This document shows positions 1-64,000 of a stretch of DNA of 64,000 nucleotides, piece by piece (position 1 is the first letter of the stretch; the number at the start of each line of letters is the position of its first letter). A model generated the notes under the pieces. That model had not been told where the DNA came from. It made no database searches and saw only the letters and a program-made list of their open reading frames with translations. This DNA comes from Desulfuromonadales bacterium (GTDB taxonomy: Bacteria; Desulfobacterota; Desulfuromonadia; Desulfuromonadales; Syntrophotaleaceae). The translations under genes and the position numbers were made by a program. The stretch lies in NCBI GenBank assembly GCA_013619105.1, contig JABXKU010000001.1, positions 90,996-154,995 of the forward strand. Reading direction: 5' to 3'.

Positions 1-1
1 C

Positions 2-2938
2 CGTGGGATGCGCGTGGCTCGCAACCGTAAAGAACTTCTGGAAGGGCTAAAGTCTGCCTCTTCCGAAGCCAAAACGGCCTTTGGCAATGCGTCGGTCTTT
101 CTAGAAAAATACATTGAGAATCCTAAACATGTCGAGGTGCAGATTCTTGGTGACCATCACGGTAATCTGGTCCACTTTTATGACCGCGACTGTTCCATTC
201 AGCGCCGTCATCAGAAGGTCATCGAGGTAGCACCTTCTCCGGCCCTAAGCGACGCCAAGCGACAGGAGCTTTGCGACTATGCCTTGCAGGTCTCCCGGCA
301 TGTCAATTATGTCAATGCTGGCACCGTTGAATTCCTTATGGACCAAGAAGATAACTTCTATTTCATTGAGGTAAATACCCGCATTCAGGTTGAGCATACG
401 GTGACCGAAATGGTTACCGGTCGCAATCTGGTCCAGGGACAGATTCGGGTTGCTGAGGGTTATCGCCTGGAAGACCCTGAGATCGGTATCAAGAGCCAGG
501 ACGATATTGTCCTGTACGGTTTTGCCATTCAGTCGCGGGTGACAGCCGAGGATCCTGAAAACAATTTTGCCCCCGATTTCGGCACCATAGCCGCGTATCG
601 CAGCCCCGGTGGTTTTGGGGTGCGGCTCGATGCGGGAAGTGCCTATCCCGGAGCTCGCATCAGCCCCCATTACGATTCGCTGTTGGTTAAAATCAGCTGT
701 TGGGGACTGGATCTGGCCGGTGCGGCTCGCACCATGAGTCGCAGTCTGGAGGAATTTCGTCTGCGGGGGGTGAAGTCTAATAAGGGCTTTTTAGAGAATG
801 TCATCAATCATCCGACCTTTTTGGCCGGTCAGTGTGATACCTCTTTTCTCGACAATCATCCGGAATTATTTCATATCCTGGTCAAACGGGACCGTGCCCA
901 GAAACTATTGTCCTTTATCGGTCACACCGTGGTTAACGGGTATCCTGGCATCAAGGAGCCGCTGCATTACAAGAATCTGCGCACTCCGGTTATTCCTGAA
1001 ATTCCCTACGACTGCACCCGTCCCAAGGGTAGTCGAGACATTCTAAAAGAATTGGGACCCGAAGGGCTGTCCCAGTGGGTTCTTAACGAAAAGAAGCTGC
1101 TGGTTACCGACACCACCATGCGCGATGCTCATCAATCTTTGATGGCTACACGCTTCAGAACCTACGATCTTGATCTTATCGCTCCGGCAACCAGTCATTT
1201 GGGTAGCGATCTTTTCTCACTAGAGATGTGGGGTGGAGCCACATTCGATGTTTCCATGCGCTTTCTTAAGGAAGACCCCTGGGAGCGTCTTGACCGGCTG
1301 CGGGAAAAAATCCCCAATGTCCTTTTTCAGATGCTGCTACGTGGGTCCAATGCGGTTGGTTATTGCAACTATCCTGATAACGTGGTGCAAGAATTTGTTG
1401 CCCAAGCCGCCAAAAGTGGCATTGATGTCTTTAGAGTGTTCGATTCTCTGAACTGGACCAAGGGCATGCGGGTGGCTATGGATGCGGTTCGTAAGGCCGA
1501 TGCCGTGTGCGAAGCGGCAATTTGCTATACGGGAGACATTCTCGATCCCAAGCGGGATAAATATCCGCTTTCTTACTATGTTGGCATGGCCAAGGAACTG
1601 GAAAAAATGGGTGCGCATATCCTTGCCATCAAGGATATGGCTGGATTGCTTAAGCCTTTTGCCGCTGAGAAGCTGGTCAAGGCCTTGAAACAGGAGGTTG
1701 GTATTCCTATCCATCTCCATACCCATGACACTTCCAGTAACGGTGGTGCGACCTTGTTTGCCGCTTCCATGGCCGGGGTCGATATTGTTGATACAGCACT
1801 TTCTTCGGTTTCTGGTCTTACCGCACAGCCCAACATGAATGCATTGCTCGCTGTGCTGAAGGACTCAGAGCGCGATCCGCAACTCGACGAAAAGAAACTG
1901 CAAAAACTGGCCAATTATTGGGAAACTGTGCGCACCTACTATGCTCCCTTCGAATCGGAGCTTCGTAGCGGTACGGCCCAGGTCTATCACCATGAGATTC
2001 CCGGCGGTCAGTATTCCAATTATAAGCCGCAGGTCGAGGGCTTTGGTTTAGGCCATCGCTGGGAAGAGTGCAAGGAGATGTACCGCAAGGTCAACGATAT
2101 GTTTGGGGATATTATCAAGGTTACCCCATCCTCGAAGATCGTTGGCGATATGGCGATGTTCATGATTCAGAACGATCTGCAGCCCGAGGATGTCTATGAG
2201 CGGGGCGCAGAGTTGACCTTTCCGCAAGGGGTCGTAGATTTTTTCAAGGGGATGATCGGCCAGCCTCACGGTGGTTTTCCAGAGAAGCTACAGAAGATCG
2301 TCCTGAAAGGCGAGGAGGCAATCACTTGCCGGCCAGGGGAATTTCTGGAGTCTGTTGATTTCGCCGCTCAGAAAACTGAACTGGAGAAGAAGCTCGGTCA
2401 GCCGGTGAGTGATCGAGATGTTCTTTCTGCGGTGCTTTACCCCGGAGTGTTTGAAGAGTTTGCAAAACACCGTCAGGAATATGAAGACACGTCCATGCTG
2501 CCGACGCCGGTCTTTTTCTATGGTCTCGATCTCGGTGATGAAACCTGTATAGAGATACAACCGGGCAAGACCTTGGTCGTACAGCTTAACGCTATTGGCC
2601 GAATCACCGACGATGGTAACCGCGATATCTACTTTGAACTTAACGGCGAGCCACGCCAAGTTGCTGTCCCGGATATGTCGGTGGACTCGGATATGGTCAC
2701 CCATCGTAAGGCTGATCCGGACAACCTGCATCATGTCGGTGCCCCCATGCCCGGCAAGGTGTTTCATATTCTGGTCAATGTCGGCGATGTGGTCAAAGAG
2801 GGGGATGTCCTGTTGTCCACCGAGGCGATGAAGATGGAGACTAATGTCAAGGCCGCCAAGGAAGGTGTTGTCTCTGAAATCCTGGTTTTTGAAGGGATGC
2901 AGATCCAATCCGGAGAATTGCTGATCATTCTCGACTAA
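2..2938 (+). CDS. pyc: pyruvate carboxylase, 5'-truncated by the window edge
   Basis: Biotin-dependent, ATP-driven carboxylation of pyruvate to oxaloacetate, the anaplerotic entry to the TCA cycle and gluconeogenesis; cytoplasmic. The reading frame is open from base 2, and its first residues (RGMRV) match the glycine-rich ATP-grasp loop, so the true start lies upstream. About 978 residues are present, against roughly 1150 for a full single-chain enzyme. Domain order: C-terminal part of biotin carboxylase (FYFIEVNTRIQVEHTVTE), carboxyltransferase beginning at TDTTMRDAHQS with the metal-site motif HTHDTSSNGG, and a C-terminal biotinyl domain. The biotin-accepting lysine is in EAMKME (codon 2831-2833). 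All three catalytic modules on one chain distinguishes it from two-subunit pyruvate carboxylase and from oxaloacetate decarboxylase. A terminator follows 20 bases after the stop. Confidence 0.97.
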   Translation, partial: RGMRVARNRKELLEGLKSASSEAKTAFGNASVFLEKYIENPKHVEVQILGDHHGNLVHFYDRDCSIQRRHQKVIEVAPSPALSDAKRQELCDYALQVSRHVNYVNAGTVEFLMDQEDNFYFIEVNTRIQVEHTVTEMVTGRNLVQGQIRVAEGYRLEDPEIGIKSQDDIVLYGFAIQSRVTAEDPENNFAPDFGTIAAYRSPGGFGVRLDAGSAYPGARISPHYDSLLVKISCWGLDLAGAARTMSRSLEEFRLRGVKSNKGFLENVINHPTFLAGQCDTSFLDNHPELFHILVKRDRAQKLLSFIGHTVVNGYPGIKEPLHYKNLRTPVIPEIPYDCTRPKGSRDILKELGPEGLSQWVLNEKKLLVTDTTMRDAHQSLMATRFRTYDLDLIAPATSHLGSDLFSLEMWGGATFDVSMRFLKEDPWERLDRLREKIPNVLFQMLLRGSNAVGYCNYPDNVVQEFVAQAAKSGIDVFRVFDSLNWTKGMRVAMDAVRKADAVCEAAICYTGDILDPKRDKYPLSYYVGMAKELEKMGAHILAIKDMAGLLKPFAAEKLVKALKQEVGIPIHLHTHDTSSNGGATLFAASMAGVDIVDTALSSVSGLTAQPNMNALLAVLKDSERDPQLDEKKLQKLANYWETVRTYYAPFESELRSGTAQVYHHEIPGGQYSNYKPQVEGFGLGHRWEECKEMYRKVNDMFGDIIKVTPSSKIVGDMAMFMIQNDLQPEDVYERGAELTFPQGVVDFFKGMIGQPHGGFPEKLQKIVLKGEEAITCRPGEFLESVDFAAQKTELEKKLGQPVSDRDVLSAVLYPGVFEEFAKHRQEYEDTSMLPTPVFFYGLDLGDETCIEIQPGKTLVVQLNAIGRITDDGNRDIYFELNGEPRQVAVPDMSVDSDMVTHRKADPDNLHHVGAPMPGKVFHILVNVGDVVKEGDVLLSTEAMKMETNVKAAKEGVVSEILVFEGMQIQSGELLIILD

Positions 2939-2959
2939 CTGGCAAGCTTTATGGATCAA

Positions 2960-2994
2960 AGGCCAAGCCCTCAACAGGGCTTGGCCTTTTTTTT
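2960..2994 (+). terminator. rho-independent terminator after pyc
   Basis: Perfect 11-bp stem, AGGCCAAGCCC with GGGCTTGGCCT, closing a 6-base loop and followed directly by an uninterrupted T run. Because the stem is perfect it could also stop the convergent permease transcript on the minus strand. Confidence 0.93.
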
Positions 2995-3004
2995 GTAGGG
3001 TCGC

Positions 3005-3958
3005 TTAGTTGAACCCGAGTTGATACGTTTTTAATAGAAAAAGGATTACGGGGTAACTGACCAAGGAAAACAGGGTAGAAAGAAGAATGATGGAACCGGC
3101 CAGCTCTGCATTGCTGTCCAATTGTTGAGCCAGAACGGTACAGGCGGCCGCCGCCGGGGCCCCGGCCATGAGTACGGCGATACCTAAATCGAGGCCTCGA
3201 ACATTGAGCAGCAGCATGAAACCGATGGTCAATAATGGTAGGCCAATCACCTTGAAGAGGCTGGCTAGCGTTGCTTGGACCAAGTCGCCACGGAGTTTTT
3301 TTAGGGAGAAACTTCCGCCGATGGCTAACAGAGCCAGGGGCAGGGTGATGTTAGCGGTGAGGCTGAAAGAGCGTGCTATAAGTTGAGGTAAAGGTAGTTG
3401 CCAATAGCTCCAGATAATACCCAAAAAAGCCGCGAGTATTAGGGGGTTAGAGAACAGGCTGCGATACCAGAAATGCCACCCGGTTTGCCGGGAACCTGTT
3501 CGATGTGGAAGCAGCAAAGCCAGAATGGATAACAGGTTGATAACCGGAACCAGGCAACCCATAAACATGCCGGCCCGGGCAAAGGCTTCATCGCCATAAG
3601 CACTAAATACAATAGGCAGGCCAATATAGGCTAGGTTTCCTCGGAAGGCCCCTTGGCTGAAGGCACCTCGGTCTTCTCGTCGATACTTTCGACCCAGGGC
3701 AGCATAGCTGTAGGAAAGGATCATGCCACTGAGCATGACAAATGTGGCTCCCGCAACCATGCGGCCGTTGAAAGTGGCCCCAAAGTCGGCGGTGGCGATC
3801 TTATGGAAGAGCAGGGAGGGTAAGCCGATGAAGTAGACTAGTCGGTTGGCTTGATACAGAAAGCGATCGTCAATCAGTTCGATGCGTCGAATCAGATAGC
3901 CGAGACCAATAACGAAAAATACCGGCAGAATTATGAGGGCGATCTCGGTAAATACCAT
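3005..3958 (-). CDS. AEC (auxin efflux carrier) family permease
   Basis: Integral inner-membrane transporter of about 317 residues, made almost entirely of hydrophobic helices in the AEC fold (two five-helix halves). Seen: FFVIGLGYLIRR near the start, FRGNLAYIGLPIVFSAYG in the middle and MAGAPAAAACTVLAQQ near the end. These correspond to the conserved N-terminal, central glycine/asparagine and C-terminal small-residue motifs of YfdV/MdcF-type carriers. Substrates in this family are organic anions such as malate or malonate; the substrate here cannot be told. I start at the ATG whose complement ends at 3958 because AAAGGA lies 9 bases upstream; an upstream in-frame start (4033) would add 25 polar residues with no ribosome site. 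Transcribed toward pyc. Confidence 0.85.
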   Translation of the reverse strand: MVFTEIALIILPVFFVIGLGYLIRRIELIDDRFLYQANRLVYFIGLPSLLFHKIATADFGATFNGRMVAGATFVMLSGMILSYSYAALGRKYRREDRGAFSQGAFRGNLAYIGLPIVFSAYGDEAFARAGMFMGCLVPVINLLSILALLLPHRTGSRQTGWHFWYRSLFSNPLILAAFLGIIWSYWQLPLPQLIARSFSLTANITLPLALLAIGGSFSLKKLRGDLVQATLASLFKVIGLPLLTIGFMLLLNVRGLDLGIAVLMAGAPAAAACTVLAQQLDSNAELAGSIILLSTLFSLVSYPVILFLLKTYQLGFN

Positions 3959-4074
3959 CACAAGTGGTCCTTTGATTGATAGTTTGACCCAGCATACTCC
4001 GCCACCAGTGGTGGCGGCAACCTTAGAAAACACTTCGGCTCAGCTTCCTTGACTTTTTGAGTCTGGACGGTTAG

Positions 4075-4638
4075 ATGTTAAACATGGCTGACAGGATGCC
4101 GACAAAAAAACTCTTATTGTTTGTTGTGGTCTCGGGCCTGTTGATCTTGCTTGTTGCCAGCCTCTGGCATGTGGACTCGTGGCGTGGAGGGGCTCTACCT
4201 GAAACAAGGGCACTGGTCGGCGGCCCGGCTCCCGGTTTTTCACTGCCGGACCTGTATGGCAGTCAACGCTCCCTGAGTCAGTTCCGGGGTCATAACGTAC
4301 TTCTTGTCTTCTGGGCTTCCTGGTGTCCCCCCTGCCGTGTTGAGATGGCATCTCTGCAACGTTTGCATGACAACTCTGCCGTTCAGAATCTCAAAGTGAT
4401 AGCGGTTAATGTGGGAGAAACAAAGGGTCAGGTTGCCTCTTTTGTGGATCGGCAGCAGCTTTCTTTGCCGATCCTTTTAGATGCAGGGAACGATGTTCAG
4501 CAGCTCTATGGGGTGAATCAGCTGCCTCTGGCTTTTCTTGTCGATGGCCAGGGCAGAATTATTGCCCGGCACCTTGGTCTGCGGGACTGGAATTCCAGCG
4601 ATGTAATTACCGAGCTTAACCAACTCAGCGGAGAGTGA
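4075..4638 (+). CDS. TlpA/ResA-like membrane-anchored thioredoxin
   Basis: Periplasmic thiol-disulfide oxidoreductase of about 187 residues. An N-terminal membrane anchor (about residues 12-31, very Leu/Val rich) is followed by a thioredoxin fold of the AhpC/TSA-Redoxin type, with active site WCPPC at residues 83-87 preceded by VFWAS and a cis-Pro region (QLPLAFLVD). WCPPC is typical of TlpA/ResA/CcmG proteins that keep apocytochrome c cysteines reduced. The next gene, a CcdA-like electron carrier, starts 4 bases later and would supply the electrons, so the pair forms a cytochrome c maturation or thiol-reducing module. Start uncertain: ATG at 4075 is preceded at 4 bases by GGACGG; 4084 and 4099 are alternatives. 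Confidence 0.88.
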   Translation: MLNMADRMPTKKLLLFVVVSGLLILLVASLWHVDSWRGGALPETRALVGGPAPGFSLPDLYGSQRSLSQFRGHNVLLVFWASWCPPCRVEMASLQRLHDNSAVQNLKVIAVNVGETKGQVASFVDRQQLSLPILLDAGNDVQQLYGVNQLPLAFLVDGQGRIIARHLGLRDWNSSDVITELNQLSGE

Positions 4639-4642
4639 TTCA

Positions 4643-5392
4643 ATGAGCAATGCTGCCGATATTACCTTGTGGATCGCATTTTCAGCCGGGGTTCTGTCCT
4701 TTTTCTCCCCCTGTGTCTTGCCTTTATTACCTTCCTACATAACCTATATTACCGGTCTCAGTTTTGGCCAACTGCAGGAGGCGCACCCTGGTGCCCGCGT
4801 TCGGTTGACGGTGTTGTGCCACTGTCTGATCTTTATTGCCGGATTCTCCGCCGTGTTCATTTTACTGGGGGCCTTGGCCGGGATAGCTTCAGCCTCTTTT
4901 CATGGGCAGCTGCAGACGGTGCTGGTCTGGGTGCAGAAAATTGGTGGAATTCTGATCTTTCTTTTTGGAATCCATCTCAGTGGTTTGTTTCATTTCGGTA
5001 TTTTGCTCGGTGAGAGACGGATTCATTTGCATCGCAAACCGGCTGGGTTTGCCGGCACCTTTGTGGTTGGATTGGCCTTTGCAGCCGGTTGGACGCCGTG
5101 CATCGGCCCGATTCTAGGCGCTATTCTGGCTTTAGCTGCAGGGTCATCAGCGGGTCCTGGCCACAGCATTTTGTTATTGACGGTTTATTCAGCGGGTTTA
5201 GGTTTACCCTTTTTGTTAGCGGGTTTGCTCTTTCATAGTTTTCTGTCCTTTTTCAAGCGTTTTCGTAAGTACATACGGTTGGTTGAGGTTTTTACCGGTG
5301 CCTTGTTGATGGTGGTGGGCATCATGCTGTTTTTCGATATGTTCGGTATGGTCACAGGCTATCTGTACCGCCTGCTGCCTCCTGCTGGCTAA
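4643..5392 (+). CDS. ccdA: CcdA-like thiol-disulfide interchange membrane protein
   Basis: Six-helix inner-membrane protein (249 residues) of the CcdA/DsbD-transmembrane family. It passes reducing equivalents from cytoplasmic thioredoxin to periplasmic thioredoxin-like proteins. The two redox cysteines are visible: C24 in FFSPCVLPLLPSY and C153 in AAGWTPCIGPILG, one in each three-helix repeat. The length matches stand-alone CcdA rather than full DsbD, which carries extra periplasmic domains. The ribosome site GGAGAG overlaps the end of the upstream thioredoxin gene, so the two are translationally linked. The next promoter (for fur) begins just after this gene. Confidence 0.9.
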   Translation: MSNAADITLWIAFSAGVLSFFSPCVLPLLPSYITYITGLSFGQLQEAHPGARVRLTVLCHCLIFIAGFSAVFILLGALAGIASASFHGQLQTVLVWVQKIGGILIFLFGIHLSGLFHFGILLGERRIHLHRKPAGFAGTFVVGLAFAAGWTPCIGPILGAILALAAGSSAGPGHSILLLTVYSAGLGLPFLLAGLLFHSFLSFFKRFRKYIRLVEVFTGALLMVVGIMLFFDMFGMVTGYLYRLLPPAG

Positions 5393-5412
5393 GCCAAGGC
5401 CCCGTTTTGGAC

Positions 5413-5440
5413 TTGACAGTCATTATCCGCTGCTGATATT
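5413..5440 (+). promoter_or_regulatory. candidate promoter of the fur-feo operon
   Basis: A perfect -35 hexamer TTGACA (5413-5418) is followed 15-16 bases later by a weaker -10 (TGATAT or GATATT, 5434-5440). It sits between ccdA and fur, and the Fur-box palindrome begins 3 bases after the -10, where it would cover the transcription start. Confidence 0.6.
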
Positions 5441-5442
5441 TT

Positions 5443-5457
5443 TGAAATTCAATTTCA
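5443..5457 (+). promoter_or_regulatory. Fur box, perfect 7-1-7 inverted repeat
   Basis: TGAAATT-C-AATTTCA is a perfect 7-1-7 palindrome, the geometry of a Fur operator. It lies directly downstream of the -10 and 12 bases before the fur ATG, so Fur with Fe(II) should block transcription of fur and the feo genes behind it. Assignment as a Fur site is inferred from symmetry, spacing and context. Confidence 0.72.
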
Positions 5458-5468
5458 TGGGAGGGGTG

Positions 5469-5900
5469 ATGACCGACAAACGTGTAATGTTTCGCGAATT
5501 CGTGGTTCGCAAAGGGCTGAAGTGGACGAAGCAGAGGGAAGTTATTCTCGAAGTATTCCTCAGTTCTAAAGAACACCTTTCCACCGAAGATCTTTATCTA
5601 GAAATTCGCAGCAAAAACCCTCATATCGGCTACGCTACGGTCTACCGCACTCTGAAACTTTTTGCTGAGTGCGGGATCGCTGAAGAGCGGGATTTCGGTG
5701 CTGGGCAAGTCCTTTATGAATTGAGCCACGGCGGGGACCATCACGACCACCTTATCTGCACCGGTTGTGGAGCCATCATCGAGTTTGAGGATAAGCGAAT
5801 TGAAAAGCTGCAGGAACAAGTGGCTCAAGACCATCAGTTCACCATAGCCAGTCACCGACTGGAGATCTTTGGCCTGTGTGCCAAATGCGCACCCGGCTAA
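5469..5900 (+). CDS. fur: Fur-family ferric uptake regulator
   Basis: Metal-sensing repressor of 143 residues. The N-terminal winged helix contains GLKWTKQREVILEVF and the recognition region GYATVYRTLKLF. The C-terminal dimerisation/metal domain has the HHDHLIC motif (about 91-97) and two CxxC pairs (C97/C100 and C137/C140) that normally hold structural zinc. The context (ferrous transporter 62 bases downstream, Fur-like box at the promoter) favours Fur itself over Zur or PerR. The start is ATG 5469, with GGAG five bases upstream; an in-frame ATG at 5442 would add nine residues and overlap the operator. Expected to be autoregulated. Confidence 0.92.
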   Translation: MTDKRVMFREFVVRKGLKWTKQREVILEVFLSSKEHLSTEDLYLEIRSKNPHIGYATVYRTLKLFAECGIAEERDFGAGQVLYELSHGGDHHDHLICTGCGAIIEFEDKRIEKLQEQVAQDHQFTIASHRLEIFGLCAKCAPG

Positions 5901-5962
5901 AAGTTGCCAGACCCTTTTTTGAAATATTTTTAAATTCCCCTTTTTAAATAGAAATAATTGCA

Positions 5963-7927
5963 ATGGCTTCTCAGAACAAAGCACCCAAGGGTGACCGTAA
6001 GGTTATTCTGGTTGGAAACCCCAATGTTGGCAAAAGCGTTCTCTTTAATGCCCTGACCGGGGCTTATACCGTTGTATCCAACTATCCTGGGACCTCTGTG
6101 GCCGTAGCGCGCGGTCATTGCGAAATCAATGGCCAGCGGTACGAAATTCTCGATACCCCCGGTATGTATTCGCTGCTGCCGATCACCGAGGAAGAGCGAG
6201 TCGCTCGCGAGATGCTGCTCCTCGAAGACGCCCATGCGGTTATTCATGTTCTCGATGCCCGTAATATCGAGCGCATGTTACCCATGACCCTCCAGCTTAT
6301 CGAAGCTGGCCTTCCGGTGATTCTGTTGGTCAATATTCTTGACGAAGCAGAACGCTCCGGCATGTCTATCGATATCCCGCTGTTGCAGGAGAAACTCGGT
6401 ATCCCGGTGGTGGGAGGGGCGATGCGCAGCAAGCGCGGACTGAAGGAGGTTCGGCAGGCTATCGCTGAGTGTGGTGATGACGATTTGCCGTCTTTTGGCT
6501 ACTCCTCTGATCTGGAGAAGGATATTGCCAAAGTAACGGACACCCTGACTGGGGATTATCGATTGGATCTTCGTGCTCTGGCTTTACTGCTGTTGCAAAA
6601 AGACGACGAGATTCTAGCCCTTGTAAGTGACCGGGAGGGTGACAACTTTGAGCAGGTGCAGCAGGCCGCTGCTGAAACCGCCTTTGAACATCGTTTCGAT
6701 CTTCATTTACGCATCAGCCTGGAACGTAAGCGGGTATGTAAAGGACTGCTGGCGGAAACCGTGCGTCAGCCTGAGAATAGGCGACTGCGCTTTGCCGATC
6801 GCCTTTCTGCCTGGACGACCAATCCCTGGACCGGTTTCCCGTTGTTGATTCTGGTGCTCTATTTCGGCATTTATCAATTTGTTGGTAAGTTCGGGGCTGG
6901 TGTGCTGGTCAATCTGTGCGAGGGCTCCCTGTTTGAAAACTTCCTCAACCCCTTAGCTATAAGCCTGATTGATCGTTTTGTACCCTGGTACTGGTTGCGG
7001 GAACTGGTCGTCGGTGAATACGGTATCTTTACCCTCGGCGTCCGCTATGCGGTGGCGTTGGTGCTACCCATTGTCGGCACCTTCTTTTTGACCTTCTCTG
7101 TCATTGAGGATGTCGGCTATTTCCCACGGCTGGCCATGTTGGTGGATCGTGTTTTTAAAAAAATCGGGCTTAACGGGCGAGCGGTGATTCCCATGGTCCT
7201 TGGTTTCGGTTGCGATACCATGGCGACCATGGTAACCCGTACCCTGGAAACGGTTCGTGAACGAGTGCTGGTGACCCTTTTGCTGGCATTGGCGATCCCT
7301 TGCAGTGCTCAGTTGGGGGTTATTCTCGGCCTTCTTTCTGGCGTTCCGGGGGCCTTACTGGTCTGGACTGTCTGCATCGTTTTGATCTTTTTGCTGGTCG
7401 GTTTTCTTTCGGCCCAAGTTTTGCCCGGCGAGCGGCCGATGTTCTACATGGAGTTGCCGCCCATGCGGCTGCCTCAATTCCACAACGTGCTGGTGAAGAC
7501 CATGACCCGCATGCAGTGGTACTTTCTGGAAATCTTTCCCCTGTTCATTATTGCCTCCGTTCTGCTGTGGGCAGGCAAAATGACCGGTGCCCTGGAGTGG
7601 TTGGTGCGCGGCATGACCCCGGTTATGGGAATGCTCGGTTTGCCAGAGGAGGCTTCGGCCGCCTTCATTTTCGGCTTCTTCCGCCGTGATTTTGGGGCTG
7701 CCGGGCTTTACGACCTTCAGGAAGCAGGGCTGTTGACACCGGTTCAGTTGACGGTGGCGGCGGTAACCATGACTCTCTTTGTGCCCTGCATTGCCCAGTT
7801 TCTGATGATGAAAAAAGAGCGGGGCTGGAAGGTCTCTTTGGGTATCTTCCTATTTGTTACGGTACTAGCTTTTTCCGTCGGCTGGTCGTTGAATATTTTC
7901 CTGCTCTTTACCGGCATACTTTCATGA
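5963..7927 (+). CDS. feoB: ferrous iron transport GTPase FeoB
   Basis: Inner-membrane Fe(II) transporter of 654 residues. The N-terminal G domain shows G1 GNPNVGKS (18-25), G2 threonine in NYPGTSVAV, G3 DTPG (64-67) and G4 NILD (124-127), followed by a GDI-like helical spacer to about residue 270. The membrane part contains paired Gate/nucleoside-recognition regions: GYFPRLAMLVDR, then GFGCDTMATMVTRTLE with the conserved cysteine, and a C-terminal LFVPCIAQFLMMKKERGWK. Length is slightly short of the 700-770 seen in many species. The start ATG has no clear Shine-Dalgarno sequence, so translation may depend on the A/T-rich leader. No separate feoA precedes it; a FeoA domain instead appears fused to a regulator two genes downstream. 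Confidence 0.96.
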   Translation: MASQNKAPKGDRKVILVGNPNVGKSVLFNALTGAYTVVSNYPGTSVAVARGHCEINGQRYEILDTPGMYSLLPITEEERVAREMLLLEDAHAVIHVLDARNIERMLPMTLQLIEAGLPVILLVNILDEAERSGMSIDIPLLQEKLGIPVVGGAMRSKRGLKEVRQAIAECGDDDLPSFGYSSDLEKDIAKVTDTLTGDYRLDLRALALLLLQKDDEILALVSDREGDNFEQVQQAAAETAFEHRFDLHLRISLERKRVCKGLLAETVRQPENRRLRFADRLSAWTTNPWTGFPLLILVLYFGIYQFVGKFGAGVLVNLCEGSLFENFLNPLAISLIDRFVPWYWLRELVVGEYGIFTLGVRYAVALVLPIVGTFFLTFSVIEDVGYFPRLAMLVDRVFKKIGLNGRAVIPMVLGFGCDTMATMVTRTLETVRERVLVTLLLALAIPCSAQLGVILGLLSGVPGALLVWTVCIVLIFLLVGFLSAQVLPGERPMFYMELPPMRLPQFHNVLVKTMTRMQWYFLEIFPLFIIASVLLWAGKMTGALEWLVRGMTPVMGMLGLPEEASAAFIFGFFRRDFGAAGLYDLQEAGLLTPVQLTVAAVTMTLFVPCIAQFLMMKKERGWKVSLGIFLFVTVLAFSVGWSLNIFLLFTGILS

Positions 7928-8100
7928 AGTGTGGGTTTTGTGGCCGTCATTTCACGCCAGCGGAAGCGGCGGAGAAAGAACCCTGCGGTCGCTGTCTGCG
8001 CGGATGTCAAAAGTCCTATTGTCCCTATTGCAGTTATGGCAATCCAATGATCCCAGGGTTTTTAGATCGCTGGGTTAAAAATAAAGATAAGAAGGAGTAA
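7924..8100 (+). CDS. 58-residue Cys-rich zinc-ribbon-like protein of the feo operon
   Basis: Small gene whose ATG overlaps the feoB stop (ATGA) and whose 3' end carries the AAGGAG ribosome site of the next gene, so it is tightly embedded in the operon. The product starts MKCGFCGRHF and has seven cysteines: C3/C6, C21/C24, C28 and C33/C36, in three CxxC pairs plus one single. A proline/glycine patch and a lysine-rich tail (VKNKDKKE) follow. No membrane segment or signal peptide is seen, so a small cytoplasmic metal-binding protein (zinc or iron) is likely, perhaps filling the small-accessory role that FeoC or FeoB-associated Cys-rich proteins have elsewhere. No named family can be asserted. 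Confidence 0.8.
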   Translation: MKCGFCGRHFTPAEAAEKEPCGRCLRGCQKSYCPYCSYGNPMIPGFLDRWVKNKDKKE

Positions 8101-8103
8101 GCG

Positions 8104-8751
8104 ATGCAAAATTCCAGTAAGGCCGAGGATATCCTTGAGGCGCTCTGGATTGCCGTGGTTGAAGAGGGAGACAATTCCATCTCTTTGCAGGATCTGCAGG
8201 TTTCAGTTGATGATCAGCCCCTGGTTGAATTGGCCGAACAGGCCTTGGTCGAAGTCAAGGGAGCCAGGGTCTATTTGCGCCATGAAGGTCGCATGGAAGG
8301 GCAAAAAGTTGTTCGCCGACACCGCCTTTCCGAGCGGTTGATGATGGACATATTCGACCTTAAAGGAGCAAATGCCAACAGTAAGGCCTGTGAATTTGAA
8401 CATTTGCTCAATGAAGGAATTGACACCAAAATATGTACCCTGCTTAATCATCCGACAACCTGTCCCCACGGCAAGGCTATCCCCCCGGGTCCCTGTTGTT
8501 TTGAGGCTCGTAAAAAAGGGGGCGCCGGAGTGGTATCCCTGACGGAACTCAAAGTTGGCGAGTCCGGTGAGATTGCTTATTTGTCGACCGAAGATCCCAA
8601 AAAAATGCAAAAGCTCATGTCTATGGGGGTTTTGCCGGGTAGTAGCATTCGGCTAAGCCGTACTTTTCCCGCCTATATTTTTCATGTTGGGAATTCCGAA
8701 TTTGCCGTGGATGAGCAGTTGGCCCAGGAAATATTTGTTCGACAGTCCTGA
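8104..8751 (+). CDS. DtxR/MntR-like metal regulator fused to a FeoA domain
   Basis: 215-residue protein. Residues 1-65 look like the winged helix of DtxR-family repressors (EDILEALWIAVVEEGD). Residues 70-135 resemble the DtxR metal-binding/dimerisation region, with candidate ligands H73, E77, C96, E99 and H100 and a Cys/His-rich stretch (HPTTCPHG, GPCC). Residues 145-212 form an SH3-like FeoA domain (VSLTELKVGESGEIAYL, LMSMGVLPGSSIRL). It could be a metal-responsive repressor, or mainly a FeoB partner using its FeoA domain; the operon position supports a link to FeoB either way. The ribosome site AAGGAG overlaps the end of the preceding small gene. A long terminator closes the operon 45 bases later. 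Confidence 0.82.
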   Translation: MQNSSKAEDILEALWIAVVEEGDNSISLQDLQVSVDDQPLVELAEQALVEVKGARVYLRHEGRMEGQKVVRRHRLSERLMMDIFDLKGANANSKACEFEHLLNEGIDTKICTLLNHPTTCPHGKAIPPGPCCFEARKKGGAGVVSLTELKVGESGEIAYLSTEDPKKMQKLMSMGVLPGSSIRLSRTFPAYIFHVGNSEFAVDEQLAQEIFVRQS

Positions 8752-8796
8752 TTACACATTTCGTTCATCCGGTTGGGGACCTTATACCCGATGTTT

Positions 8797-8847
8797 AAAC
8801 CCGTTTGACGCTCTTGCTGACAAGATGCGTTAAACGGGTTTTTATTT
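8797..8847 (+). terminator. long-hairpin rho-independent terminator of the fur-feo operon
   Basis: AAACCCGTTTGACGC pairs with GCGTTAAACGGGTTT (one G-U) and an inner TCTTG/CAAGA arm closes a CTGA tetraloop, giving about 20 base pairs with a single bulged T, followed by a T-rich tract. It is unusually long for a simple terminator and may also protect the 3' end. Confidence 0.92.
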
Positions 8848-9145
8848 TGATGTCTGCTTATGAGTTCCCCGAAATTGCATTAACAAAGATCAAAATAACT
8901 TTTCAGTATCTCCACAATTTGTTAAGGTAGGGCAACCTTGAGGAATTATTAATTCAAGGTGGTTTGCATGCACCATAAATTAGCTGCAACCTAAGTAGTG
9001 CGATGTGATAGTGATTATTCTCCCCTATCTATAAAACGGATGATCAATTAGTGTCCTCACCGTTATTCAAATTTCAAATAGGCTGTTTTGTCGGAACCTT
9101 TTATAACTTCATGTCTTGTCATATCTTCCTGGTGTTGTATCGACA
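8848..9145. other. A/T-rich intergenic region before the hybrid kinase
   Basis: About 300 bases without a gene. It holds an inverted repeat ACCTTGA (8935-8941) / TCAAGGT (8954-8960) with an A/T core, which could be an operator or small hairpin. Scattered A/T hexamers could serve as promoter elements for the kinase, but I see no convincing -35/-10 pair. Confidence 0.5.
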
Positions 9146-11614
9146 ATGAGAAATTTATTTTTCTGTGCAACCCTTAAGCAGAAACTGACCACCATTATTT
9201 TGTTGGTCTGCAGTATCGTTTTGCTTCTTTCCTCCCTTGCATATTTTGGTTTGGAAGTTTTTTCTTTCAGACGCTCCATGGTGGCTAACCAGACCTCCCT
9301 GGCCGGTGTTATTGCTGCCAATGCGGCAGCCGTCCTGCCGTTTAACGATCGGGAATTGGCCCAAAACACCCTGTCTTCCTTATCCCTTGAGCCAAATATT
9401 CAGCTTGCGTATATCTTCGACCGACTCAATGAGCCTCTAGCTCGGTACATTAGACAAGACACGTCTTCCGTATCTTCGAGATCCGGCCATCCGCTCATCT
9501 CCCCCGCAGAATACAAACAGTTGGCCGAAGGCATTGAGGCGGGCGAACAAGCTTTTTTCTTTACTGGAAACCATTTGGCGGTCTTTAGCCCTGTTGTGAC
9601 TCAAGGACAGCAGGTCGGCATGGTTTATCTCAATACTGATCTGAAAGCTTTTACCCGCTGGAAACGCCTTTTTGCCGGTACTGTGATTGCTGTGCTAGGT
9701 CTCTCCTTTTTACTCGCCTATATTCTGTCGCGCCAAATGCAGCATCTTATCTCTCGGCCGATTCTCTATCTTGTCGATAAAATGCAGGCGGTGACCAAGG
9801 ATGAGGATTTCACGATCCGGGCTACCAAAGGAACCAATGACGAAATTGGAGCTTTGATTGACGGCTTTAATGATATGTTAGAGCATCTGCAGGACCGCGA
9901 TAAACAACTGGCTAACTATCGTAAGCATCTTGAAGACTTGGTTGGTAAACGGACTGTGGAGTTGCGGTCCTCAAACGATGAATTGCAGGAAACTGTCGCT
10001 GAGTTGGAACAGGCCCGGGATGCGGCGGAAGAGGCGAATCGTACCAAGTCTCGCTTTCTGGCCAATATCAGTCATGAACTTCGTACGCCTATGGTGGGGG
10101 TATTGAGTAGCACCGAGTTGCTTCTGAGTAGTAGTCTTAATGCGGGACAGTTGAGCCTTGTAGAGACCCTTAATGGTTCCGGAGAAGCATTGCTTGAGAT
10201 TCTTAACGACCTGTTGGATCTTTCAAAAATTGAAGCGGGTAAACTAACCCTTGAACATGTCGAATTCAATCTACTTGAAGTAATTGGATGCCCCATTGAG
10301 TTATTGGGGAAAGTGGCATTTGCCAAAGGCGTTGAATTGATTTGCCATGTTTCTCCGGAGATTTCACCGGTGTTGCGAGGTGATCCTGGTCGTCTGCGGC
10401 AGGTACTTTTTAATCTGTTAAGTAATGCCATAAAGTTTACATATTCGGGCGAAGTATTATTACGTGTCGTACCCGAAAAACAGTTCTTGGATAAGATAAC
10501 TCTTCGTTTCGAGGTGATTGATTCTGGTATCGGAATCGAACCGACGGCCCAACAGCGAATTTTCGAATCCTTTTCCCAGGCAGACAATTCGACCACCCGA
10601 TTGCATGGCGGAACCGGCCTTGGCTTAGCTATCGTCAAGCAATTGGTAGGGATTATGGGGGGGCAAATCAGTCTTGAGAGCAAGTTAGGGGAAGGGTCGG
10701 TTTTTTCTTTTGCTGTCTCTTTTAACAAGGGAAGCGTTATTCCAGACCCACCTGAAGAAGGCGTCGGCAAAAGAATTCTAGTGGTTGAAAAAAATCTATC
10801 TGTTTGCCACATGTTGCATCAACACTTGCTGTATGCGGGTTGGTCTGTCCAGCTCAGCCACCAATGTTCTTTGGCTGGGAAAAAACTCGATGCAAGTCTG
10901 GCCCATAACGCGCCTTTTGACGTGGTGTTACTAAGTGACGCTTTTCCCTTGGAAGATCGATGTTTATTGATGAGGAAGCTGCGCCTTGGTTCGGCCTCTC
11001 AGGGGATTCGGCTTATTGCTATGGGACCACGTAATTCCCGTGCCTCCTGGGAGCAAGGAACCCAAGATGCAATCAATGCTTACTTTTATAAACCATTGCT
11101 TCCTTCGTGGTTACATGGATCGTTGACAAATGTTTTAAATTTACCGGTGAATAAGAGTGATGTGTCGACCAAATTGGAAGAAGCGACGGAGCAATCACAT
11201 TCTTTCGTGGGGAAAAGCGGTCGAAGCTTCGGGTCTATTCTGGTGGCCGAAGACAATTCTACCACCGGCAAGCTTATCGATATCAGCCTCTCCAATCTTG
11301 GCTATCAGGTGACTGTTGTCACCGATGGTAAGGAGGCCGTTAACCTGGTTGGGCAACAGGCCTTTGATTTGCTGCTTATGGACTGTCAAATGCCCACAAT
11401 GGACGGTTATACGGCAGCCAGGAACATCCGGGCCGCCGGGCACAGAATCCCAATCATTGCTTTAACGGCGTTTTCTCGGCAGGAAGACGAAGATCGTTGC
11501 CTGGAGGCGGGCATGAACGATTTTGTGTGTAAACCCTTTAAACATAAATTGCTTCATCAAGTTATTTCCCGGTGGCTTTGCGAGACACAAAATCTTTCCG
11601 ACGAAATCCTCTGA
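9146..11614 (+). CDS. hybrid sensor histidine kinase (BarA-like layout)
   Basis: Membrane-bound two-component kinase of 822 residues. Two membrane segments (about 15-35 and 177-195) flank a periplasmic sensor domain of about 140 residues. Then come HAMP (about 196-250), a coiled coil (about 255-305), HisKA with phospho-acceptor H310 in FLANISHELRTP, and HATPase (NLLSNAIKFT, DSGIGI, GGTGLGLAIVKQL). Two receiver domains end the protein. The first (about 540-660) is degenerate: Ser597 stands where the phospho-accepting Asp belongs. The second (about 697-815) is intact, with D746 in LLLMDCQMP and the KP pair near the end. No Hpt domain, so phosphotransfer to a separate protein is expected. No cognate regulator gene is adjacent. 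Start chosen at ATG 9146; an in-frame TTG at 9116 is possible. Confidence 0.9.
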   Translation: MRNLFFCATLKQKLTTIILLVCSIVLLLSSLAYFGLEVFSFRRSMVANQTSLAGVIAANAAAVLPFNDRELAQNTLSSLSLEPNIQLAYIFDRLNEPLARYIRQDTSSVSSRSGHPLISPAEYKQLAEGIEAGEQAFFFTGNHLAVFSPVVTQGQQVGMVYLNTDLKAFTRWKRLFAGTVIAVLGLSFLLAYILSRQMQHLISRPILYLVDKMQAVTKDEDFTIRATKGTNDEIGALIDGFNDMLEHLQDRDKQLANYRKHLEDLVGKRTVELRSSNDELQETVAELEQARDAAEEANRTKSRFLANISHELRTPMVGVLSSTELLLSSSLNAGQLSLVETLNGSGEALLEILNDLLDLSKIEAGKLTLEHVEFNLLEVIGCPIELLGKVAFAKGVELICHVSPEISPVLRGDPGRLRQVLFNLLSNAIKFTYSGEVLLRVVPEKQFLDKITLRFEVIDSGIGIEPTAQQRIFESFSQADNSTTRLHGGTGLGLAIVKQLVGIMGGQISLESKLGEGSVFSFAVSFNKGSVIPDPPEEGVGKRILVVEKNLSVCHMLHQHLLYAGWSVQLSHQCSLAGKKLDASLAHNAPFDVVLLSDAFPLEDRCLLMRKLRLGSASQGIRLIAMGPRNSRASWEQGTQDAINAYFYKPLLPSWLHGSLTNVLNLPVNKSDVSTKLEEATEQSHSFVGKSGRSFGSILVAEDNSTTGKLIDISLSNLGYQVTVVTDGKEAVNLVGQQAFDLLLMDCQMPTMDGYTAARNIRAAGHRIPIIALTAFSRQEDEDRCLEAGMNDFVCKPFKHKLLHQVISRWLCETQNLSDEIL

Positions 11615-11653
11615 TGCCATCGGCTCATCAGTCTTTAGAAAACGTGGACACCA

Positions 11654-13810
11654 ATGGATAGGTCCTTTTTATATCACCACTTAAAAACAAAACGCACTTT
11701 CCTGGCCCTGTGTGCATTTAGTCTAATCGCCTATGTTTCTCTGGTGCTCTTTTTGCTGCGGGCTTTGTTCTTTGAGCCTGGGGTGATTGAACCGCTCAAG
11801 GTGGAGGCCTCCGCCGTTTTTCAGAAAATCGACGGGAAGGGGATGTTGGTCAACATTACCGGTCACGGTTTCGATGAAAAGGTGGGGGCTTACCTGACTT
11901 ATGATGCTGGAAACCGGGGGGCCATTGTTGGCTCATTGCCGACCTGGGATCAGTTAAGGCAAGTGGTTGTTCGGGGCGATAGGGCCTACCTCGCCAATCG
12001 CAAGCGTGGTTTTCAGGTGGCCGATATCAGTAATCCGCGAAAGCCGGTGATCATCGGTAGCGTCGATACACCTGGAGCTGCCTGGTCCATGGCTGTAGCC
12101 GGTGCCTATGCCTATGTAGCTGATGACTTGGCCGGCCTGCAGGTGATTGCTATTGCCGATTCCAAACGGCCGCGTATCGTGGCAACTCTACCCCTTAAGG
12201 GCCACGCCGTCGACGTGCTGATTTCCGGTGACAGGATATTGGTGGCAACCCGTGAGCATGGCGTAACCATTGTTTCAGTGAGCCGGCCACAACAGCCATA
12301 TATCGTTGGGGAGATTGCTAGCGAAGGAATATCTGTGGGACTTGCCCTGAGCAAAGGCAGACTTTTTGTGGCCAAGGGCAAGAGAGGGGTCTGGGAGTAT
12401 GACCTTGAGGTGACGGGGGTGGGGCGTTTAATTCGCAAATTAAAAACTAGCGGTCCGGCACGAAGCGTTGCGGCATCTGATTCGGAGTTATTTGTTGGCT
12501 GTGGACAATCAGGGCTAGATATCTTTTTGTTGTCAGGTACGGCCCTCAAACGACCCGTTTCCGTTCACACTCCTGGTTTTGCCCGGGGGGTTGCCGTGGC
12601 CGGGGAGAGGGTTTATGTGGCGGACATTAAGGGTCTACAAATTCTCGAGCGTGATTCCGGTTTTGTTTGGCGCATTGTTGCCACGGTCGATACTCCCGGT
12701 AGGGCTGGGGATGTCGTCGCCTACGGAAAACACATTTATATTGTCGACGGGAGAAACGGTTTGCAGATTGTCTCCCTGGAGAATATAAAACCATCGACCG
12801 GTCTACAAAGATTGGCTACTCCCGGTTATGTCAGAGGGTTAGTCACCCAAGGGGACACTCTTTACGTTGCCGATGGTACAAGTGGGCTGCATAGGGTGAG
12901 CTGCGATTCCAGGGGGGAGTGCCGCATGGTGGCCTCCACACCAGTTTATGCCTTGGATGTGGCCATCCAGGATGACCGGGTCTATGTCGCGGCCGGTATC
13001 AAGGGTTTGCAGGTATTGACGGTGAAGCAGGATGAAAGTCTGCGGTTGGCCTATACGGTAAAATTGGCTGGTGTTGCAAAAGCGGTTACTCTGGTTGATA
13101 ACTTAGTTGTGGTAGCGGCGGGCAAGGCCGGTCTATATATCGTCGATATTGAGGGTCAAGCTGGGCCGCGGGTTATCGGACACCTGGGTGAAATCGGCTA
13201 TGTGCGAGACGTTGCGGTTGTCGGCAAGGTCGCTTTTGCTGCTACTGATAAGGCGGGGCTCCTGCAGATTTCGCTTGAAGAATCAACGGCTCCAAGGCTG
13301 GTTGGCGTAGTCGATCTGCCTTTGTCCTTAAAGGTCTTTGCCCGAACCTTGGCTGTTTCGGCGGCAGGAGATAAGATGCTGGTGGCCAATGCCACGGCGG
13401 GCTGCCAGGTATACGACATTTCGGTGCCGGAAAAACCTAAATTCCTTACGTCCCTTGCATCCATGCAGTATGTCAAAGGGGTCAGTATTTTTGGTGATAG
13501 GGGCTACTTGTTCGATTCTAAAGACGGTGTTCGTTCGTTTGATCTAAAAACCCTGCAGCAGCTTCGAATGGTGAACAGCGAGAAGCTGACCGGGTTGGCA
13601 GTGAAGGGGGACAAAGCATTTCTTGGACATGGCAATGGTGGTGTCTCCATTGTTCCGTTGCCCATAGAGCTTACTGAGATTAACCTACACAGCAGTCAGA
13701 AACTCTCTGTTTTTATACCGCCCCCTGCAATGCCTGGCCTGTATTCACTCTGGCTGACCAAGGGTGAAAAAAGTTTTCTTTTGTCAAAGCCTTTGATTTT
13801 TGCAAGATAG
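11654..13810 (+). CDS. membrane-anchored LVIVD-repeat beta-propeller protein
   Basis: 718-residue protein with an N-terminal cytoplasmic tail, one membrane helix (about 17-37) and a large extracytoplasmic region of tandem LVIVD-type repeats. I count 14 units of roughly 40 residues, each with a core like ARGVAVAGERVYVAD...GLQILE, between about residues 95 and 670. A short C-terminal tail, probably beta-rich, follows. Fourteen units would make two seven-bladed propellers. LVIVD proteins are found at bacterial surfaces and their function is mostly unknown. It starts 39 bases after the kinase gene on the same strand, so the two may be co-transcribed, perhaps with the propeller sensing or presenting a ligand. 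The enzyme class cannot be told; no catalytic motif is visible. Confidence 0.8.
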   Translation: MDRSFLYHHLKTKRTFLALCAFSLIAYVSLVLFLLRALFFEPGVIEPLKVEASAVFQKIDGKGMLVNITGHGFDEKVGAYLTYDAGNRGAIVGSLPTWDQLRQVVVRGDRAYLANRKRGFQVADISNPRKPVIIGSVDTPGAAWSMAVAGAYAYVADDLAGLQVIAIADSKRPRIVATLPLKGHAVDVLISGDRILVATREHGVTIVSVSRPQQPYIVGEIASEGISVGLALSKGRLFVAKGKRGVWEYDLEVTGVGRLIRKLKTSGPARSVAASDSELFVGCGQSGLDIFLLSGTALKRPVSVHTPGFARGVAVAGERVYVADIKGLQILERDSGFVWRIVATVDTPGRAGDVVAYGKHIYIVDGRNGLQIVSLENIKPSTGLQRLATPGYVRGLVTQGDTLYVADGTSGLHRVSCDSRGECRMVASTPVYALDVAIQDDRVYVAAGIKGLQVLTVKQDESLRLAYTVKLAGVAKAVTLVDNLVVVAAGKAGLYIVDIEGQAGPRVIGHLGEIGYVRDVAVVGKVAFAATDKAGLLQISLEESTAPRLVGVVDLPLSLKVFARTLAVSAAGDKMLVANATAGCQVYDISVPEKPKFLTSLASMQYVKGVSIFGDRGYLFDSKDGVRSFDLKTLQQLRMVNSEKLTGLAVKGDKAFLGHGNGGVSIVPLPIELTEINLHSSQKLSVFIPPPAMPGLYSLWLTKGEKSFLLSKPLIFAR

Positions 13811-13903
13811 GGTGCTGAGAGGTTGTAATGGGGCATGACTTTTGGGGAGTGTAGAGCGCTTGGTTGGATTGTTTGTTCCTTTTCTGGACAATAACTTTAG
13901 TAG

Positions 13904-16330
13904 TTAAAATTGATATTCCAGCCCGGCCCAGAGCTGGCGGCCAATTTCATAATCGTTGGTATCGCCGACAGAGGTTTTTTTATCGAACAGATTGTTGGCC
14001 TCTAGGCTCAAAACCATGCTCTGGTTTTGATAGAGCTGTTTTTCCCAAGCGATACGACAAGAAACAGTAACTCCCCCACCTTGTTTCACCTCATCATAAA
14101 CCGGTAGCGACTCCCCATCAGGAATCACAATATCCTCCTTGGTATCTTTCAGGGTACGGTAACCACTACGATATTTGGCCATACCACTAAGGGAAAACCC
14201 ATAGGGTAACCTTCCGACATAGGTGAGGTTAACCACCCAGGGCCTGTTGAAGTCTTTTCGCGGGAGGTCGTTTTTATTCACAGCATGGCCGTTGTACCAG
14301 ACCTGTTCCTCAAGGTCCTCCTCATCCAGCAGGCCATCATAGGATTCGTTGCTGCTGTCAGTTTCTTGATAAGTGCCGTTAACGCTCAGATAATGGTTAG
14401 GCCATTGCCGCTCCCAGGAAATGCTGTATCTTTCATGGTGGCTGTCGCCATTGTTATTCAGGGTGTAGTAGCGATACCCATCATCCTCTTTGTCGCCGAA
14501 CGTTTTGGCGAACTCATCTCGACCGTCTCTGCGGATATACTTGATGCATGCCTTACCTCCGAATAGCTGCTGCTCCAGCCCCAGAACATATTCGTCTGCA
14601 TATGGGGTTTTGAGTTTCGAGTATCGCGTGTTGGTGGAGGAACTGCTGTAAAAGGTCCAGCCGTCATCCTCAGACCAGCGTTCTTGGTAGGTTGGTTTGA
14701 GACCTTCCCGCATTTTGTAGGTAAGAAGAGTGCCGGCGTAATAACGATTGTAACCGGCGATCAGAAGTGTCTGGCGATTCGCGAAGACATCTAATGCGGC
14801 TGCAAGTCTCGGTGCAAGATTGAGGTTTTGCGTGTAGTCGTCGTAATCAAGACGTAACCCAGGACGAACTTCAAGGCGGCCCAAAGTGGCGATATCCTCC
14901 AGGTACGCGCCGTATTGTCGCATTATGGCCGTAACGTCAGCTTTTTCATAAACAGTGCGTCTGGGGGCTGAGGTTGGACGATATGTGTAAAGATAGCTGG
15001 TGTCCTGGCGCTTGGTTGTACCTTCGATATATTGAAGGTCAATACCGGCGTTCAGACTGTGCTGTGTAATACCTATTTGAAAGGGGATAAAACCAAGGTC
15101 GGCTTTTAGCTGTATGCTCTCTTGGTTTTTTTCAATGTCTCCAAGAAATCCTTCCTTATCCCAGCTGCCATCGGCATTTTGGGTCTGGGTCATATGAGTA
15201 GGAGCATTGCGTGAATTTTCACTGATTTGGTATGCCGCTTGAAGTTCCAGAGTGGCCAGTGGAAGTTGGGCATGACCATTTATAGAGAATAGATGCCCCC
15301 CCCCATGAAGAGTGAAATCGCTATTGCGAAAGCCTAACTTGAAATAGTCACCTTCATAGGGTGTATAGGTCCAGAGTAGGTCTAAATCAACATTTTCAGA
15401 AGCGTGAAAGATGGTTTTTATTAAAAAGTTTTCCTGGAGACGTTCCTGTGTTTTGCTTTGACCATCCTGTTCCAAAGGAATTCTTGAATGTAAAAGACGA
15501 TATGAGCTTACCGTGAGCAAGTCGGACGTAATGGGGATGTGAAGGTCGACCCCGAAATGATGCTTGCGGAACTTGGGTTGATCCTTGTGGTCAGTGGAGG
15601 ATAAAAAATCATCTTCTTTATCTGGATCAATGTGGAAAGATGTCCACTCATCACGAGTCGTGCGATAAAACAGCTTGCCTGTGAACCAAGGGAGTGGGCT
15701 TAGAGTTTCAGCTTCGACCACCCCACCTTTGAAGCGACTGAAACGTGCGGACACGTTGCTATCGTAAACTGTTATCTTTTCGACCAGAGAAGCATCGAGG
15801 AACAGCTCTTGGGCGTGACCAGGAAGGTCATTGTTTGAAGCCGGACTGGTTTCTCCGTCCGGGTCGAGCAGGCTGTTGTTGCTGGCACCGTCAATGGTGA
15901 AGTTGTTGTCAAAGATTTTACCGCCGGATATAGATACTTGGGGCGGCAAAATCTCCCCTCCCTGGGTGGATATGTTGGCCGTTTCGCTGAATTGAACGCC
16001 CGGCAGGATGGTGAGTGCTTCATTTATACTGTTGTTGCGTAGAGGAAGTTTTTCAAGGATTTCACTATGAATGCTAGTGCCCTTCCCGGTCATCGGTTCC
16101 GGGATGGCTACAACATTGACAGGTGGCAACTGGACTATTGCCTCTGCGAGGGAAGCATCAGATGGTACTGGTTGGCTGGATTGTGCTGTGAGTGTGTTTA
16201 ACGTATCATCCGCCGCGCAGATATTGGAGGACCAGGCATCCAGACAAAGAGTACACAGTAACAACAGCAAACCGACCAAACTATATCCGGTCGACCAGCG
16301 AGAGGCGATTTTTAATGGTGGGATGAGCAT
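13904..16330 (-). CDS. TonB-dependent outer-membrane receptor
   Basis: About 808 residues. An N-terminal hydrophobic signal segment (GLLLLLCTLCLDAWS) is followed by a plug domain (LPLRNNSINEALTILPGVQF ... ISGGKIFDNNFTIDG ... LVEKITVYDSNVSARF) and a long run of amphipathic strands. The protein ends in the outer-membrane signature QLWAGLEYQF, with a terminal Phe. Imports a large scarce ligand (siderophore, cobalamin, oligosaccharide or similar) using TonB energy; no ligand can be assigned. A possible TonB-box-like stretch is PPVNVVAIP just after the signal region. No tonB, exbB or ABC genes are adjacent. Start taken at the ATG (complement of 16328-16330); a GTG two codons upstream is the alternative, and neither has a good ribosome site. 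Convergent with the LVIVD gene. Confidence 0.9.
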   Translation of the reverse strand: MLIPPLKIASRWSTGYSLVGLLLLLCTLCLDAWSSNICAADDTLNTLTAQSSQPVPSDASLAEAIVQLPPVNVVAIPEPMTGKGTSIHSEILEKLPLRNNSINEALTILPGVQFSETANISTQGGEILPPQVSISGGKIFDNNFTIDGASNNSLLDPDGETSPASNNDLPGHAQELFLDASLVEKITVYDSNVSARFSRFKGGVVEAETLSPLPWFTGKLFYRTTRDEWTSFHIDPDKEDDFLSSTDHKDQPKFRKHHFGVDLHIPITSDLLTVSSYRLLHSRIPLEQDGQSKTQERLQENFLIKTIFHASENVDLDLLWTYTPYEGDYFKLGFRNSDFTLHGGGHLFSINGHAQLPLATLELQAAYQISENSRNAPTHMTQTQNADGSWDKEGFLGDIEKNQESIQLKADLGFIPFQIGITQHSLNAGIDLQYIEGTTKRQDTSYLYTYRPTSAPRRTVYEKADVTAIMRQYGAYLEDIATLGRLEVRPGLRLDYDDYTQNLNLAPRLAAALDVFANRQTLLIAGYNRYYAGTLLTYKMREGLKPTYQERWSEDDGWTFYSSSSTNTRYSKLKTPYADEYVLGLEQQLFGGKACIKYIRRDGRDEFAKTFGDKEDDGYRYYTLNNNGDSHHERYSISWERQWPNHYLSVNGTYQETDSSNESYDGLLDEEDLEEQVWYNGHAVNKNDLPRKDFNRPWVVNLTYVGRLPYGFSLSGMAKYRSGYRTLKDTKEDIVIPDGESLPVYDEVKQGGGVTVSCRIAWEKQLYQNQSMVLSLEANNLFDKKTSVGDTNDYEIGRQLWAGLEYQF

Positions 16331-16932
16331 TGTCACAATTTTCAGAAAGGGCAGATTATAGTCTAGCGAAGGTTATGGCAGCCTGTGCCAGGACAATAGA
16401 TCAAACGAACTTAACATATGTGGTCAGTCAACAAAAGGCCTACAATTGAAATGGCACAAATCAGCAAGTCCGGAATTAGTCAAAGCAAATTCTAATATGT
16501 GCTTTTTTGATTATTAGGGATGACTCAAAGCTTGATTGGTGTTTGACAATGCAGCAATAAATACAATCGACTGACTCGTTACTGAATTAAACTAAAGCTT
16601 GGTTCTGGTTAATGGTTGCGGAGTTTTGTAAAGTAACAACAAAGAATCGTTAGGGCGGGACAATAATGGTGCCTTTTTTGCCCAGTCAATTAGCTGGGGT
16701 AAATTAGATTGGCTGTTTTGGTTGACTTGTATTGGTTCACGCAAATTTATTCGATTTGAGTGGCTAATCAGGAGAAGACAGCCCAGGGTATTGTCTATAC
16801 GAAAACTCAATGGTTATTTAGCGTGCGACCTGTATGAAAAAAGCGTGCCGACTTATCAGGGTGTTTCTTGACAACCTAGACTGTTTTCTTTAGGCTACGA
16901 CTCGAATTGTAGCTTATTTTAGGGGACTATAT
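16331..16932. other. 600-base A/T-rich intergenic region between divergent genes
   Basis: No convincing gene. On the minus strand a perfect TATAAT (complement of 16355-16360) lies about 25 bases before the TonB receptor start, without a good -35 hexamer. A short palindrome TGGCA/TGCCA sits at 16376-16390. On the plus strand, TTGACT at 16722 with a weak -10 could start a transcript across the middle, and the kdsB promoter lies at the right end. A 72-codon minus-strand frame at 16592-16810 has no coding character. Confidence 0.5.
16868..16896 (+). promoter_or_regulatory. candidate promoter of the kdsB-rpoN gene run
   Basis: Perfect TTGACA (16868-16873), a 17-base spacer and a weak -10 TAGGCT (16891-16896), 37 bases before the kdsB start. 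The ideal -35 and spacing support it; the -10 matches only half of the consensus. Confidence 0.5.
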
Positions 16933-17691
16933 ATGCGGATTACGGCCATTATTCCTGCCCGTTTTGCTTCGACCCGTTTTCCGGGCAAGCCTCTGGTTAA
17001 AATCGCTGGTAAAACCATGATCGAACGGGTATATGAACGCGTCGACAGTTCGGCAACCATTAACCGTGTCATCGTTGCTACGGATGATCGGCGGATTTTT
17101 CAGGCGGTGACAGCCTTTGGTGGAGAAGCATGGATGACCCGCGAGGATCATGCCTCTGGCACCGATCGCCTGGCTGAGGTCGCCCATGAACTGGAGGCTG
17201 ATCTGGTGGTTAATGTTCAGGGGGATGAGCCTTTGATTGCACCCGCCATGATCGATGCGGCTGTGGCCCCATTGCGTGATGACCCCTCCATTCCTATGGG
17301 AACTTTGAAGACGGCTATTTCTGATTGGGAGGAATTTCGCGATCCGAATGTGGTTAAGGTGGTCACTGATCATGCAGGCGACGCCCTTTATTTTTCCCGA
17401 TCGCCCATTCCTTTTCCTCGCGAAGAGTGGCAGGCTTCTGCTACGCCGATGGCCGATCTTGGTGCGTTCAAGCATATCGGGCTGTATGTTTACCGACGCG
17501 ATTTTTTGCTTCGTTTTGCCGCTATGCCGGAAAGCCGCTTAGAGCAACTCGAAAAGCTAGAGCAGTTGCGGGCCTTAGAGCATGGATACCGAATTCGTGT
17601 AATTGAAACGGATCAGGTGTGCATCGGAGTCGATACGCCAGAGGATGTTCTGCGGGTCGAGATGTTATTGAAAAGCAAGGATATCCAATAA
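16933..17691 (+). CDS. kdsB: 3-deoxy-manno-octulosonate cytidylyltransferase
   Basis: Activates Kdo with CTP to CMP-Kdo, the donor for WaaA; cytoplasmic. 252 residues, the usual size. The nucleotide-binding start IIPARFASTRFPGKPLVKIAG, then ATDDRRIFQAV, VNVQGDEPLI and the DTPEDV region near the C-terminus are characteristic. The ribosome site AGGGGA is 6 bases upstream. First gene of a run that supplies Kdo; the CTP synthase gene follows after 117 bases. Confidence 0.96.
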   Translation: MRITAIIPARFASTRFPGKPLVKIAGKTMIERVYERVDSSATINRVIVATDDRRIFQAVTAFGGEAWMTREDHASGTDRLAEVAHELEADLVVNVQGDEPLIAPAMIDAAVAPLRDDPSIPMGTLKTAISDWEEFRDPNVVKVVTDHAGDALYFSRSPIPFPREEWQASATPMADLGAFKHIGLYVYRRDFLLRFAAMPESRLEQLEKLEQLRALEHGYRIRVIETDQVCIGVDTPEDVLRVEMLLKSKDIQ

Positions 17692-17706
17692 GCCGGAAAA
17701 TGGGGG

Positions 17707-17735
17707 TTTCCATTTGCTTGCTATGAGTGTAAAAT
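17707..17735 (+). promoter_or_regulatory. candidate promoter upstream of pyrG
   Basis: TTTCCA (17707-17712), a 17-base spacer and TAAAAT (17730-17735, five of six consensus bases) lie in the 117-base gap between kdsB and pyrG, which could give pyrG and the genes behind it their own transcript. Confidence 0.45.
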
Positions 17736-17778
17736 TGCGAGTTTGTATTTAAGGCACCACCTTTTGATTTCCGATTAA

Positions 17779-19413
<1,635 letters not shown>

Positions 19414-19414
19414 A

Positions 19415-20248
19415 ATGGTGCGTGAAGTAACGGTGGGCGAAGTGACTTTTGGTGCAGGTCATCCCCTTGTGCTGATTGCGGGGCCCTGCGTCATCGAAGA
19501 TGAAGAGACGACTCTGGGTATTGCCCGCCACTTAAAGGCGATAGCTGATGAGTTGGGGGGGGCTTTGATCTTTAAGGGCTCTTTTGATAAGGCCAATCGT
19601 ACCTCTATCGATGCCTTCCGTGGCCCGGGTCTGACCGAAGGGTTGCGGATTTTACAGCGGGTCAAGGATGAGCTGGGGGTGCCGGTGGTTTCCGATATCC
19701 ACGATGCCTCGCAAGTTGCAGCAGCTGCCCAGGTGCTTGATATTATTCAGATCCCGGCCTTTCTTTGCCGACAGACCGACTTGTTGATTGCCGCCGGTAA
19801 TAGCGGTCGGGTGGTCAACGTGAAAAAAGGCCAGTTTCTTGCGCCTTGGGATATGACCAATGTGGTCGCCAAGATCGCCTCGACGGGGAACCAGGATGTC
19901 CTGCTGACGGAGAGAGGGACGACCTTTGGCTATAATAACCTAGTCGTTGATATGCGCTCGTTGGCCATTATGCGCCAGAGCGGATGCCCGGTGGTCTTCG
20001 ATGCTACTCATGCGGTGCAGCTGCCTGGCGGTTCCGGCGTCGCTTCAAGCGGACAGCGGGAATTTGTCGGTGCACTGTCACGAGCAGCGGTCGCTGTGGG
20101 TATTGATGCTCTGTTCTGGGAGGTGCATCATGATCCTTCTCGGGCGCTGTGTGATGGACCTAATTCCTTGGCGCTAGACAAGGTAAAAGCGATGTGGCAG
20201 GAGATGCTGGCTATTGACGCTATCGTTAAAGGGGCTGATGCACCATGA
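19415..20248 (+). CDS. kdsA: 2-dehydro-3-deoxyphosphooctonate aldolase (Kdo-8-P synthase)
   Basis: Condenses PEP with arabinose-5-phosphate to Kdo-8-phosphate. 277 residues; hallmark motifs [55 protein letters not shown] and [12 protein letters not shown]. The start ATG comes one base after the pyrG stop, with GAGG six bases upstream; a GTG at 19403 inside pyrG is a less likely alternative. Asn in the [12 protein letters not shown] segment (rather than Cys near the N-terminus) suggests the metal-independent class, but this needs an alignment. Confidence 0.97.
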
Positions 20249-21216
20249 ACGAAATGATCGATGTGGCAAGGCGTGTCCTGCGGATTGAGGCACAAGCCCT
20301 TTCAGATTTGGCCGACCGGGTTGACGGGGATTTCACTCGGGCCGTGGAGGTGTTGTTGTCCTGTAAGGGACGGGTGGTGATTACCGGAATGGGAAAGTCC
20401 GGTTTGATTTGCCAGAAGATCGCCTCGACCATGGCTTCCACGGGAACGCCGGCTTTTTTTCTGCATCCGGCTGAGGGGATTCACGGAGATCTGGGCATGC
20501 TGATGAAGGGCGATGTAGTCATCGCGGTTTCCAATTCGGGTGAGACCGATGAGATCGTCCGTATTTTGCCGGTTATCAAACGGATGGGCTTGCCGTTGAT
20601 CGCCATGAGCGGTAACTCTCACAGCGCTTTGCGCCGCGCCGGCGACGTTTTTTTGGATATCTCTATTCGGGAGGAGGCCTGTCCCCTAGGGTTGGCTCCT
20701 ACCGCCAGCACCACGGCGACTCTGGCTATGGGAGATGCTTTAGCCGTGGCTTTGTTGGTTAGGCGAGGGTTTAAGGAAGAGGACTTCGCCCTGTTTCACC
20801 CGGGAGGTTCCCTTGGCCGTAAGCTGCTGCTGAAAGTTGAGGAGCTCATGCATTGTGGCAGTGAGATGCCGATGTGTCATGAGTCCACTCCTCTGAAGGA
20901 AGCCCTTTTTGAAATCACCAGTAAAAAATTAGGGATTACCGGGGTGTTGAACGATGCCGACCAGTTGGTCGGCGTCTTTTCCGACGGCGATCTACGACGA
21001 TCTATGGCACAGGGTTTTGAAGCTCTTGATCGGCCGGTCGGTCAAGTTATGGCCTGCCATCCCAAGCGTGTCCTTGCCTCTGCCTTAGCGGCTAAAGCAG
21101 TGCAGATTATGGAATCCCACACCATAACCTCTTTGTTCGTTTTTGATAGTGAAGAGAGTCGGGTGCCGGTGGGGATTATTCATTTACACGACCTTTTGAA
21201 AGCTGGGGTAGTTTGA
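20245..21216 (+). CDS. kdsD: arabinose-5-phosphate isomerase (KdsD/KpsF)
   Basis: Converts ribulose-5-phosphate to arabinose-5-phosphate, the first committed step to Kdo. 323 residues: an SIS sugar isomerase domain (about 35-185; [58 protein letters not shown]) and two CBS domains (about 205-323; [23 protein letters not shown]). Overlaps kdsA by four bases (ATGA). Confidence 0.95.
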
Positions 21217-21743
21217 TGCAAGAACGTTTGCGGAAGATTCGCTTATTGCTGCTAGATGTCGACGGAGTTCTTACTGATGGCCGCATCACTTACGATGCCA
21301 ACGGGGTCGAGAGCAAGACTTTTGATGCCAAGGATGGCCACGGTCTCAAAATGTTGCAGCGGGCCGGGATCAAGGTTGGCATCATCACTGGGCGCGAATC
21401 GGAGATTGTGACTTTACGGGCTAGAGAGTTAGGAATTGAAATTCTGCATCAGGGGGCTAAGCAGAAGCTGCCCCCCTATGAAGCCGTTCTGCAAGAGCAT
21501 GGCCTTGAAGACCAAGAAGTCGCCTATGTTGGAGACGATCTAGTGGATCTGCCTATTTTAAAGCGGGTAGGTTTTGCGGTCACTGTGGCTGATGGTGTTG
21601 ACGAGCTAAGGGGGCGGGTTGACTATGTCACCCGTAGACCTGGGGGGCGTGGTGCTGTCAGAGAAGTTTGTGATCTGTTGTTGAAAGAGACAGGTTGTTG
21701 GGGCGAAGTCACTGGGCGATACTTTGCCGATGATAGGGATTGA
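21216..21743 (+). CDS. kdsC: 3-deoxy-D-manno-octulosonate 8-phosphate phosphatase
   Basis: HAD-superfamily phosphatase releasing Kdo from Kdo-8-phosphate. 175 residues with the nucleophile motif LLLDVDGVLTDG, the GIITGRES motif, lysine in GAKQKLPPYE and the metal motif YVGDDLVDLPIL. It lacks a cap domain, as expected for tetrameric KdsC. Start ATG overlaps the last base of kdsD (TGATG). Confidence 0.95.
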   Translation: MQERLRKIRLLLLDVDGVLTDGRITYDANGVESKTFDAKDGHGLKMLQRAGIKVGIITGRESEIVTLRARELGIEILHQGAKQKLPPYEAVLQEHGLEDQEVAYVGDDLVDLPILKRVGFAVTVADGVDELRGRVDYVTRRPGGRGAVREVCDLLLKETGCWGEVTGRYFADDRD

Positions 21744-21779
21744 TGGCGTCAAATCTCGTGCCAAGTTAAGGGATTGATC

Positions 21780-21808
21780 TTTACAGGTATGGGGCTTGGT
21801 GCTATACT
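21780..21808 (+). promoter_or_regulatory. candidate sigma-70 promoter at the start of lptC
   Basis: TTTACA (21780-21785), exactly 17 bases, then TATACT (21803-21808): five of six consensus bases in both hexamers with ideal spacing. Transcription would begin near 21815, leaving almost no leader for lptC (ATG 21819), so it may mainly serve lptA-lptB-rpoN. Confidence 0.6.
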
Positions 21809-21818
21809 GACAATAACT

Positions 21819-22382
21819 ATGAAAAGCAAGATAACTATCCGAAATATTTTATTATTTTTCATAATTATGCTGGTTGGTACGGTGTCTTTTGTGTTGTGGC
21901 GAAATTTTAAAATAGCCACTCCCACGCAGTTGATTGAGATGCTTCCAGATAATATTGATATTGCCTTAGATAATGTCGATTATACGGAAACCAGAGGAGA
22001 TCGGCGTTTCTGGAGGTTGCAGGCTGATTCTGTGGCTCACGAGTCACAACTCCAGGAATCGCAGCTCGAAAATGTTCATATGACATTATATGATCAAGGA
22101 GAGTTCGGCGATATTCAGCTAACTGCTCAGCGGGGTAAGTGGTTTTCAGTAACCGGTAATGTGGAACTTAATGGCGATGTGGTGGTAAGGAGCGGTCAAG
22201 GTCAGGCGCTGTATTGCCAGCAATTATATTATGACAACAAGGCCGAATTGATAACTAGCGAGTCGCTGGTGCGATTGGTTTCCAAAGATATGGAAATAAA
22301 AGGTCAAGGGTTGCAGATTTCTCTGCAACAGCAACGCATGACGATCTTGGGCCAGGTGCATACCAGGCTGCGCAACTGGTAG
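21819..22382 (+). CDS. lptC: LPS transport periplasmic protein LptC
   Basis: Bitopic inner-membrane part of the Lpt bridge that passes LPS from LptB2FG to LptA. 187 residues: short basic N-terminus, one membrane helix (about 9-28, NILLFFIIMLVGTVSFVLW), then a beta-jellyroll of the OstA-like type (DRRFWRLQADSVAHESQ, GDIQLTAQRGKW, VTGNVELNGDVVVRSGQG). Position between kdsC and lptA and the length (E. coli 191) agree. The start at 21819 places the helix right at the N-terminus; upstream in-frame TTG 21774 and ATG 21789 are possible but lack ribosome sites. Confidence 0.85.
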   Translation: MKSKITIRNILLFFIIMLVGTVSFVLWRNFKIATPTQLIEMLPDNIDIALDNVDYTETRGDRRFWRLQADSVAHESQLQESQLENVHMTLYDQGEFGDIQLTAQRGKWFSVTGNVELNGDVVVRSGQGQALYCQQLYYDNKAELITSESLVRLVSKDMEIKGQGLQISLQQQRMTILGQVHTRLRNW

Positions 22383-22391
22383 AGGAGTTGA

Positions 22392-22907
22392 ATGAACCAC
22401 ATGTCGGTTTGCCGGATCAGCGTCATTCTTTTGCTGCTATTGCTCACCCTTTTTGTTGGCGGACGTGGCTCGATTGCCTTTGCCGGCCAGAAGGGGGGCG
22501 GTTCAGAGGCCATTGAGATTACGTCCCATCGTCTCGAGGCCGACCAGGCGGCCGGTACGGTTCGTTTTGTCGGCGAGGTTGTGGCCGTGCAGGGTGATAT
22601 AACGATTCGCGCAGAGGAACTGATTTTATATCAGGCCAACGAAGGTCAACGTATTGACCGTATTGAGGCATTTCGGCAGGTACGTATTGAACAGGGAGAG
22701 CGTGTAGCGACTGGTCAAAAAGCTATCCTTGATCGAGCGCGCGGCCAAGTTGTTTTAACCGGTTCGCCGAAAGTTCGTCAAGGCGCGGACTTTGTCGAAG
22801 GCGATGAAATTGTCTTCTTTCTTAACTCCGAACGTAGTATCGTACGCAGTAAGGGGGGTGAGCGGGTTAAGGCCGTTTTTCACCCAAGGGAAAGGGCGTC
22901 AGAATGA
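22392..22907 (+). CDS. lptA: LPS transport periplasmic protein LptA
   Basis: Periplasmic LPS-binding protein that polymerises to bridge LptC and the outer-membrane LptD. 171 residues with a cleavable signal peptide (hydrophobic 9-24, likely cleavage after GSIAFA) and an OstA/LptA domain ([52 protein letters not shown]). The ribosome site AGAGGAG is well placed. No LptD, LptF or LptG gene is in the window. Confidence 0.92.
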
Positions 22908-23629
22908 CACAACGCCTTGTTGCCAAAGGTCTTCATAAGGTTTACGACGGGCGGCAGGTGGTGCGCGGAGTTGACTTGGAGGTGGCTTCTGGCGAGGTGG
23001 TTGGTCTGTTGGGACCTAACGGAGCTGGAAAAACAACATCTTTTTACATGGTTGTTGGTTTGGTCCGCCCGGATAAGGGACAGATCTTTCTAAACGATAA
23101 AGAATTGACCGACATGCCGATGTATCAGCGGGCAAGAGTCGGTATTGCTTATCTGGCGCAGGAAGCATCCGTATTTCGTAAAATGACAGTTGAGGAAAAC
23201 CTCCTGGCCATTTTGGAGACCTTGGATATCCCTTCTGTGGTTCAACGTCAGCGTATGGTTGAGCTGTTGGAAGACTTTCGATTGGAACATGTCGCTAGAT
23301 CTCCTGGTTATGCTCTGTCGGGAGGAGAACGGCGACGTCTTGAGATAGCTCGGGCGCTTGTGGTCAATCCGGCTTTTATTCTGCTGGATGAACCCTTTGC
23401 CGGTATTGACCCGATTGCGGTTATTGATATTCAGAATATTATTGCCAAGTTACGTCAGCGCGGCATCGGTGTTTTGGTTTCTGACCACAATGTGCGTGAA
23501 ACTCTTGGTGTCTGTGACAAGGCCTATATTCTGAATGCCGGAGAGATTCTGACCTGCGGTCTGCCGAGTGAAATTGCTGCATGCCCGAATGTACGTTCTA
23601 TTTATCTGGGAGATAAGTTTAAGCTCTAG
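22904..23629 (+). CDS. lptB: LPS export ABC ATPase LptB
   Basis: Cytoplasmic ATPase that powers LPS extraction with LptF and LptG. 241 residues: Walker [11 protein letters not shown]-loop [19 protein letters not shown] (typical LptB), signature [15 protein letters not shown], Walker [14 protein letters not shown] and switch SDHNV. Overlaps lptA by four bases. The wording of the Q-loop and GIDPIAV segment separates it from branched-chain amino acid LivG/LivF ATPases. Confidence 0.97.
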
Positions 23630-23687
23630 CCGTTAAGCGGCTCTTCCTTGTTAGCGTTAAGCGTATGGGCATTGTCCCGGGAGTATC

Positions 23688-25136
23688 ATGGCCTTAGAAA
23701 TCCGCCAACAACTGAAATTGACTCAGCAACTAGTCATGACTCCGCAGTTGCAACAGGCCATTAAGCTGTTGCAGTTGTCTCGTATGGAGTTGGAACTCGT
23801 TGTTCAGCAGGAATTGGAAGAGAATCCGATTCTGGAAGAGGGCGTTGATACTCTTGAGGAGAAGGAAGAGCAGGACGCTGAAAAAGAGTCTGCAGAAGAT
23901 GAAGCGGCCAGCGATGAAGTGCAGGAACTTAAGGAAAATCCGGAAGAGTTTAACGATGTCGATTGGCAGACATATTTAGAGGGAAATCATCTCAGTGGTA
24001 CTTCTTCTGAAATGTACGAAGGAGACGATGATCGGCCCAGTTATGAAAATTTACTGACCAAAAAGAGCTCTCTCGGCGACCATCTACTATGGCAGCTTAA
24101 TCTCAGTAGAATTGCTGATGATGAGCGACTCGCAGCTGGTGAGATCATTGGTAATATCGATGAAAACGGCTACCTACAGGCCTCGGTAGAGGAAATTGTC
24201 AGTTGTTCCGGACTGGCAATGCCGATTGTAGAACGGGCCCTGAGCCTAGTGCAGGATTTTGATCCGCCGGGCGTAGGCAGCCATACATTGCAGGGCTGTC
24301 TGTTAAAACAGGTTCAGCAGTTGGACATGGAGGGCAGCCTTGTGGAGCGGATTCTCCAACACCATATGGCCGAGCTGGAAACTCGAAAATACCCGGCTAT
24401 TGCTAAAGCTTTGGATGAGAGCCTAGACGATGTCCTCGGTGCGGCCCGTATTATTTCAGGACTTGATCCGCGACCTGGCCGTGCTTACAGCCAGGAGGAC
24501 ATCCATTACATCACGCCTGATATCTTCGTTTATAAGATTAGCGAAGAGTATGTAGTCGTTTTGAACGACGAGGGTCTGCCTAATTTACGGATCAACTCTT
24601 TTTATCGAAATGCCCTTACGGGTAGTGCCAATGTCGACCAAAAAGCGGGCGAATATATCCAGGAGAAGTTACGGGGAGCGATGTGGCTGATTAAAAGCAT
24701 CCATCAGCGCCAGCGGACCATCTACCGGGTAACTAAAAGTATAGTAAAGTTTCAGAAAGAATTTTTTGACAAGGGCATAGAACATCTCAAGCCGCTGGTG
24801 CTGCGTGACGTTGCCGAGGATATTGAGATGCATGAATCAACAGTCAGTCGGGTCACCACAAATAAGTATGTGCAGACGCCGCGAGGCCTGTTCGAACTTA
24901 AATATTTTTTCAATAGTGGCATTAACACTACCGTGGGAGCTTCCATCGCTTCGGAAAGTGTTAAAAGTAAGATTAAGGAAATCGTCGCTGGCGAAAACAT
25001 CAAAAAACCTTTTTCGGACCAGAAGATTGTCGATATGCTGCGTCAGCAGGGTATCGATATCGCCCGGCGTACCGTTACCAAATACCGGGAAATGTTGGGG
25101 ATAAGGTCATCCACGGAGCGAAAGCGTTTTTTCTGA
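23688..25136 (+). CDS. rpoN: RNA polymerase sigma-54 factor
   Basis: Alternative sigma factor for enhancer-dependent promoters. 482 residues: glutamine/leucine-rich region I (QLKLTQQLVMTPQLQQAIKLLQ), an acidic region II (about 50-85), the core-binding and promoter-contact region, and the C-terminal RpoN box ARRTVTKYRE. The gene order lptB-rpoN-hpf-ptsN is widely conserved in Gram-negatives. The ribosome site is GGGAG. Confidence 0.98.
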   Translation: MALEIRQQLKLTQQLVMTPQLQQAIKLLQLSRMELELVVQQELEENPILEEGVDTLEEKEEQDAEKESAEDEAASDEVQELKENPEEFNDVDWQTYLEGNHLSGTSSEMYEGDDDRPSYENLLTKKSSLGDHLLWQLNLSRIADDERLAAGEIIGNIDENGYLQASVEEIVSCSGLAMPIVERALSLVQDFDPPGVGSHTLQGCLLKQVQQLDMEGSLVERILQHHMAELETRKYPAIAKALDESLDDVLGAARIISGLDPRPGRAYSQEDIHYITPDIFVYKISEEYVVVLNDEGLPNLRINSFYRNALTGSANVDQKAGEYIQEKLRGAMWLIKSIHQRQRTIYRVTKSIVKFQKEFFDKGIEHLKPLVLRDVAEDIEMHESTVSRVTTNKYVQTPRGLFELKYFFNSGINTTVGASIASESVKSKIKEIVAGENIKKPFSDQKIVDMLRQQGIDIARRTVTKYREMLGIRSSTERKRFF

Positions 25137-25228
25137 AAGGAGGCAGGGCCAAAGACAGGTTGATAGTTCAGGTCAATGGCGAGGCTGTTTCAGACATCAA
25201 CAAACTACAATCCCCTGGAGGTACATTT

Positions 25229-25777
25229 ATGCAAATTGCCGTAACGTTCAGACACATGGAAACCAGTGATGCCGTGCGTAACTACCTTGAGGAAAAACTT
25301 TCTCGCGTCAAAAAGTATATTGACGAGCCGATCGATGCGCAGGCAGTACTCTCTGTAGCAAAGAAAATCCGCCACAGTGCGGAAATTACTCTGGTGGCCA
25401 AAGGAATCACAATTAAAGGTTCTGAACATACTAACGATATGTATGCGGCCATCGATGGGACAGTGGATAAAATAGAACGTCAGCTCAAGCGCTATAAAGA
25501 AAAGCTTAAAGATCATAAACCGACTAGTGGTCGTGAGCGGCGTGTGGCCAAGACCGTCTATGCGGCTGAAAGTATCGATGAGGGTATCGGCCAACCGAGC
25601 ATCATTCGCAGCAATAGCTTTTCGGTGAAACCGATGGCCGTTGAAGAAGCAGTTATGCAGATGGATCTTTTGCATAAGGAATTCCTTGTTTTTACTGATT
25701 CTACCACCGAGGAAATCAGTATCGTTTACCGGCGGTCCGATGGGAACTACGGTTTGATTGTTCCGGAAGCTCAATAG
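25229..25777 (+). CDS. hpf: long-form ribosome hibernation promoting factor
   Basis: Binds the 30S subunit and dimerises 70S ribosomes in stationary phase. 182 residues: N-terminal S30AE/YfiA domain (MQIAVTFRHMETSDAVRNYLEEKL, YAAIDGTVDKIERQLKRYKEKLKDH) plus a C-terminal domain (about 128-182; KPMAVEEAVMQMDLL, FLVFTDSTTEEISIVYRRSDGNYGLIVPE) that marks the long form. The start is fixed by GGAGG seven bases upstream of ATG 25229; an upstream TTG frame adds residues unlike the family. Confidence 0.95.
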   Translation: MQIAVTFRHMETSDAVRNYLEEKLSRVKKYIDEPIDAQAVLSVAKKIRHSAEITLVAKGITIKGSEHTNDMYAAIDGTVDKIERQLKRYKEKLKDHKPTSGRERRVAKTVYAAESIDEGIGQPSIIRSNSFSVKPMAVEEAVMQMDLLHKEFLVFTDSTTEEISIVYRRSDGNYGLIVPEAQ

Positions 25778-25806
25778 CTAGCTATTTGTAATATATTAGA
25801 GGGAGG

Positions 25807-25835
25807 ATTCCGGCTGCAGAATAATCTGTCGGAAT
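25807..25835 (+). promoter_or_regulatory. hairpin between a strong Shine-Dalgarno sequence and the ptsN start
   Basis: GGGAGG (25801-25806) is directly followed by ATTCCG (25807-25812), an inner CAGA/TCTG arm, and CGGAAT (25830-25835), then 12 bases to the ptsN ATG. Folding would bring the ribosome site to normal distance; unfolding leaves it about 41 bases away. Confidence 0.4.
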
Positions 25836-25847
25836 TAAATACCAGGA

Positions 25848-26309
25848 ATGAAGATAGTCGATTTACTAAACCCTGCTGCCATTGTGCCGAACTTGCAGGC
25901 TGCGGATAAAAATACGGCATTAGAAGAACTAGCTGATGCGATTGTCGGTGTCGAGAATGGCTTGGACCGGCAAGAAGTGATTGGTGTTCTGCAAGAACGT
26001 GAACGTCTGGGCAGCACCGGTATCGGCGAAGGCGTGGCTATCCCCCATGGAAAGCTTAAGGATATCGACAAACTGTTGGTCTCTTTTGGCCGTAGTGAAG
26101 GGGGAGTCGAGTTCGATTCAATGGATGGCAAACCAGCCCGACTTTTCTTCTTGCTGCTTGCCCCGGAAGAATCGGTTGGAATCCACCTGAAGACATTGGC
26201 AAGGATTTCAAAGTTGCTTAAAAGTTCGGAGGTTCGCCGTCGTTTGCTGGATGCGACGAGCAGCGAGGAAATCTATCGCGTTATCGGTGAAGAAGAAGAA
26301 AAGCTCTGA
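25848..26309 (+). CDS. ptsN: PTS nitrogen-type EIIA (EIIA-Ntr)
   Basis: Phosphocarrier of the regulatory PTS, with no transport function of its own. 153 residues of a single EIIA type 2 domain; phospho-accepting H67 lies in GIGEGVAIPHGKL. Also typical: LQERERLGSTG and LAPEESVGIHLKTLARISKLL. The position after rpoN and hpf is the conserved one. Only an AGGA touching the ATG is seen nearby; a stronger site lies upstream of a hairpin. It would be phosphorylated by the HPr and enzyme I encoded about 4 kb downstream, since no PtsP (GAF-EI) gene is visible. Confidence 0.95.
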   Translation: MKIVDLLNPAAIVPNLQAADKNTALEELADAIVGVENGLDRQEVIGVLQERERLGSTGIGEGVAIPHGKLKDIDKLLVSFGRSEGGVEFDSMDGKPARLFFLLLAPEESVGIHLKTLARISKLLKSSEVRRRLLDATSSEEIYRVIGEEEEKL

Positions 26310-26421
26310 ACTGAAACCATTTTTTCCGGCGGGAGACTGTTGCGCGTGGCGTTCATAACTGAAAAGACCTATCGCTCTACAGTCCAAGACATCAGTTGGT
26401 TTTTCTGATCCAATTTAACTG

Positions 26422-26457
26422 TGGCCGCCCTCTTCAATGAGGGCCGGTCATTTTTTT
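26422..26457 (+). terminator. rho-independent terminator after ptsN
   Basis: TGGCC-GCCCTC pairs with GAGGGC-c-GGTCA (one bulged C, one G-U) around a TTCAAT loop, followed by seven T. It separates the rpoN-hpf-ptsN transcript from rapZ. Confidence 0.8.
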
Positions 26458-26563
26458 GCCTTGAGATTACGGCCATTGTGGTATCGCATTCCGCATTGCT
26501 TAATGTTTAGAATAAGGCTAGATCTTTTGGGCGCTTTTTGCAATTTGTTGCTTTTTAGCGGGT

Positions 26564-27505
26564 ATGGCAAAAACTATGAATGATCCTATTCAACCAACGA
26601 AGAGTAACCTGGATAGTCCATGTTCAGGGGAACAGGGAAACAAGCGCGGGCGTCTGGTTATCGTTACCGGTCTGTCCGGCTCCGGCAAGAGTACTGCAGC
26701 TAGGGCCCTGGAAGACCAGGGTTATTTTGTTGTCGACAATCTGCCGCTGGTACTTCTTCCGAACTTTATGGAGCTCCCGCAGCAATCGGCAGGGCGCTCT
26801 ACACCGGTAGCGGTGGTTATTGACATTCGGAACCAGGATTACCTATCCCGTTTTCGTGAAATTTTGCAGCAAATAAAAGATGCCGGCCATCAGGTAGACG
26901 TCCTTTTTCTTGATGCTGCCGATGATATACTCGTCCGTAGATTTTCCGAGACCCGGCGCCGTCATCCCTTGAAACAAAATGAGGGGGTGCTGGAGAGCGT
27001 CCGCCAGGAGCGGCGCTTGTTGTCCGAGGTCATGGGGAGGGCAACCATCACCATTGATTCCTCCCTTTTTACGCCCCACCAATTACGTGCCAAGGTTCTG
27101 CAGATTGGATTCGGCGGCGAGCAAAACTACCCATTGGCGGTGTTGCTGCAGTCCTTCGGTTTCCGCCACGGGTTGCCGGCTGGTTCCGACTTAGTGATGG
27201 ATGTACGTTTTTTACCTAATCCCCATTTCGTACCAGACTTGCGACCCCAGACCGGTTTGTCTGCTGCTGTCAGTGATTATGTGATGTCTCAGCCGGCGAC
27301 CCAGGAATTTCTCTCTTCTTTTTTGGGAATGCTGAAATTTTTGCTTCCCCATTACCATCAAGAGGGGAAAAGCTATCTGACTATATCTATCGGTTGCACG
27401 GGAGGGCACCATCGGAGTGTGGCTCTTGTGGAGAAACTCTGTCAGGAACTGAGTGGCTCTTTTATGACCATGGAAGTCCTTCATCGAGACATTGCCAAAG
27501 AGTGA
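26564..27505 (+). CDS. rapZ: RNase adapter / nucleotide-binding protein RapZ
   Basis: P-loop protein of 313 residues. In enterobacteria RapZ guides RNase E to the GlmZ small RNA and so controls GlmS and the amino-sugar supply for lipid A and peptidoglycan; elsewhere its role is less known. Seen: Walker A GLSGSGKST (36-44), YFVVDNLPLVLLP, DIRNQDYL, FLDAADDILVRRFSETRRRHPL, and the C-terminal RNA/GlcN6P-binding region DVRFLPNPH ... SIGCTGGHHRSVALVEKL. N-terminus about 25 residues longer than usual; start (26564 or 26576) is uncertain. Confidence 0.95.
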   Translation: MAKTMNDPIQPTKSNLDSPCSGEQGNKRGRLVIVTGLSGSGKSTAARALEDQGYFVVDNLPLVLLPNFMELPQQSAGRSTPVAVVIDIRNQDYLSRFREILQQIKDAGHQVDVLFLDAADDILVRRFSETRRRHPLKQNEGVLESVRQERRLLSEVMGRATITIDSSLFTPHQLRAKVLQIGFGGEQNYPLAVLLQSFGFRHGLPAGSDLVMDVRFLPNPHFVPDLRPQTGLSAAVSDYVMSQPATQEFLSSFLGMLKFLLPHYHQEGKSYLTISIGCTGGHHRSVALVEKLCQELSGSFMTMEVLHRDIAKE

Positions 27506-27509
27506 TAAA

Positions 27510-27926
27510 ATGATCGGGATCATTATTGCTACACATGCCAACCTGGCCCAGGGGCTGGTCAATGCCGCTGAGATGATATTGGGCCCCCTGCCGGGGGTAG
27601 AGGTCTTGTCGATTGGGCAGGAAGACGGTCCTGACGACATTCATGCGCGCTTCACCAGCGCCCTTGCCAGGCTCGACCTTGACGGGGAGGGCGTATTGAT
27701 TTTGACCGATATGTTTGGTGGTACGCCCACCAATATAGGCAGCTCATTTATGGGGTGCGCCCAGGTCGAAGTGCTGGCCGGAGTGAGCCTGCCCATGCTT
27801 CTCAAGGCCTGCAATGCGCGCAGTGGCTCCTCCCTTCAAGACTTGGCTGCTGAGGTTCAGGAGTATGCCTTGAAGAGTATTCTTTTGGTAAGTCAACTGT
27901 TGAAAGAACAGGGACCATTGCGTTAA
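27510..27926 (+). CDS. mannose-type PTS EIIA component
   Basis: 138 residues with the EIIA-Man fold; phospho-accepting His9 in IIIATHANLAQGLVNA and the second conserved stretch LTDMFGGTPTNI. Takes phosphate from HPr and passes it to the EIIB encoded next. Starts 4 bases after the rapZ stop. The start ATG 27510 gives the family N-terminus; a TTG upstream would overlap rapZ. Whether the system transports sugar or only regulates cannot be told from sequence. Confidence 0.92.
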   Translation: MIGIIIATHANLAQGLVNAAEMILGPLPGVEVLSIGQEDGPDDIHARFTSALARLDLDGEGVLILTDMFGGTPTNIGSSFMGCAQVEVLAGVSLPMLLKACNARSGSSLQDLAAEVQEYALKSILLVSQLLKEQGPLR

Positions 27927-27936
27927 CGGGGAGCAG

Positions 27937-28410
27937 ATGGGGATAGTTTTAGTCCGGGTCGATAATCGATTGATCCACGGCCAGATTCTAGAGGCCTGGG
28001 TACCTTCACTTAGGGCAGACTGTATCGTGGTTGCCAATAATCAACTGGCTGAAGTTGCTTTTCAAAAGGTGCTTATGGCAGCGGCGGTGCCCAAGGGAAT
28101 TAAAGTGGCCATCGGTACCATCGAAGAGATGGTCCAGGTTTTGCGCTCAGAGGCGTTGGCCGATCATCGGGTGTTGTTGCTATTTGCCAATCCACAGGAT
28201 GCCTTGCAAGCGCATCACTTAGGGGTGCCGTTTGTCGAGCTGAATCTTGGCAACTTGCACGGTGGTAAGAATAAAAAGCGCTTGAGTTGCACTGTGGCGT
28301 TGAATGATGACGATATCGAGCAGTTACAGGCTCTGGAGGATGATGGGGTAAAGGTTGTTTTACAATGTGTTCCTTCCGATCGGAAACGACTGTGGTGCAA
28401 GTTGACTTGA
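27937..28410 (+). CDS. mannose-type PTS EIIB component
   Basis: 157 residues; phospho-accepting His14 in VRVDNRLIHGQILEAWVP is the hallmark of mannose/sorbose EIIB. The downstream sequence (DCIVVANNQLAE, VPFVELNLGNLHGG) also fits. Located 10 bases after EIIA and 13 before EIIC, so it is the obvious partner that phosphorylates the substrate taken in by EIIC/EIID. Confidence 0.92.
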   Translation: MGIVLVRVDNRLIHGQILEAWVPSLRADCIVVANNQLAEVAFQKVLMAAAVPKGIKVAIGTIEEMVQVLRSEALADHRVLLLFANPQDALQAHHLGVPFVELNLGNLHGGKNKKRLSCTVALNDDDIEQLQALEDDGVKVVLQCVPSDRKRLWCKLT

Positions 28411-28423
28411 TGACAGGTGAGGT

Positions 28424-29116
28424 ATGTTTCTTCCCGCTTTGGGGGTGACCGTTGCGGTAGCCATATTGTGTGGGCTTGATCGTACGGCCGCTGGGCAATT
28501 CATGATATGTCGACCTATTGTCGCCGCTCCCTTGACCGGTTGGTTGTTAGGAGAAGTTGGGATTGGCCTGCAGATAGGCGCCATGCTAGAGCTTCTGTGG
28601 CTAGGCCGTCTGCCCGTTGGGGCGGCTATTCCGCCCGATGATAGTCAGGTGGCGGTAGGTTGTACCTATTTAGCTATAGTCAGCCATGCTCAAACCGGTT
28701 TGTCGCCCCAGGTTGTGGCCGTCGCCAGTCTGTTAATCGGCATGCCCTTTGGCAAAGCAGGACAACTGTTTGATCGCCTGGCCCGGTTGGCGAACGCACG
28801 TTTGTTAACCATGGCCGAGTTGGCTCTTGATAGCGGGCGGTTCGACGGTCTGGACGGTTTACATCTGCGGGGCATGTTGCATTTTGCTGCGGCTTCCCTG
28901 GCGACCTTGATCGTCGTTGTCGGGGGAGGCATGCTCTGTCTGCCGCTGTTTTTTAAATATCTGAGTGGGCCTTTAGTTGCTGCGGCGCCCTGGGTCTATC
29001 TGCTTTTTCCACTGGTTGGTATCGGTTCCCTGCTCAGCGGCCTGAGGGTCCCTCGTGCAGTGTTACTGTTCGTTGGGTCCTTTATTTTCGGCCTATTTGT
29101 TCTGGCATTGCGATGA
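28424..29116 (+). CDS. mannose-type PTS EIIC component
   Basis: Polytopic membrane protein of 230 residues with the EIIC-Man pattern: GLDRTAAGQFMICRPIVAAPLTGWLLG, GLQIGAMLELLWLGRLPVGAAIPPDD, then further helices and a hydrophobic C-terminus. Forms the translocation channel with EIID. Somewhat shorter than enterobacterial ManY (about 265), and the sequence is divergent. The ribosome site AGGTGAGG is good. Confidence 0.88.
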   Translation: MFLPALGVTVAVAILCGLDRTAAGQFMICRPIVAAPLTGWLLGEVGIGLQIGAMLELLWLGRLPVGAAIPPDDSQVAVGCTYLAIVSHAQTGLSPQVVAVASLLIGMPFGKAGQLFDRLARLANARLLTMAELALDSGRFDGLDGLHLRGMLHFAAASLATLIVVVGGGMLCLPLFFKYLSGPLVAAAPWVYLLFPLVGIGSLLSGLRVPRAVLLFVGSFIFGLFVLALR

Positions 29117-29130
29117 GAGGCTACTGACCC

Positions 29131-29874
29131 ATGAAGCTGCCACGCTCCGTTTTGCTGCAGGTGCTGTCCAGGTCCTTTCTGCTGCAGGCCAGTTGGAATT
29201 ATGAACAGATGCAGAGTCTCGGACTGATTTACGCCCTGAACCCTGCCTTTCGTCGTTACTACTCGGGCGCTGCTTTGCTGGCTGCCTACCGTCGTCATCT
29301 GGAATATTTCAACACCCATCCTTACCTGGCGACCACGGTAATAGGGGCTGTGCTTAAACTTGAAGAGCAGACACAGCACGGCATCGACCCAGGCTTCACG
29401 ATCAGTGAATTCAAATCCGCCCTGGTGGCCCCTTGTGCTGCTATGGGGGATGCCTTTTTCTGGGGGGCAATCCGGCCAGTTACCGCCGTGGTGGCTCTGC
29501 TTTGGGCCTTTCATGGCTCTTTGTGGGGGCCGGTTTTATTTATAGTTCTGTTTAATCTGCCTCATTTCTGGTTTCGGGTGCAGGGGCTGATCAAGGGCTA
29601 CGGCGGTGGAGTGCGAGTCGTCTCTACTTTACAACGCTGGCATCTTTCCGATAGGGCCATCTACCTCAAACAGGTATTGGTTGTATTGCTTGGCCTTTTT
29701 GCTGCATTTATCGGTGCCGCCGCGACGGACCATGTCGATGGCGGAATCGCCTGGGGATTATGTGCTGCGCCACTGATATTTGGGCTGTGCGCCTTGATGA
29801 GGCGACGGGGTTCGCCGTTACTTGTGATTTTAATATCATCGTTGCTATTGCTGGGTTGGTTTCAGCTGTATTGA
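29131..29874 (+). CDS. mannose-type PTS EIID component
   Basis: 247 residues. The soluble N-terminal half has the EIID motifs SFLLQASWNYEQMQSLGLIYALNP and RRHLEYFNTHPYLATTVIG, followed by ALVAPCAAMGDAFFWGAIRPV and several membrane helices. Partner of EIIC. Clear family member, found only in mannose-type systems, so this is a complete A-B-C-D set on separate chains. Confidence 0.92.
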   Translation: MKLPRSVLLQVLSRSFLLQASWNYEQMQSLGLIYALNPAFRRYYSGAALLAAYRRHLEYFNTHPYLATTVIGAVLKLEEQTQHGIDPGFTISEFKSALVAPCAAMGDAFFWGAIRPVTAVVALLWAFHGSLWGPVLFIVLFNLPHFWFRVQGLIKGYGGGVRVVSTLQRWHLSDRAIYLKQVLVVLLGLFAAFIGAAATDHVDGGIAWGLCAAPLIFGLCALMRRRGSPLLVILISSLLLLGWFQLY

Positions 29875-29889
29875 TCGAAGGGTTGTACG

Positions 29890-30156
29890 ATGGAAAAGAA
29901 GTGCTTCACTATAATTAATCGTTTGGGGCTGCATGCCAGGGCCGCTGCCCAACTGGTTCAGACGGCCAATCAATTCGGCTCCGAGGTGGTCATTGTCAAG
30001 GAGGGTGAAGAGGTTAATGGCAAAAGTATTATGGGGATTCTGATGCTCGCGGCAGCTCAGGGCTCGGACATTGTGGTGCAGGTCACCGGAGACGATGCCG
30101 ATCGGGCTATCGAGGCTATCGGCAAACTGATTGAGGACGGCTTTGGAGAAGAATAA
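29890..30156 (+). CDS. ptsH: phosphocarrier protein HPr
   Basis: 88 residues. Catalytic His15 in INRLGLHARAAAQLVQ accepts phosphate from enzyme I. The regulatory-site serine is present as Ser46 in VNGKSIMGILML, which HPr kinase/phosphorylase (HprK) uses where it exists. No hprK gene occurs in the usual place between ptsN and rapZ or elsewhere in the window. Overlaps the start of ptsI. Confidence 0.96.
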   Translation: MEKKCFTIINRLGLHARAAAQLVQTANQFGSEVVIVKEGEEVNGKSIMGILMLAAAQGSDIVVQVTGDDADRAIEAIGKLIEDGFGEE

Positions 30157-31948
30157 GCGCACAATCGTTGAAGATATCACCCTGTTTGGTATCGGTGCTT
30201 CCCCCGGTATCGCCATTGGGGCCAGCTATGTGCTTGATCGCACACGAATCAAACCGGTCGAGCGCAAGATTGCCGCCCGTGAGGTCGATGAGGAAATTCG
30301 CGCCTTTAGGGATGCGGTGGGGGTCTCGAAGAAACAGCTCGAGGACGTCAAGCGCGGGGTCGCAGATCGCCGCCTGGCCGAGCATCTGCATATCATCGAT
30401 ACTCATCTGCTGATTCTGGAAGACCAGTTGCTGGTCGATGATTCCATTGCTCTGATCGAAAACGAGTTGATCAATGCGGAAGGGGCACTTAACCGTACTC
30501 TGGACAAGTTTCGCGTAGTTTTTGATGCCATCGAGGACGAATACTTGCGTGAGCGTCGCTCAGATATCGATTCTATCGGTGAGCGGTTACTGCGCAATTT
30601 GATCGGCGAAGACCAACAGTCGTTGGCCGAGCTCGAACGTAAGTCGATTATTGTGGCTCATGACCTCTCGCCGGCCGATACCATGCAGATGGATAAGAAA
30701 CGGGTGATCGGTTTTATTACCGATGTTGGGGGTCGCACAGCCCACACCGCGATTTTGGCCCGTTCCCTAGGTATCCCTGCCGTGGTTGGACTGGAGTCGG
30801 CCACGGCTCTAGTGCGCGAGGGGTTGCCGGTTATTATTGACGGCACCTCTGGAACGGTCATCCTCAATCCTTCTAAAGCAACCTTCAAGGAATATCTGGA
30901 GAAAAAGCAGCTATACGAATATCTCGAGCAGGAACTGCTCAGCTATCGTGAGCTGGCTGCCGAGACCCTGGATGGTCATAGTATCACTCTGCGCGGTAAC
31001 GTTGAGTTGGCCGAAGAGGTTGATTTGGCTCTGCGTGAAGGCGCTAAAGGGGTAGGACTGTATCGCACTGAATTTCTCTTTATGAACCGTGCGCGTATTC
31101 CCGAGGAAGAGGAACAGTACCAGGCTTATCGTGAGGTTGTCGAGCGCATGGCCCCTCATCCAGTTACTATTCGGACTCTTGATGTCGGTGGCGATAAACT
31201 GGTGCCCGACATCGACCTTTCCGATGAGGCTAACCCGGCGCTGGGTTTGCGGGCAATTCGCTTCTCCCTGCAAGAAGGTAAGCTTTTTAATACCCAGTTG
31301 CGGGCTATTTTGAGAGCTTCTGCCCATGGCAAGGTTCGTATTCTGTTTCCTATGATTACCGGTCTGGCAGAAATTAGATGCTGTAAGGATATCCTCGAAA
31401 AGGTCAAGCTGGCACTGGCCGCTGATGGGTATGCCTTTGATGCTGAGATTCAGATTGGCATCATGATCGAGACACCTTCTGCCGTTCTGATTGCTGAACT
31501 GCTGGCCCAGGAGGTTGATTTCCTATCGGTCGGTACGAATGACCTGATTCAGTATTGTCTTGCCATTGACCGTGGTAATGAACACGTGGCCTATTTATAT
31601 GAACCGCTGCATCCTGCTGTGTTAAGAGCTCTGCAGATGGTTTGTCGTGCCGGTCAAAGTGCTGGAATTGAAGTGGGTATTTGCGGTGAAATGGCCTCCG
31701 AGCCTCTGTATGCGTTGGTGCTGCTTGGGCTGGGCTTCGACGAATTATCGATGAATGCCCCCTACCTTCCACGGGTCAAGCGAATCATACGTCAGGTCCG
31801 ACGAACTGAGGCGGTGGAACTGGTGACTGAACTGCTGCAGTTTGGTACCGCACCGGAAGTTGCCCGGCGCCTTAAGGGGGAAATGCAGCAGCGTTTTCCG
31901 GGGGTTTTTGCCGACCAACAAGCCCCTCTGACAAAACCAGTTTCTTGA
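30143..31948 (+). CDS. ptsI: PTS enzyme I (phosphoenolpyruvate-protein phosphotransferase)
   Basis: Takes phosphate from PEP and passes it to HPr. About 601 residues. Active His201 lies in [21 protein letters not shown]. The PEP-binding half shows [59 protein letters not shown] and the catalytic-cysteine region [10 protein letters not shown]. No ATG fits; I choose TTG 30143 because GAGGA lies five bases upstream, and it overlaps the HPr gene by 14 bases. The HPr-binding N-terminal domain is complete, so this is plain EI and not the GAF-containing PtsP. Confidence 0.95.
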
Positions 31949-31972
31949 CTTTTGCCTCTTGCTCGATTTAAA
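31945..31972 (+). promoter_or_regulatory. candidate metK promoter overlapping the ptsI stop
   Basis: TTGACT (31945-31950, containing the ptsI TGA), a 16-base spacer and TTTAAA (31967-31972), giving a leader of about 40 bases before metK. No SAM riboswitch motif is recognised in that leader. Confidence 0.5.
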
Positions 31973-32021
31973 ATCCCATGTTTTTAACACTAGGTACTAC
32001 TTTATAGGAGGCATAATCTCC

Positions 32022-33191
32022 ATGGCTATGACTGACTTTCTTTTTACCTCTGAATCCGTAAGTGAAGGACATCCTGATAAGGTTGCCGATCAGATTTCGG
32101 ATAGTATTCTCGATGCTATTATCGCTCAGGACCCCCAGTGTCGTGTCGCTTGCGAGACAATGGTCACTACCGGTATGGCCGTGGTGGCCGGGGAAATTAC
32201 GACGACCGCCAAGGTAGATTATCCCGGCGTAGTGCGGCAGGCCATCAAAGATATTGGCTATAACGATTCGGCCATGGGCTTCGATTGGGAAACCTGTGCT
32301 GTATTAACCTCCCTCGACTGTCAGTCCCCCGATATCGCCCAGGGGGTAACTGAAGGTCAAGGGATGTTCAAGGAACAGGGGGCCGGTGATCAGGGTCTGA
32401 TGTTTGGATATGCCTGCGATGAAACTGCTGAACTGATGCCCATGCCCATCACCTATGCGCACCGACTCACCAGTCGCATGGCGGAAGTTCGTAAAAGCGG
32501 TTTGCTCACTTTTTTGCGTCCAGATAGTAAGTCTCAGGTTTCCATTCAGTATATCAACGACAAGCCGATCCGCGTTGATGCGGTAGTTGTTTCATCTCAG
32601 CACACGCCGGATGTTGCTTACGAAACCCTTCGCGAGGCTTTGATCGAAGAAGTGGTCAAACATGCGATTCCGGCTGAAATGATGGATGAAAATACCAAGT
32701 ATTTCATCAATCCGACAGGCCGTTTTGTGGTCGGTGGCCCCCAGGGAGACTGTGGATTGACCGGCCGCAAAATCATAGTCGACACCTACGGTGGTCAAGG
32801 TTCCCACGGTGGTGGAGCCTTTTCCGGTAAAGACCCGTCCAAGGTTGATCGCAGCGCTTCGTATATGGCTCGGTATGTCGCCAAAAATATTGTTGCTGCT
32901 GGTCTGGCTAAGAAGTGTGAGGTTCAGTTGGCTTATGCCATTGGCGTGGCAGAACCGGTTTCAGTCATGATTAATACTTTTGGTACCGGAGTCATTCCGT
33001 CCAATGAAATTGCCCGTGTGGTGCAAGAGGAATTCGATATGCGCCCCGCTGCAATTATCACCACTCTGGATCTGCTGCGTCCGATTTATAAAAAGACTGC
33101 AGCCTACGGTCATTTTGGCCGAGAGTTGCCCGAATTTACCTGGGAAAGAACAGATCGTATTGAATCCCTGAGGCAGAAATCTGGGATCTGA
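32022..33191 (+). CDS. metK: S-adenosylmethionine synthetase
   Basis: Forms SAM from methionine and ATP. 389 residues: [22 protein letters not shown] at the N-terminus (metal and ATP site), [16 protein letters not shown], and [44 protein letters not shown]-like signature (here ...RSASY). AGGAGG lies 10 bases before ATG 32022. First of three SAM-cycle genes (metK, sahR, ahcY) within 6 kb, with two unrelated genes between. Confidence 0.98.
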
Positions 33192-33210
33192 TATCAAACA
33201 AGTAGAGAAT

Positions 33211-33245
33211 AAAAGGCGAGCCATTTGGTTCGCCTTTTTCTTTTG
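33211..33245 (+). terminator. rho-independent terminator after metK
   Basis: AAAAGGCGAGCC pairs with GGTTCGCCTTTT (one G-U) around an ATTT loop, continuing into a T-rich tract. Confidence 0.9.
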
Positions 33246-33274
33246 CGGTCGATACCTTTGGCATTTTTAGTGAT

Positions 33275-34351
33275 ATGCAACAGGTTTTACTTCCCATGAT
33301 TCTGTCCATTGTTATACCGATACTCAATGAGGTTGGCCAGCTACCCAAGCTCTTCGGCACTCTTGCGGATCAGGCTGGAATCCCTTTCGAGGTGATCCTG
33401 GTTGACGGGGGCTCAGCGGATGGCAGCTTTGAGCGTGCTGAAGAACTAGCTACCAGGGCATCCTTTCCCTGTCGGGTCGTTCCTGGTTCACGGGGCCGCG
33501 GCCGACAGCTGAATGAAGGGGTTAAGCTCAGCACTGGAAAATCACTGCTGTTTCTTCATGCGGACAGTCAGTTTAACGATGATATGGCCTTGGCCAAAGC
33601 TCTGAAGCACCTAGAAAAGTCTATTGAAATGGGTGGTCACTCTAGACTCGCCGGCCATTTTTCCGTTCGATTTCGCACAGAAAGCTTAACGTCTACCCTG
33701 GGGTTTTATTTTCTGGAATCTAAGGCTTGTCTCGACCGGCCCGGTTGCATACATGGCGACCAGGGCTACCTGCTACGACGGAGCTTTTTTGATCAGATCG
33801 GGCCTTTTGATGAAACCCTCGAATTTCTAGAAGATAATCGCTTGGCTCAGGCGGTACGACAAGTTGGTGGTTGGTTGTTGCTTCCGGTTATTTTGCTGAC
33901 GTCGAGTCGACGTTTCGTACAGGAGGGTTTTCGGCAACGACAGGTGTTAAATGCACTGATCATGAACCTGGAAGCCGTCGGACGGATCGACTTGTTAAAG
34001 TCTCTGCCTGGTATCTACCGTCAGCAAAAACGGACTCAAGAATTACAGTTACTGCCGTTTTTCCAAGAACTGAATAATCGCCTGTCGCCGCAATCTCGAC
34101 AAGAGCAGCAGCTGTTCTGGCGACGCACGGGCCGCTATATGATCGCTAATGTTTGGCAACTGGCTTTCTGGTGGGATGTGCGGCGTGACTTCCGCCGAGG
34201 CCTTCAACCTGGCGTTGGTAGAATCCCTTTGCTCAACTTTTTTGATCGCTACCTGCTTCGAATGATTGATCATTCTGTCGGCTATTGGTTTGCCGGACTA
34301 TTGGCCCGTGGTTGGTTTCGATGGAAGCTCCTTTTGGGTCAACGGCCTTAG
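33275..34351 (+). CDS. family 2 glycosyltransferase (TIGR04283-like N-terminus)
   Basis: 358 residues. The N-terminal GT-A domain begins LSIVIPILNEVGQLPKLFGTL and shows EVILVDGGSADGSFE, GSRGRGRQLNEGV and the metal motif FLHADSQF. This sequence style matches the rSAM/selenodomain-associated transferase 2 group. The C-terminal third (about 240-358) is Arg/Gln rich with two possible hydrophobic stretches (MIANVWQLAFWWDV, VGYWFAGLLARGWFRW), suggesting membrane association. Acceptor and donor unknown. ATG 33275 has no clear ribosome site; ATG 33296 is an alternative. Stands alone between two terminated units. Confidence 0.78.
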   Translation: MQQVLLPMILSIVIPILNEVGQLPKLFGTLADQAGIPFEVILVDGGSADGSFERAEELATRASFPCRVVPGSRGRGRQLNEGVKLSTGKSLLFLHADSQFNDDMALAKALKHLEKSIEMGGHSRLAGHFSVRFRTESLTSTLGFYFLESKACLDRPGCIHGDQGYLLRRSFFDQIGPFDETLEFLEDNRLAQAVRQVGGWLLLPVILLTSSRRFVQEGFRQRQVLNALIMNLEAVGRIDLLKSLPGIYRQQKRTQELQLLPFFQELNNRLSPQSRQEQQLFWRRTGRYMIANVWQLAFWWDVRRDFRRGLQPGVGRIPLLNFFDRYLLRMIDHSVGYWFAGLLARGWFRWKLLLGQRP

Positions 34352-34447
34352 TTTTCTGCTTTGAGTATTTTTGACAGAATTCATGGGACAGAGGAGTTGT
34401 GGTAAAATGATACCTAACTATTTACCGCTCAGGGAAAGGATCGAACA

Positions 34448-35185
34448 ATGAGACGCAAGATATTTTTGTTTGTCGGAATCTTGGCTTTGTTGGTTGGTAC
34501 CATGTCCGCCTGTACCTCTTACAAAAGCCAGGAAGTTGCCTTTCGGCCGCCTACCGGTTATGGCAATATGCAATTGGTGGCCGGGGCACAGGTCGCTGCT
34601 CAATCTTACGCCGATAGTTCGGCTGCGAAACAGGCTTTCGGTTTCGACATTCGTTCTGCCGGCCTTCTCCCAATACAGGTGATTATAGACAATGGTGGTG
34701 ACAGTGCTCTGAATGTAGTACCCGAGCAGACCTTTCTGGTCGATGCCGAGGGTAATTTGTGGAGTCTGCTCGACAGCCGGACCGCTTATCAGCGAGTGGA
34801 GAAGAGTTCTGAATACGCTCGTATCGCCAAGGGCAGTGGTAAGGGGTCGCTGTTAGGTGGTGCCAGCGGTGCCGCCATCGGTGCGGCTATCGGTATTCTG
34901 ACCGGTGAGAACGTGGCCTCGGCGGCATTCAAAGGCGCTGCCGTTGGTGCAGCGGGTGGTGCAGTTGTTGGTGGCACGCAAGCCAATGCCTCAGGTGATG
35001 CCAGTCGCCAGATCGGTCGCGATTTGGCAACCAAGCAATTGGTCAATCAGGCGGTGCAACCTGGCAGTTTGGCTAACGGATTCTTATTCTTCCCCGGGGA
35101 AGCTCCATCCGCTTCGCAATTGCGATTGCAAGTGAGAGAAACCCAGAGCGGTTTGGTGCATAAGGTGATGATCCCTCTGCCTTGA
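34448..35185 (+). CDS. glycine-zipper lipoprotein
   Basis: 245 residues. Lipoprotein signal peptide with a hydrophobic stretch (5-17) and Cys22 in VGTMSAC, so the mature protein should be lipidated. A glycine-zipper segment at about 137-180 (LLGGASGAAIGAAIGILTG, AAVGAAGGAVVGG) could insert into or span a membrane, as in Pcp/SlyB- and YMGG-type proteins. The rest is beta-rich with no enzyme motif. Function unknown; an envelope role is inferred. Ribosome site AAAGGA seven bases upstream; perfect terminator downstream, so it is probably monocistronic. Confidence 0.8.
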   Translation: MRRKIFLFVGILALLVGTMSACTSYKSQEVAFRPPTGYGNMQLVAGAQVAAQSYADSSAAKQAFGFDIRSAGLLPIQVIIDNGGDSALNVVPEQTFLVDAEGNLWSLLDSRTAYQRVEKSSEYARIAKGSGKGSLLGGASGAAIGAAIGILTGENVASAAFKGAAVGAAGGAVVGGTQANASGDASRQIGRDLATKQLVNQAVQPGSLANGFLFFPGEAPSASQLRLQVRETQSGLVHKVMIPLP

Positions 35186-35219
35186 TTTCTTTCGAGAAAT
35201 AGAATGTTTATGTCGGATC

Positions 35220-35255
35220 AAAAAGGGAGCGAACCAATGGTTCGCTCCCTTTTTT
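35220..35255 (+). terminator. rho-independent terminator after the lipoprotein gene
   Basis: Perfect 15-bp stem AAAAGGGAGCGAACC / GGTTCGCTCCCTTTT with a three-base loop and T tract. Confidence 0.95.
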
Positions 35256-35259
35256 CGTC

Positions 35260-35305
35260 TTGACCTATTGGAGGCCTCATGATAGATCAATGTAGCTTGA
35301 TGTAT
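35260..35305 (+). promoter_or_regulatory. sahR-ahcY promoter with candidate SahR operator
   Basis: TTGACC (35260-35265), a 17-base spacer and TAGATC (35283-35288) form a plausible promoter. Covering its -10 is an inverted repeat ATAGATCAA-N6-TTGATGTAT (35282-35305), matching at 8 of 9 positions per arm, with ATCAA/TTGAT as core. The next gene encodes a SahR-type repressor, so autoregulation is the simplest reading. Confidence 0.6.
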
Positions 35306-35329
35306 TGTTGAGGAAAGGCAGATAAAGCA

Positions 35330-36253
35330 ATGTTGCAGACTCTTAAGGCTCTGGCAGACCCGACCCGGCTTCGATTATTGGGTATTTTAACCCATGGCGA
35401 ATTTACGGTGCAGGAATTGACCGCTATCCTTTCTATGGGGCAATCCAGGATTTCCAGGCACCTACGTATCCTTACTGACGCTGGAATCGCTTCGGTCAAG
35501 CGCCAGGGGACGTGGGGGTACTATCGGCTGGATATGGGCGACAGCCTTTTTGATGAACTGTGGAGTAATCTCGAAAGGCATCTCGATACCCTTGCCGATT
35601 GGCCAAAGGATCGGAATAACCTGATGTCGGCCTTGGAAGAGCGCCGTGGTCGCAGTCAGAGATTCTTTGATCAACATGCGACTCAATGGGATCAGTTGGC
35701 TCGTGAATTGTTGCCGGTGGTCGATTATCGAAGCCAACTGCTTCAGCAGGTGCCTCATTGCCATGCTTTGTTGGAGGTCGGCGGCGGCACTGGAGCTCTG
35801 TTGCCCGCCTTGTCGGTTAAGGCGGATCAAATCGTGGCAGTCGATCATTCAGCTCCAATGCTGGCTGAGGCTAGAAAACATGCTACGCAGCAGGGGGTGC
35901 CTAAGGTTGAGTTTCGCTTAGGGGAAATGAGCCACTTGCCTTTGTGCGATGCCGAGGTGAACTGGGCCGTTCTCGATATGGTGTTGCATCATGCCCCACA
36001 ACCGGCCCTGGTGTTACGTGAACTTGCCCGCGTACTCGACTCTCAGGGTGGCGTGACGATTGCTGATTTGCAACGCCATGAGCAGGAATGGGTGCGAAGC
36101 AGGCTGGCCGACCAATGGCTCGGTTTTGACATTGCTGAGCTTGAAGATTGGTTTCACCAAGCCGGATTTGACACGCCAGAATTTCGATATGTTTCTGCCA
36201 GCGGACAAGAACACGATGTAATTATATGTACTGCACGAAAAAAAAGCGCCTGA
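35330..36253 (+). CDS. sahR: SahR-type ArsR-family regulator with methyltransferase-like sensor domain
   Basis: 307 residues in two parts. Residues 1-85 are an ArsR winged helix (MLQTLKALADPTRLRLLGIL, recognition region MGQSRISRHLRILTDAGI) without the cysteine metal site of ArsR. Residues about 105-300 are a class I SAM-dependent methyltransferase fold: motif I LLEVGGGTGALLP (148-160), acidic D172 after beta 2, and LDMVLHHAPQPALVLRELARVL. Published work on Proteobacteria describes SahR, an ArsR-family repressor whose methylase-related domain binds S-adenosylhomocysteine and which controls metK, ahcY and methionine synthesis genes; architecture and place next to ahcY match. A true methyltransferase activity is not excluded. 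Confidence 0.83.
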   Translation: MLQTLKALADPTRLRLLGILTHGEFTVQELTAILSMGQSRISRHLRILTDAGIASVKRQGTWGYYRLDMGDSLFDELWSNLERHLDTLADWPKDRNNLMSALEERRGRSQRFFDQHATQWDQLARELLPVVDYRSQLLQQVPHCHALLEVGGGTGALLPALSVKADQIVAVDHSAPMLAEARKHATQQGVPKVEFRLGEMSHLPLCDAEVNWAVLDMVLHHAPQPALVLRELARVLDSQGGVTIADLQRHEQEWVRSRLADQWLGFDIAELEDWFHQAGFDTPEFRYVSASGQEHDVIICTARKKSA

Positions 36254-36324
36254 ATTGTTGTTTATAGTTCGAATCCAAGGAAAAGACTTTTACCTTATCT
36301 CGTTACAAAAAGGAGTACTTTGAT

Positions 36325-37749
36325 ATGACTAACACCGTTGACACAGACTATTTGATCAAGGATATCGCCTTGGCTGATTGGGGCCGCAAAGAAATCCGCA
36401 TTGCCGAAGCTGAAATGCCGGGCTTGATGGCATTGCGTGATGAATTTGGCGCTCAGAAACCACTGGCTGGGGCTCGCATTACCGGTTCTTTGCACATGAC
36501 TATTCAGACTGCGGTTTTGATCGAGACCCTGGTCGAACTCGGTGCTGATGTGCGCTGGGCCAGCTGTAATATCTACTCAACACAGGATCATGCTGCTGCG
36601 GCTATCGCTGCTGCTGGGGTCCCCGTTTTTGCCTTCAAGGGAGAGACACTAGAGGAATACTGGCGCTATACCAAGGCAGCACTTACCCATCCTGACGGCC
36701 CGAACCTGATTGTCGATGATGGCGGCGATGCCACCATGCTGGTGCACCGTGGCGTTGAGCGGGAAATCGAATTTGAAAAAACCGGAAAGTTACCGGACGT
36801 ATCGGCGGACAACAAGGAAGCGACCGTCGTCGACCTGTTGCTCAATGAAACCCTGGAAGAAGATTCGGGTTTTTGGCGTCGTATGGCCAAAGGGCTCAAA
36901 GGAGTTAGTGAAGAGACCACCACCGGAGTCCATCGCCTCTATCAGATGGCTCGTGAAGGTAGCTTGATGTTCCCGGCTTTTAACGTCAACGATTCGGTAA
37001 CCAAAAGCAAGTTCGACAACCTCTACGGCTGCCGAGAGTCTCTTCTCGACGGCATCAAACGGGCTACCGATGTCATGGTGGCCGGTAAAAAGTGCGTTGT
37101 GCTCGGGTATGGGGATGTTGGCAAGGGCTGTGCCCAGGCTTTTCGCGGCATGGGTGCCATGGTATTCGTCACCGAGGTTGACCCCATCTGTGCGCTGCAG
37201 GCTGCTATGGAGGGCTTCCCCGTAGTCAAGATGGACGATGCCTGTGCCTTTGGCGATATCTTCGTCACCACTACCGGTAATGTTGATGTTATTACGCGTA
37301 GTCATATGGATCGCATGAAAAACGAGGCGATCGTCAGTAATATTGGTCACTTTGATTCTGAAATTCAGGTTGATGCGGTTTATGACGACCCTAGCCTGGT
37401 GATCCATGAAATCAAGCCTCAGGTTGACCAAATTGAGTGGCCTGATGGAAAACGCGTGACTATTCTAGCTCGTGGTCGGCTGGTCAACCTCGGCTGTGCT
37501 ACGGGTCATCCGTCATTTGTTATGTCGGCCTCCTTTACCAACCAAGTTCTGGCTCAGATTGAATTATGGATTAATACTGATAGCTATGAAAATAAGGTTT
37601 ATGTCTTGCCCAAACATTTGGATGAAAAGGTGGCTCGCTTACATCTAAGTAAACTGGAGGTGCAGTTGACAGAGATGACGGCTAAGCAAGCTGAGTACCT
37701 CGGTGTTGAGGTGACAGGCCCTTACAAGCCTGATCATTATCGTTATTAA
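36325..37749 (+). CDS. ahcY: adenosylhomocysteinase
   Basis: Splits S-adenosylhomocysteine to adenosine and homocysteine, relieving product inhibition of methyltransferases. 474 residues: [55 protein letters not shown]-binding [32 protein letters not shown] and the canonical C-terminus [10 protein letters not shown]. The length is that of the longer bacterial/plant form with the extra segment near residues 150-190. Lies 71 bases after sahR with a good ribosome site (AAGGAG), likely one operon. No SAH riboswitch motif is seen in the gap. Confidence 0.98.
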
Positions 37750-37792
37750 TCTCCTTTTTTGATCCGTTGGCCGCCATCTCCGCTCTGCTAGA

Positions 37793-37813
37793 TTGTGCGA
37801 ATGCACAGTTTTT
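37793..37813 (+). terminator. weak terminator candidate after ahcY
   Basis: TTGTGC/GCACAG (outer pair U-G) with a GAAT loop and five T, 43 bases after the ahcY stop. Short stem, so read-through is likely. Confidence 0.4.
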
Positions 37814-37885
37814 AACAGGGGTTTCAACTGCAGAAATTTACGGAATGGCACGTGGCGATCCTTCGGTAAGGGAGTACAATTATAA

Positions 37886-37982
37886 AAACATAAGATCTGA
37901 TCGTAACGGGTATGCGAATCAGGTCTAAAACCTCCATCTTTTGGCGCGTTGTCCTTCCCTCCTGAGCAACGCGCCTTTTTTT
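37886..37982 (+). ncRNA. possible small RNA or leader ending in a strong terminator
   Basis: The 426-base gap between ahcY and prfB has no gene. It holds a TATAAA hexamer (37881-37886), a 9-bp stem AGATCTGAT/ATCAGGTCT with a 16-base loop (37892-37925), then a perfect 9-bp terminator stem GGCGCGTTG/CAACGCGCC with seven T. A terminator this strong 200 bases past ahcY and before prfB suggests either the true ahcY end or a short independent transcript. No known RNA family is recognised. Confidence 0.3.
37943..37982 (+). terminator. rho-independent terminator between ahcY and prfB
   Basis: Perfect 9-bp G/C-rich stem GGCGCGTTG / CAACGCGCC, 15-base loop, seven T. Confidence 0.85.
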
Positions 37983-38175
37983 GTGCCTGGTCTTTGGTTT
38001 TGGAGCTCTTGGCCGGGAGAAATTTGTGTTTTGTCAAAAGACATGCCTTCCAATTAGGGGCTTTTGGGAGCCACTGTGGATATGCGCAGATGCAAATGCA
38101 ACAACTGCACCTTGCCCTGGCCTCTGCGAGTCGCTATAATCCCCCGCATTGCATTCTGTTTAAGGAGTTATTGTT

Positions 38176-39271
38176 ATGTTTCGTGAAGAAATAGAGGCCT
38201 TAAAGAAACTCCAGGTCAAGCTCGATGAGCTGAGGGGGTATCTTTGAACTGCCGACTAAAAAAGAACGTATCGCTGAACTAGAGGCTGAAATTGCTCGGC
38301 CAGGTTTCTGGGATCAGGGTGACAAGGCCCAGGATTTGCTTAAAGAACGGACTGGACTGGGGAAGGTGGTAGAGAAGTGGGAGCAGGCAGCTGCTGAATT
38401 AGAGGATCTACAGGTTCTGGTGGAGTTGGGGGAAGAGGGCGAAGATCAGGAGTCCCTTGACGAGGTGCGAGAGCTGTTGCCGGGTCTGATTCAGCGGGTG
38501 GATAAGATGGAATTCGCCCGCATGCTTTCCGGCGAGCACGACGCCAACAACGCTATTTTCAGTATCAACGCCGGCGCCGGTGGGCTCGAGGCTCAGGATT
38601 GGGCCGATATGCTGCTGCGTATGTATTTGCGGTTTTTTGAAAAGAAGGGCTACAAGTCAAATATTACCGACTATCAGCCCGCCGAAGAAGGTGGGATCAA
38701 GAGTGTTACCGTGACCGTAGAAGGGGACTATGCCTACGGCTGGCTGCGTTCAGAGATCGGTATTCATCGATTGGTGCGAATTTCGCCCTTCGATTCCAAT
38801 GCTCGGCGACATACGTCTTTCAGTTCCGTCTTCGTGTTTCCCGAACTGCCTGACGAAGTTGAAGTTGAAATCAACGAAAAAGACCTCAAAGTCGACACCT
38901 ATCGCGCCAGCGGTGCAGGCGGCCAGCATGTCAATAAAACCGATTCGGCCATTCGTATCACCCATGTTCCTACGAATACGGTGGTAGCTTGTCAGAATGA
39001 GCGCTCCCAGCACAAAAACCGAGCCACGGCCTTAAAGCAGCTCAAGGCACGACTCTTCGAGTTAGAGCGGCGCAAGAAGGCTGAAGAGGCCTCAGCTATT
39101 GCGGGAGATAAGATGGAGATCGGTTGGGGTAGTCAGATTCGCTCTTATGTCTTGCACCCCTATCGTATGGTCAAGGACCATCGTACCAGCTTCGAAGTGG
39201 GCAATTCCGATGCGGTTTTGGACGGCGATCTCGATGGCTTCATCGAGGCTTATCTGCTCAGTTGTAAATAG
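38176..39271 (+). CDS. prfB: peptide chain release factor 2, programmed +1 frameshift
   Basis: Releases peptides at UGA and UAA. Translation starts at ATG 38176 (AAGGAG eight bases upstream), reads 23 codons and meets an in-frame TGA at 38245-38247; slipping +1 on CTT continues from GAA at 38246 to the stop at 39271, giving about 364 residues, the normal RF2 length. Seen after the shift: class-specific SPF in RISPFDSNARR, which reads UGA, and the catalytic GGQ in ASGAGGQHVNKTDSAIRI. Standard coding calls that ignore the shift would begin inside the gene (near 38336) and lose the first domain. Confidence 0.97.
38233..38247 (+). promoter_or_regulatory. prfB autoregulatory frameshift site
   Basis: Shine-Dalgarno-like AGGGGG (38233-38238), three bases (TAT), slippery CTT and stop TGA, followed by A rather than the more usual C. 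Low RF2 lets the ribosome slip; high RF2 terminates. Confidence 0.95.
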
Positions 39272-39437
39272 CCGCGTCGCCGATGACTTGCCTCGGGGAT
39301 ATGATCTTTTTGGGCAGCTAGAAACAGCCGTGTAGAGACCGGAAGAGGCCGTCAAAACGGGCTTTTCCCTTGACTTGGTCAGGGTCATTGTTTAAGGTGC
39401 CTTGTTTTGGGTCTGGGATAGAAAGGGCTTTGAAATC

Positions 39438-40922
39438 ATGGAAGAACTGAACGATATATTGTTGCAACGCCGGGCCAAAGTCGATGAATTTCGTGAGCAG
39501 GGGATCGACCCCTATGCCAACGATTTTGTCGTCAGTCACACTGCGGCCCAGGTCAAGGAAGAGCACGCCGAGCACGATACGGCCGCGCTGGAAAGCTGCG
39601 AGCAGGATTATGCTGTGGCCGGGCGAATTATGGCCCGCCGCGATTTCGGCAAGGCCGCATTTATTCAGATTCAGGATCGTACCGGAAGGCTTCAGATCTT
39701 TGTCCGCCGGGATGAGATTGGGGATGAAACCTTTCAACACTTTCGTAAGCTGGATATCGGCGACATCGTTGGTGTGACTGGACGGATGTTTCGTACTAAA
39801 ACTAATGAACTATCGCTGCGGGCAGCTTCTCTGCGACTGTTGACCAAGTCGTTGCAGGTATTGCCTGAAAAATGGCATGGTCTGACCGACGTAGAGACCC
39901 GCTACCGGCAGCGCTACCTTGATATGATCGTCAATCCGCAGGTGCGCGACACGTTTCAAAAACGCAGCCGTATTATCAGTCTGATCCGTGACTACATGGT
40001 GCAGAATGATTTTCTTGAGGTGGAAACACCGATGATGCAGCCGGTGGCTGGCGGGGCCACGGCCAAGCCTTTTGTTACCCACCACAATACCCTGAAGATG
40101 GATCTGTTTTTACGCATTGCTCCAGAACTTTATCTGAAAAGATTGGTGGTCGGGGGCTTTGAACGGGTTTTTGAGATCAATCGCAGTTTCCGTAATGAAG
40201 GGATTTCTATTCAGCACAATCCCGAATTTACTATGATCGAGTTCTACCAGGCTTATGCCACTTACGAAACCCTGATGGATTTTACCGAAAAGCTGATCTG
40301 TCATGTGGCACAAGAGGTTGTCGGTAGTCTGGTTATTCCCTACGGTGGCAAAGAGGTAGATCTGACGGCCCCCTGGGATCGGTTGACATTGAAGGAATCG
40401 ATTGTCAAGTACGGGGATGTCGAACCAGCTCTGTTGGAGGATAAAGCCCAAGCCCTTGGCTACGCACGTAGTCTCGGCCTAGAATTTGACGATAAGATCG
40501 GTTACGGAAAATTGCTCACCGAGATCTTCGATGAGGTGGTGGAACCTAAATTGTGGAACCCGACCTTCATTACTGAATATCCTACCGAGGTTTCTCCTCT
40601 GTCGCGAAAAAATGATGACAATCCCGAAGTCGTCGACCGTTTTGAGCTATTTATAGTTGGACGGGAACTGGCCAATGCTTTCTCCGAGCTGAACGATCCC
40701 ATCGACCAGAAAGAACGCTTCCTCGGCCAACTAGCTGAAAAAGAGGCTGGCGACGAAGAGGCTCACGCCATGGATGAGGATTACCTTCGTGCATTGGAGT
40801 ATGGCCTGCCGCCTACGGCCGGTGAAGGGATCGGTATAGACCGGCTGGTCATGCTGTTGACCGATTCCGCCTCGATTCGGGATGTTATCCTCTTTCCCCA
40901 GTTGCGGCCCGAAAGCAAGTAA
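39438..40922 (+). CDS. lysS: lysyl-tRNA synthetase, class II
   Basis: Charges tRNA-Lys. 494 residues: N-terminal OB-fold anticodon-binding domain (AGRIMARRDFGKAAFIQIQDRTGRLQIFVRRDE), then the class II core with motif 1 in FLEVETPMMQPVAGGA, motif 2 FERVFEINRSFRNEGIS and motif 3 GIGIDRLVMLLTDS. The start at 39438 follows AAAGGG by 10 bases. A candidate promoter (TTGACT at 39370) lies in the 166-base gap after prfB, with only a weak -10. Confidence 0.98.
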   Translation: MEELNDILLQRRAKVDEFREQGIDPYANDFVVSHTAAQVKEEHAEHDTAALESCEQDYAVAGRIMARRDFGKAAFIQIQDRTGRLQIFVRRDEIGDETFQHFRKLDIGDIVGVTGRMFRTKTNELSLRAASLRLLTKSLQVLPEKWHGLTDVETRYRQRYLDMIVNPQVRDTFQKRSRIISLIRDYMVQNDFLEVETPMMQPVAGGATAKPFVTHHNTLKMDLFLRIAPELYLKRLVVGGFERVFEINRSFRNEGISIQHNPEFTMIEFYQAYATYETLMDFTEKLICHVAQEVVGSLVIPYGGKEVDLTAPWDRLTLKESIVKYGDVEPALLEDKAQALGYARSLGLEFDDKIGYGKLLTEIFDEVVEPKLWNPTFITEYPTEVSPLSRKNDDNPEVVDRFELFIVGRELANAFSELNDPIDQKERFLGQLAEKEAGDEEAHAMDEDYLRALEYGLPPTAGEGIGIDRLVMLLTDSASIRDVILFPQLRPESK

Positions 40923-40995
40923 CGGTCGGATTAAGGTTCACGGCAAGAACGGGGCAGGGTTCGTCCGCTCCAGTTACCATGTCAAACGGGGTTCT

Positions 40996-42249
40996 ATGGG
41001 TTACGAGTGGTTCGTCAGTCTGCGCTATCTGCGTGCCAAGCGTAAGCAGACCTTCATATCGGTCATTTCCTTTATCTCCATCGCCGGGGTAACCTTGGGT
41101 GTTGCTGCGCTGATTGTTGTATTGGCGGTCATGACCGGCTTTCATGATGGCGTACGGAAGCAGATTCTGGGGAATGTACCCCATGTGCTGGTTCAAAGAC
41201 AGGGGGGGAATATCCCCGCCTATCAAGAACTGGTGAATGAACTTCGCCAAGCGTCACCCGACATTCTGGCTGTGACGCCTTATGTCGCCAAGGAAGCCAT
41301 GCTGCTTGCCAAACGTAATGTGGCGGCTGTGAATGTGAAGGGGCTACCGCGGGGGCACAAGATTTTTCAACAGACTTTTCTGACTGCCGCTGGCAACGAA
41401 GTGGAGCAAGCCCTGTTTGACGAGAGGGATGGGGCCCCGGGTTTGGTGATCGGTCTCGACACCGCGGCAACCCTCGGTGTGACCGTCGGCGACACGGTCA
41501 ATGTCATTCCCCCCATGTTCACCATTACCCCTTTTGGCCTGATTCCGAAGATGAAGCCTTTTCGGGTGGTCGGTATCGTCAGCCAACGGGGTGGCTTTCT
41601 AGATACCTATTATGCCTATATTCCTCTGGCTGTAGCACAGAACTTTTTTGATGCTTCCAATCAGGCCAGCGGTGTTGAAGTTGAGGTTGCTTCCTACGAT
41701 AAGGCCACGCCTTTAGCGGAGCAGTTGCGCAGCCGGTTGACCTTTCCTCTGGTCGTACGTTCTTGGGAGGATCTATTCGGTTCGTTTCTATCCGCCCTTA
41801 AGCTGGAAAAGCTCGGCTTATTTATTGTGCTGGCCATCATTGTATTGGTGGCTGCCTTTAATATTGCCACTACGCTGATCATGGTGGTCATGGAAAAGCA
41901 CAAAGATATTGCCATTCTGCGCTCCATGGGCGCGACCTCTCGCAGTATCATGAAAATATTTGTGCTCGAAGGATTGATCATCGGCTTCATGGGTACTGGT
42001 CTTGGCACCTTGTTAGGTGTTTTACTGGCCAAGCAGGCCGACCCCATCATCAAGGGGCTTGAAGGTATCTTGAAGATCAAGATTTTCGATCAAGCAGTCT
42101 ACGGCATGGATCGTTTTCCTTCGGTGGTTATCCCCGAAGATGTGCTCAAGGTGGTGCTGGTGGCCATGAGCATCTGTCTATTGGCTACGGTCTATCCAGC
42201 CTTTCGCGCTTCGCGCATGGATCCGGGGGAAGCTTTGCGTTATGAATGA
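40996..42249 (+). CDS. lolC: lipoprotein-releasing ABC transporter permease LolC/LolE
   Basis: Inner-membrane subunit that hands outer-membrane lipoproteins to LolA. 417 residues with the MacB/FtsX-type topology: one N-terminal helix (after [25 protein letters not shown]), a large periplasmic domain (about 50-265) and three C-terminal helices, ending [18 protein letters not shown]. One permease gene is present, so it probably acts as a homodimer (LolF-like arrangement) unless a second is elsewhere. Start ATG 40996 gives the family N-terminus [13 protein letters not shown]. Confidence 0.93.
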
Positions 42250-42931
42250 TTCCCATAAAGAAGCTTTGATCGAAGTTCAGGGGCTCAGTAAGCATTTTGT
42301 GTGCGGAGAACGGCGTGTTGATGTGCTGCGGGACGTCAGTCTGCAGGTCGCGAGTGGCGATCAGGTGGCACTGGTGGGCGCTTCCGGAGCGGGTAAAACT
42401 ACCCTGATGCATATCATTGGCGGCCTGGATCGGCCGAGCAGCGGTACGGTGCGTTATCAGCAGCAGGACCTCTTGGCGTTGAAAGGGGAGGCCCTCGATA
42501 TTTTTCGCAACCGAACCATCGGTTTCGTCTTTCAGTTCCACCAATTGTTGCCGGAATTTACCGCCCTGGAAAATGTTATGATGCCGGCCTTGATTGCTGG
42601 ACGAGGCTTTCGTCGCGCGCGAGGTCCCGCCGAGGCGATTCTGCAGGAAGTCGGGCTGGGCCAGAGGTTGGAGCATAAACCGGGAGAACTGTCCGGTGGA
42701 GAGCAGCAGCGGGTGGCCATTGCACGGGCTTTGGTTATGGAGCCGCAGTTGCTGCTGGCCGATGAGCCGACCGGCAATCTGGACAGTGCTACCTCCGATG
42801 AGATTTACCACCTTTTACAGCAACTGCATCGGGATCGGGGTTTGACGATGATTATCGTCACCCACAGCCAGACCTTGGCCGGCCGCATGGGGCGGATTTT
42901 ACAGATGGTGGACGGGGAAATAGTATCCTGA
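42242..42931 (+). CDS. lolD: lipoprotein-releasing ABC transporter ATPase LolD
   Basis: ATPase partner of LolC. 229 residues: Walker [18 protein letters not shown]-loop [21 protein letters not shown] (the LolD wording), signature [15 protein letters not shown], Walker [13 protein letters not shown] and switch VTHSQ. Overlaps lolC by eight bases, indicating coupled translation. Confidence 0.96.
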
Positions 42932-42937
42932 TTTTGG

Positions 42938-42966
42938 TTTACAGTTTTTTTGCATTTACCTATAAT
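42938..42966 (+). promoter_or_regulatory. strong promoter of the bamA operon
   Basis: TTTACA (42938-42943), exactly 17 bases, and a perfect TATAAT (42961-42966), right after lolD. Transcription should begin about 34 bases before the bamA ATG. One of the best sigma-70 promoters in the window. Confidence 0.85.
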
Positions 42967-43006
42967 TGCGCTTTTTATATGCCATTTCGACGGAGTTGTG
43001 CTGCTT

Positions 43007-45259
43007 ATGTCTAGGGTGTTGTTGTGTTTGCTTTTATTGGCGATGCTGGTCCCGCAGGGCGCTTCTGCCCAATTGTATCAGGTTGGGCAGGTCGTTATTG
43101 AGGGAAATCGGCGAGTCGAAAGCCGCTACATCAAATCGGTGTTAAATATCAGCGCCGGTCAAACTGTATCTGCTGATGACATTGATCAAGGGTTACGCAA
43201 AATCTACTTAACCGGCCGTTTTGATGATGTGGTTGCCGAAACGGTTGTGGCTGGAGAGTTGGTGCACCTGGTCTATCGAGTAACTGAACGGCCTTTGTTG
43301 CGCGAAGTTGTCTTTAGCGGTAATCACAAGATCGATTCCGATAAGCTCGGCACCATCATTAGCGCCAAGTTGGTAGATTTTTATCGGCCGCAGGTTTTGG
43401 CTCCGGCGATTAAAAAAATTAAACAGGCCTATGTAATGGAGGGGTATTACGCGACCGAGGTCGCACCTCAGGTCGATGTCAATGATCGTAACGAGGTCAC
43501 CCTGACGCTGCAGATTGAAGAGGGCGAGCGGGTGTTTGTCACTGATATCCGCTTTGAAGGCAACACGGTTTTTAGCGAAAAAGCACTTAAGAAATCACTC
43601 TTTTCTAAGGAAAAAGGGTTTCTTTCCTTCATCACCGAACGGGGTGCCTACAAAGAGGACATGTTGTTCGCCGATCGGGATGTCATTACCGACCAGTATT
43701 ACAACCGGGGTTATATCCAGGTCAAAGTCAAAAAGCCGATAATGACCCTGCTTGACGACAAAGAATCGATGGCTGTGGTATTCGAAATTGAGGAGGGCAA
43801 TCAATTTCGAGTCGGAAATGTCGATATTCAAGGCGACCTGCTAGGTAGCAAAGAGGAGATGCTGTCCACTTTGACTCTGCGCTCAGGTGAGGTCTTCAGT
43901 CGCAAAACGTTGCGCCAAAACATGAAGCAGCTCAACGATATGTACGCCGATGAAGGCTATGCCTTCGTTAATGTTTCGCCGGTGACTGATGTCGATCCTT
44001 TTCTGCAGCAAATCAATGTGGTGCTCAATGTCGAGCGGGGGGCGAGGGTTAGTATCGGCCGCATCAGCGTAGCCGGTAACACCCGCACCCGGGACAAGGT
44101 GGTCCGCCGTGAAATGCGCCTCACTGAAGGGGATTTTTACAGCGCTAGCAAGATGAAAAACAGCCGCCGCCGAATTAACAATCTGGGCTTTTTCGAAGAG
44201 GTGAATCTAACCACCAGTCGCGGCAGCGACGATGCTCATATGGATGTGGAGGTGGATGTACAGGAAAAGGCCACAGGCTCATTCAGTATCGGTGCGGGTT
44301 TCTCCTCTGCTGACGGCCTGTTGCTGCAGGGCGCTGTGTCGCAGGAAAACTTCCTAGGTCGCGCTCTACGTTTCGACCTGTCTGCTGCACTGGGTGGTAG
44401 CAGTACCACCTTTCGCCTTGGTTTGCTCGATCCTTACTTTCTTGACCGGCACCTCGCCTTTGGCGGTGATCTTTATAACACCGAACGAGAGTGGACCGAT
44501 TTTACCCGTAAGACCACTGGTGGGGATATCAAACTTGGTGTGCCTCTTACCGAAAATACACGCAGCTTCTTTATCTATCGCTATGAAAAGAAGGATATCT
44601 TTGATGTAGATGATGACGCTCCACGATCGATAACAGATCAGGAAGGTAAGCATACCCTTTCCTCTATTACCGCCTCGTTGAGTCGTAATACCACGGACTA
44701 TCGCCCGGATCCGACCCGCGGTAATATATCTGAAATTTCCGTCGAGTATGCCGGCCTCGGCGGTACCGAAAAATTCATTAAATATATCGCTGATCACCGC
44801 TATTTTTATCCCTTGCCCTGGGGGCTGGTCTTTTCTGCCCATGGTCAGGTTGGTTTTATTCAGGAAATGGCTGGTCAGGACAGCCCTTTGGATGAGCGAT
44901 TTTTTCTGGGAGGTATGAATAGTCTGCGCGGCTTTAATTCCCGCGAGGTTGGACCCCGCGAAGTAGAAGCTGACGGGGAAGGCTATTTTTATGGTGGTAA
45001 CAAACAGGCCTATTTCAATCTTGAGGTTTCCTTCCCGCTGGTCAAATCGATGAAGATGAAAGGCCTACTTTTCTTCGATACCGGCAATGCCTGGAGTCAG
45101 GAAGAAGAATATTTCAGCGACATGCGCTACAGCGTCGGTGCTGGTATGGCTTGGAACAGTCCCATGGGGCCGCTTCGTTTTGCCTGGGGTTACAATCTTG
45201 ATCCCGAGGATTATGAAGAGGCGACCGTTTTTGATTTTTCTGTTGGCAAGATGTTTTAG
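43007..45259 (+). CDS. bamA: outer membrane protein assembly factor BamA
   Basis: Essential insertase for outer-membrane beta-barrels. 750 residues: signal peptide (LLCLLLLAMLVPQGASA, cleavage before QLYQV), five POTRA domains (about 22-400, each with a GNxxxxxxxV-type strand such as VVIEGNRRVESRYIKSVL and ISVAGNTRTRDKVVRREM) and a 16-strand barrel. The lid motif is ERFFLGGMNSLRGF and the C-terminus is FDFSVGKMF, with a terminal Phe. Start ATG 43007 follows GGAG by 11 bases and agrees with the promoter. Confidence 0.97.
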   Translation: MSRVLLCLLLLAMLVPQGASAQLYQVGQVVIEGNRRVESRYIKSVLNISAGQTVSADDIDQGLRKIYLTGRFDDVVAETVVAGELVHLVYRVTERPLLREVVFSGNHKIDSDKLGTIISAKLVDFYRPQVLAPAIKKIKQAYVMEGYYATEVAPQVDVNDRNEVTLTLQIEEGERVFVTDIRFEGNTVFSEKALKKSLFSKEKGFLSFITERGAYKEDMLFADRDVITDQYYNRGYIQVKVKKPIMTLLDDKESMAVVFEIEEGNQFRVGNVDIQGDLLGSKEEMLSTLTLRSGEVFSRKTLRQNMKQLNDMYADEGYAFVNVSPVTDVDPFLQQINVVLNVERGARVSIGRISVAGNTRTRDKVVRREMRLTEGDFYSASKMKNSRRRINNLGFFEEVNLTTSRGSDDAHMDVEVDVQEKATGSFSIGAGFSSADGLLLQGAVSQENFLGRALRFDLSAALGGSSTTFRLGLLDPYFLDRHLAFGGDLYNTEREWTDFTRKTTGGDIKLGVPLTENTRSFFIYRYEKKDIFDVDDDAPRSITDQEGKHTLSSITASLSRNTTDYRPDPTRGNISEISVEYAGLGGTEKFIKYIADHRYFYPLPWGLVFSAHGQVGFIQEMAGQDSPLDERFFLGGMNSLRGFNSREVGPREVEADGEGYFYGGNKQAYFNLEVSFPLVKSMKMKGLLFFDTGNAWSQEEEYFSDMRYSVGAGMAWNSPMGPLRFAWGYNLDPEDYEEATVFDFSVGKMF

Positions 45260-45289
45260 ATTATTCATATCCACGCAAAGGAGTATGTT

Positions 45290-45820
45290 ATGAAAAGACT
45301 TTGGATAGGTTTAGTGGTAGTGCTGATGCTGGTGGCAACCCCGGTTTTTGCCGCGGACATGAAAATTGCTTTTGTCGATCTGCAGAAGGCACTGATGGAA
45401 TGTGATGCCGGACAGGCCGCAAAGGTTAGCATGGGCCAACGGGTCAAGGAATTTCAAACCACCGCTCAGCAACGCCAGGAAGTCCTCAAAAAGTTGAATC
45501 AGGAGTTGGAAAAAAAGAGGCTGATGCTTTCTGCTGAGGCCAAGGCTGAAAAAGAGCGGGACTATCAGCAGCAGACCAAAGATTTTCAGCGCTTTATCAA
45601 GGACGCGCAGGAGGAGTTACAGCAAGAAGAGGCTCGTCTCGGCCGCAATATTCTCGAAGGTCTGAGCAAGGTAATCAAGGCTCTGGGAGACAAGGAAGCC
45701 TACACCCTGGTACTGGAACGTTCCAACGGCGCGCTCCTGTATGCCGATGATTCCATTGATTTGACGGACAAGGTTATTGCCGCTTACAACAAAGCGTATA
45801 AAGCGACTAACGGTAAATAA
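45290..45820 (+). CDS. skp: periplasmic chaperone Skp/OmpH family
   Basis: Holds unfolded outer-membrane proteins on their way to BamA. 176 residues: signal peptide ending ATPVFAAD, short beta segment MKIAFVDLQKALMECDAGQAAK, a long charged coiled coil (about 50-130, Gln/Glu/Lys rich) and a closing beta/alpha part EAYTLVLERSNGALLYADDSIDLTDKVI. AAGGAG ribosome site. The place between bamA and lpxD is the classical one. Confidence 0.93.
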   Translation: MKRLWIGLVVVLMLVATPVFAADMKIAFVDLQKALMECDAGQAAKVSMGQRVKEFQTTAQQRQEVLKKLNQELEKKRLMLSAEAKAEKERDYQQQTKDFQRFIKDAQEELQQEEARLGRNILEGLSKVIKALGDKEAYTLVLERSNGALLYADDSIDLTDKVIAAYNKAYKATNGK

Positions 45821-45829
45821 GGAGCGTCT

Positions 45830-46861
45830 GTGAAAACCCTCAATGAATTGGCAGAACTCATCGGTGGAACGGTGGTTGGCGATGGTGAGGTGGAGATTCA
45901 TCGGGTGGCAGGCATCGATAATGCCCAACCCGGTGAAATCACCTTCCTGGCCAATCCCAAATACTTGCCGTTGCTGCAGACCACTCAGGCTTCGGCGGTA
46001 ATGGTTAAACCTGGGATTGAGGCGCCGGGAGTGTCTCTACTGGTGTGCCCGAATCCCTATTTGGCCTTTGCCAAGATATTGACCGCTCTGCACGTTGCTA
46101 AGCCCGAATGTCGGGGCATCATGGAGGGAGCTTTTGTCGATACAGAGGCTAAAATTGCCGACGGAGTGACCATTTATCCCGGTTGCGTTATCGGTAAAAG
46201 TGTGACGGTGGGTTCTGGAACCACCCTCTACCCCGGCGTGCTGCTATATGATAATGTGACTGTGGGCGAAGATTGTTTGATTCACGCCGGAACCGTTGTG
46301 CGCGAGGGGTGCTGCATTGGCAACCGGGTCATTATCCAGCCCAAGGCTGTTGTTGGATCTGACGGCTTCGGTTTTGCTCCTGATGGTGGAGGTTATTTTA
46401 AAATACCTCAGGTGGGTATCGTAGTGATTGAGGATGATGTCGAGATCGGTGCCAATGCCTGTCTTGATCGTGCCGCCATGGGCGTGACCCGCATCGGTCG
46501 TGGCAGTAAACTCGATAATTTGGTGCAGATTGGACACAACGTCAAAGTTGGAGAGGATAGCATTATTGTCGCTCAGGCTGGCATCGCTGGAAGCACTGAA
46601 GTCGGTAAACATTGCACCTTTGGCGGTCAGGTCGGTATTGCCGGGCACCTCAAGATTGGTGACAATACCATGGTCGGTGGACAGAGCGGTGTAACCGGTG
46701 ATCTGCCGAATGGCGGGGTCTTCTCCGGCACGCCCGCTATCCCTCATCGTAATTGGCTTCGGGCTTCAATGACCTTCGCTAAGCTTCCGGAAATGCGTAA
46801 GGAAATTAATCGGTTAAAACGCCAGGTCGAAGAATTGCAAGCGCTTGTTAAGGAAGGATAG
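45830..46861 (+). CDS. lpxD: UDP-3-O-acylglucosamine N-acyltransferase
   Basis: Third lipid A step: N-acylation of UDP-3-O-acyl-glucosamine from acyl-ACP. 343 residues: N-terminal uridine-binding domain ([23 protein letters not shown]), left-handed beta-helix of hexapeptide repeats (about 105-300; [18 protein letters not shown], catalytic-His stretch [25 protein letters not shown]) and a C-terminal helix. GTG start with GGAG five bases upstream. Confidence 0.96.
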
Positions 46862-46866
46862 CTAGC

Positions 46867-47310
46867 ATGGAGCTTAACGCACAAGATATAATGAAGATAC
46901 TTCCCCATCGCTACCCGTTTTTGTTGGTAGATCGTATTGTGGAATTGGAGGTCGGTACCAGGGCAGTCGGTATCAAAAACGTGACCATCAACGAACCCTT
47001 TTTCCAAGGACATTTCCCCGGCCACCCCATTATGCCGGGGGTGTTGATTCTCGAAGCCCTGGCTCAGGTCGGCGGAGTTACGGCGGCGTTGGCGGAACAG
47101 GGAGTTGAAGACAAGGTGACTTACTTTGTCGGTATTGATAAGGCCCGTTTTCGTAAACCGGTGGTGCCAGGAGATGTACTGCGTTTGCAGATGGATATCA
47201 AATACTGCCGCCGTGGTATCTACTGTTTCGAAGGCAAAGCCTATGTTGAGGACAAGCTGGTGGCGGAGGCAGAACTTAAGGCCACCTTCGCACCGCGCGA
47301 GCATTCTTGA
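46867..47310 (+). CDS. fabZ: 3-hydroxyacyl-ACP dehydratase FabZ
   Basis: Dehydrates 3-hydroxyacyl-ACP in fatty acid elongation and competes with LpxA/LpxD for the same substrate pool. 147 residues, hotdog fold; catalytic His in LPHRYPFLLVDRIVE and Glu in GHFPGHPIMPGVLILEALAQ. Five bases after lpxD. Confidence 0.97.
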   Translation: MELNAQDIMKILPHRYPFLLVDRIVELEVGTRAVGIKNVTINEPFFQGHFPGHPIMPGVLILEALAQVGGVTAALAEQGVEDKVTYFVGIDKARFRKPVVPGDVLRLQMDIKYCRRGIYCFEGKAYVEDKLVAEAELKATFAPREHS

Positions 47311-47316
47311 GGAAAT

Positions 47317-48087
47317 ATGATACATCAAACAGCAATAGTTCATAAAGGGGCGCAGATCGCTGAGGGCGTCGAAATCGGGGCCTATGCCATTATCGGTGAG
47401 CATGTGACCATCGGTGCTGGCACCACCATCGGTCCCCATACTGTCATCGATGGCTGGACGGAAATTGGCCGGGATAACCGGATATTTCAATTTGCTTCCA
47501 TTGGGGCACCCCCACAAGATCTTAAATATAGTGGCGAAAAGACCCTGTTGAAAATTGGCGACCGTAATACCGTGCGCGAATTTGCCACCCTACATCGGGG
47601 TACCGCCGACGGCGGTGGTGAAACGGTCATAGGCAATGACAATCTGTTTATGGCCTATTCCCATGTAGCCCACGACTGCCTGTTGGGGAACCATGTTATT
47701 ATGGCCAACGGTGCCACCCTGGCTGGGCATGTCGCTGTAGACGACTTTGCTATTCTCGGCGGTTTGTGTGCTGTTCACCAATTCACCCGTATCGGCGCTC
47801 ATGTTATGATCAGCGGCGGTTCCATGGTCACTCAGGATGTGCCACCTTTCTCTATCGCCCAAGGAGATCGCGCTAAAACGGTGGGGATTAATCAGATCGG
47901 CCTCAAACGGCGGGGTTTTTCCGAGGAAGCAATTCGTGGGATCAAACAGGCTTATAAGTTGATTTTCCGTTCCGGGTTACTCACTGAAAAGGCTTTGGAA
48001 CAGATCGCAAATGAAGTTCCAGACTGTCCTGAGGTTAAAGAGTTTTCCGAGTTTATTCGTAAGAGTACCCGGGGTGTTGCCCGCTAA
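47317..48087 (+). CDS. lpxA: UDP-N-acetylglucosamine acyltransferase
   Basis: First lipid A step. 256 residues: hexapeptide beta-helix (IHQTAIVHKGAQIAEGVEIGAYAIIGEHVTIG), the catalytic-His segment MAYSHVAHDCLLGNHVIMANGATLAGHV, SGGSMVTQDVPPFSIAQGDRAKTVGIN and a C-terminal helical domain starting LKRRGFSEEAI. Directly after fabZ. The next lipid A gene, lpxB, follows only after a 400-base gap containing a MITE-like insertion. Confidence 0.97.
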   Translation: MIHQTAIVHKGAQIAEGVEIGAYAIIGEHVTIGAGTTIGPHTVIDGWTEIGRDNRIFQFASIGAPPQDLKYSGEKTLLKIGDRNTVREFATLHRGTADGGGETVIGNDNLFMAYSHVAHDCLLGNHVIMANGATLAGHVAVDDFAILGGLCAVHQFTRIGAHVMISGGSMVTQDVPPFSIAQGDRAKTVGINQIGLKRRGFSEEAIRGIKQAYKLIFRSGLLTEKALEQIANEVPDCPEVKEFSEFIRKSTRGVAR

Positions 48088-48192
48088 CAGATTGGTTGTC
48101 ACGAAACAACCCGGGGCCGGCCTGGTTCGAGTAAAACGAGTATATAGTAATCCAGGTTAGTTGATATGGCGCGTTTCGGTTCAGTTAAATTA

Positions 48193-48342
48193 GTGTCCAT
48201 CAGGAAACTTTGGATGGACACAGTGCCGTTTTCATATGGGAAACGAGCAATTTTTCCCAAGGTCAAGGAAATCAAGCGCTTGCACGGAGGCGTAGCTGTT
48301 TACGCCGCACACGCAAGGGCGCGGATGTTTCCGGATGAAAAC
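48193..48342 (+). mobile_element. MITE-like element, copy 1
   Basis: 150-base non-coding element in the lpxA-lpxB gap. The left end GTGTCCATCAGGAAAC and the inverse of the right end (right end reads GTTTCCGGATGAAAAC, 48327-48342) match at 13 of 16 positions. Flanks AAATTA (48187-48192) and TAATTA (48343-48348) look like a 6-bp target duplication with one change. The first 29 bases fold into a hairpin (GTGTCCATC/GATGGACAC). About nine in ten aligned positions agree with copy 2 (51463-51638, opposite strand); this copy lacks about 26 bases near its right end. No transposase is encoded. Confidence 0.85.
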
Positions 48343-48490
48343 TAATTAGAAGGGCATCTGTTGTTAGAGGATGTCCTTGGCAGAAAAACAGGCGGGGTGT
48401 CCTATGGAGTCCTCGCCTATTTTCTTTATTCGCGGCAGTAAAATATCCCAAACTGCTTATTTAATTTTCAGGCTTTGGAAAGGTCTTTCA
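48343..48490. other. lpxB upstream region with terminator-like hairpin
   Basis: After the MITE: an 8-bp hairpin AGGCGGGG/CCTCGCCT (48390-48418, one G-U) running into TATTTTCTTTATT resembles a terminator, and TTTAAT (48460-48465) is a possible -10 for lpxB with no good -35. The frame of lpxB stays open back to 48371, but the added 40 residues look unlike LpxB. Confidence 0.45.
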
Positions 48491-49672
48491 TTGCAAGTGT
48501 CGGCACAGATTCAGCGGCGTGCTTTGATCGTTGCGGGCGAAGCCTCCGGTGATCTTCATGGCGCGAATATGATTCGAGCAGCCAAGGCCATCGACCCCAA
48601 TCTTTCCTTTTTTGGCGTCGGTGGTACCCGCATGGAACAGGCAGGGTGCGATATTGTTTTTTCTGCCGATGAAATCGAAGTCATGGGGCTGGTCGATGTG
48701 GTCGGCCACCTGCCTGTGCTATGGCGCTCTTTTCAACAGCTTAAAAAGCTTCTTCGCGGCAGCCGTCGTCCCGATGTGTTGGTACTTATCGACTTTCAGG
48801 AATTTAATCTTCTCCTGGCTCAGCAGGCCAAAAAGGCGGGGGTACCGGTGGTGTTTTATGTCGGTCCGTCGGTCTGGGCCTGGCGCCGGGGACGGGTGAA
48901 AAAAATTGCTCGAGTTGTGGATCGTTTAGCGGTTATTTTCCCCTTTGAACCGGCTTATTATGCGGACGAGGACCTCGAGGTCGAATACGTTGGCCATCCA
49001 CTGCTTGATGAAATTCTGGTGACCAAGCAGCGGGATGATTGCCTACAAGCATTAGGACTCGATTCTACCCAACCGGTAGTAGGACTCTTCCCTGGCAGTC
49101 GTAATAGTGAACTTAAATATAATCTATCGACTATTCTGGAGGCAGCGGAACGGGTTGCTGAGCAAATACCAGAAGCCCAATTCCTTCTCCCGGTTGCTCC
49201 TTCTTTTGACCTGGAAAATATGCGCCTCCTGTTGGAGAATTGCGCTCTGCCGATTCTGTTGGTTCGGGAGTCGGTTTACGACGTTGCCAATGCTTGCGAT
49301 GCTGTCCTTACCGTTTCCGGAACGGTCACCCTGCAAATTGCTCTGGTCGGTACGCCGATGGCCATTCTGTATAAAACGGCACCATTAAACTATGCAATCG
49401 GTAAAAGATTCATTAATTTGACCCATATCGGTCTACCCAATATCGTTGCCGGCCGTGAAATTGTCCGTGAGTTTATTCAACATCAGGCTTCAGCTGAGTT
49501 ATTAGCCGATGAGATAATCAAGATACTGACGGATACCGAATACCAAGGAACTCTGCGCCAAGGATTGGCTCAGGTCCGCCACCATATGGGGGACGCTGGC
49601 TGTTCGCAGCGCGTAGCACAAATGGTCTCTGAATTGAGCCGAAGTGATTTTGTTGAGGAAGGTACCGAGTGA
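48491..49672 (+). CDS. lpxB: lipid-A-disaccharide synthase
   Basis: Family 19 glycosyltransferase joining UDP-2,3-diacylglucosamine and lipid X. About 393 residues from the chosen start: ALIVAGEASGDLHGANMIRA, EVMGLVDVVGHLP, IDFQEFNLLLAQQAKKAGVPVVFYVGPSVWAWRRGR, YVGHPLLDE, GLFPGSRNSELK and SGTVTLQIALVGTPMAILYKT. I choose TTG 48491 because GGAAAGG lies seven bases upstream; GTG 48497 is an alternative, and the ATG at 48407 or the start at 48371 would add an N-terminal stretch unlike the family. Separated from lpxA by a MITE-like element; no lpxI or lpxH precedes it. Confidence 0.93.
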   Translation: MQVSAQIQRRALIVAGEASGDLHGANMIRAAKAIDPNLSFFGVGGTRMEQAGCDIVFSADEIEVMGLVDVVGHLPVLWRSFQQLKKLLRGSRRPDVLVLIDFQEFNLLLAQQAKKAGVPVVFYVGPSVWAWRRGRVKKIARVVDRLAVIFPFEPAYYADEDLEVEYVGHPLLDEILVTKQRDDCLQALGLDSTQPVVGLFPGSRNSELKYNLSTILEAAERVAEQIPEAQFLLPVAPSFDLENMRLLLENCALPILLVRESVYDVANACDAVLTVSGTVTLQIALVGTPMAILYKTAPLNYAIGKRFINLTHIGLPNIVAGREIVREFIQHQASAELLADEIIKILTDTEYQGTLRQGLAQVRHHMGDAGCSQRVAQMVSELSRSDFVEEGTE

Positions 49673-51399
49673 ATAAGAGTACTGCTAATATATACCGCCG
49701 GATCTATAGATATTCCCAGCCTTATCTTGGCCGGATATGTACGGCTCTAGTTGCCTCGTTAATAGTTGCCGGGACCGATGTCTCATTAGCGAAACTGGTA
49801 CAGCCTTTGATCGACAAAATCATCGTGGCTCAGAATATGGCACTGGTCAACTTTGTCCCGGTGGCTGTGATTGGTCTGGCTATCCTGAAAGGGGCCAGTC
49901 GCTTTGTGCAGGAATATTTCATCAAGACCGCTGGTCAGCTGGCGGTGGTAGATATCCGCAACGACCTCTATGGTCATACCATGTCTTTATCCATGGGCTA
50001 TTTTTCTCGAGATTCGACTGGTAACCTGATGTCGCGGATTCTCAATGATGTCGGTATCCTGCAACGTTCGGCAGCAGATGTCTTGGTGGATGGAGTTCGG
50101 GAAAGCTTTACCTTGGTGGGCCTGACGGTGTTGGCCTTCCATAACGACTGGAAGCTGGCCGCCATTGCTTTTACGGTGCTGCCTCTGGCGGTGGTTCCCG
50201 GTTCTTTTATTGGCCGGAAGATCAAGTTGAATACCCGCCGCGGACAGAGCACCATCGGCAACCTGACCCGGCTGCTTCAGGAAACCCTGTCCGGAATCAA
50301 GGTCATTAAGGCCTTTGGCACCGAACAGCGGGAGACGGACAGCTTTCGGCAGGAAAATCAGAAATTCTATCATTTTATGCGCAAAGTGTTGAAATACGAT
50401 TCGGCCTCAGCACCCGCAGTTGAGATCCTTTCATCTTTTGGCGTCGCAGCGGTATGCTGGTACGGCATTCATAGAGTGCTGTCCGGGGCCATGACCCAGG
50501 GGGAGTTGTTTTCCTTCATTGCCGCCATCTTAATGATGTACACTCCGGTAAAGCGCCTGACCAAGGTCAGCAATAACATCCAGCGCGCGGTCGGCGCGGC
50601 AGAACGGGTCTTTGAAGTGTTGGACGTGGTTCCAGAGATTTGTGATGCTCCTCAGGCTGTCGATCTGGGGAAGGTGAGCGGTGAAGTTTCCTTCGATGGG
50701 GTTGATTTCGCTTACGACAAGGAACTGGTGATCAGGGCACTTTCTTTAAAGATTGCCCCCGGCGAGGTGGTGGCGCTGGTCGGCCCAAGCGGTGGTGGTA
50801 AATCGACGGTGGTCGGTATGCTCAGTCGGTTCTACGACCCGCAGCAGGGTGCGATCTATATCGACGGTCATGATATCCGCCAAGTGACACTGGCCAGCCT
50901 CAAACGCAATATTGCCCTGGTCGATCAGGAAACGTTTCTATTCAATGACAGCATTCGCAATAATATCCGCTATGGCCGACCAGAGGCCACAGATGCTGAG
51001 ATTATAGAGGCCGCCCGCCAGGCCTATGCCGACGACTTTATTCGCGAGCTTCCCGGAGATTACGAGAATACCATCGGTGACCGGGGGGCACGTCTTTCAG
51101 GTGGACAACGTCAGCGTATCTGTATCGCTCGGGCAATTTTGCGCGATGCTCCTATTTTATTGCTCGACGAGGCCACTAGCGCCCTTGATACCGAGAGTGA
51201 AGCCATGGTGCAGAAGGCCCTTAGTAACCTGATGAAAAATCGCACCACCATTGTTGTTGCCCATCGTCTTTCCACAATAATGCATGCTGACAAGATTGTT
51301 GTGCTGGAAAATGGCCAAATTCAAGAGGTTGGTCGTCATGCCGATCTGCTTAAGGGCAATGGGCTTTATCGAAAGCTCTACGAAATGCAATTCAAATAG
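49669..51399 (+). CDS. msbA: lipid A export ABC transporter MsbA
   Basis: Homodimeric flippase moving lipid A-core across the inner membrane. 576 residues: six-helix transmembrane domain (about 1-320; SLSMGYFSRDSTGNLMSRILNDVG, QETLSGIKVIKAFGTEQRE), then an ATPase with Walker A GPSGGGKSTVVGMLSRFYDP, signature LSGGQRQRICIARAIL, Walker B ILLLDEATSALD and switch VAHRLST. GTG start overlapping the lpxB stop (GTGA). The neighbourhood of lpxB and waaA supports MsbA over a generic multidrug half-transporter. Confidence 0.94.
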   Translation: MNKSTANIYRRIYRYSQPYLGRICTALVASLIVAGTDVSLAKLVQPLIDKIIVAQNMALVNFVPVAVIGLAILKGASRFVQEYFIKTAGQLAVVDIRNDLYGHTMSLSMGYFSRDSTGNLMSRILNDVGILQRSAADVLVDGVRESFTLVGLTVLAFHNDWKLAAIAFTVLPLAVVPGSFIGRKIKLNTRRGQSTIGNLTRLLQETLSGIKVIKAFGTEQRETDSFRQENQKFYHFMRKVLKYDSASAPAVEILSSFGVAAVCWYGIHRVLSGAMTQGELFSFIAAILMMYTPVKRLTKVSNNIQRAVGAAERVFEVLDVVPEICDAPQAVDLGKVSGEVSFDGVDFAYDKELVIRALSLKIAPGEVVALVGPSGGGKSTVVGMLSRFYDPQQGAIYIDGHDIRQVTLASLKRNIALVDQETFLFNDSIRNNIRYGRPEATDAEIIEAARQAYADDFIRELPGDYENTIGDRGARLSGGQRQRICIARAILRDAPILLLDEATSALDTESEAMVQKALSNLMKNRTTIVVAHRLSTIMHADKIVVLENGQIQEVGRHADLLKGNGLYRKLYEMQFK

Positions 51400-51424
51400 C
51401 CTCGATTTTTTTGCCAGATGGGAC

Positions 51425-51442
51425 AAAGCCGCAGGGCTTTTT
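51425..51442 (+). terminator. weak terminator candidate after msbA
   Basis: AAAGCC-GCAG-GGCTTT hairpin followed by a few T, between msbA and the second MITE copy. Short stem. Confidence 0.35.
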
Positions 51443-51462
51443 GTGACTGAATTTAATAGCTT

Positions 51463-51638
51463 GTTTTCATCCGGAAACGGCCCTTTCCCCCAATCTCGGC
51501 GTCAATCCGCGAGTTTGCGTGTGCGGCGTAAACAACTACGCCTCCGTGCAAGCACTTGATTTCCTTGACCTAGGGGAAAATTCCTCGTTTCCCATATGAA
51601 AACTGCGCTGTGTCCATCCATAGTTTCCGGATGGACAC
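51463..51638 (-). mobile_element. MITE-like element, copy 2 (inverted, intact)
   Basis: 176-base element on the opposite strand to copy 1. Ends GTTTTCATCCGGAAAC (51463-51478) and GTTTCCGGATGGACAC (51623-51638) are inverted repeats matching at 14 of 16 positions. It is flanked by a perfect 6-bp direct repeat, TAGCTT at 51457-51462 and 51639-51644, a clear target-site duplication. A 10-bp hairpin GTGTCCATCC/GGATGGACAC sits at one end. No transposase. It ends 23 bases before the waaA start and supplies a misleading in-frame ATG at 51596. Confidence 0.92.
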
Positions 51639-51661
51639 TAGCTTGGACCGTGAGAGGTGCT

Positions 51662-52957
51662 GTGTACCTGCTCTATAACATATTGCTTTTACTGTTGGCG
51701 TTGCCCGTTCTTGCCGGTCATTTGCTCCATGGCCTGGTACGGGGTCGTCGTCGGCAAGGGGTGCGTGAGCGCTTCGGTTACTTTGCACCGGAGCGACTAG
51801 CTCCCCTGTCCGGCAAAAAGACGGTGTGGGTGCATGCCGTCTCGGTAGGCGAAACCCAGGCTGCAGCGCCCCTGATAAAAGCTCTTAAGAGCCGCTACCC
51901 AGATTGGGCTGTGGTTATGACAAATGTGACCGAAACCGGTCACCGGGTGGCTAAGGGCATTTCCGAGGTCGATTTGTGCCTCTATTTTCCCTATGACTTT
52001 TCCTGGACTGTACGCCGGGTATTTGCCCAGCTGAAGCCGGCCCTGGTGGTGGTGGTTGAAACGGAAATCTGGCCGAACTTTATGCGTGTCGCGCACCGTT
52101 CTGGCGTGCCGTCTGTGTTGGTTAATGGTCGCATCTCCGATCGCTCCTTCCCACGTTATCGTCGGCTAAGCTTTTTTATCAAGCCGGTCTTGCGGCAGTT
52201 TTCTATATTTTGCATGCAGTCCGCTGTTGATGCTCAGCGCATCGAGGCTATGGGGGCACCTGCGGATCGGATAGAAGTAACTCGTAATCTCAAATTCGAT
52301 ATGCAGACCGGGGGCCTTAACGAACAAAATTCCGCACCAATCCGGCGAAAGTACGGCATTCCGGCTAGCGGTAAGGTGCTTGTTGCTGGTAGCACCCATA
52401 TCGGAGAAGAAGAACAGGTGGTCGATGTTTATCGGCGGTTGCTCAAGAGTCATCCAGATCTTTGCTTGATTTTGGTGCCTCGCCATCCCGATCGTTGCCG
52501 GCTCGTAGGCGAGCTGTTGTCTTCCCGTGACGTACTTTATTCGCTACGCAGTGAGATAAAAGGTATCCCCATCACCATGGCCCCTGGGGCCGTCTTGCTA
52601 GTCGATACAGTGGGGGAGCTACTTCAGTTCTATGCGGTTGCTGAGCTGATATTTGTCGGGGGCAGCCTGGTGCCCGTCGGTGGCCATAATATCCTCGAAG
52701 CGGCTCTATTGAAAAAACCGGTTCTTTTTGGACCGCACATGCATAATTTTAAGGAAATCAGTCGTTTGTTGGTTCAGGCTGGCGGCGGACTAGTCATTTC
52801 CGAGGGCGAAGAATTTTACCGGGAGGCAAACAACCTATTATCCGATTCTCAACGCTGTCAGGATATGGGCGCGAAGGGCTATGCTTTGTTGCAGGATAAT
52901 CGGGGAGCGACCAAACGCACCCTGCAAGCCATTGAACGGATAATGGAGGCCGGATGA
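51662..52957 (+). CDS. waaA: 3-deoxy-D-manno-octulosonic acid transferase (Kdo transferase)
   Basis: Adds Kdo from CMP-Kdo to lipid IVA; inner-membrane-associated GT30 enzyme. About 431 residues: N-terminal anchor helix (YLLYNILLLLLALPVLAGHLL), then FGYFAPE, TVWVHAVSVGETQAAAPLIKAL with the catalytic Glu, VVETEIWPNFMRVAHRSGVPSVLVNGRISDRS, and C-terminal FVGGSLVPVGGHNILEAALLKKPVLFGPHMHNFKEI. I choose GTG 51662 because GAGAGG precedes it by four bases and the length matches E. coli (425). GTG 51650 is possible; ATG 51596 lies inside the MITE and adds residues encoded by the insertion. Confidence 0.95.
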   Translation: MYLLYNILLLLLALPVLAGHLLHGLVRGRRRQGVRERFGYFAPERLAPLSGKKTVWVHAVSVGETQAAAPLIKALKSRYPDWAVVMTNVTETGHRVAKGISEVDLCLYFPYDFSWTVRRVFAQLKPALVVVVETEIWPNFMRVAHRSGVPSVLVNGRISDRSFPRYRRLSFFIKPVLRQFSIFCMQSAVDAQRIEAMGAPADRIEVTRNLKFDMQTGGLNEQNSAPIRRKYGIPASGKVLVAGSTHIGEEEQVVDVYRRLLKSHPDLCLILVPRHPDRCRLVGELLSSRDVLYSLRSEIKGIPITMAPGAVLLVDTVGELLQFYAVAELIFVGGSLVPVGGHNILEAALLKKPVLFGPHMHNFKEISRLLVQAGGGLVISEGEEFYREANNLLSDSQRCQDMGAKGYALLQDNRGATKRTLQAIERIMEAG

Positions 52958-54027
52958 GCGGACTGCAAGGCTTCTATCGTCGACTGGCCCGCAATGGTCC
53001 CGACAGTATAGGTGAACAGTTGCTCTATATTTTTTTGCTGCCCTTCAGCATGCTTTACCGGGAACTCATGCGCTTGCGGGCTGCTTTGTATCGTTGGCAG
53101 GTTCTGCCAAGTTATCAGGGGCCTGTGCCTATTATCTCCGTTGGTAACCTGGCCGTAGGCGGTACCGGTAAAACTCCCGTTGTCGATTATCTGATCAAGT
53201 TCTGTTTGGCTCAAGGTCGCAGAGTCGCGGTTGTCAGCCGCGGTTATGGAGGTCGCAAACATCCTGGGGTGCAGATAGTGAGTGGGGGAAATGGGCCCTT
53301 ACTTGAGCCGGAACAGTGTGGCGATGAACCGTACCTGCTGGCGCGACGTAACCCTCAGGCTCTGGTTCTAGTGTCTCCCAAACGCGCTGATGCGGTACGA
53401 CAGGCCGTTGAAAAATATGGCGCAGAGATTATACTGCTTGATGACGGTTTCCAGCATCTAGCGGTGCAACGGGACTTTGATATTGTGTTGCTGGATGCTC
53501 AACGTCCCTTGGGTAATGGTCAGCTGTTGCCCGCCGGGCTGTTACGTGAACCGGTTTCGGCCCTAGGCCGCGGCGATCTATTTTTGTTGACCCGCTGCGA
53601 CAATAAAACAGGATGCGATTTGCCGGTCAAGGGTCCCGTGCTGCACTGCCGGCATGCCCTGGCAGACCATGCCCTCAACCTCCAGGGGCAGCAGATCCCC
53701 CTGGCCAGTCTAGGCGGTAAAAGAGGAATTGCTTTTGCCGGTATCGCAGAGCCTGCTGGATTTTTTCGCAGCCTCAAGGATAAAGGGCTGGGTTTGGTGG
53801 TTGAACTTTCCTTTGCCGATCATTGTAGCTACGGTGAATCGGAGCTTCGGCAGTTGACTGTGGCTTGCCAGAAGGCCGACTATTTGATAACCACAGAAAA
53901 AGACGCTGTTAAACTGAACGCCTTGAATTTGCCCTTGCCTTGTTACCAGGTTCCGCTGATCCTCGAATTTCAAGAACCGGCGGCTTTGGAAGGTTTTCTG
54001 CGTCCGCTCATCTGTCTGGAGAAATAG
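52954..54027 (+). CDS. lpxK: tetraacyldisaccharide 4'-kinase
   Basis: Phosphorylates the 4' position of the lipid A disaccharide; membrane-associated P-loop kinase. 357 residues: N-terminal hydrophobic helix (LLYIFLLPFSMLY), modified Walker A in ISVGNLAVGGTGKTPVVDYL, SRGYGGRK, GDEPYLLARR and ILLDDGFQHLAVQRDFDIVLLDA. Overlaps waaA by four bases. Confidence 0.96.
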   Translation: MSGLQGFYRRLARNGPDSIGEQLLYIFLLPFSMLYRELMRLRAALYRWQVLPSYQGPVPIISVGNLAVGGTGKTPVVDYLIKFCLAQGRRVAVVSRGYGGRKHPGVQIVSGGNGPLLEPEQCGDEPYLLARRNPQALVLVSPKRADAVRQAVEKYGAEIILLDDGFQHLAVQRDFDIVLLDAQRPLGNGQLLPAGLLREPVSALGRGDLFLLTRCDNKTGCDLPVKGPVLHCRHALADHALNLQGQQIPLASLGGKRGIAFAGIAEPAGFFRSLKDKGLGLVVELSFADHCSYGESELRQLTVACQKADYLITTEKDAVKLNALNLPLPCYQVPLILEFQEPAALEGFLRPLICLEK

Positions 54028-54031
54028 TGCT

Positions 54032-54214
54032 ATGACCCTTTCACAGGAATTGCTTGATATTCTGGTCTGCCCCCAATGCAAGGGAGTGCTTCTTTATCAG
54101 CAGAGCCGTAATCGTTTGCTCTGTGAATCTTGCCGCCTTGCTTATCCGGTGCGTGATGGTATTCCGGTGCTGCTTATTGATGAAGCGGAACCTCTCACGA
54201 ACACTGATGAATAA
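54032..54214 (+). CDS. Trm112/YcaR-family small zinc-binding protein
   Basis: 60 residues with a zinc ribbon: C13 and C16 in LVCPQCKG, C31 and C34 in LLCESCRLAYPVRDGIPVLLIDEA. In E. coli the homologue YcaR sits between lpxK and kdsB, and the same coupling to lpxK is seen here, but its role is not established; in eukaryotes and archaea Trm112 activates methyltransferases. Four bases after lpxK. Confidence 0.9.
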   Translation: MTLSQELLDILVCPQCKGVLLYQQSRNRLLCESCRLAYPVRDGIPVLLIDEAEPLTNTDE

Positions 54215-54283
54215 GAGCATGGTTTAAGCCCATTTCGCCTGAAAAATCGCTCGAAGAAAACCCGTAACCGGAGTTCCGAACTG

Positions 54284-55312
54284 TTGAATAACCTGGATTG
54301 CAAAGAGATAAAGAAGATCATGGTGCGTTCGACCAACTGGGTTGGCGATGCGGTCATGACCACCCCGGCCATGGGCACCTTGCGTTCAGCTTTTCCAGAA
54401 GCCGAAATCGTTGTCGTCGCTAATCCTCTGGTCAGCGAGCTTTTCAGCTATCACCCTTATTGTGACCGGGTCATTGTTTTCGATAAAAAGGGTCCTCATA
54501 AGGGATTAGCTGGGCTGTGGCGCTTTTCCCGTGCATTAGGGAGAGAGCGCTTTGACTTGGCCGTGCTGCTGCAAAATGCCATTGAAGCCGCTTTGATGGC
54601 CTCATTGGCGGGGATACCCCGACGTGCCGGATATCGTACCGATGCTCGCCGACTGTTGTTGAGTCACGGTGTCCCGGTCGGACAAACCGAGAAGCAGCTG
54701 CACCATACCGATTATTACCAACAAATGCTGCAACGGTTGGGAGTCGAGGGGGGGGACGGCAATCTGCATCTTTCCTGCACGAAGGAAGAGATGGACTGGG
54801 CTCAGCAAATACTCGGGGCCGGTGACTGGGTGGCCATAAATCCCGGTGCTGCCTACGGTGCCGCCAAACGCTGGTTGCCTGAACGCTTTGCCGAAACAGC
54901 CGACGGCTTGACCGCCGAATATGGCGTCAACATTGTTCTCACCGGAGGCCCTGGGGAAAAGGAAATCGGTCAGGATATCGCCGCTGCAATGTCCGCCAAG
55001 CCCCTTAATTTAATTGGTCAGACCAGCGTCCGCCAATTGATGGCCGTGCTGGCCAGTGTGCGCCTGCTGGTAAGTAATGATTCGGGTCCGATGCATGTCG
55101 GTGCCGCCTTCGGAGTGCCCATCGTCGCCGTTTTTGGGCCGACTGACCATACAACAACCTCTCCCAAAGCCGACAGTTGCCGCATCATTCGCAAGGCCAC
55201 CGACTGTGCTCCCTGCCTGTTGCGTCAATGTCCCACGGATCATCGCTGCATGAAGGCGATAACAGCTGCCGATGTCTTGGCCGGGGCTCGCGATCTGCTG
55301 GGAGAGCGCTGA
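54284..55312 (+). CDS. waaF: ADP-heptose:LPS heptosyltransferase II
   Basis: GT9 enzyme adding the second heptose of the inner core. 342 residues: IKKIMVRSTNWVGDAVMTTPAMGTLRSAFP at the N-terminus, LLQNAIEAALMASLAGIPRRAGY, then AINPGAAYGAAKRWLPERFAE and SNDSGPMHVGAAFGVPIVAVFGPTDHTTT, with the Cys-rich end DCAPCLLRQCPTDHRCM typical of heptosyltransferases. The start is TTG 54284, since the family needs the residues before KKIMVR and the first ATG lies inside that motif; GGAG is 10 bases upstream. Confidence 0.93.
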   Translation: MNNLDCKEIKKIMVRSTNWVGDAVMTTPAMGTLRSAFPEAEIVVVANPLVSELFSYHPYCDRVIVFDKKGPHKGLAGLWRFSRALGRERFDLAVLLQNAIEAALMASLAGIPRRAGYRTDARRLLLSHGVPVGQTEKQLHHTDYYQQMLQRLGVEGGDGNLHLSCTKEEMDWAQQILGAGDWVAINPGAAYGAAKRWLPERFAETADGLTAEYGVNIVLTGGPGEKEIGQDIAAAMSAKPLNLIGQTSVRQLMAVLASVRLLVSNDSGPMHVGAAFGVPIVAVFGPTDHTTTSPKADSCRIIRKATDCAPCLLRQCPTDHRCMKAITAADVLAGARDLLGER

Positions 55313-56361
55313 TGCGGGTCTTGATTGTCAAAATCAGTGCTTTGGGAGACGTCATTCACGCCTTGCCAACGCTAGCCTTGTTGAAAAGTACCGATCCTTC
55401 AATAGAAATCGATTGGTTGGTTGAAGAGGGCTTTGCGCCACTACTCGAAGGGCATTCTTCGCTACGTCGGATTCACCGTCTCGGACTTAAACGCTGGCGG
55501 CGCCAAGGTTGGCTAGCTGCGCTCAAGGGAGTGAAAAAAACTATCGCCGAACTTCGTCGAGAAAATTACGACCTGGTCCTTGATCTACAAGGGAACAGCA
55601 AGAGCGGTCTCTTTACTTTACTTTCTGGCGGTGCCCTCCGTTATGGTTTTGATCGCGATGGGGTGCGTGAATGGCCCAATCTGTTTGCGACTAATCGCAA
55701 GGTGTCTTTAGGCGCTGACAGCCATCATATCAGTGATCGTTCGCTGGCCGTTTCCCGGGCGGCCTTTCCGGGAGACAGAGAAATAGCTCTGGCTGGTCCG
55801 ATGGAGATACAACCCCAAGCTGCCGTCTCAGTAAAGGAACAGTTGGCGGCACACCATATTGATCAGCAGCCACTGCTCGTTTTACAATATGGTACCACCT
55901 GGACAACCAAATTATGGCCCCTCGACTGCTGGCAGGATCTGGTAGTAAAATTATGCGATCAAGAGAATCTGCGGCCCGTGTTGATCTGGGGGAACGAAGC
56001 AGAACTCGAAGCCTGCAAAGAAATTTCTCATGCCAGCAACGGTAGGGCACTGATCTGGCCACGGGGCACCTTGCCGGAATTGGCCGCCTTGCTACAGCGA
56101 GCCGACCTGGTTGTCGGTGGTGATACCGGTCCGATTCATATCGCGGCGGCGGTTGGTACTTCAACCGTTTCTCTGTTTCGGGTCACAGACGCCACCCGCA
56201 ATGGGCCGCGGGGTGATCAGCATATTCGTCTTCAATCGCCGTTGGATTGTGCACCTTGTCTACGCAAGACCTGTTCGCGAGACGAGGAGTGTGGCCACAG
56301 CATTTCTGTGAATCAGGTCCTCACAGCCATTCGTTCACTTCTTCCTGGTGAAAACCTATGA
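55312..56361 (+). CDS. waaC: lipopolysaccharide heptosyltransferase I
   Basis: GT9 enzyme adding the first heptose to Kdo. 349 residues: MRVLIVKISALGDVIHALPTLALLK (typical WaaC start), VEEGFAPLLEGH, DLVLDLQGNSKSGLF, YGTTWTTKLWPLDCWQDLV, and VVGGDTGPIHIAAAVGTSTVSLFRVTDATRNGPRGD. The ATG overlaps the last base of waaF (TGATG) with GGAGAG five bases upstream. Together with waaA and waaF it predicts a Kdo-heptose-heptose inner core. Confidence 0.94.
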   Translation: MRVLIVKISALGDVIHALPTLALLKSTDPSIEIDWLVEEGFAPLLEGHSSLRRIHRLGLKRWRRQGWLAALKGVKKTIAELRRENYDLVLDLQGNSKSGLFTLLSGGALRYGFDRDGVREWPNLFATNRKVSLGADSHHISDRSLAVSRAAFPGDREIALAGPMEIQPQAAVSVKEQLAAHHIDQQPLLVLQYGTTWTTKLWPLDCWQDLVVKLCDQENLRPVLIWGNEAELEACKEISHASNGRALIWPRGTLPELAALLQRADLVVGGDTGPIHIAAAVGTSTVSLFRVTDATRNGPRGDQHIRLQSPLDCAPCLRKTCSRDEECGHSISVNQVLTAIRSLLPGENL

Positions 56362-57197
56362 ATGGTCTGCTTGAACAAAATGGCCTGACCGTAGTTGCTG
56401 ATGTTGCCCCTCTGCTGGCCAAAGCCGGACTAATTACTTTTGACGATTTCATGAACTTCAGTGGCGGTACTCTTATTTGCCGAAAGAGGGGCCGCTCGGT
56501 GGTCAGTTTTGAGATTGGAGAGCGGACGTTCTATCTCAAGCGTAACCGCATTCATAGGGTCGAGTTCTGGAAGACCTTATCCCGTTTCCGCTTGCCTCCG
56601 CGCAGCGCTCGTCAGGAATGGCAGAGTATTTTGGCGGTGCGCGAGGCCGGGATCCCTACTGTGCCTCCCATGGCCATGGGCGAACAGTTGGTCTGCGGGA
56701 TTGAAAGGGCATCGTTCACGTTGACCGAAGCCCTTTACGATGCCGAGCCCTTAGATCAGGTTATTCCGCGGGAGTTCCCCGGAGAGTTAACCTCACTTCA
56801 GCATCGGGAAAAACGAACCCTTATCCGACGCGTGGCGGAAATTGCCCATCAGCTACATAGCAGTGGTATGTACCATCAGGATCTTTATCTTGGGCATTTC
56901 TTATTGGGACGCGAAGATAACCTCTATCTGATCGACCTGCAGCGGGTGGTGTGCTGTAAAAAGGTGCCGCGCCGCTACCGAGTCAAGGACCTGGGACAGC
57001 TGGCCTTTTCGGCACAGGATACAGGAGGACTCACCCGTAGCGACCAGATGAGATTTTTTCTCACCTACTTGGAGTGCCCACACTTGGGGGCAAAAGATAA
57101 GGTGTTGCTGCGCTGTGTGCTGGCTAAGAGTCGCCGGATTGCCCGTCACACGGTCAAATTACTCGAGCGACGTCGGCGCCGGGGGGAGATATCATGA
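56358..57197 (+). CDS. WaaP/InaA-family LPS core heptose kinase
   Basis: Protein-kinase-like enzyme of 279 residues. Candidate ATP lysine K61 in TFYLKRNRI, glutamate E87 in ARQEWQSI, catalytic D175 in GMYHQDLYLGHFLL and metal-binding D193 in LYLIDLQR. The HxDL...HFLL pattern is that of E. coli WaaP, which phosphorylates heptose I, and it follows waaF-waaC with a four-base overlap. A basic tail (RRRRRG) may hold it at the membrane. Confidence 0.86.
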   Translation: MNGLLEQNGLTVVADVAPLLAKAGLITFDDFMNFSGGTLICRKRGRSVVSFEIGERTFYLKRNRIHRVEFWKTLSRFRLPPRSARQEWQSILAVREAGIPTVPPMAMGEQLVCGIERASFTLTEALYDAEPLDQVIPREFPGELTSLQHREKRTLIRRVAEIAHQLHSSGMYHQDLYLGHFLLGREDNLYLIDLQRVVCCKKVPRRYRVKDLGQLAFSAQDTGGLTRSDQMRFFLTYLECPHLGAKDKVLLRCVLAKSRRIARHTVKLLERRRRRGEIS

Positions 57198-58135
57198 TCG
57201 ATCTCTCAGTGGTTATTGTTAACTGGAATACCTGCGATCTGTTACGGGACTGTCTCCGTTCTCTCTTTCAACAAGTTGAGGGGCTCTCCCTCGAGATATT
57301 TGTTGTTGATAACGGCTCCAGTGACGGCAGTGTGGCGCTGGTCAGAGATCAGTTCCCCTCTGTTACTGTTATCGAGAACGGGCGCAACCTCGGTTTCGCT
57401 CGGGCTAACAATGTCGCTCTGCGGCAGGCCTCAGGGCGCTACTGGCTGCTTCTTAACTCCGATACGGTGGTAAAGAAGGGGGCCCTTGAAGGCCTTCAGC
57501 GGACTATGGAGCAGGATTCCAATATCGGCGTGGCCGGACTGCAGTTGCTCAATGAAGACGGTTCGCTGCAAAACTCGGTAAGCAATGCGCCGACCCTTCT
57601 CACAGAGTTGGGAAACAAGCGGTTATTGCGCCTTTTGTGGCCGTCCCGGTATCCGGGAAAAGAACAACACTACCGTAAACCACTTCAGGTGGAGTCGGTT
57701 ATTGGCGCCTGTTTGATGGTGCGTCGCGAGGCAGCCAAAGAGGTTGGGCTGCTCGACGAGGATTACTTTTTTTTCCTTGAGGAGACTGACTGGTGCGTGC
57801 GGATGCGTACGGCAGGGTGGCGGGTAGTACACGACCCCCGCTTTACCATTTATCATTTGCAGGGAAAGAGCGCAGAAAAGGTCAATGTACGGGCCCGTAT
57901 CGAATACTGGCGTTCACGTTATGCCTTTTTCCGCAAACACGGCAGCCAGTTGGTTCTGGGGGTTCTGCGTAGCGGACTGCTGCTGCGGGTCAGCGTTAAT
58001 CTCCTGAGTATGACTCTGGCCAACCTGTTGACCTGCTGTACCCGGCCCCGGTTGCGTAATAAATTTCAGGTTTATGCGGAGATCCTGCGCTGGCACCTGC
58101 GCGGTTGTCCAGCCGACGGTGGGTTGGAAAGATAA
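57194..58135 (+). CDS. family 2 glycosyltransferase (WbbL/rhamnosyltransferase-like)
   Basis: 313 residues. GT-A domain with VVIVNWNTCDLLRDCLRSL, FVVDNGSSDGSVALVRD, NLGFARANNVALRQASGRYWLLLNSDTVV (DXD-like metal site) and the acceptor-side motif FFFLEETDWCVRMRTAGW. A C-terminal hydrophobic part probably binds the membrane. Sugar and linkage unknown; context suggests outer-core LPS assembly. Overlaps the kinase gene by four bases. Confidence 0.85.
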   Translation: MIDLSVVIVNWNTCDLLRDCLRSLFQQVEGLSLEIFVVDNGSSDGSVALVRDQFPSVTVIENGRNLGFARANNVALRQASGRYWLLLNSDTVVKKGALEGLQRTMEQDSNIGVAGLQLLNEDGSLQNSVSNAPTLLTELGNKRLLRLLWPSRYPGKEQHYRKPLQVESVIGACLMVRREAAKEVGLLDEDYFFFLEETDWCVRMRTAGWRVVHDPRFTIYHLQGKSAEKVNVRARIEYWRSRYAFFRKHGSQLVLGVLRSGLLLRVSVNLLSMTLANLLTCCTRPRLRNKFQVYAEILRWHLRGCPADGGLER

Positions 58136-58268
58136 AGGGTTTCGCTGCCTGTTTGTCACTGGTTTTATGTACAGATTTACTCGACGATATATTGTCAGTT
58201 AGTTGTATCGATATCTCGATGTAGACTTTGTCAAACCTATTGCTGTTGTCGCTCAAAAGAGGTAGCCG

Positions 58269-59252
58269 TTGAAGGTCCTTTTTCTCGTACCCAGGATGGA
58301 TAAAGCCAGTACCCGTTATCGGGTGCTGCAATATATGCCTGTCTTGGATCGGGCCGGAATAGAGTATGAAATCGTGGCTCTCTCGGAGAAACCGCGTAAT
58401 CGACTCTTGCTGGCTCGCCAATTGCGGGCAGCCGACACGGTTTTCGTGCAGAAGAAACTCTTCTCCTTTCTGGATCTTTTCTGGGTGCGCAAATTGGCCC
58501 GGCGCCTGGTCTACGACTTCGACGATGCGGTAATGTTCAAGAGCGGCTCGGCCAGCAGTCGTCAGCAGGCACGACAGTGGCGGCGTTTTGCTTCCACGGC
58601 GGGGAAGGCGGACCTGGTCATTGCTGGGAACCGCTATCTGCAACAAGAGGCTCTTGCCGTCAGCCGCGACGTTCGCCTTCTGCCAACGGTTCTCGATATG
58701 AACCGTTACACTGCAAGGGAGGAAAAGAAAGACAAGGACCAATCAGTCGTCCTGGGGTGGATCGGTAGTCGCGGAACGTTGCGATATCTTCAGGATATTG
58801 CTCCCGCTTTGGAGGAGTTAGGGCAGCAGTGGCCCGGTTTGAAGTTAAAGATCGTGGCGAATGATTTTTTTGACCTCCAACATCTTGAAGTGATTAAAAA
58901 GCATTGGAGCAGCGAGGATGAAATTGCCGACCTGCACTCCTTTGACATCGGCTTGATGCCTCTTTCTGACGATATTTGGACTCGCGGAAAGTGCGGTTTC
59001 AAGCTATTGCAATGCATGGCTGTCGGGCTGCCGGTTGTCTGTTCGCCGGTTGGGGTTAATGGAGAAATCGTTACCGAAGGCCGTGAAGGTTTTCATGCAA
59101 CCACCAAGGAAGAGTGGGTGACTAAACTAGGCGCCCTGATTGCCGATGCTGGCCTGCGCAGAGAGATGGGGCGATGTGCCCGACAGCAGGTAGACAAAGT
59201 GTACTCTCTGGCCGCCAATGGCCCGCTTTTTATCGAATATCTGAAACACTGA
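58269..59252 (+). CDS. family 4-type glycosyltransferase
   Basis: 327 residues, GT-B fold. N-terminal MKVLFLVPRMDKASTRYRVLQYMPVL and RLVYDFDDAVMF; C-terminal nucleotide-sugar half VVLGWIGSRGTLRYLQDIAPAL and IGLMPLSDDIWTRGKCGFKLLQCMAVGLPVVCSPVGVN. TTG start with GAGGTAG just upstream. A 133-base gap precedes it, with a small ATCGA/TCGAT palindrome at 58207-58220. Donor and acceptor unknown. Confidence 0.82.
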   Translation: MKVLFLVPRMDKASTRYRVLQYMPVLDRAGIEYEIVALSEKPRNRLLLARQLRAADTVFVQKKLFSFLDLFWVRKLARRLVYDFDDAVMFKSGSASSRQQARQWRRFASTAGKADLVIAGNRYLQQEALAVSRDVRLLPTVLDMNRYTAREEKKDKDQSVVLGWIGSRGTLRYLQDIAPALEELGQQWPGLKLKIVANDFFDLQHLEVIKKHWSSEDEIADLHSFDIGLMPLSDDIWTRGKCGFKLLQCMAVGLPVVCSPVGVNGEIVTEGREGFHATTKEEWVTKLGALIADAGLRREMGRCARQQVDKVYSLAANGPLFIEYLKH

Positions 59253-59272
59253 CAGCCTGAGATATACTTTGA

Positions 59273-60277
59273 ATGAAAATAGCTCTTGTTAATAAAACGT
59301 TTTCCCTGTCCCATGGTGGCGCAGAGCGTTTTTCTGTAAATTTAGCCGCGGCCTTGGTTCGTGGGGGGCATGAAGTGCATGCTTTTGCCCACCAAGCCGA
59401 GGATCTTCCCGACCAAGTTACTCTTCACCGTGTCTCGATTGTCAAAAAGCCAGCTTTCCGGCGTGTACTTTCGCCCTGGCGTTGGCTCAACTATCTGTTC
59501 AATCCGGCTCATTTGGCTAATATTTTTTTGGAAAGCCGCATCTACCGACCTGTCAACTTCCGGCGCATCGTCACTAATTCCAAGCTGTGTAAAAGACATG
59601 CGCAAGAATACTACGGCGTCCCTCCAGAGCGCATCGCCGTCATCTACAACGGCGTGGACCACCAGACGTTCAATCCCCAAGCCGCCACTCGCTATCGCAG
59701 CGAGGTTCGTCAAGAACTCGGCCTTAGCCAAGACGATCCGGTTATTCTTTTTGTTGCAAGCAATTGGAAACGCAAGGGGTTGTCCGTGCTGTTGCGAGCG
59801 CTTGCTATTCTTGGTAGAAGGGGGCGCACTTGTCAGGTTCTTGTTGTAGGGCGCGGAAAGTCTACACCCTTTAGAAAACTGGTGCGCCAATTGGGGTTGG
59901 ATGGGTGTGTACACTTTACGGGGGCTACCACCCAGGTGGAGCGGTATTATGGAGCGGGTGATTTTCTGGTGTTGCCCACCCTGTACGATCCTTTTGCTAA
60001 CGTCTGTCTCGAGGCCATGGCCTGTGGCTTGCCGGTAATCACCACGACTGCCAACGGGGCGGCAGAGATCATCCGACCAGGGGAGAACGGCTTTGTGCAA
60101 CATCAACCGACCGACCCTCAAGAGCTAGCTCTGCTGCTGGAGCCATTACTTGACGTGGAGCGCAGAAAAAGCATGGGCCAAATAGCGCGGGAAACTTCCC
60201 TTGAGTTCACTACTGAAAGGAATTTGGCGGAAACGTTGAAGTTGTGTCAGCAAGTCCTGGAGGAAAAGGCGCAATGA
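59273..60277 (+). CDS. family 4 glycosyltransferase, WaaG-like
   Basis: 334 residues. MKIALVNKTFSLSHGGAERFSVNLAAAL at the N-terminus; IVTNSKLCKRHAQEYYGVPPERIAVIYNGVD and LFVASNWKRKGLSVLLRAL match WaaG-type heptose glucosyltransferases; the EX7E region reads CLEAMACGLPVITTTANGAAEII. It is about 40 residues shorter than WaaG, the loss falling around residues 65-95 in the N-terminal domain, so specificity may differ or the gene may be trimmed. Follows the previous transferase by 20 bases. Confidence 0.83.
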   Translation: MKIALVNKTFSLSHGGAERFSVNLAAALVRGGHEVHAFAHQAEDLPDQVTLHRVSIVKKPAFRRVLSPWRWLNYLFNPAHLANIFLESRIYRPVNFRRIVTNSKLCKRHAQEYYGVPPERIAVIYNGVDHQTFNPQAATRYRSEVRQELGLSQDDPVILFVASNWKRKGLSVLLRALAILGRRGRTCQVLVVGRGKSTPFRKLVRQLGLDGCVHFTGATTQVERYYGAGDFLVLPTLYDPFANVCLEAMACGLPVITTTANGAAEIIRPGENGFVQHQPTDPQELALLLEPLLDVERRKSMGQIARETSLEFTTERNLAETLKLCQQVLEEKAQ

Positions 60278-61794
60278 AGCACGCAAATGTTTCTTCCAGG
60301 GGAGTCGAGTGGCACTTTGTTTCTACTGAGGGGCGTGCTCTGCTGGCTAAATTGGACGGTAAGGATCTTTCGGGTGAGGTTGTCAAGGCTATCCCTAAGC
60401 GACGTGTAGTAAGGACGCCGGGAATTTTTGCCAAAGAAGTCAGGTATCGAGGCTGGGCTGTACTATTAAAAACCCTGGTCGGTGGGACTGCCTGCCGGGA
60501 AGGACGAATGTCTCTGGCCCTCGCCAAAGTAGGTATTGCTGTGCCTGAGGTCCTCGCCTTCGGGGCGGAAAAACAAGGCGGTTTGCTTCGCCGGGATTTG
60601 CTGCTGACTCGAGAGGAGCCCAGAGGTAAAAGTCTGCTTGATGTTATGCTTCAGGATTATCCGGCATGGCCATTCAGGGAAAAGTGTTGTTTGGTTGAAC
60701 AATTTGGAGCTTTCATGAAAGGGCTTCACGTTTCTGGCGTGTCGCATGGCGACCTACATATCGGGAATATTTTGTGGGTACCCGATAGGCAGAAGGGGCA
60801 CCGGTTTGTCCTTCTTGACACCGATCGGGTTACCCTGAAAAACCACCCGCTGTCGAGACGACAAAGAATTGCCAACCTTGCTTTACTTTTGAGCAATATG
60901 TGGACGTTGGTCAGTCGAAACCAGAGGTTTCGGTTTTTTCGGGCTTATGGAAGATGTCTTGACCCGAAAGGCCGTAGGTTCGTTGCGGAATTGGAGGCCA
61001 AGGCCCTTAATCACTCGAACAGAATCTGGCGGAAGAAGGCACAGAGGTGTCTATACAATAATCGTCGGTTTGGTAAAGAGTGCCGAAAGGGTTTTACAAT
61101 ATTGTATAGCAAAAGAGCCGGCATCGAGGAACTTCTCGATGGATTGCTGGCTGACCCTGACCGTTTGCTGGAAGAAGGCCAGATATTCAAAGCAGGCAAT
61201 ACGGTAAGGGCTGCCAGAATTGAGCTGAACGGCAAGAGCTATTTTCTCAAACGCTTCAATTGTAAGGGCTTGGGTTACAGTATTAAAAACGCTTTCCGAC
61301 GCTCTCGGGCGGTTCGATCGTGGCTTGTTTCCTGGGGGTTTCGCCATAGAAGTTTGCCGGTTCCCGAACCCCTTATCTGCCTTGAAGAACGCCGCTTGCG
61401 GCTACTTGGGCGCTCCTATCTTCTATTCGAATTTGTCGAGCAAACAGAATCTCTTGCTAAGGTCTGGCCGCGGCTTGATGTTTGTGTAAGAAAGGGACTT
61501 CTGGTACGGATGGCTCTGATGCTCGGCCGGATGCATTTGTTCGGTGGGCTGCACGGTGACCTCAAGTGGAGCAATATTTTGGTGCGTGGCCAAAAGGGTG
61601 AAGAACTTTATTTGATCGATCTAGATGGTAGTAAAATCGTTGGTCCGGGAAAGCACCGAGCCAAGCGCAAAGATTTGGAGCGTTTTCTGGTGGACCTTAC
61701 AAGAGTTCAGCTGGGAGATAGCGATAGGGCTTTTTTTCTCAAATGTTGGGAGAGATTGAGTTCTAGAGCCGCGATGGTTTGGAAAAAAGCATGA
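60274..61794 (+). CDS. tandem double LPS-kinase-like protein (two InaA/WaaP-type domains)
   Basis: 506 residues holding two complete kinase-like domains in one frame. Domain 1 (about 1-265): candidate lysine K54 in FAKEVRYRGW, catalytic loop SHGDLHIGNILW (H158, D160, N164) and metal motif LLDTDR (D182). Domain 2 (about 270-506): K326 in YFLKRFNCKG, LHGDLKWSNILV (H427, D429, N434) and LIDLDG (D449). Both keep the residues needed for activity. The domains are clearly diverged, so the duplication or fusion is not recent. Probably phosphorylates two sites of the LPS core. Start ATG 60274 overlaps the upstream stop, with GGAGGAAAAGG ahead of it. Confidence 0.83.
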   Translation: MKHANVSSRGVEWHFVSTEGRALLAKLDGKDLSGEVVKAIPKRRVVRTPGIFAKEVRYRGWAVLLKTLVGGTACREGRMSLALAKVGIAVPEVLAFGAEKQGGLLRRDLLLTREEPRGKSLLDVMLQDYPAWPFREKCCLVEQFGAFMKGLHVSGVSHGDLHIGNILWVPDRQKGHRFVLLDTDRVTLKNHPLSRRQRIANLALLLSNMWTLVSRNQRFRFFRAYGRCLDPKGRRFVAELEAKALNHSNRIWRKKAQRCLYNNRRFGKECRKGFTILYSKRAGIEELLDGLLADPDRLLEEGQIFKAGNTVRAARIELNGKSYFLKRFNCKGLGYSIKNAFRRSRAVRSWLVSWGFRHRSLPVPEPLICLEERRLRLLGRSYLLFEFVEQTESLAKVWPRLDVCVRKGLLVRMALMLGRMHLFGGLHGDLKWSNILVRGQKGEELYLIDLDGSKIVGPGKHRAKRKDLERFLVDLTRVQLGDSDRAFFLKCWERLSSRAAMVWKKA

Positions 61795-63389
61795 AGATAT
61801 TTGGCGGTATCAGGGAGTGGTGGCAGGGCGAATTGGGACTGGTATTGCTGTTTCTGGTTTCCCTGTCTCTCAAAGTTACTCACCTTTTATCAGGCGAGAT
61901 TATAAACGTTGATGGGGTTCGGTACATTGATGCGGCCCAGCAATTTGCTCAGGGGAATTTCGTGGAAGGGCTTCGAATTGACTGGATGCCTTTCTACTCT
62001 TTGCTGATAGCGGGCTTTCACTTTCTGGTCCGGGATTGGGTGCTGGCTGGTCAACTGATTTCCCTTTGTGCCACGGTGTTTGCACTAGTTCCGCTTTATC
62101 TCTTAACCAAAGGGCTGTTTGACGAAAAGGTGGCCTTCTGGACTGGTTTGGCTTTCGCTCTATCCCCTGTGCTGAATGACCATGCCGTTGGTTTGCTTCG
62201 CGACCCTATTTTTCTCTTTTTTGTAGCCTGGTCGGTCTATTTTTGTCTGCGTGCGCTGCGAACTGATAAAATTCTTTTTTTTGCACTGGCGTCCCTATCG
62301 TCTACTTTTGCTCTTTGTTGCCGGCTTGAGGCAATTCTCATTTGGGGCGTTTTTCTGTCGGTTCTAGTGGTTCTAGCATTCAAAAACAGGGCAGAGAGAC
62401 GTCATATATTTAAGGGCATGCTTGTGCTGGTTGGTGTTCCTCTGGCTTTAGGGTTGATGTTGGGTAGCGGCATTTTGCTGGCCGTGGGACCAGATCTTGG
62501 TTCTTCGGAAAGGTCGGGTGGACTAACAGGACAATTGAAGGAAGTGGTTAGCGGCAACTCTGTCGCTTACTACAAGCGAAAGGCTAGTAAAGGTGTCCTT
62601 GATAACTATCACAGTCGTTATGAGATGCTTAAGGATATAGAAAGAAAATCGCCTAAACTGAATAGGACTGGCGGGGTGTTTGAAACGACTCGACATTATC
62701 TCCCGGTCATCTACCTGATTAGCGTTATCGAGGCCATGGTCCAAAACTTCTTTCCGCTTTTTGTCTTGCCCCTATTACTTGGCTTTGGACAGCGCATCAA
62801 CTGGCATCGCGGCCTTTGGCTGCTCCTGCTGCTGACCGGTGCCTATTTTCTGATGGCCTACTTTTTTCTTTTCACCCAAGACTTTATCAGCAAGCGTTAT
62901 GTTTTGGCACCAGCCTTGCTTCTTTTGCCCTGGATAGGCCGGGGGTTGGAGAGGATCTGGGACGGGATCGCCAGGTGCCGCTGGCCACGAATTGCGATGA
63001 TTCTTTTCCTGCTGGTTTTCTGCGGCGTTCCCGCCTACAAGTCCCTGGGGGATTTCACTGGACCAGTTAAGGGTGACGTTATCAGGATAGCAGGCCAATG
63101 GTTGGTCATGCAGCCCGATTTGCAGAACGCAATTATCGCTTGTTCCGACCCCAGAGTTCGTTTCTATTCTTCGCCGGAGCAGAAGTATGTCAGGCATATG
63201 GAATCTTTCTCTGTGGCTAGAGATTTTAGGAAGATGGAAAAGGTTGCGTTTGAAAAAAAAGCGGATCTGTTGATTATAGAGATCTCCAAGAAAAAGCGCC
63301 GCCAGATGCCGGAATTCAAGCATTTTTCCTTGATGAAAGAGTTTGCTGGCACTAAAAATGATGTATTGATTTTCAGTAGAAATATGTGA
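61791..63389 (+). CDS. GT39/ArnT-like polytopic membrane glycosyltransferase
   Basis: 532 residues with about ten hydrophobic helices. The first periplasmic loop reads INVDGVRYIDAAQQFAQGNF, an acidic D...Y arrangement typical of GT-C (PMT/ArnT) enzymes that use polyprenyl-phosphate sugars on the periplasmic face. DWMPFYSLLIAGFHFLV and LRDPIFLFFVAWSVYFCLRAL follow, and a soluble C-terminal tail (about 420-532) is present. Likely modifies lipid A, core or O-antigen; substrate unknown. Overlaps the double-kinase gene by four bases. Confidence 0.78.
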   Translation: MKIFGGIREWWQGELGLVLLFLVSLSLKVTHLLSGEIINVDGVRYIDAAQQFAQGNFVEGLRIDWMPFYSLLIAGFHFLVRDWVLAGQLISLCATVFALVPLYLLTKGLFDEKVAFWTGLAFALSPVLNDHAVGLLRDPIFLFFVAWSVYFCLRALRTDKILFFALASLSSTFALCCRLEAILIWGVFLSVLVVLAFKNRAERRHIFKGMLVLVGVPLALGLMLGSGILLAVGPDLGSSERSGGLTGQLKEVVSGNSVAYYKRKASKGVLDNYHSRYEMLKDIERKSPKLNRTGGVFETTRHYLPVIYLISVIEAMVQNFFPLFVLPLLLGFGQRINWHRGLWLLLLLTGAYFLMAYFFLFTQDFISKRYVLAPALLLLPWIGRGLERIWDGIARCRWPRIAMILFLLVFCGVPAYKSLGDFTGPVKGDVIRIAGQWLVMQPDLQNAIIACSDPRVRFYSSPEQKYVRHMESFSVARDFRKMEKVAFEKKADLLIIEISKKKRRQMPEFKHFSLMKEFAGTKNDVLIFSRNM

Positions 63390-63502
63390 CCCTTGATGAT
63401 TCTGGGTATTGATCGGTTTTGGGGGCGTGCGGCTGTCATGGAAGTTGGACCGATTTATTGAAGTTCCTGAAGGGGCGAACAGACTTATAGGGAGAAAAGT
63501 TG

Positions 63503-64000
63503 ATGCAGAATATTTTGGTTACAGGTGGCTGCGGATTTATCGGCGCGAACTTCATTCGTCTTGCTCTCGCGAGCCTCGATAACTTCCGTCTGGTCAATCT
63601 GGATAAACTGACTTACGCGGGAAACCCTCAGAACCTTGCTGATATTGCTGACGATCCTCGCTATCAATTTGTGCAGGGGGATATTTGCGATGCCTCGTTG
63701 ATCGAGCAACTCTTTGTCGATGAACAGATTGACACCGTGGTCCATTTTGCCGCCGAATCCCACGTGGACCGCAGCATTACGGGCCCGGCAGCCTTCATCG
63801 AGACTAACATCCTTGGTACTTTTGTGCTGCTGGAAGCCGCCCGTAAAGCTTGGAGAGGCGAGCAAGAATCAACGGTCACCGACAACCGTTTTTTACATGT
63901 CAGCACCGATGAGGTCTACGGGTCGCTTGGAGCAACAGGGTACTTTACCGAAAGCACGTCTTATGATCCACGGTCCCCGTATTCCGCCAGCAAGGCTTCG
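63503..64000 (+). CDS. rfbB: dTDP-glucose 4,6-dehydratase, 3'-truncated by the window edge
   Basis: First 166 codons of the enzyme that converts dTDP-glucose to dTDP-4-keto-6-deoxyglucose, the precursor of rhamnose and related sugars. NAD-binding NILVTGGCGFIGANFIR, VNLDKLTYAGNPQNL, GDICD, VVHFAAESHVDRSI, and catalytic STDEVYG and YSASKAS (Tyr/Lys pair). These wordings identify RfbB among the short-chain epimerase/dehydratases. ATG 63503 with GGGAG upstream. The 113-base gap before it shows no clear promoter or terminator. The frame runs off the right edge. Confidence 0.95.
   Translation, partial: MQNILVTGGCGFIGANFIRLALASLDNFRLVNLDKLTYAGNPQNLADIADDPRYQFVQGDICDASLIEQLFVDEQIDTVVHFAAESHVDRSITGPAAFIETNILGTFVLLEAARKAWRGEQESTVTDNRFLHVSTDEVYGSLGATGYFTESTSYDPRSPYSASKAS

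Follow-up and report, generated by a model that had tools for sequence, protein, structure and literature searches.

Directly behind feoB-1 in a Desulfuromonadales genome lies a gene whose product of 58 residues carries seven cysteines. The open reading frame is a real gene. Its product is rather likely to be a soluble, cytosolic, predicted metal-binding accessory subunit of the FeoB-1 Fe(II) importer, translationally coupled to feoB and working with FeoA. This reading is favored because of the linkage of the gene to FeoB, the fusions of its domain to FeoA, the conservation of its cysteines, the AlphaFold model and a FUR-box-like palindrome in front of the operon, and because the genome holds no gene for FeoC or for a PF12669 protein. 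The window is the whole stretch of DNA that was analyzed (64,000 nucleotides).

The gene and its operon

The operon and its signals occupy the following positions of the window.

5413..5442, + strand: sigma-70-like promoter TTGACA-18-TATTTT, 5' of fur (consensus match only)
5442..5458, + strand: palindrome TTGAAATTCAATTTCAT, a predicted Fur operator by its likeness to the delta-proteobacterial FUR box WTGAAAATNATTTTCAW
5469..5900, + strand: fur, ferric uptake regulator family (PF01475, 138.6 bits; start picked by its Shine-Dalgarno sequence)
5963..7927, + strand: feoB-1, ferrous iron transporter of 654 residues (PF02421, 183.4 bits; TIGR00437, 437.5 bits against a cut-off of 315.65)
7924..8100, + strand: seven-cysteine gene, 58 residues (ATG start; open reading frame reading)
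8092..8097, + strand: AAGGAG, ribosome site serving the downstream gene, within the last two sense codons of the seven-cysteine gene
8104..8751, + strand: protein of 215 residues with a DtxR-type metal-binding/dimerization domain (61-127) and a FeoA domain (144-213)
8797..8848, + strand: GC-rich hairpin with a T-rich tract after it, likely terminator of the operon (predicted fold)

The cysteines of the small protein are C3, C6, C21, C24, C28, C33 and C36. Six of them form three CxxC pairs (CGFC, CGRC and CPYC) and C28 stands single. The feoB gene ends at 7927, and the ATGA at 7924-7927 gives a four-base ATG/TGA overlap between the two genes. The AAGGAG at 8092-8097 lies six bases ahead of the downstream start at 8104. 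The highest 19-residue Kyte-Doolittle mean is 0.04, so the protein is without a membrane segment. The initial annotation had described three CxxC pairs plus a single cysteine, a four-base overlap with feoB, an internal ribosome site that serves the following gene and the lack of a membrane segment, and the reading agrees with it on each of these points. Since no Shine-Dalgarno sequence proper to the gene was seen before its ATG, its translation is probably coupled to that of feoB.

The FUR box consensus of delta-proteobacteria has been given as WTGAAAATNATTTTCAW (PMC545781), and TTGAAATTCAATTTCAT agrees with it at 14 of the 16 specified positions, counted by eye. Over the core 15 bases compared, the palindrome is identical at two further loci (L040 and L041) and differs by one change at a third (L042). 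At the other end of the operon, the segment 8781-8850 has a fold energy of -31.5 kcal/mol; a simple terminator scan missed the hairpin within it. Because of the FUR-box-like palindrome 5' of fur, the neighboring genes and the closing hairpin, the small gene is most likely part of an iron-repressed fur-feoB-Cys-feoA unit. The DNA-binding domain PF01325 was found over cut-off in none of eight downstream proteins scanned (that of the window at 8104-8751 and seven relatives, at L015, L028, L050, L058, L065, L066 and L074; best E 0.11). The DtxR-like/FeoA protein retains its metal-binding/dimerization and FeoA domains; rather than a repressor, it may be FeoA joined to a dimer domain of DtxR origin. 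Directly 5' of fur, positions 4075-5392 encode a thioredoxin-like protein, whose motif is WASWCPPCR, together with a CcdA-like membrane protein, as read by eye.

In a regulon table of 2004 the operon appears as 'feoB1 - R' for two Geobacter species and as 'fur2-feoB1 - R' for Desulfuromonas, with the small gene named in neither entry (PMC545781). Geobacteraceae FeoB-1 has been described as clustering apart, with a specificity that is not assignable (PMC2700814).

Distribution and linkage to FeoB

Homologues of the seven-cysteine gene were found by a single-sequence search in 71 of 98 related genomes, and FeoB was sought separately in the same set. At 72 of the 73 homologue places the gene directly follows a FeoB that shares 50% or more identity with that of the window; the lone exception, in G063, is cut short where its contig ends. 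The small gene is present in each of the 70 genomes having a FeoB of this class, and no such FeoB occurs among the 27 related genomes that are without it. Across the 98 relatives, two of 74 FeoB places of the class are without the gene. One is an N-terminal contig fragment (G002) and the other a second copy, 54% identical to the FeoB of the window (G070), where the region behind it (L136) was checked and the gene is absent. Second FeoB copies of the same class in G003 and G058 are each accompanied by a second seven-cysteine gene of their own. The loci read around the gene have FeoB before it and a FeoA-domain protein after it, save at contig ends.

Two phyla were searched with profiles. Profile A1, built from 21 members, matched 35 of 297 genomes of the phylum of the window. 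Twenty regions behind FeoBs without an A1 match were then read, and as 11 of the 20 held diverged versions, the phylum was searched again with A2, a broader profile of 113 members. It gave matches in 66 of the 297 genomes, at 72 places. Sixty-three of these places were strong (E <= 3.7e-9), with 62 of them behind FeoB; none of the nine weak ones (E >= 2.6e-5) was behind FeoB. The ten non-adjacent places, namely the nine weak ones and the strong one in G221 (E 1.4e-15; its contig yielded no FeoB above the limit of the search), were set aside before counting. The gene accompanies 29 of 31 FeoBs of the phylum that are at least 50% identical to that of the window, one of the two misses being at a contig end, and 33 of 53 FeoBs with 41-47% identity; the other 20 of the 53 have no match. 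A second FeoB in G318 (L155, contig C78; 57% identical to that of the window) has neither a Cys gene nor an obvious FeoA/DtxR-like neighbor in the 1.5 kb behind it.

The second phylum was that of the MAG 'Bacillota bacterium'. Profile A1 matched 22 of 299 genomes there, and 21 of the matches stand behind FeoB. The next gene in these 21 places has a FeoA domain, except at L094, which meets a contig end. Profile A2 matched 29 of the 299 genomes, four of them (L180-L183) without the Cys pattern. These four and the remaining A1 match (L096) were taken as chance, all five being without the Cys pattern and L096 also without an adjoining FeoB. The plasmid collection gave no match.

Among the genomes compared, the seven-cysteine gene tracks one FeoB lineage. 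Some FeoBs of the wider group evidently do without it, namely the second copies in G070 and G318 and 20 of the 53 FeoBs with 41-47% identity.

Selection, cysteine conservation and predicted fold

The open reading frame is short and has no Shine-Dalgarno sequence of its own, as might be expected of a chance open reading frame. Five sequences from its own genus gave a pooled pS of 0.355 and pN of 0.048 (pN/pS 0.134), with 41, 14 and 124 differences at codon positions 1, 2 and 3; six sequences of a second genus gave a pN/pS of 0.159. Purifying selection and conservation behind feoB in related genomes, on which the initial annotation had let the case for the gene depend, are both present. None of the seven cysteines is missing from any of the 72 complete members that plain similarity brought up, any of the 30 that A1 found in the phylum of the window or any of the 21 genuine members of the second phylum. 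The selection, the deep conservation and linkage behind FeoB (72 of 73 places) and the invariant cysteines leave chance with a vanishingly small probability, and it was ruled out.

Of the 125 distinct sequences collected, 113 went into alignment A2, with identity to the window protein down to 20%, and 12 close relatives were omitted. The alignment has exactly seven invariant cysteines; this invariance is partly by construction, since members were collected by a Cys-spacing pattern, and the independent count is the 72 of 72 found by similarity. The proteins at L143 and L144 have the cysteines at a shifted spacing and fell outside the collection pattern. Residue 32, before C33, is H in 67, K in 30, C in 14, R in eight and Y in six of the 125 sequences; close relatives mostly have H, many distant members have C, and the window has Y. 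Because this residue varies, an eighth ligand is possible in some members and is not required. Members at L137-L146 and L148, behind FeoBs of 43-47% identity, have a cysteine before CPxC (for example CCPRC), which gives them eight cysteines and a possible second four-Cys site.

An AlphaFold2 model built with A2 had a mean pLDDT of 78.4 (84-92 over residues 1-40) and a pTM of 0.57. Strands lie around both outer CxxC knuckles in the model, those at 30-32 and 39-41 flanking CPYC. Foldseek returned nothing below E 1.6 with this model. VIA-align gave the Sec23 zinc finger as its best match (Z 2.7, weak), tied with LysW (Z 2.1, rmsd 2.0 over 34 residues); scores as weak as these do not establish the fold as known or as new. 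A solved relative in the PDB was sought by profile searches and rejected, as only weak matches to unrelated zinc proteins appeared (best E 0.02 with A1, and 0.00052 with A2, the latter summed over several weak C2H2 pieces). For the window protein, no Pfam model scored over its cut-off, and none of NCBIfam matched at E<=1.

Weak matches to generic zinc-ribbon models were obtained with other members of the family. At E<=0.01, RUBY_RBDX was matched by eight of 113 members (best 6.3e-6), Rubredoxin by one (0.0019) and the double zinc ribbon PF12773 by 18 (best 2.2e-4); the window protein matched none of the three at E<=1. The protein shares with rubredoxin and the double zinc ribbon (PF00301, PF21349 and PF12773) the CxxCG and CPxCG knuckles, with beta strands modeled around them. 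It differs from them in three extra invariant cysteines in the middle, and its conserved cysteines number seven against the eight ligands of PF12773. With low certainty, the model suggests a zinc-ribbon-like fold. RNA polymerase subunit P and ribosomal zinc proteins also came up weakly in profile searches, as would suit regulation of the operon by a small zinc-ribbon factor acting in transcription or translation. These weak matches stem from the Cys spacing, and both the FeoA fusions and the close coupling to FeoB speak for a role with the transporter, so that such a factor is very improbable.

Proposed role and comparison with other Feo partners

The Cys domain and a FeoA domain occur in one open frame, with the Cys domain N-terminal, in five genomes.

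L057: FeoA fusion in the phylum of the window; an internal start is possible
L077, L085, L087 and L176: FeoA fusions in the other phylum; simple two-domain proteins

The FeoA domain scored 50.3-54.4 bits in the four fusions scanned with Pfam, against a cut-off of 23. The protein at L178, which has a tail of 26 residues, was excluded from the fusion count. A model of a fusion predicts two domains joined by a disordered linker (pTM 0.50) and shows no docking. Long open frames had also hinted at fusion of the Cys domain to FeoB; their reading gave separate or overlapping genes. Because the gene travels with one FeoB branch and is sometimes fused to FeoA, its product is probably a missing working part of the FeoB importer.

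How the accessory subunit would act can be outlined from the pattern of its cysteines. Together, the pairs C3/C6 and C33/C36 would make up a Cys4 site of the zinc-ribbon or rubredoxin type and so keep the fold in place. C21, C24 and C28, with the non-conserved fourth position at residue 32, would form a more open site, which could take Fe(II) or an iron-sulfur cluster. Filling and emptying of the open site at the cytosolic face, beside FeoA, would tune FeoB-1 to cytosolic iron, much as has been suggested for FeoC where FeoC exists.

The same knuckles (CGFCG and CPYC followed by G or S), the weak zinc-ribbon matches of other members and the unconserved fourth ligand of the inner site would also suit a purely structural zinc ribbon that stabilizes FeoB-1 or holds FeoA to it, with iron neither sensed nor moved; Salmonella FeoC, which protects FeoB from proteolysis (PMC8749426), offers a parallel. 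Such a role leaves three invariant cysteines beyond one Cys4 site unexplained, which two zinc sites would explain in some members, and we regard it as unlikely, if a serious contender. The gene order feoB - Cys - DtxR-dimerization/FeoA, the FeoA fusions and the Cys-rich, soluble nature of the protein would instead fit an iron carrier that passes Fe(II) from FeoB-1 to the FeoA/DtxR-domain neighbor or to Fur. Most Bacillota-type operons, however, have a FeoA match alone behind, without the DtxR-type metal domain, and a carrier seems distinctly improbable. The accessory subunit with an open, iron-responsive site is the reading we prefer.

Two kinds of small protein are already associated with feoB. 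FeoC (PF09012) is a winged helix. Like the seven-cysteine protein, it is a small, Cys-bearing, cytosolic accessory encoded directly behind feoB in the same direction. It has been described with one four-Cys motif, Cx4Cx2Cx5C in E. coli (PMC8749426). A FeoC would be expected to carry this motif once, at the C-terminus, against the three CxxC pairs and single cysteine found here, and to hold a [4Fe-4S] cluster and bind FeoB. PF09012 gave no match at E<=1 in the window protein and none in the whole genome, with E. coli and four other controls positive. The FeoB_associated family (PF12669) resembles the seven-cysteine protein in being a small Cys-rich open reading frame behind feoB that is sometimes joined to Feo proteins. 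It has been called a membrane protein with the pattern Cx3-5Cx2-3Cx6-8C (PMC8749426), whereas the seven-cysteine protein has no membrane segment, another Cys pattern and fusions to FeoA. PF12669 gave no match at E<=1 in the window protein and none in the whole genome, with a control that was positive in only one of 14 and below cut-off. Membership of either family was rejected, as the initial annotation had proposed; its further suggestion of a metal-binding FeoB accessory gains support from the FeoB-lineage linkage and the FeoA fusions.

The same genome has a further partner of this kind behind its other feoB.

L184 (own genome, contig C65), 2745-2897, - strand: Cys-rich open reading frame of 51 residues directly behind feoB-2, in the feoA-feoB-2 locus

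This family of 51-55 residues is present behind feoB-2 in nine of nine further loci fetched (L185-L193). It carries CxxCxC-CxxC-CxxCxxC, with eight invariant cysteines and an invariant tryptophan (alignment A5), and has no Pfam or NCBIfam match over cut-off. It is like the seven-cysteine protein in being short, soluble, Cys-rich and directly behind a feoB, but differs in its eight-Cys pattern and is apparently unrelated; a profile comparison of the two families gave a match of ten columns only. Because FeoB-1 and FeoB-2 of one genome each adjoin a different unnamed Cys-rich protein, one may tentatively suppose, as a rather doubtful generalization, that a soluble Cys-rich iron-responsive partner is general in FeoC-less FeoB importers, with unrelated proteins recruited repeatedly, and that the open three-Cys site of the FeoB-1 partner (Fe(II) or Fe-S) is a feedback gate.

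About 95% of surveyed Feo systems have been reported to consist of FeoA and FeoB only, and FeoB switching and the role of FeoC have been described as unsettled (PMC8749426). The main text of the same survey of FeoC-like elements does not mention Geobacter, Deltaproteobacteria or Desulf- names (PMC8749426). No paper naming the seven-cysteine gene was found in the open-access literature, and the gene is tiny and easily overlooked. The FeoA fusions, the specificity for FeoB-1, the spread to a second phylum and the unrelated Cys-rich partner of the other feoB go beyond the initial annotation. If many systems listed as FeoA and FeoB only hide a Cys-rich subunit, the two-component picture would in part be an artefact of annotation. 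In Geobacter-type iron reducers, the seven-cysteine protein would be a small, testable partner for FeoB-1, and the FeoA fusions a ready-made construct.

What the first reader, a model, noticed from the sequence alone, without database searches (positions are those of the whole stretch)
60274..61794. Two complete LPS-kinase domains fused in one protein
Both halves keep the lysine, the HGDL...N catalytic loop and the metal-binding Asp, yet they are strongly diverged. LPS core kinases of the WaaP/InaA type are normally single-domain. A single-domain WaaP-like kinase is also present 3 kb upstream, so the cluster has three kinase domains. This points to several core phosphorylation sites or a relay.
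Basis: seen in the sequence. Interest (0 to 1): 0.6.

Follow-up and report, generated by a model that had tools for sequence, protein, structure and literature searches.

The report
Tandem LPS-core kinase in one protein
One gene really does encode two sugar-kinase domains back to back, but this is an old and widespread design in the sugar-coat (lipopolysaccharide) gene cluster of this bacterial phylum, most likely an enzyme that adds phosphates at two places on the inner core, and its second domain belongs to a kinase type that has dropped a normally important glutamate.

Summary
ORF 60274-61794 (506 aa) holds two Kdo/WaaP-type kinase domains (PF06293; E 1.9e-18 and 7e-19 when scanned apart), 28% identical to each other. 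AlphaFold2 gives two full kinase folds (pLDDT 94, pTM 0.89). It is not a sequencing error: the fused form recurs in at least 15 families of the phylum, including a single-contig genome, and both halves are under purifying selection (dN/dS about 0.11 each). So it is not exceptional. It is a conserved kinase family in an LPS-core cluster (kdtA-lpxK-waaF-waaC-kinase-GTs-double kinase). In one relative it is fused to GT4 and a heptosyltransferase in one 1278-aa ORF. I think it phosphorylates two inner-core positions. In sister lineages the N half has lost its catalytic residues while the C half stays invariant; those genomes carry a second C-type kinase. This favours two separable activities over an obligatory relay. 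All 57 C-type domains scored lack the alphaC glutamate but have an invariant beta4 glutamate, a possible relocated lysine partner. The substrate is inferred, not shown. Pseudomonas PA5006 may be the nearest named relative, but its sequence could not be obtained.

The parts
60274..61794 (+). double LPS-core kinase, 506 aa (N kinase + C kinase)
60361..61008 (+). N-terminal kinase domain (aa ~30-245), WaaP-like; K54, E76, HGD 158-160, N165, D182/D184
   Evidence: Pfam 67.1 bits; best solved structure WaaP 6dfl Z 19.4; residues
60964..61128 (+). junction: long helix 231-260 and start of C-type N-extension (aa ~231-285)
   Evidence: AlphaFold2 secondary structure; purifying selection continues through it, dN/dS 0.17
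61129..61773 (+). C-terminal kinase domain (aa ~286-500), C-type; K326, S349 in place of alphaC Glu, E371 in beta4, HGD 427-429, N434, D449/D451
   Evidence: Pfam 68.5 bits; Bud32/PRPK Z 19.8; invariance
59273..60277 (+). GT4 glycosyltransferase; stop overlaps the kinase start (ATGA); a GT4 is fused to the double kinase in G461
56358..57197 (+). single-domain WaaP-like kinase (sister subfamily of WaaP)
   Evidence: RfaP equivalog 148 bits, below cut-off 170; tree
51596..52957 (+). kdtA/waaA Kdo transferase
   Evidence: PF04413
52954..54027 (+). lpxK
   Evidence: PF02606
54284..55312 (+). heptosyltransferase (waaF-like, GT9)
   Evidence: PF01075
55309..56361 (+). heptosyltransferase (waaC-like, GT9); start codon not settled
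   Evidence: PF01075
57194..58135 (+). GT2 glycosyltransferase
   Evidence: PF00535
58269..59252 (+). GT4-type glycosyltransferase
   Evidence: PF13692
61779..63389 (+). PMT_2 membrane glycosyltransferase; start overlaps the kinase end
   Evidence: PF13231

Best explanation
A cytoplasmic two-site LPS inner-core kinase. While the nascent core is built by the waaF/waaC heptosyltransferases and the neighbouring GT4 enzymes, the WaaP-like N domain and the distinct C-type domain each transfer an ATP gamma-phosphate to a different hydroxyl of the inner core (heptose or Kdo). The upstream single WaaP-like kinase takes a further position. Fusion keeps the two kinases in fixed stoichiometry next to one substrate. 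Shown: two predicted intact kinase folds with catalytic residues, conservation and purifying selection of both halves, clustering with and fusion to core glycosyltransferases. Inferred: that both halves are catalytically active, that the substrate is LPS core sugar, and that the sites differ.
For: Both halves exceed the PF06293 gathering score and are confidently predicted as kinase folds, matching WaaP (N, Z 19.4) and Bud32/PRPK (C, Z 19.8). Catalytic D160/N165/D182 are kept in 22 of 22 active-type N halves, and K/HGD/N/DxD in 37 of 37 C halves. dN/dS is about 0.11 in each half. The kdtA-lpxK-waaF-waaC-kinase-GT-double-kinase order is conserved. One ORF in G461 = GT4+N+C+GT9 heptosyltransferase, and one in G075 = N+C+GT2. 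One C-type domain in all 23 genomes with an active-type N, versus two or three in 5 of 5 genomes with dead N and two in both well-sampled genomes without N (G017, G110): a C-type paralogue may have taken over the N activity. By analogy, P. aeruginosa uses several kinases (waaP, wapP, wapQ) in one core cluster (PMC6147952).
Against: No substrate or activity data were found for any member. The C half lacks the alphaC Glu, whose loss cripples P. aeruginosa WaaP (E78A, PMC6147952). The N/C-type exchange pattern may reflect only one or two evolutionary events. C-type counts rest mainly on the fetched neighbourhoods plus genome-wide protein searches. Pseudokinase forms show that the N half can be kept for a non-catalytic role.
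Confidence: 0.52

Rival explanations
1. Only the C domain is the essential core kinase; the N domain mainly positions substrate or regulates it, as in pseudokinase-kinase tandems. Its catalytic residues in this lineage are ancestral or serve a minor activity.
For: The C half's catalytic residues are invariant everywhere. The N half has lost its catalytic residues in G006, G010, G011, G032 and G059 yet is still recognisable (blastp up to 35% over 189 aa) and the degenerate doubles of G006 and G011 are 57% identical overall. Foldseek's second hit is the TYK2 pseudokinase-kinase tandem, though without good superposition.
Against: In the window lineage and in all clade B doubles aligned the N half keeps its catalytic residues (22 of 22), and against G008 its dN/dS equals that of the C half. 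Dead N coincides with an extra C-type kinase gene.
Confidence: 0.22
2. Sequential action on one residue: one domain makes the monophosphate, the other extends it to a pyrophosphate (a relay in the reader's sense).
For: Two kinase active sites in one chain. P. aeruginosa core is highly phosphorylated and WaaP action appears to be required before later phosphorylations (PMC6147952).
Against: An obligatory relay predicts joint loss of both active sites; instead the N half decays alone while the C half is kept. C-type kinases exist without N.
Confidence: 0.12
3. The substrate is not LPS core: a Bud32/RIO-like protein kinase, or a kinase of another glycan made by the same cluster.
For: The C half's best solved structural relative is Bud32/PRPK. 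Neither half reaches the RfaP or KdkA equivalog cut-off.
Against: Conserved place in the core cluster and fusion to a GT9 heptosyltransferase, GT4 and GT2.
Confidence: 0.1
4. Sequencing or assembly error joining two genes.
For: None found.
Against: The same fusion at 42-72% identity in independent genomes, one of them a single contig (G003), and across at least 15 families. No relative examined has N and C as separate genes.
Confidence: 0.01

Closest known systems
WaaP/RfaP LPS core heptose(I) kinase (P. aeruginosa WaaP, PDB 6dfl)
   Same: N half has the same fold (Z 19.4), the beta3 Lys / alphaC Glu / HxD / Asp set, and the same kind of gene neighbourhood
   Different: single domain; WaaP has His where both halves here have the metal-binding Asn (HRDxYICHF against HGDLHIGNI); N half scores 57.5 bits against the RfaP cut-off of 170
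KdkA Kdo kinase (NCBIfam PRK01723)
   Same: best NCBIfam hit of the C half (57.5 bits, E 9.9e-16)
   Different: below the cut-off of 142 bits; C half lacks the alphaC Glu and carries an invariant beta4 Glu
P. aeruginosa PA5006 (operon PA5006-PA5012 with waaP, wapP, wapQ)
   Same: kinase-like protein with residues reported up to 493, encoded in the waa core operon, self-interacting (PMC8707732); clade B doubles of the window's order sit near WaaP-like singles and near singles whose motifs I read from memory as WapP- and WapQ-like
   Different: sequence not obtainable here, so two-domain architecture and homology are a lead, not a test; function there is also unassigned
Bud32/PRPK (KEOPS kinase)
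   Same: closest solved fold to the C half (Z 19.8)
   Different: acts in tRNA modification; no sequence-family match above cut-off

Membership tests
PF06293 Kdo/WaaP kinase family (Pfam) | score above gathering threshold 21.3 bits | tested here: met
   N half 67.1, C half 68.5 bits
PF06293 Kdo/WaaP kinase family (Pfam) | protein-kinase fold with beta3 Lys, HxD, metal-binding Asn/His, DFG-type Asp | tested here: met
WaaP-type active site (as in 6dfl) | alphaC Glu pairing with the Lys (K51-E78 in WaaP) | tested here: not met
   present in the N half (E76) but not in the C half: 0 of 57 C-type domains scored; S/T/V/A instead. Not a criterion of the Pfam family itself
WaaP/RfaP heptose(I) kinase (NF011703 equivalog) | score above equivalog cut-off 170 bits | tested here: not met
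   N 57.5, C 35.4 bits; upstream single 148.3 bits
WaaP/RfaP heptose(I) kinase (NF011703 equivalog) | groups with E. coli WaaP in a tree | tested here: not met
   N, C and the window's single kinase all fall outside the 26-row WaaP clade, SH-aLRT support 99
KdkA Kdo kinase (NF002475 equivalog) | score above equivalog cut-off 142 bits | tested here: not met
   C half 57.5, N half 39.5 bits
PA5006-type double kinase of Pseudomonas | two kinase domains homologous to N and C here | not testable with these tools
   no Pseudomonas chromosome could be searched; only length, operon and self-interaction from PMC8707732
LPS core phosphorylation enzyme | phosphotransfer to core LPS shown | not testable with these tools
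   needs assay

The most novel reading that the evidence does not exclude
The C-type domain is a kinase lineage in which the lysine-pairing glutamate has moved from helix alphaC to strand beta4 (E371, 57 of 57), and the fused N kinase is an exchangeable module: in some lineages it decays to a pseudokinase while a duplicated C-type kinase takes over its phosphorylation site.
Probability: 0.35. Interest if true: 0.55.

Novelty: new variant of a known kind. Interest (0 to 1): 0.4.

Why it matters
To my knowledge, which enzymes place the several phosphates of the LPS inner core is only partly known even in Pseudomonas. This family gives a natural series (active-N+C, dead-N+C, C1+C2, GT-kinase-kinase-GT) in which each kinase module could be tied to one phosphate. 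It also offers a kinase type without the alphaC glutamate to study.

Tried and rejected
Sequencing-error joining: rejected (fused in at least 15 families). Separate N and C genes in relatives: none found; G017 and G110, which looked split, carry two C-type genes, not N plus C. Independent origin of the N halves of window-type and clade B doubles: the free tree separates them, but holding them together gives a likelihood 2.95 higher and AU p 0.56, so one fusion origin is allowed, not proven. Getting Pseudomonas PA5006: plasmid collection, viral contigs and genome search centred on an E. coli locus gave nothing or were not possible; DeLucia 2011 is not held. Close relatives in plasmids: only weak partial hits. 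The structural list for the pseudokinase form is filled by the C half, so its N half was not tested there. Measuring the K326-E371 distance: model coordinates not available. Literature searches found no description of a two-domain LPS kinase in the held library, which is not proof of absence.

Full report
WHAT IS THERE. The 506-aa ORF at 60274-61794 is real and complete. Its ATG overlaps the stop of the upstream GT4 gene, and its start agrees with the closest homologue. Each half alone reaches PF06293 (Kdo/WaaP kinase) with E 1.9e-18 and 7e-19. AlphaFold2 on an alignment of 37 relatives gives mean pLDDT 94.1 and pTM 0.89, with two full kinase folds joined by a long helix. The N half matches solved WaaP best (Z 19.4, 228 residues, rmsd 3.8) and the C half Bud32/PRPK best (Z 19.8, 208 residues, rmsd 3.4). 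The halves share 28% identity over 171 aa.

NOT AN ARTEFACT, NOT RARE. Full-length fused homologues occur at 42-72% identity in G008, G003 (single contig), G023, G075 and G064. A second, more distant type ('clade B', about 25-30%) is found across the order, and further doubles in families f31, f61, f64, f65, f70, f89, f104 and f110 of the phylum. Against G008 both halves have dN/dS of about 0.11 and the junction 0.17 (dS is high, so the ratio is rough). No relative examined encodes N and C as separate genes.

ANATOMY OF THE TWO HALVES. In 22 of 22 active-type N halves the catalytic Asp, the Asn and the DFG-type Asp are kept. All C halves and C-type single kinases in the alignment (37 of 37) keep Lys, HGD, Asn and both Asp of DxD. 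The alphaC glutamate is present in 52 of 56 N domains but in none of 57 C domains, where it is Ser, Thr, Val, Ala or similar. The C domains instead have an invariant Glu in beta4 (E371, motif CxEER; 57 of 57). The model's secondary structure places K326 in beta3, S349 in helix alphaC and E371 in beta4, so this is not an alignment slip. In P. aeruginosa WaaP the alphaC Glu contacts the ATP Lys, and E78A made cells 128-fold more sensitive to EDTA (PMC6147952). That the beta4 Glu replaces it is inference.

EVOLUTION. C halves and C-type singles form one clade (SH-aLRT 97; that branch also holds one long odd row). The N halves may share one origin: holding them together is 2.95 lnL better, AU p 0.56. 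In G006, G010, G011, G032 and G059 the region before the C domain is still recognisable but has lost the catalytic Asp, the Asn and the DFG-type Asp, a pseudokinase (in G032 and G059 only short remnants remain, and in G032 the match is weak). In G017 and G110 the N half is absent and two C-type genes lie in tandem. All 23 genomes with an active-type N have exactly one C-type domain in the loci examined; all 5 with a dead N have two or three. G063 and G012 show one C-type gene without N, but one is at a contig end and the other is an incomplete genome. G002 has a C2-type gene and a C half cut by a contig end, so its N state is unknown. The events behind this pattern are probably few, so no probability is attached.

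CONTEXT. The cluster kdtA-lpxK-waaF-waaC-kinase-GT2-GT4-GT4-double kinase-PMT is an LPS core cluster, and its order is conserved in relatives. G461 encodes GT4 + N + C + GT9 heptosyltransferase in one 1278-aa ORF, and G075 encodes N + C + GT2 in 845 aa. These fusions tie the double kinase to core assembly more strongly than position alone.

MECHANISM. The best reading is a two-site inner-core kinase (0.52). A catalytic C half with a helper N half (0.22) and sequential pyrophosphate formation (0.12) remain open. An obligatory relay is disfavoured because the N half decays alone. All substrate statements are inference from neighbourhood, fusions and family.

COMPARISON. Both halves belong to PF06293. 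Neither is WaaP or KdkA by the NCBIfam equivalog cut-offs or, for WaaP, by the tree. The upstream single kinase is a sister subfamily of WaaP (148 bits against a cut-off of 170). This genome has only four PF06293 hits and no canonical WaaP. P. aeruginosa PA5006, reported with residues up to 493, kinase-like, self-interacting and in the operon with waaP, wapP and wapQ (PMC8707732), is a likely named relative, but its sequence could not be tested here.

VERDICT. A correct observation of a conserved, little-described enzyme type. The fusion itself is ordinary for this phylum. The unexpected parts are the C-type kinase without the alphaC glutamate and the replacement pattern of the N half.

Noticed in passing
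L104:3866-7699 (G461): One 1278-aa ORF fuses a GT4 glycosyltransferase, both kinase domains and a GT9 heptosyltransferase, a whole stretch of core assembly in one chain.
   Followed up: partly
L054:12338-14872 (G075): The double kinase is fused to a GT2 glycosyltransferase (845 aa).
   Followed up: partly
L060:6964-8451, L058:9398-10801, L056:12793-14559: Sister lineages carry a degenerate pseudokinase N half in front of an intact C-type kinase.
   Followed up: yes
L101:1015-2847 (G533): A WaaP-like domain (NHKDFYLCHLL) is fused in front of a C-type kinase, possibly an independent fusion with a different N partner.
   Followed up: no
window 56358-57197: The single kinase is not in the canonical WaaP clade; the genome seems to have no canonical WaaP, while G010 has both types.
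   Followed up: partly
L036 (G000 C101, about 34407-34814): A 745-aa ORF elsewhere in the genome ends in a Kdo-type kinase domain; in the 687 aa read, the first ~500 residues have no Pfam match. ORFs of similar length with a Kdo match occur in G089, G088 and G010.
   Followed up: no
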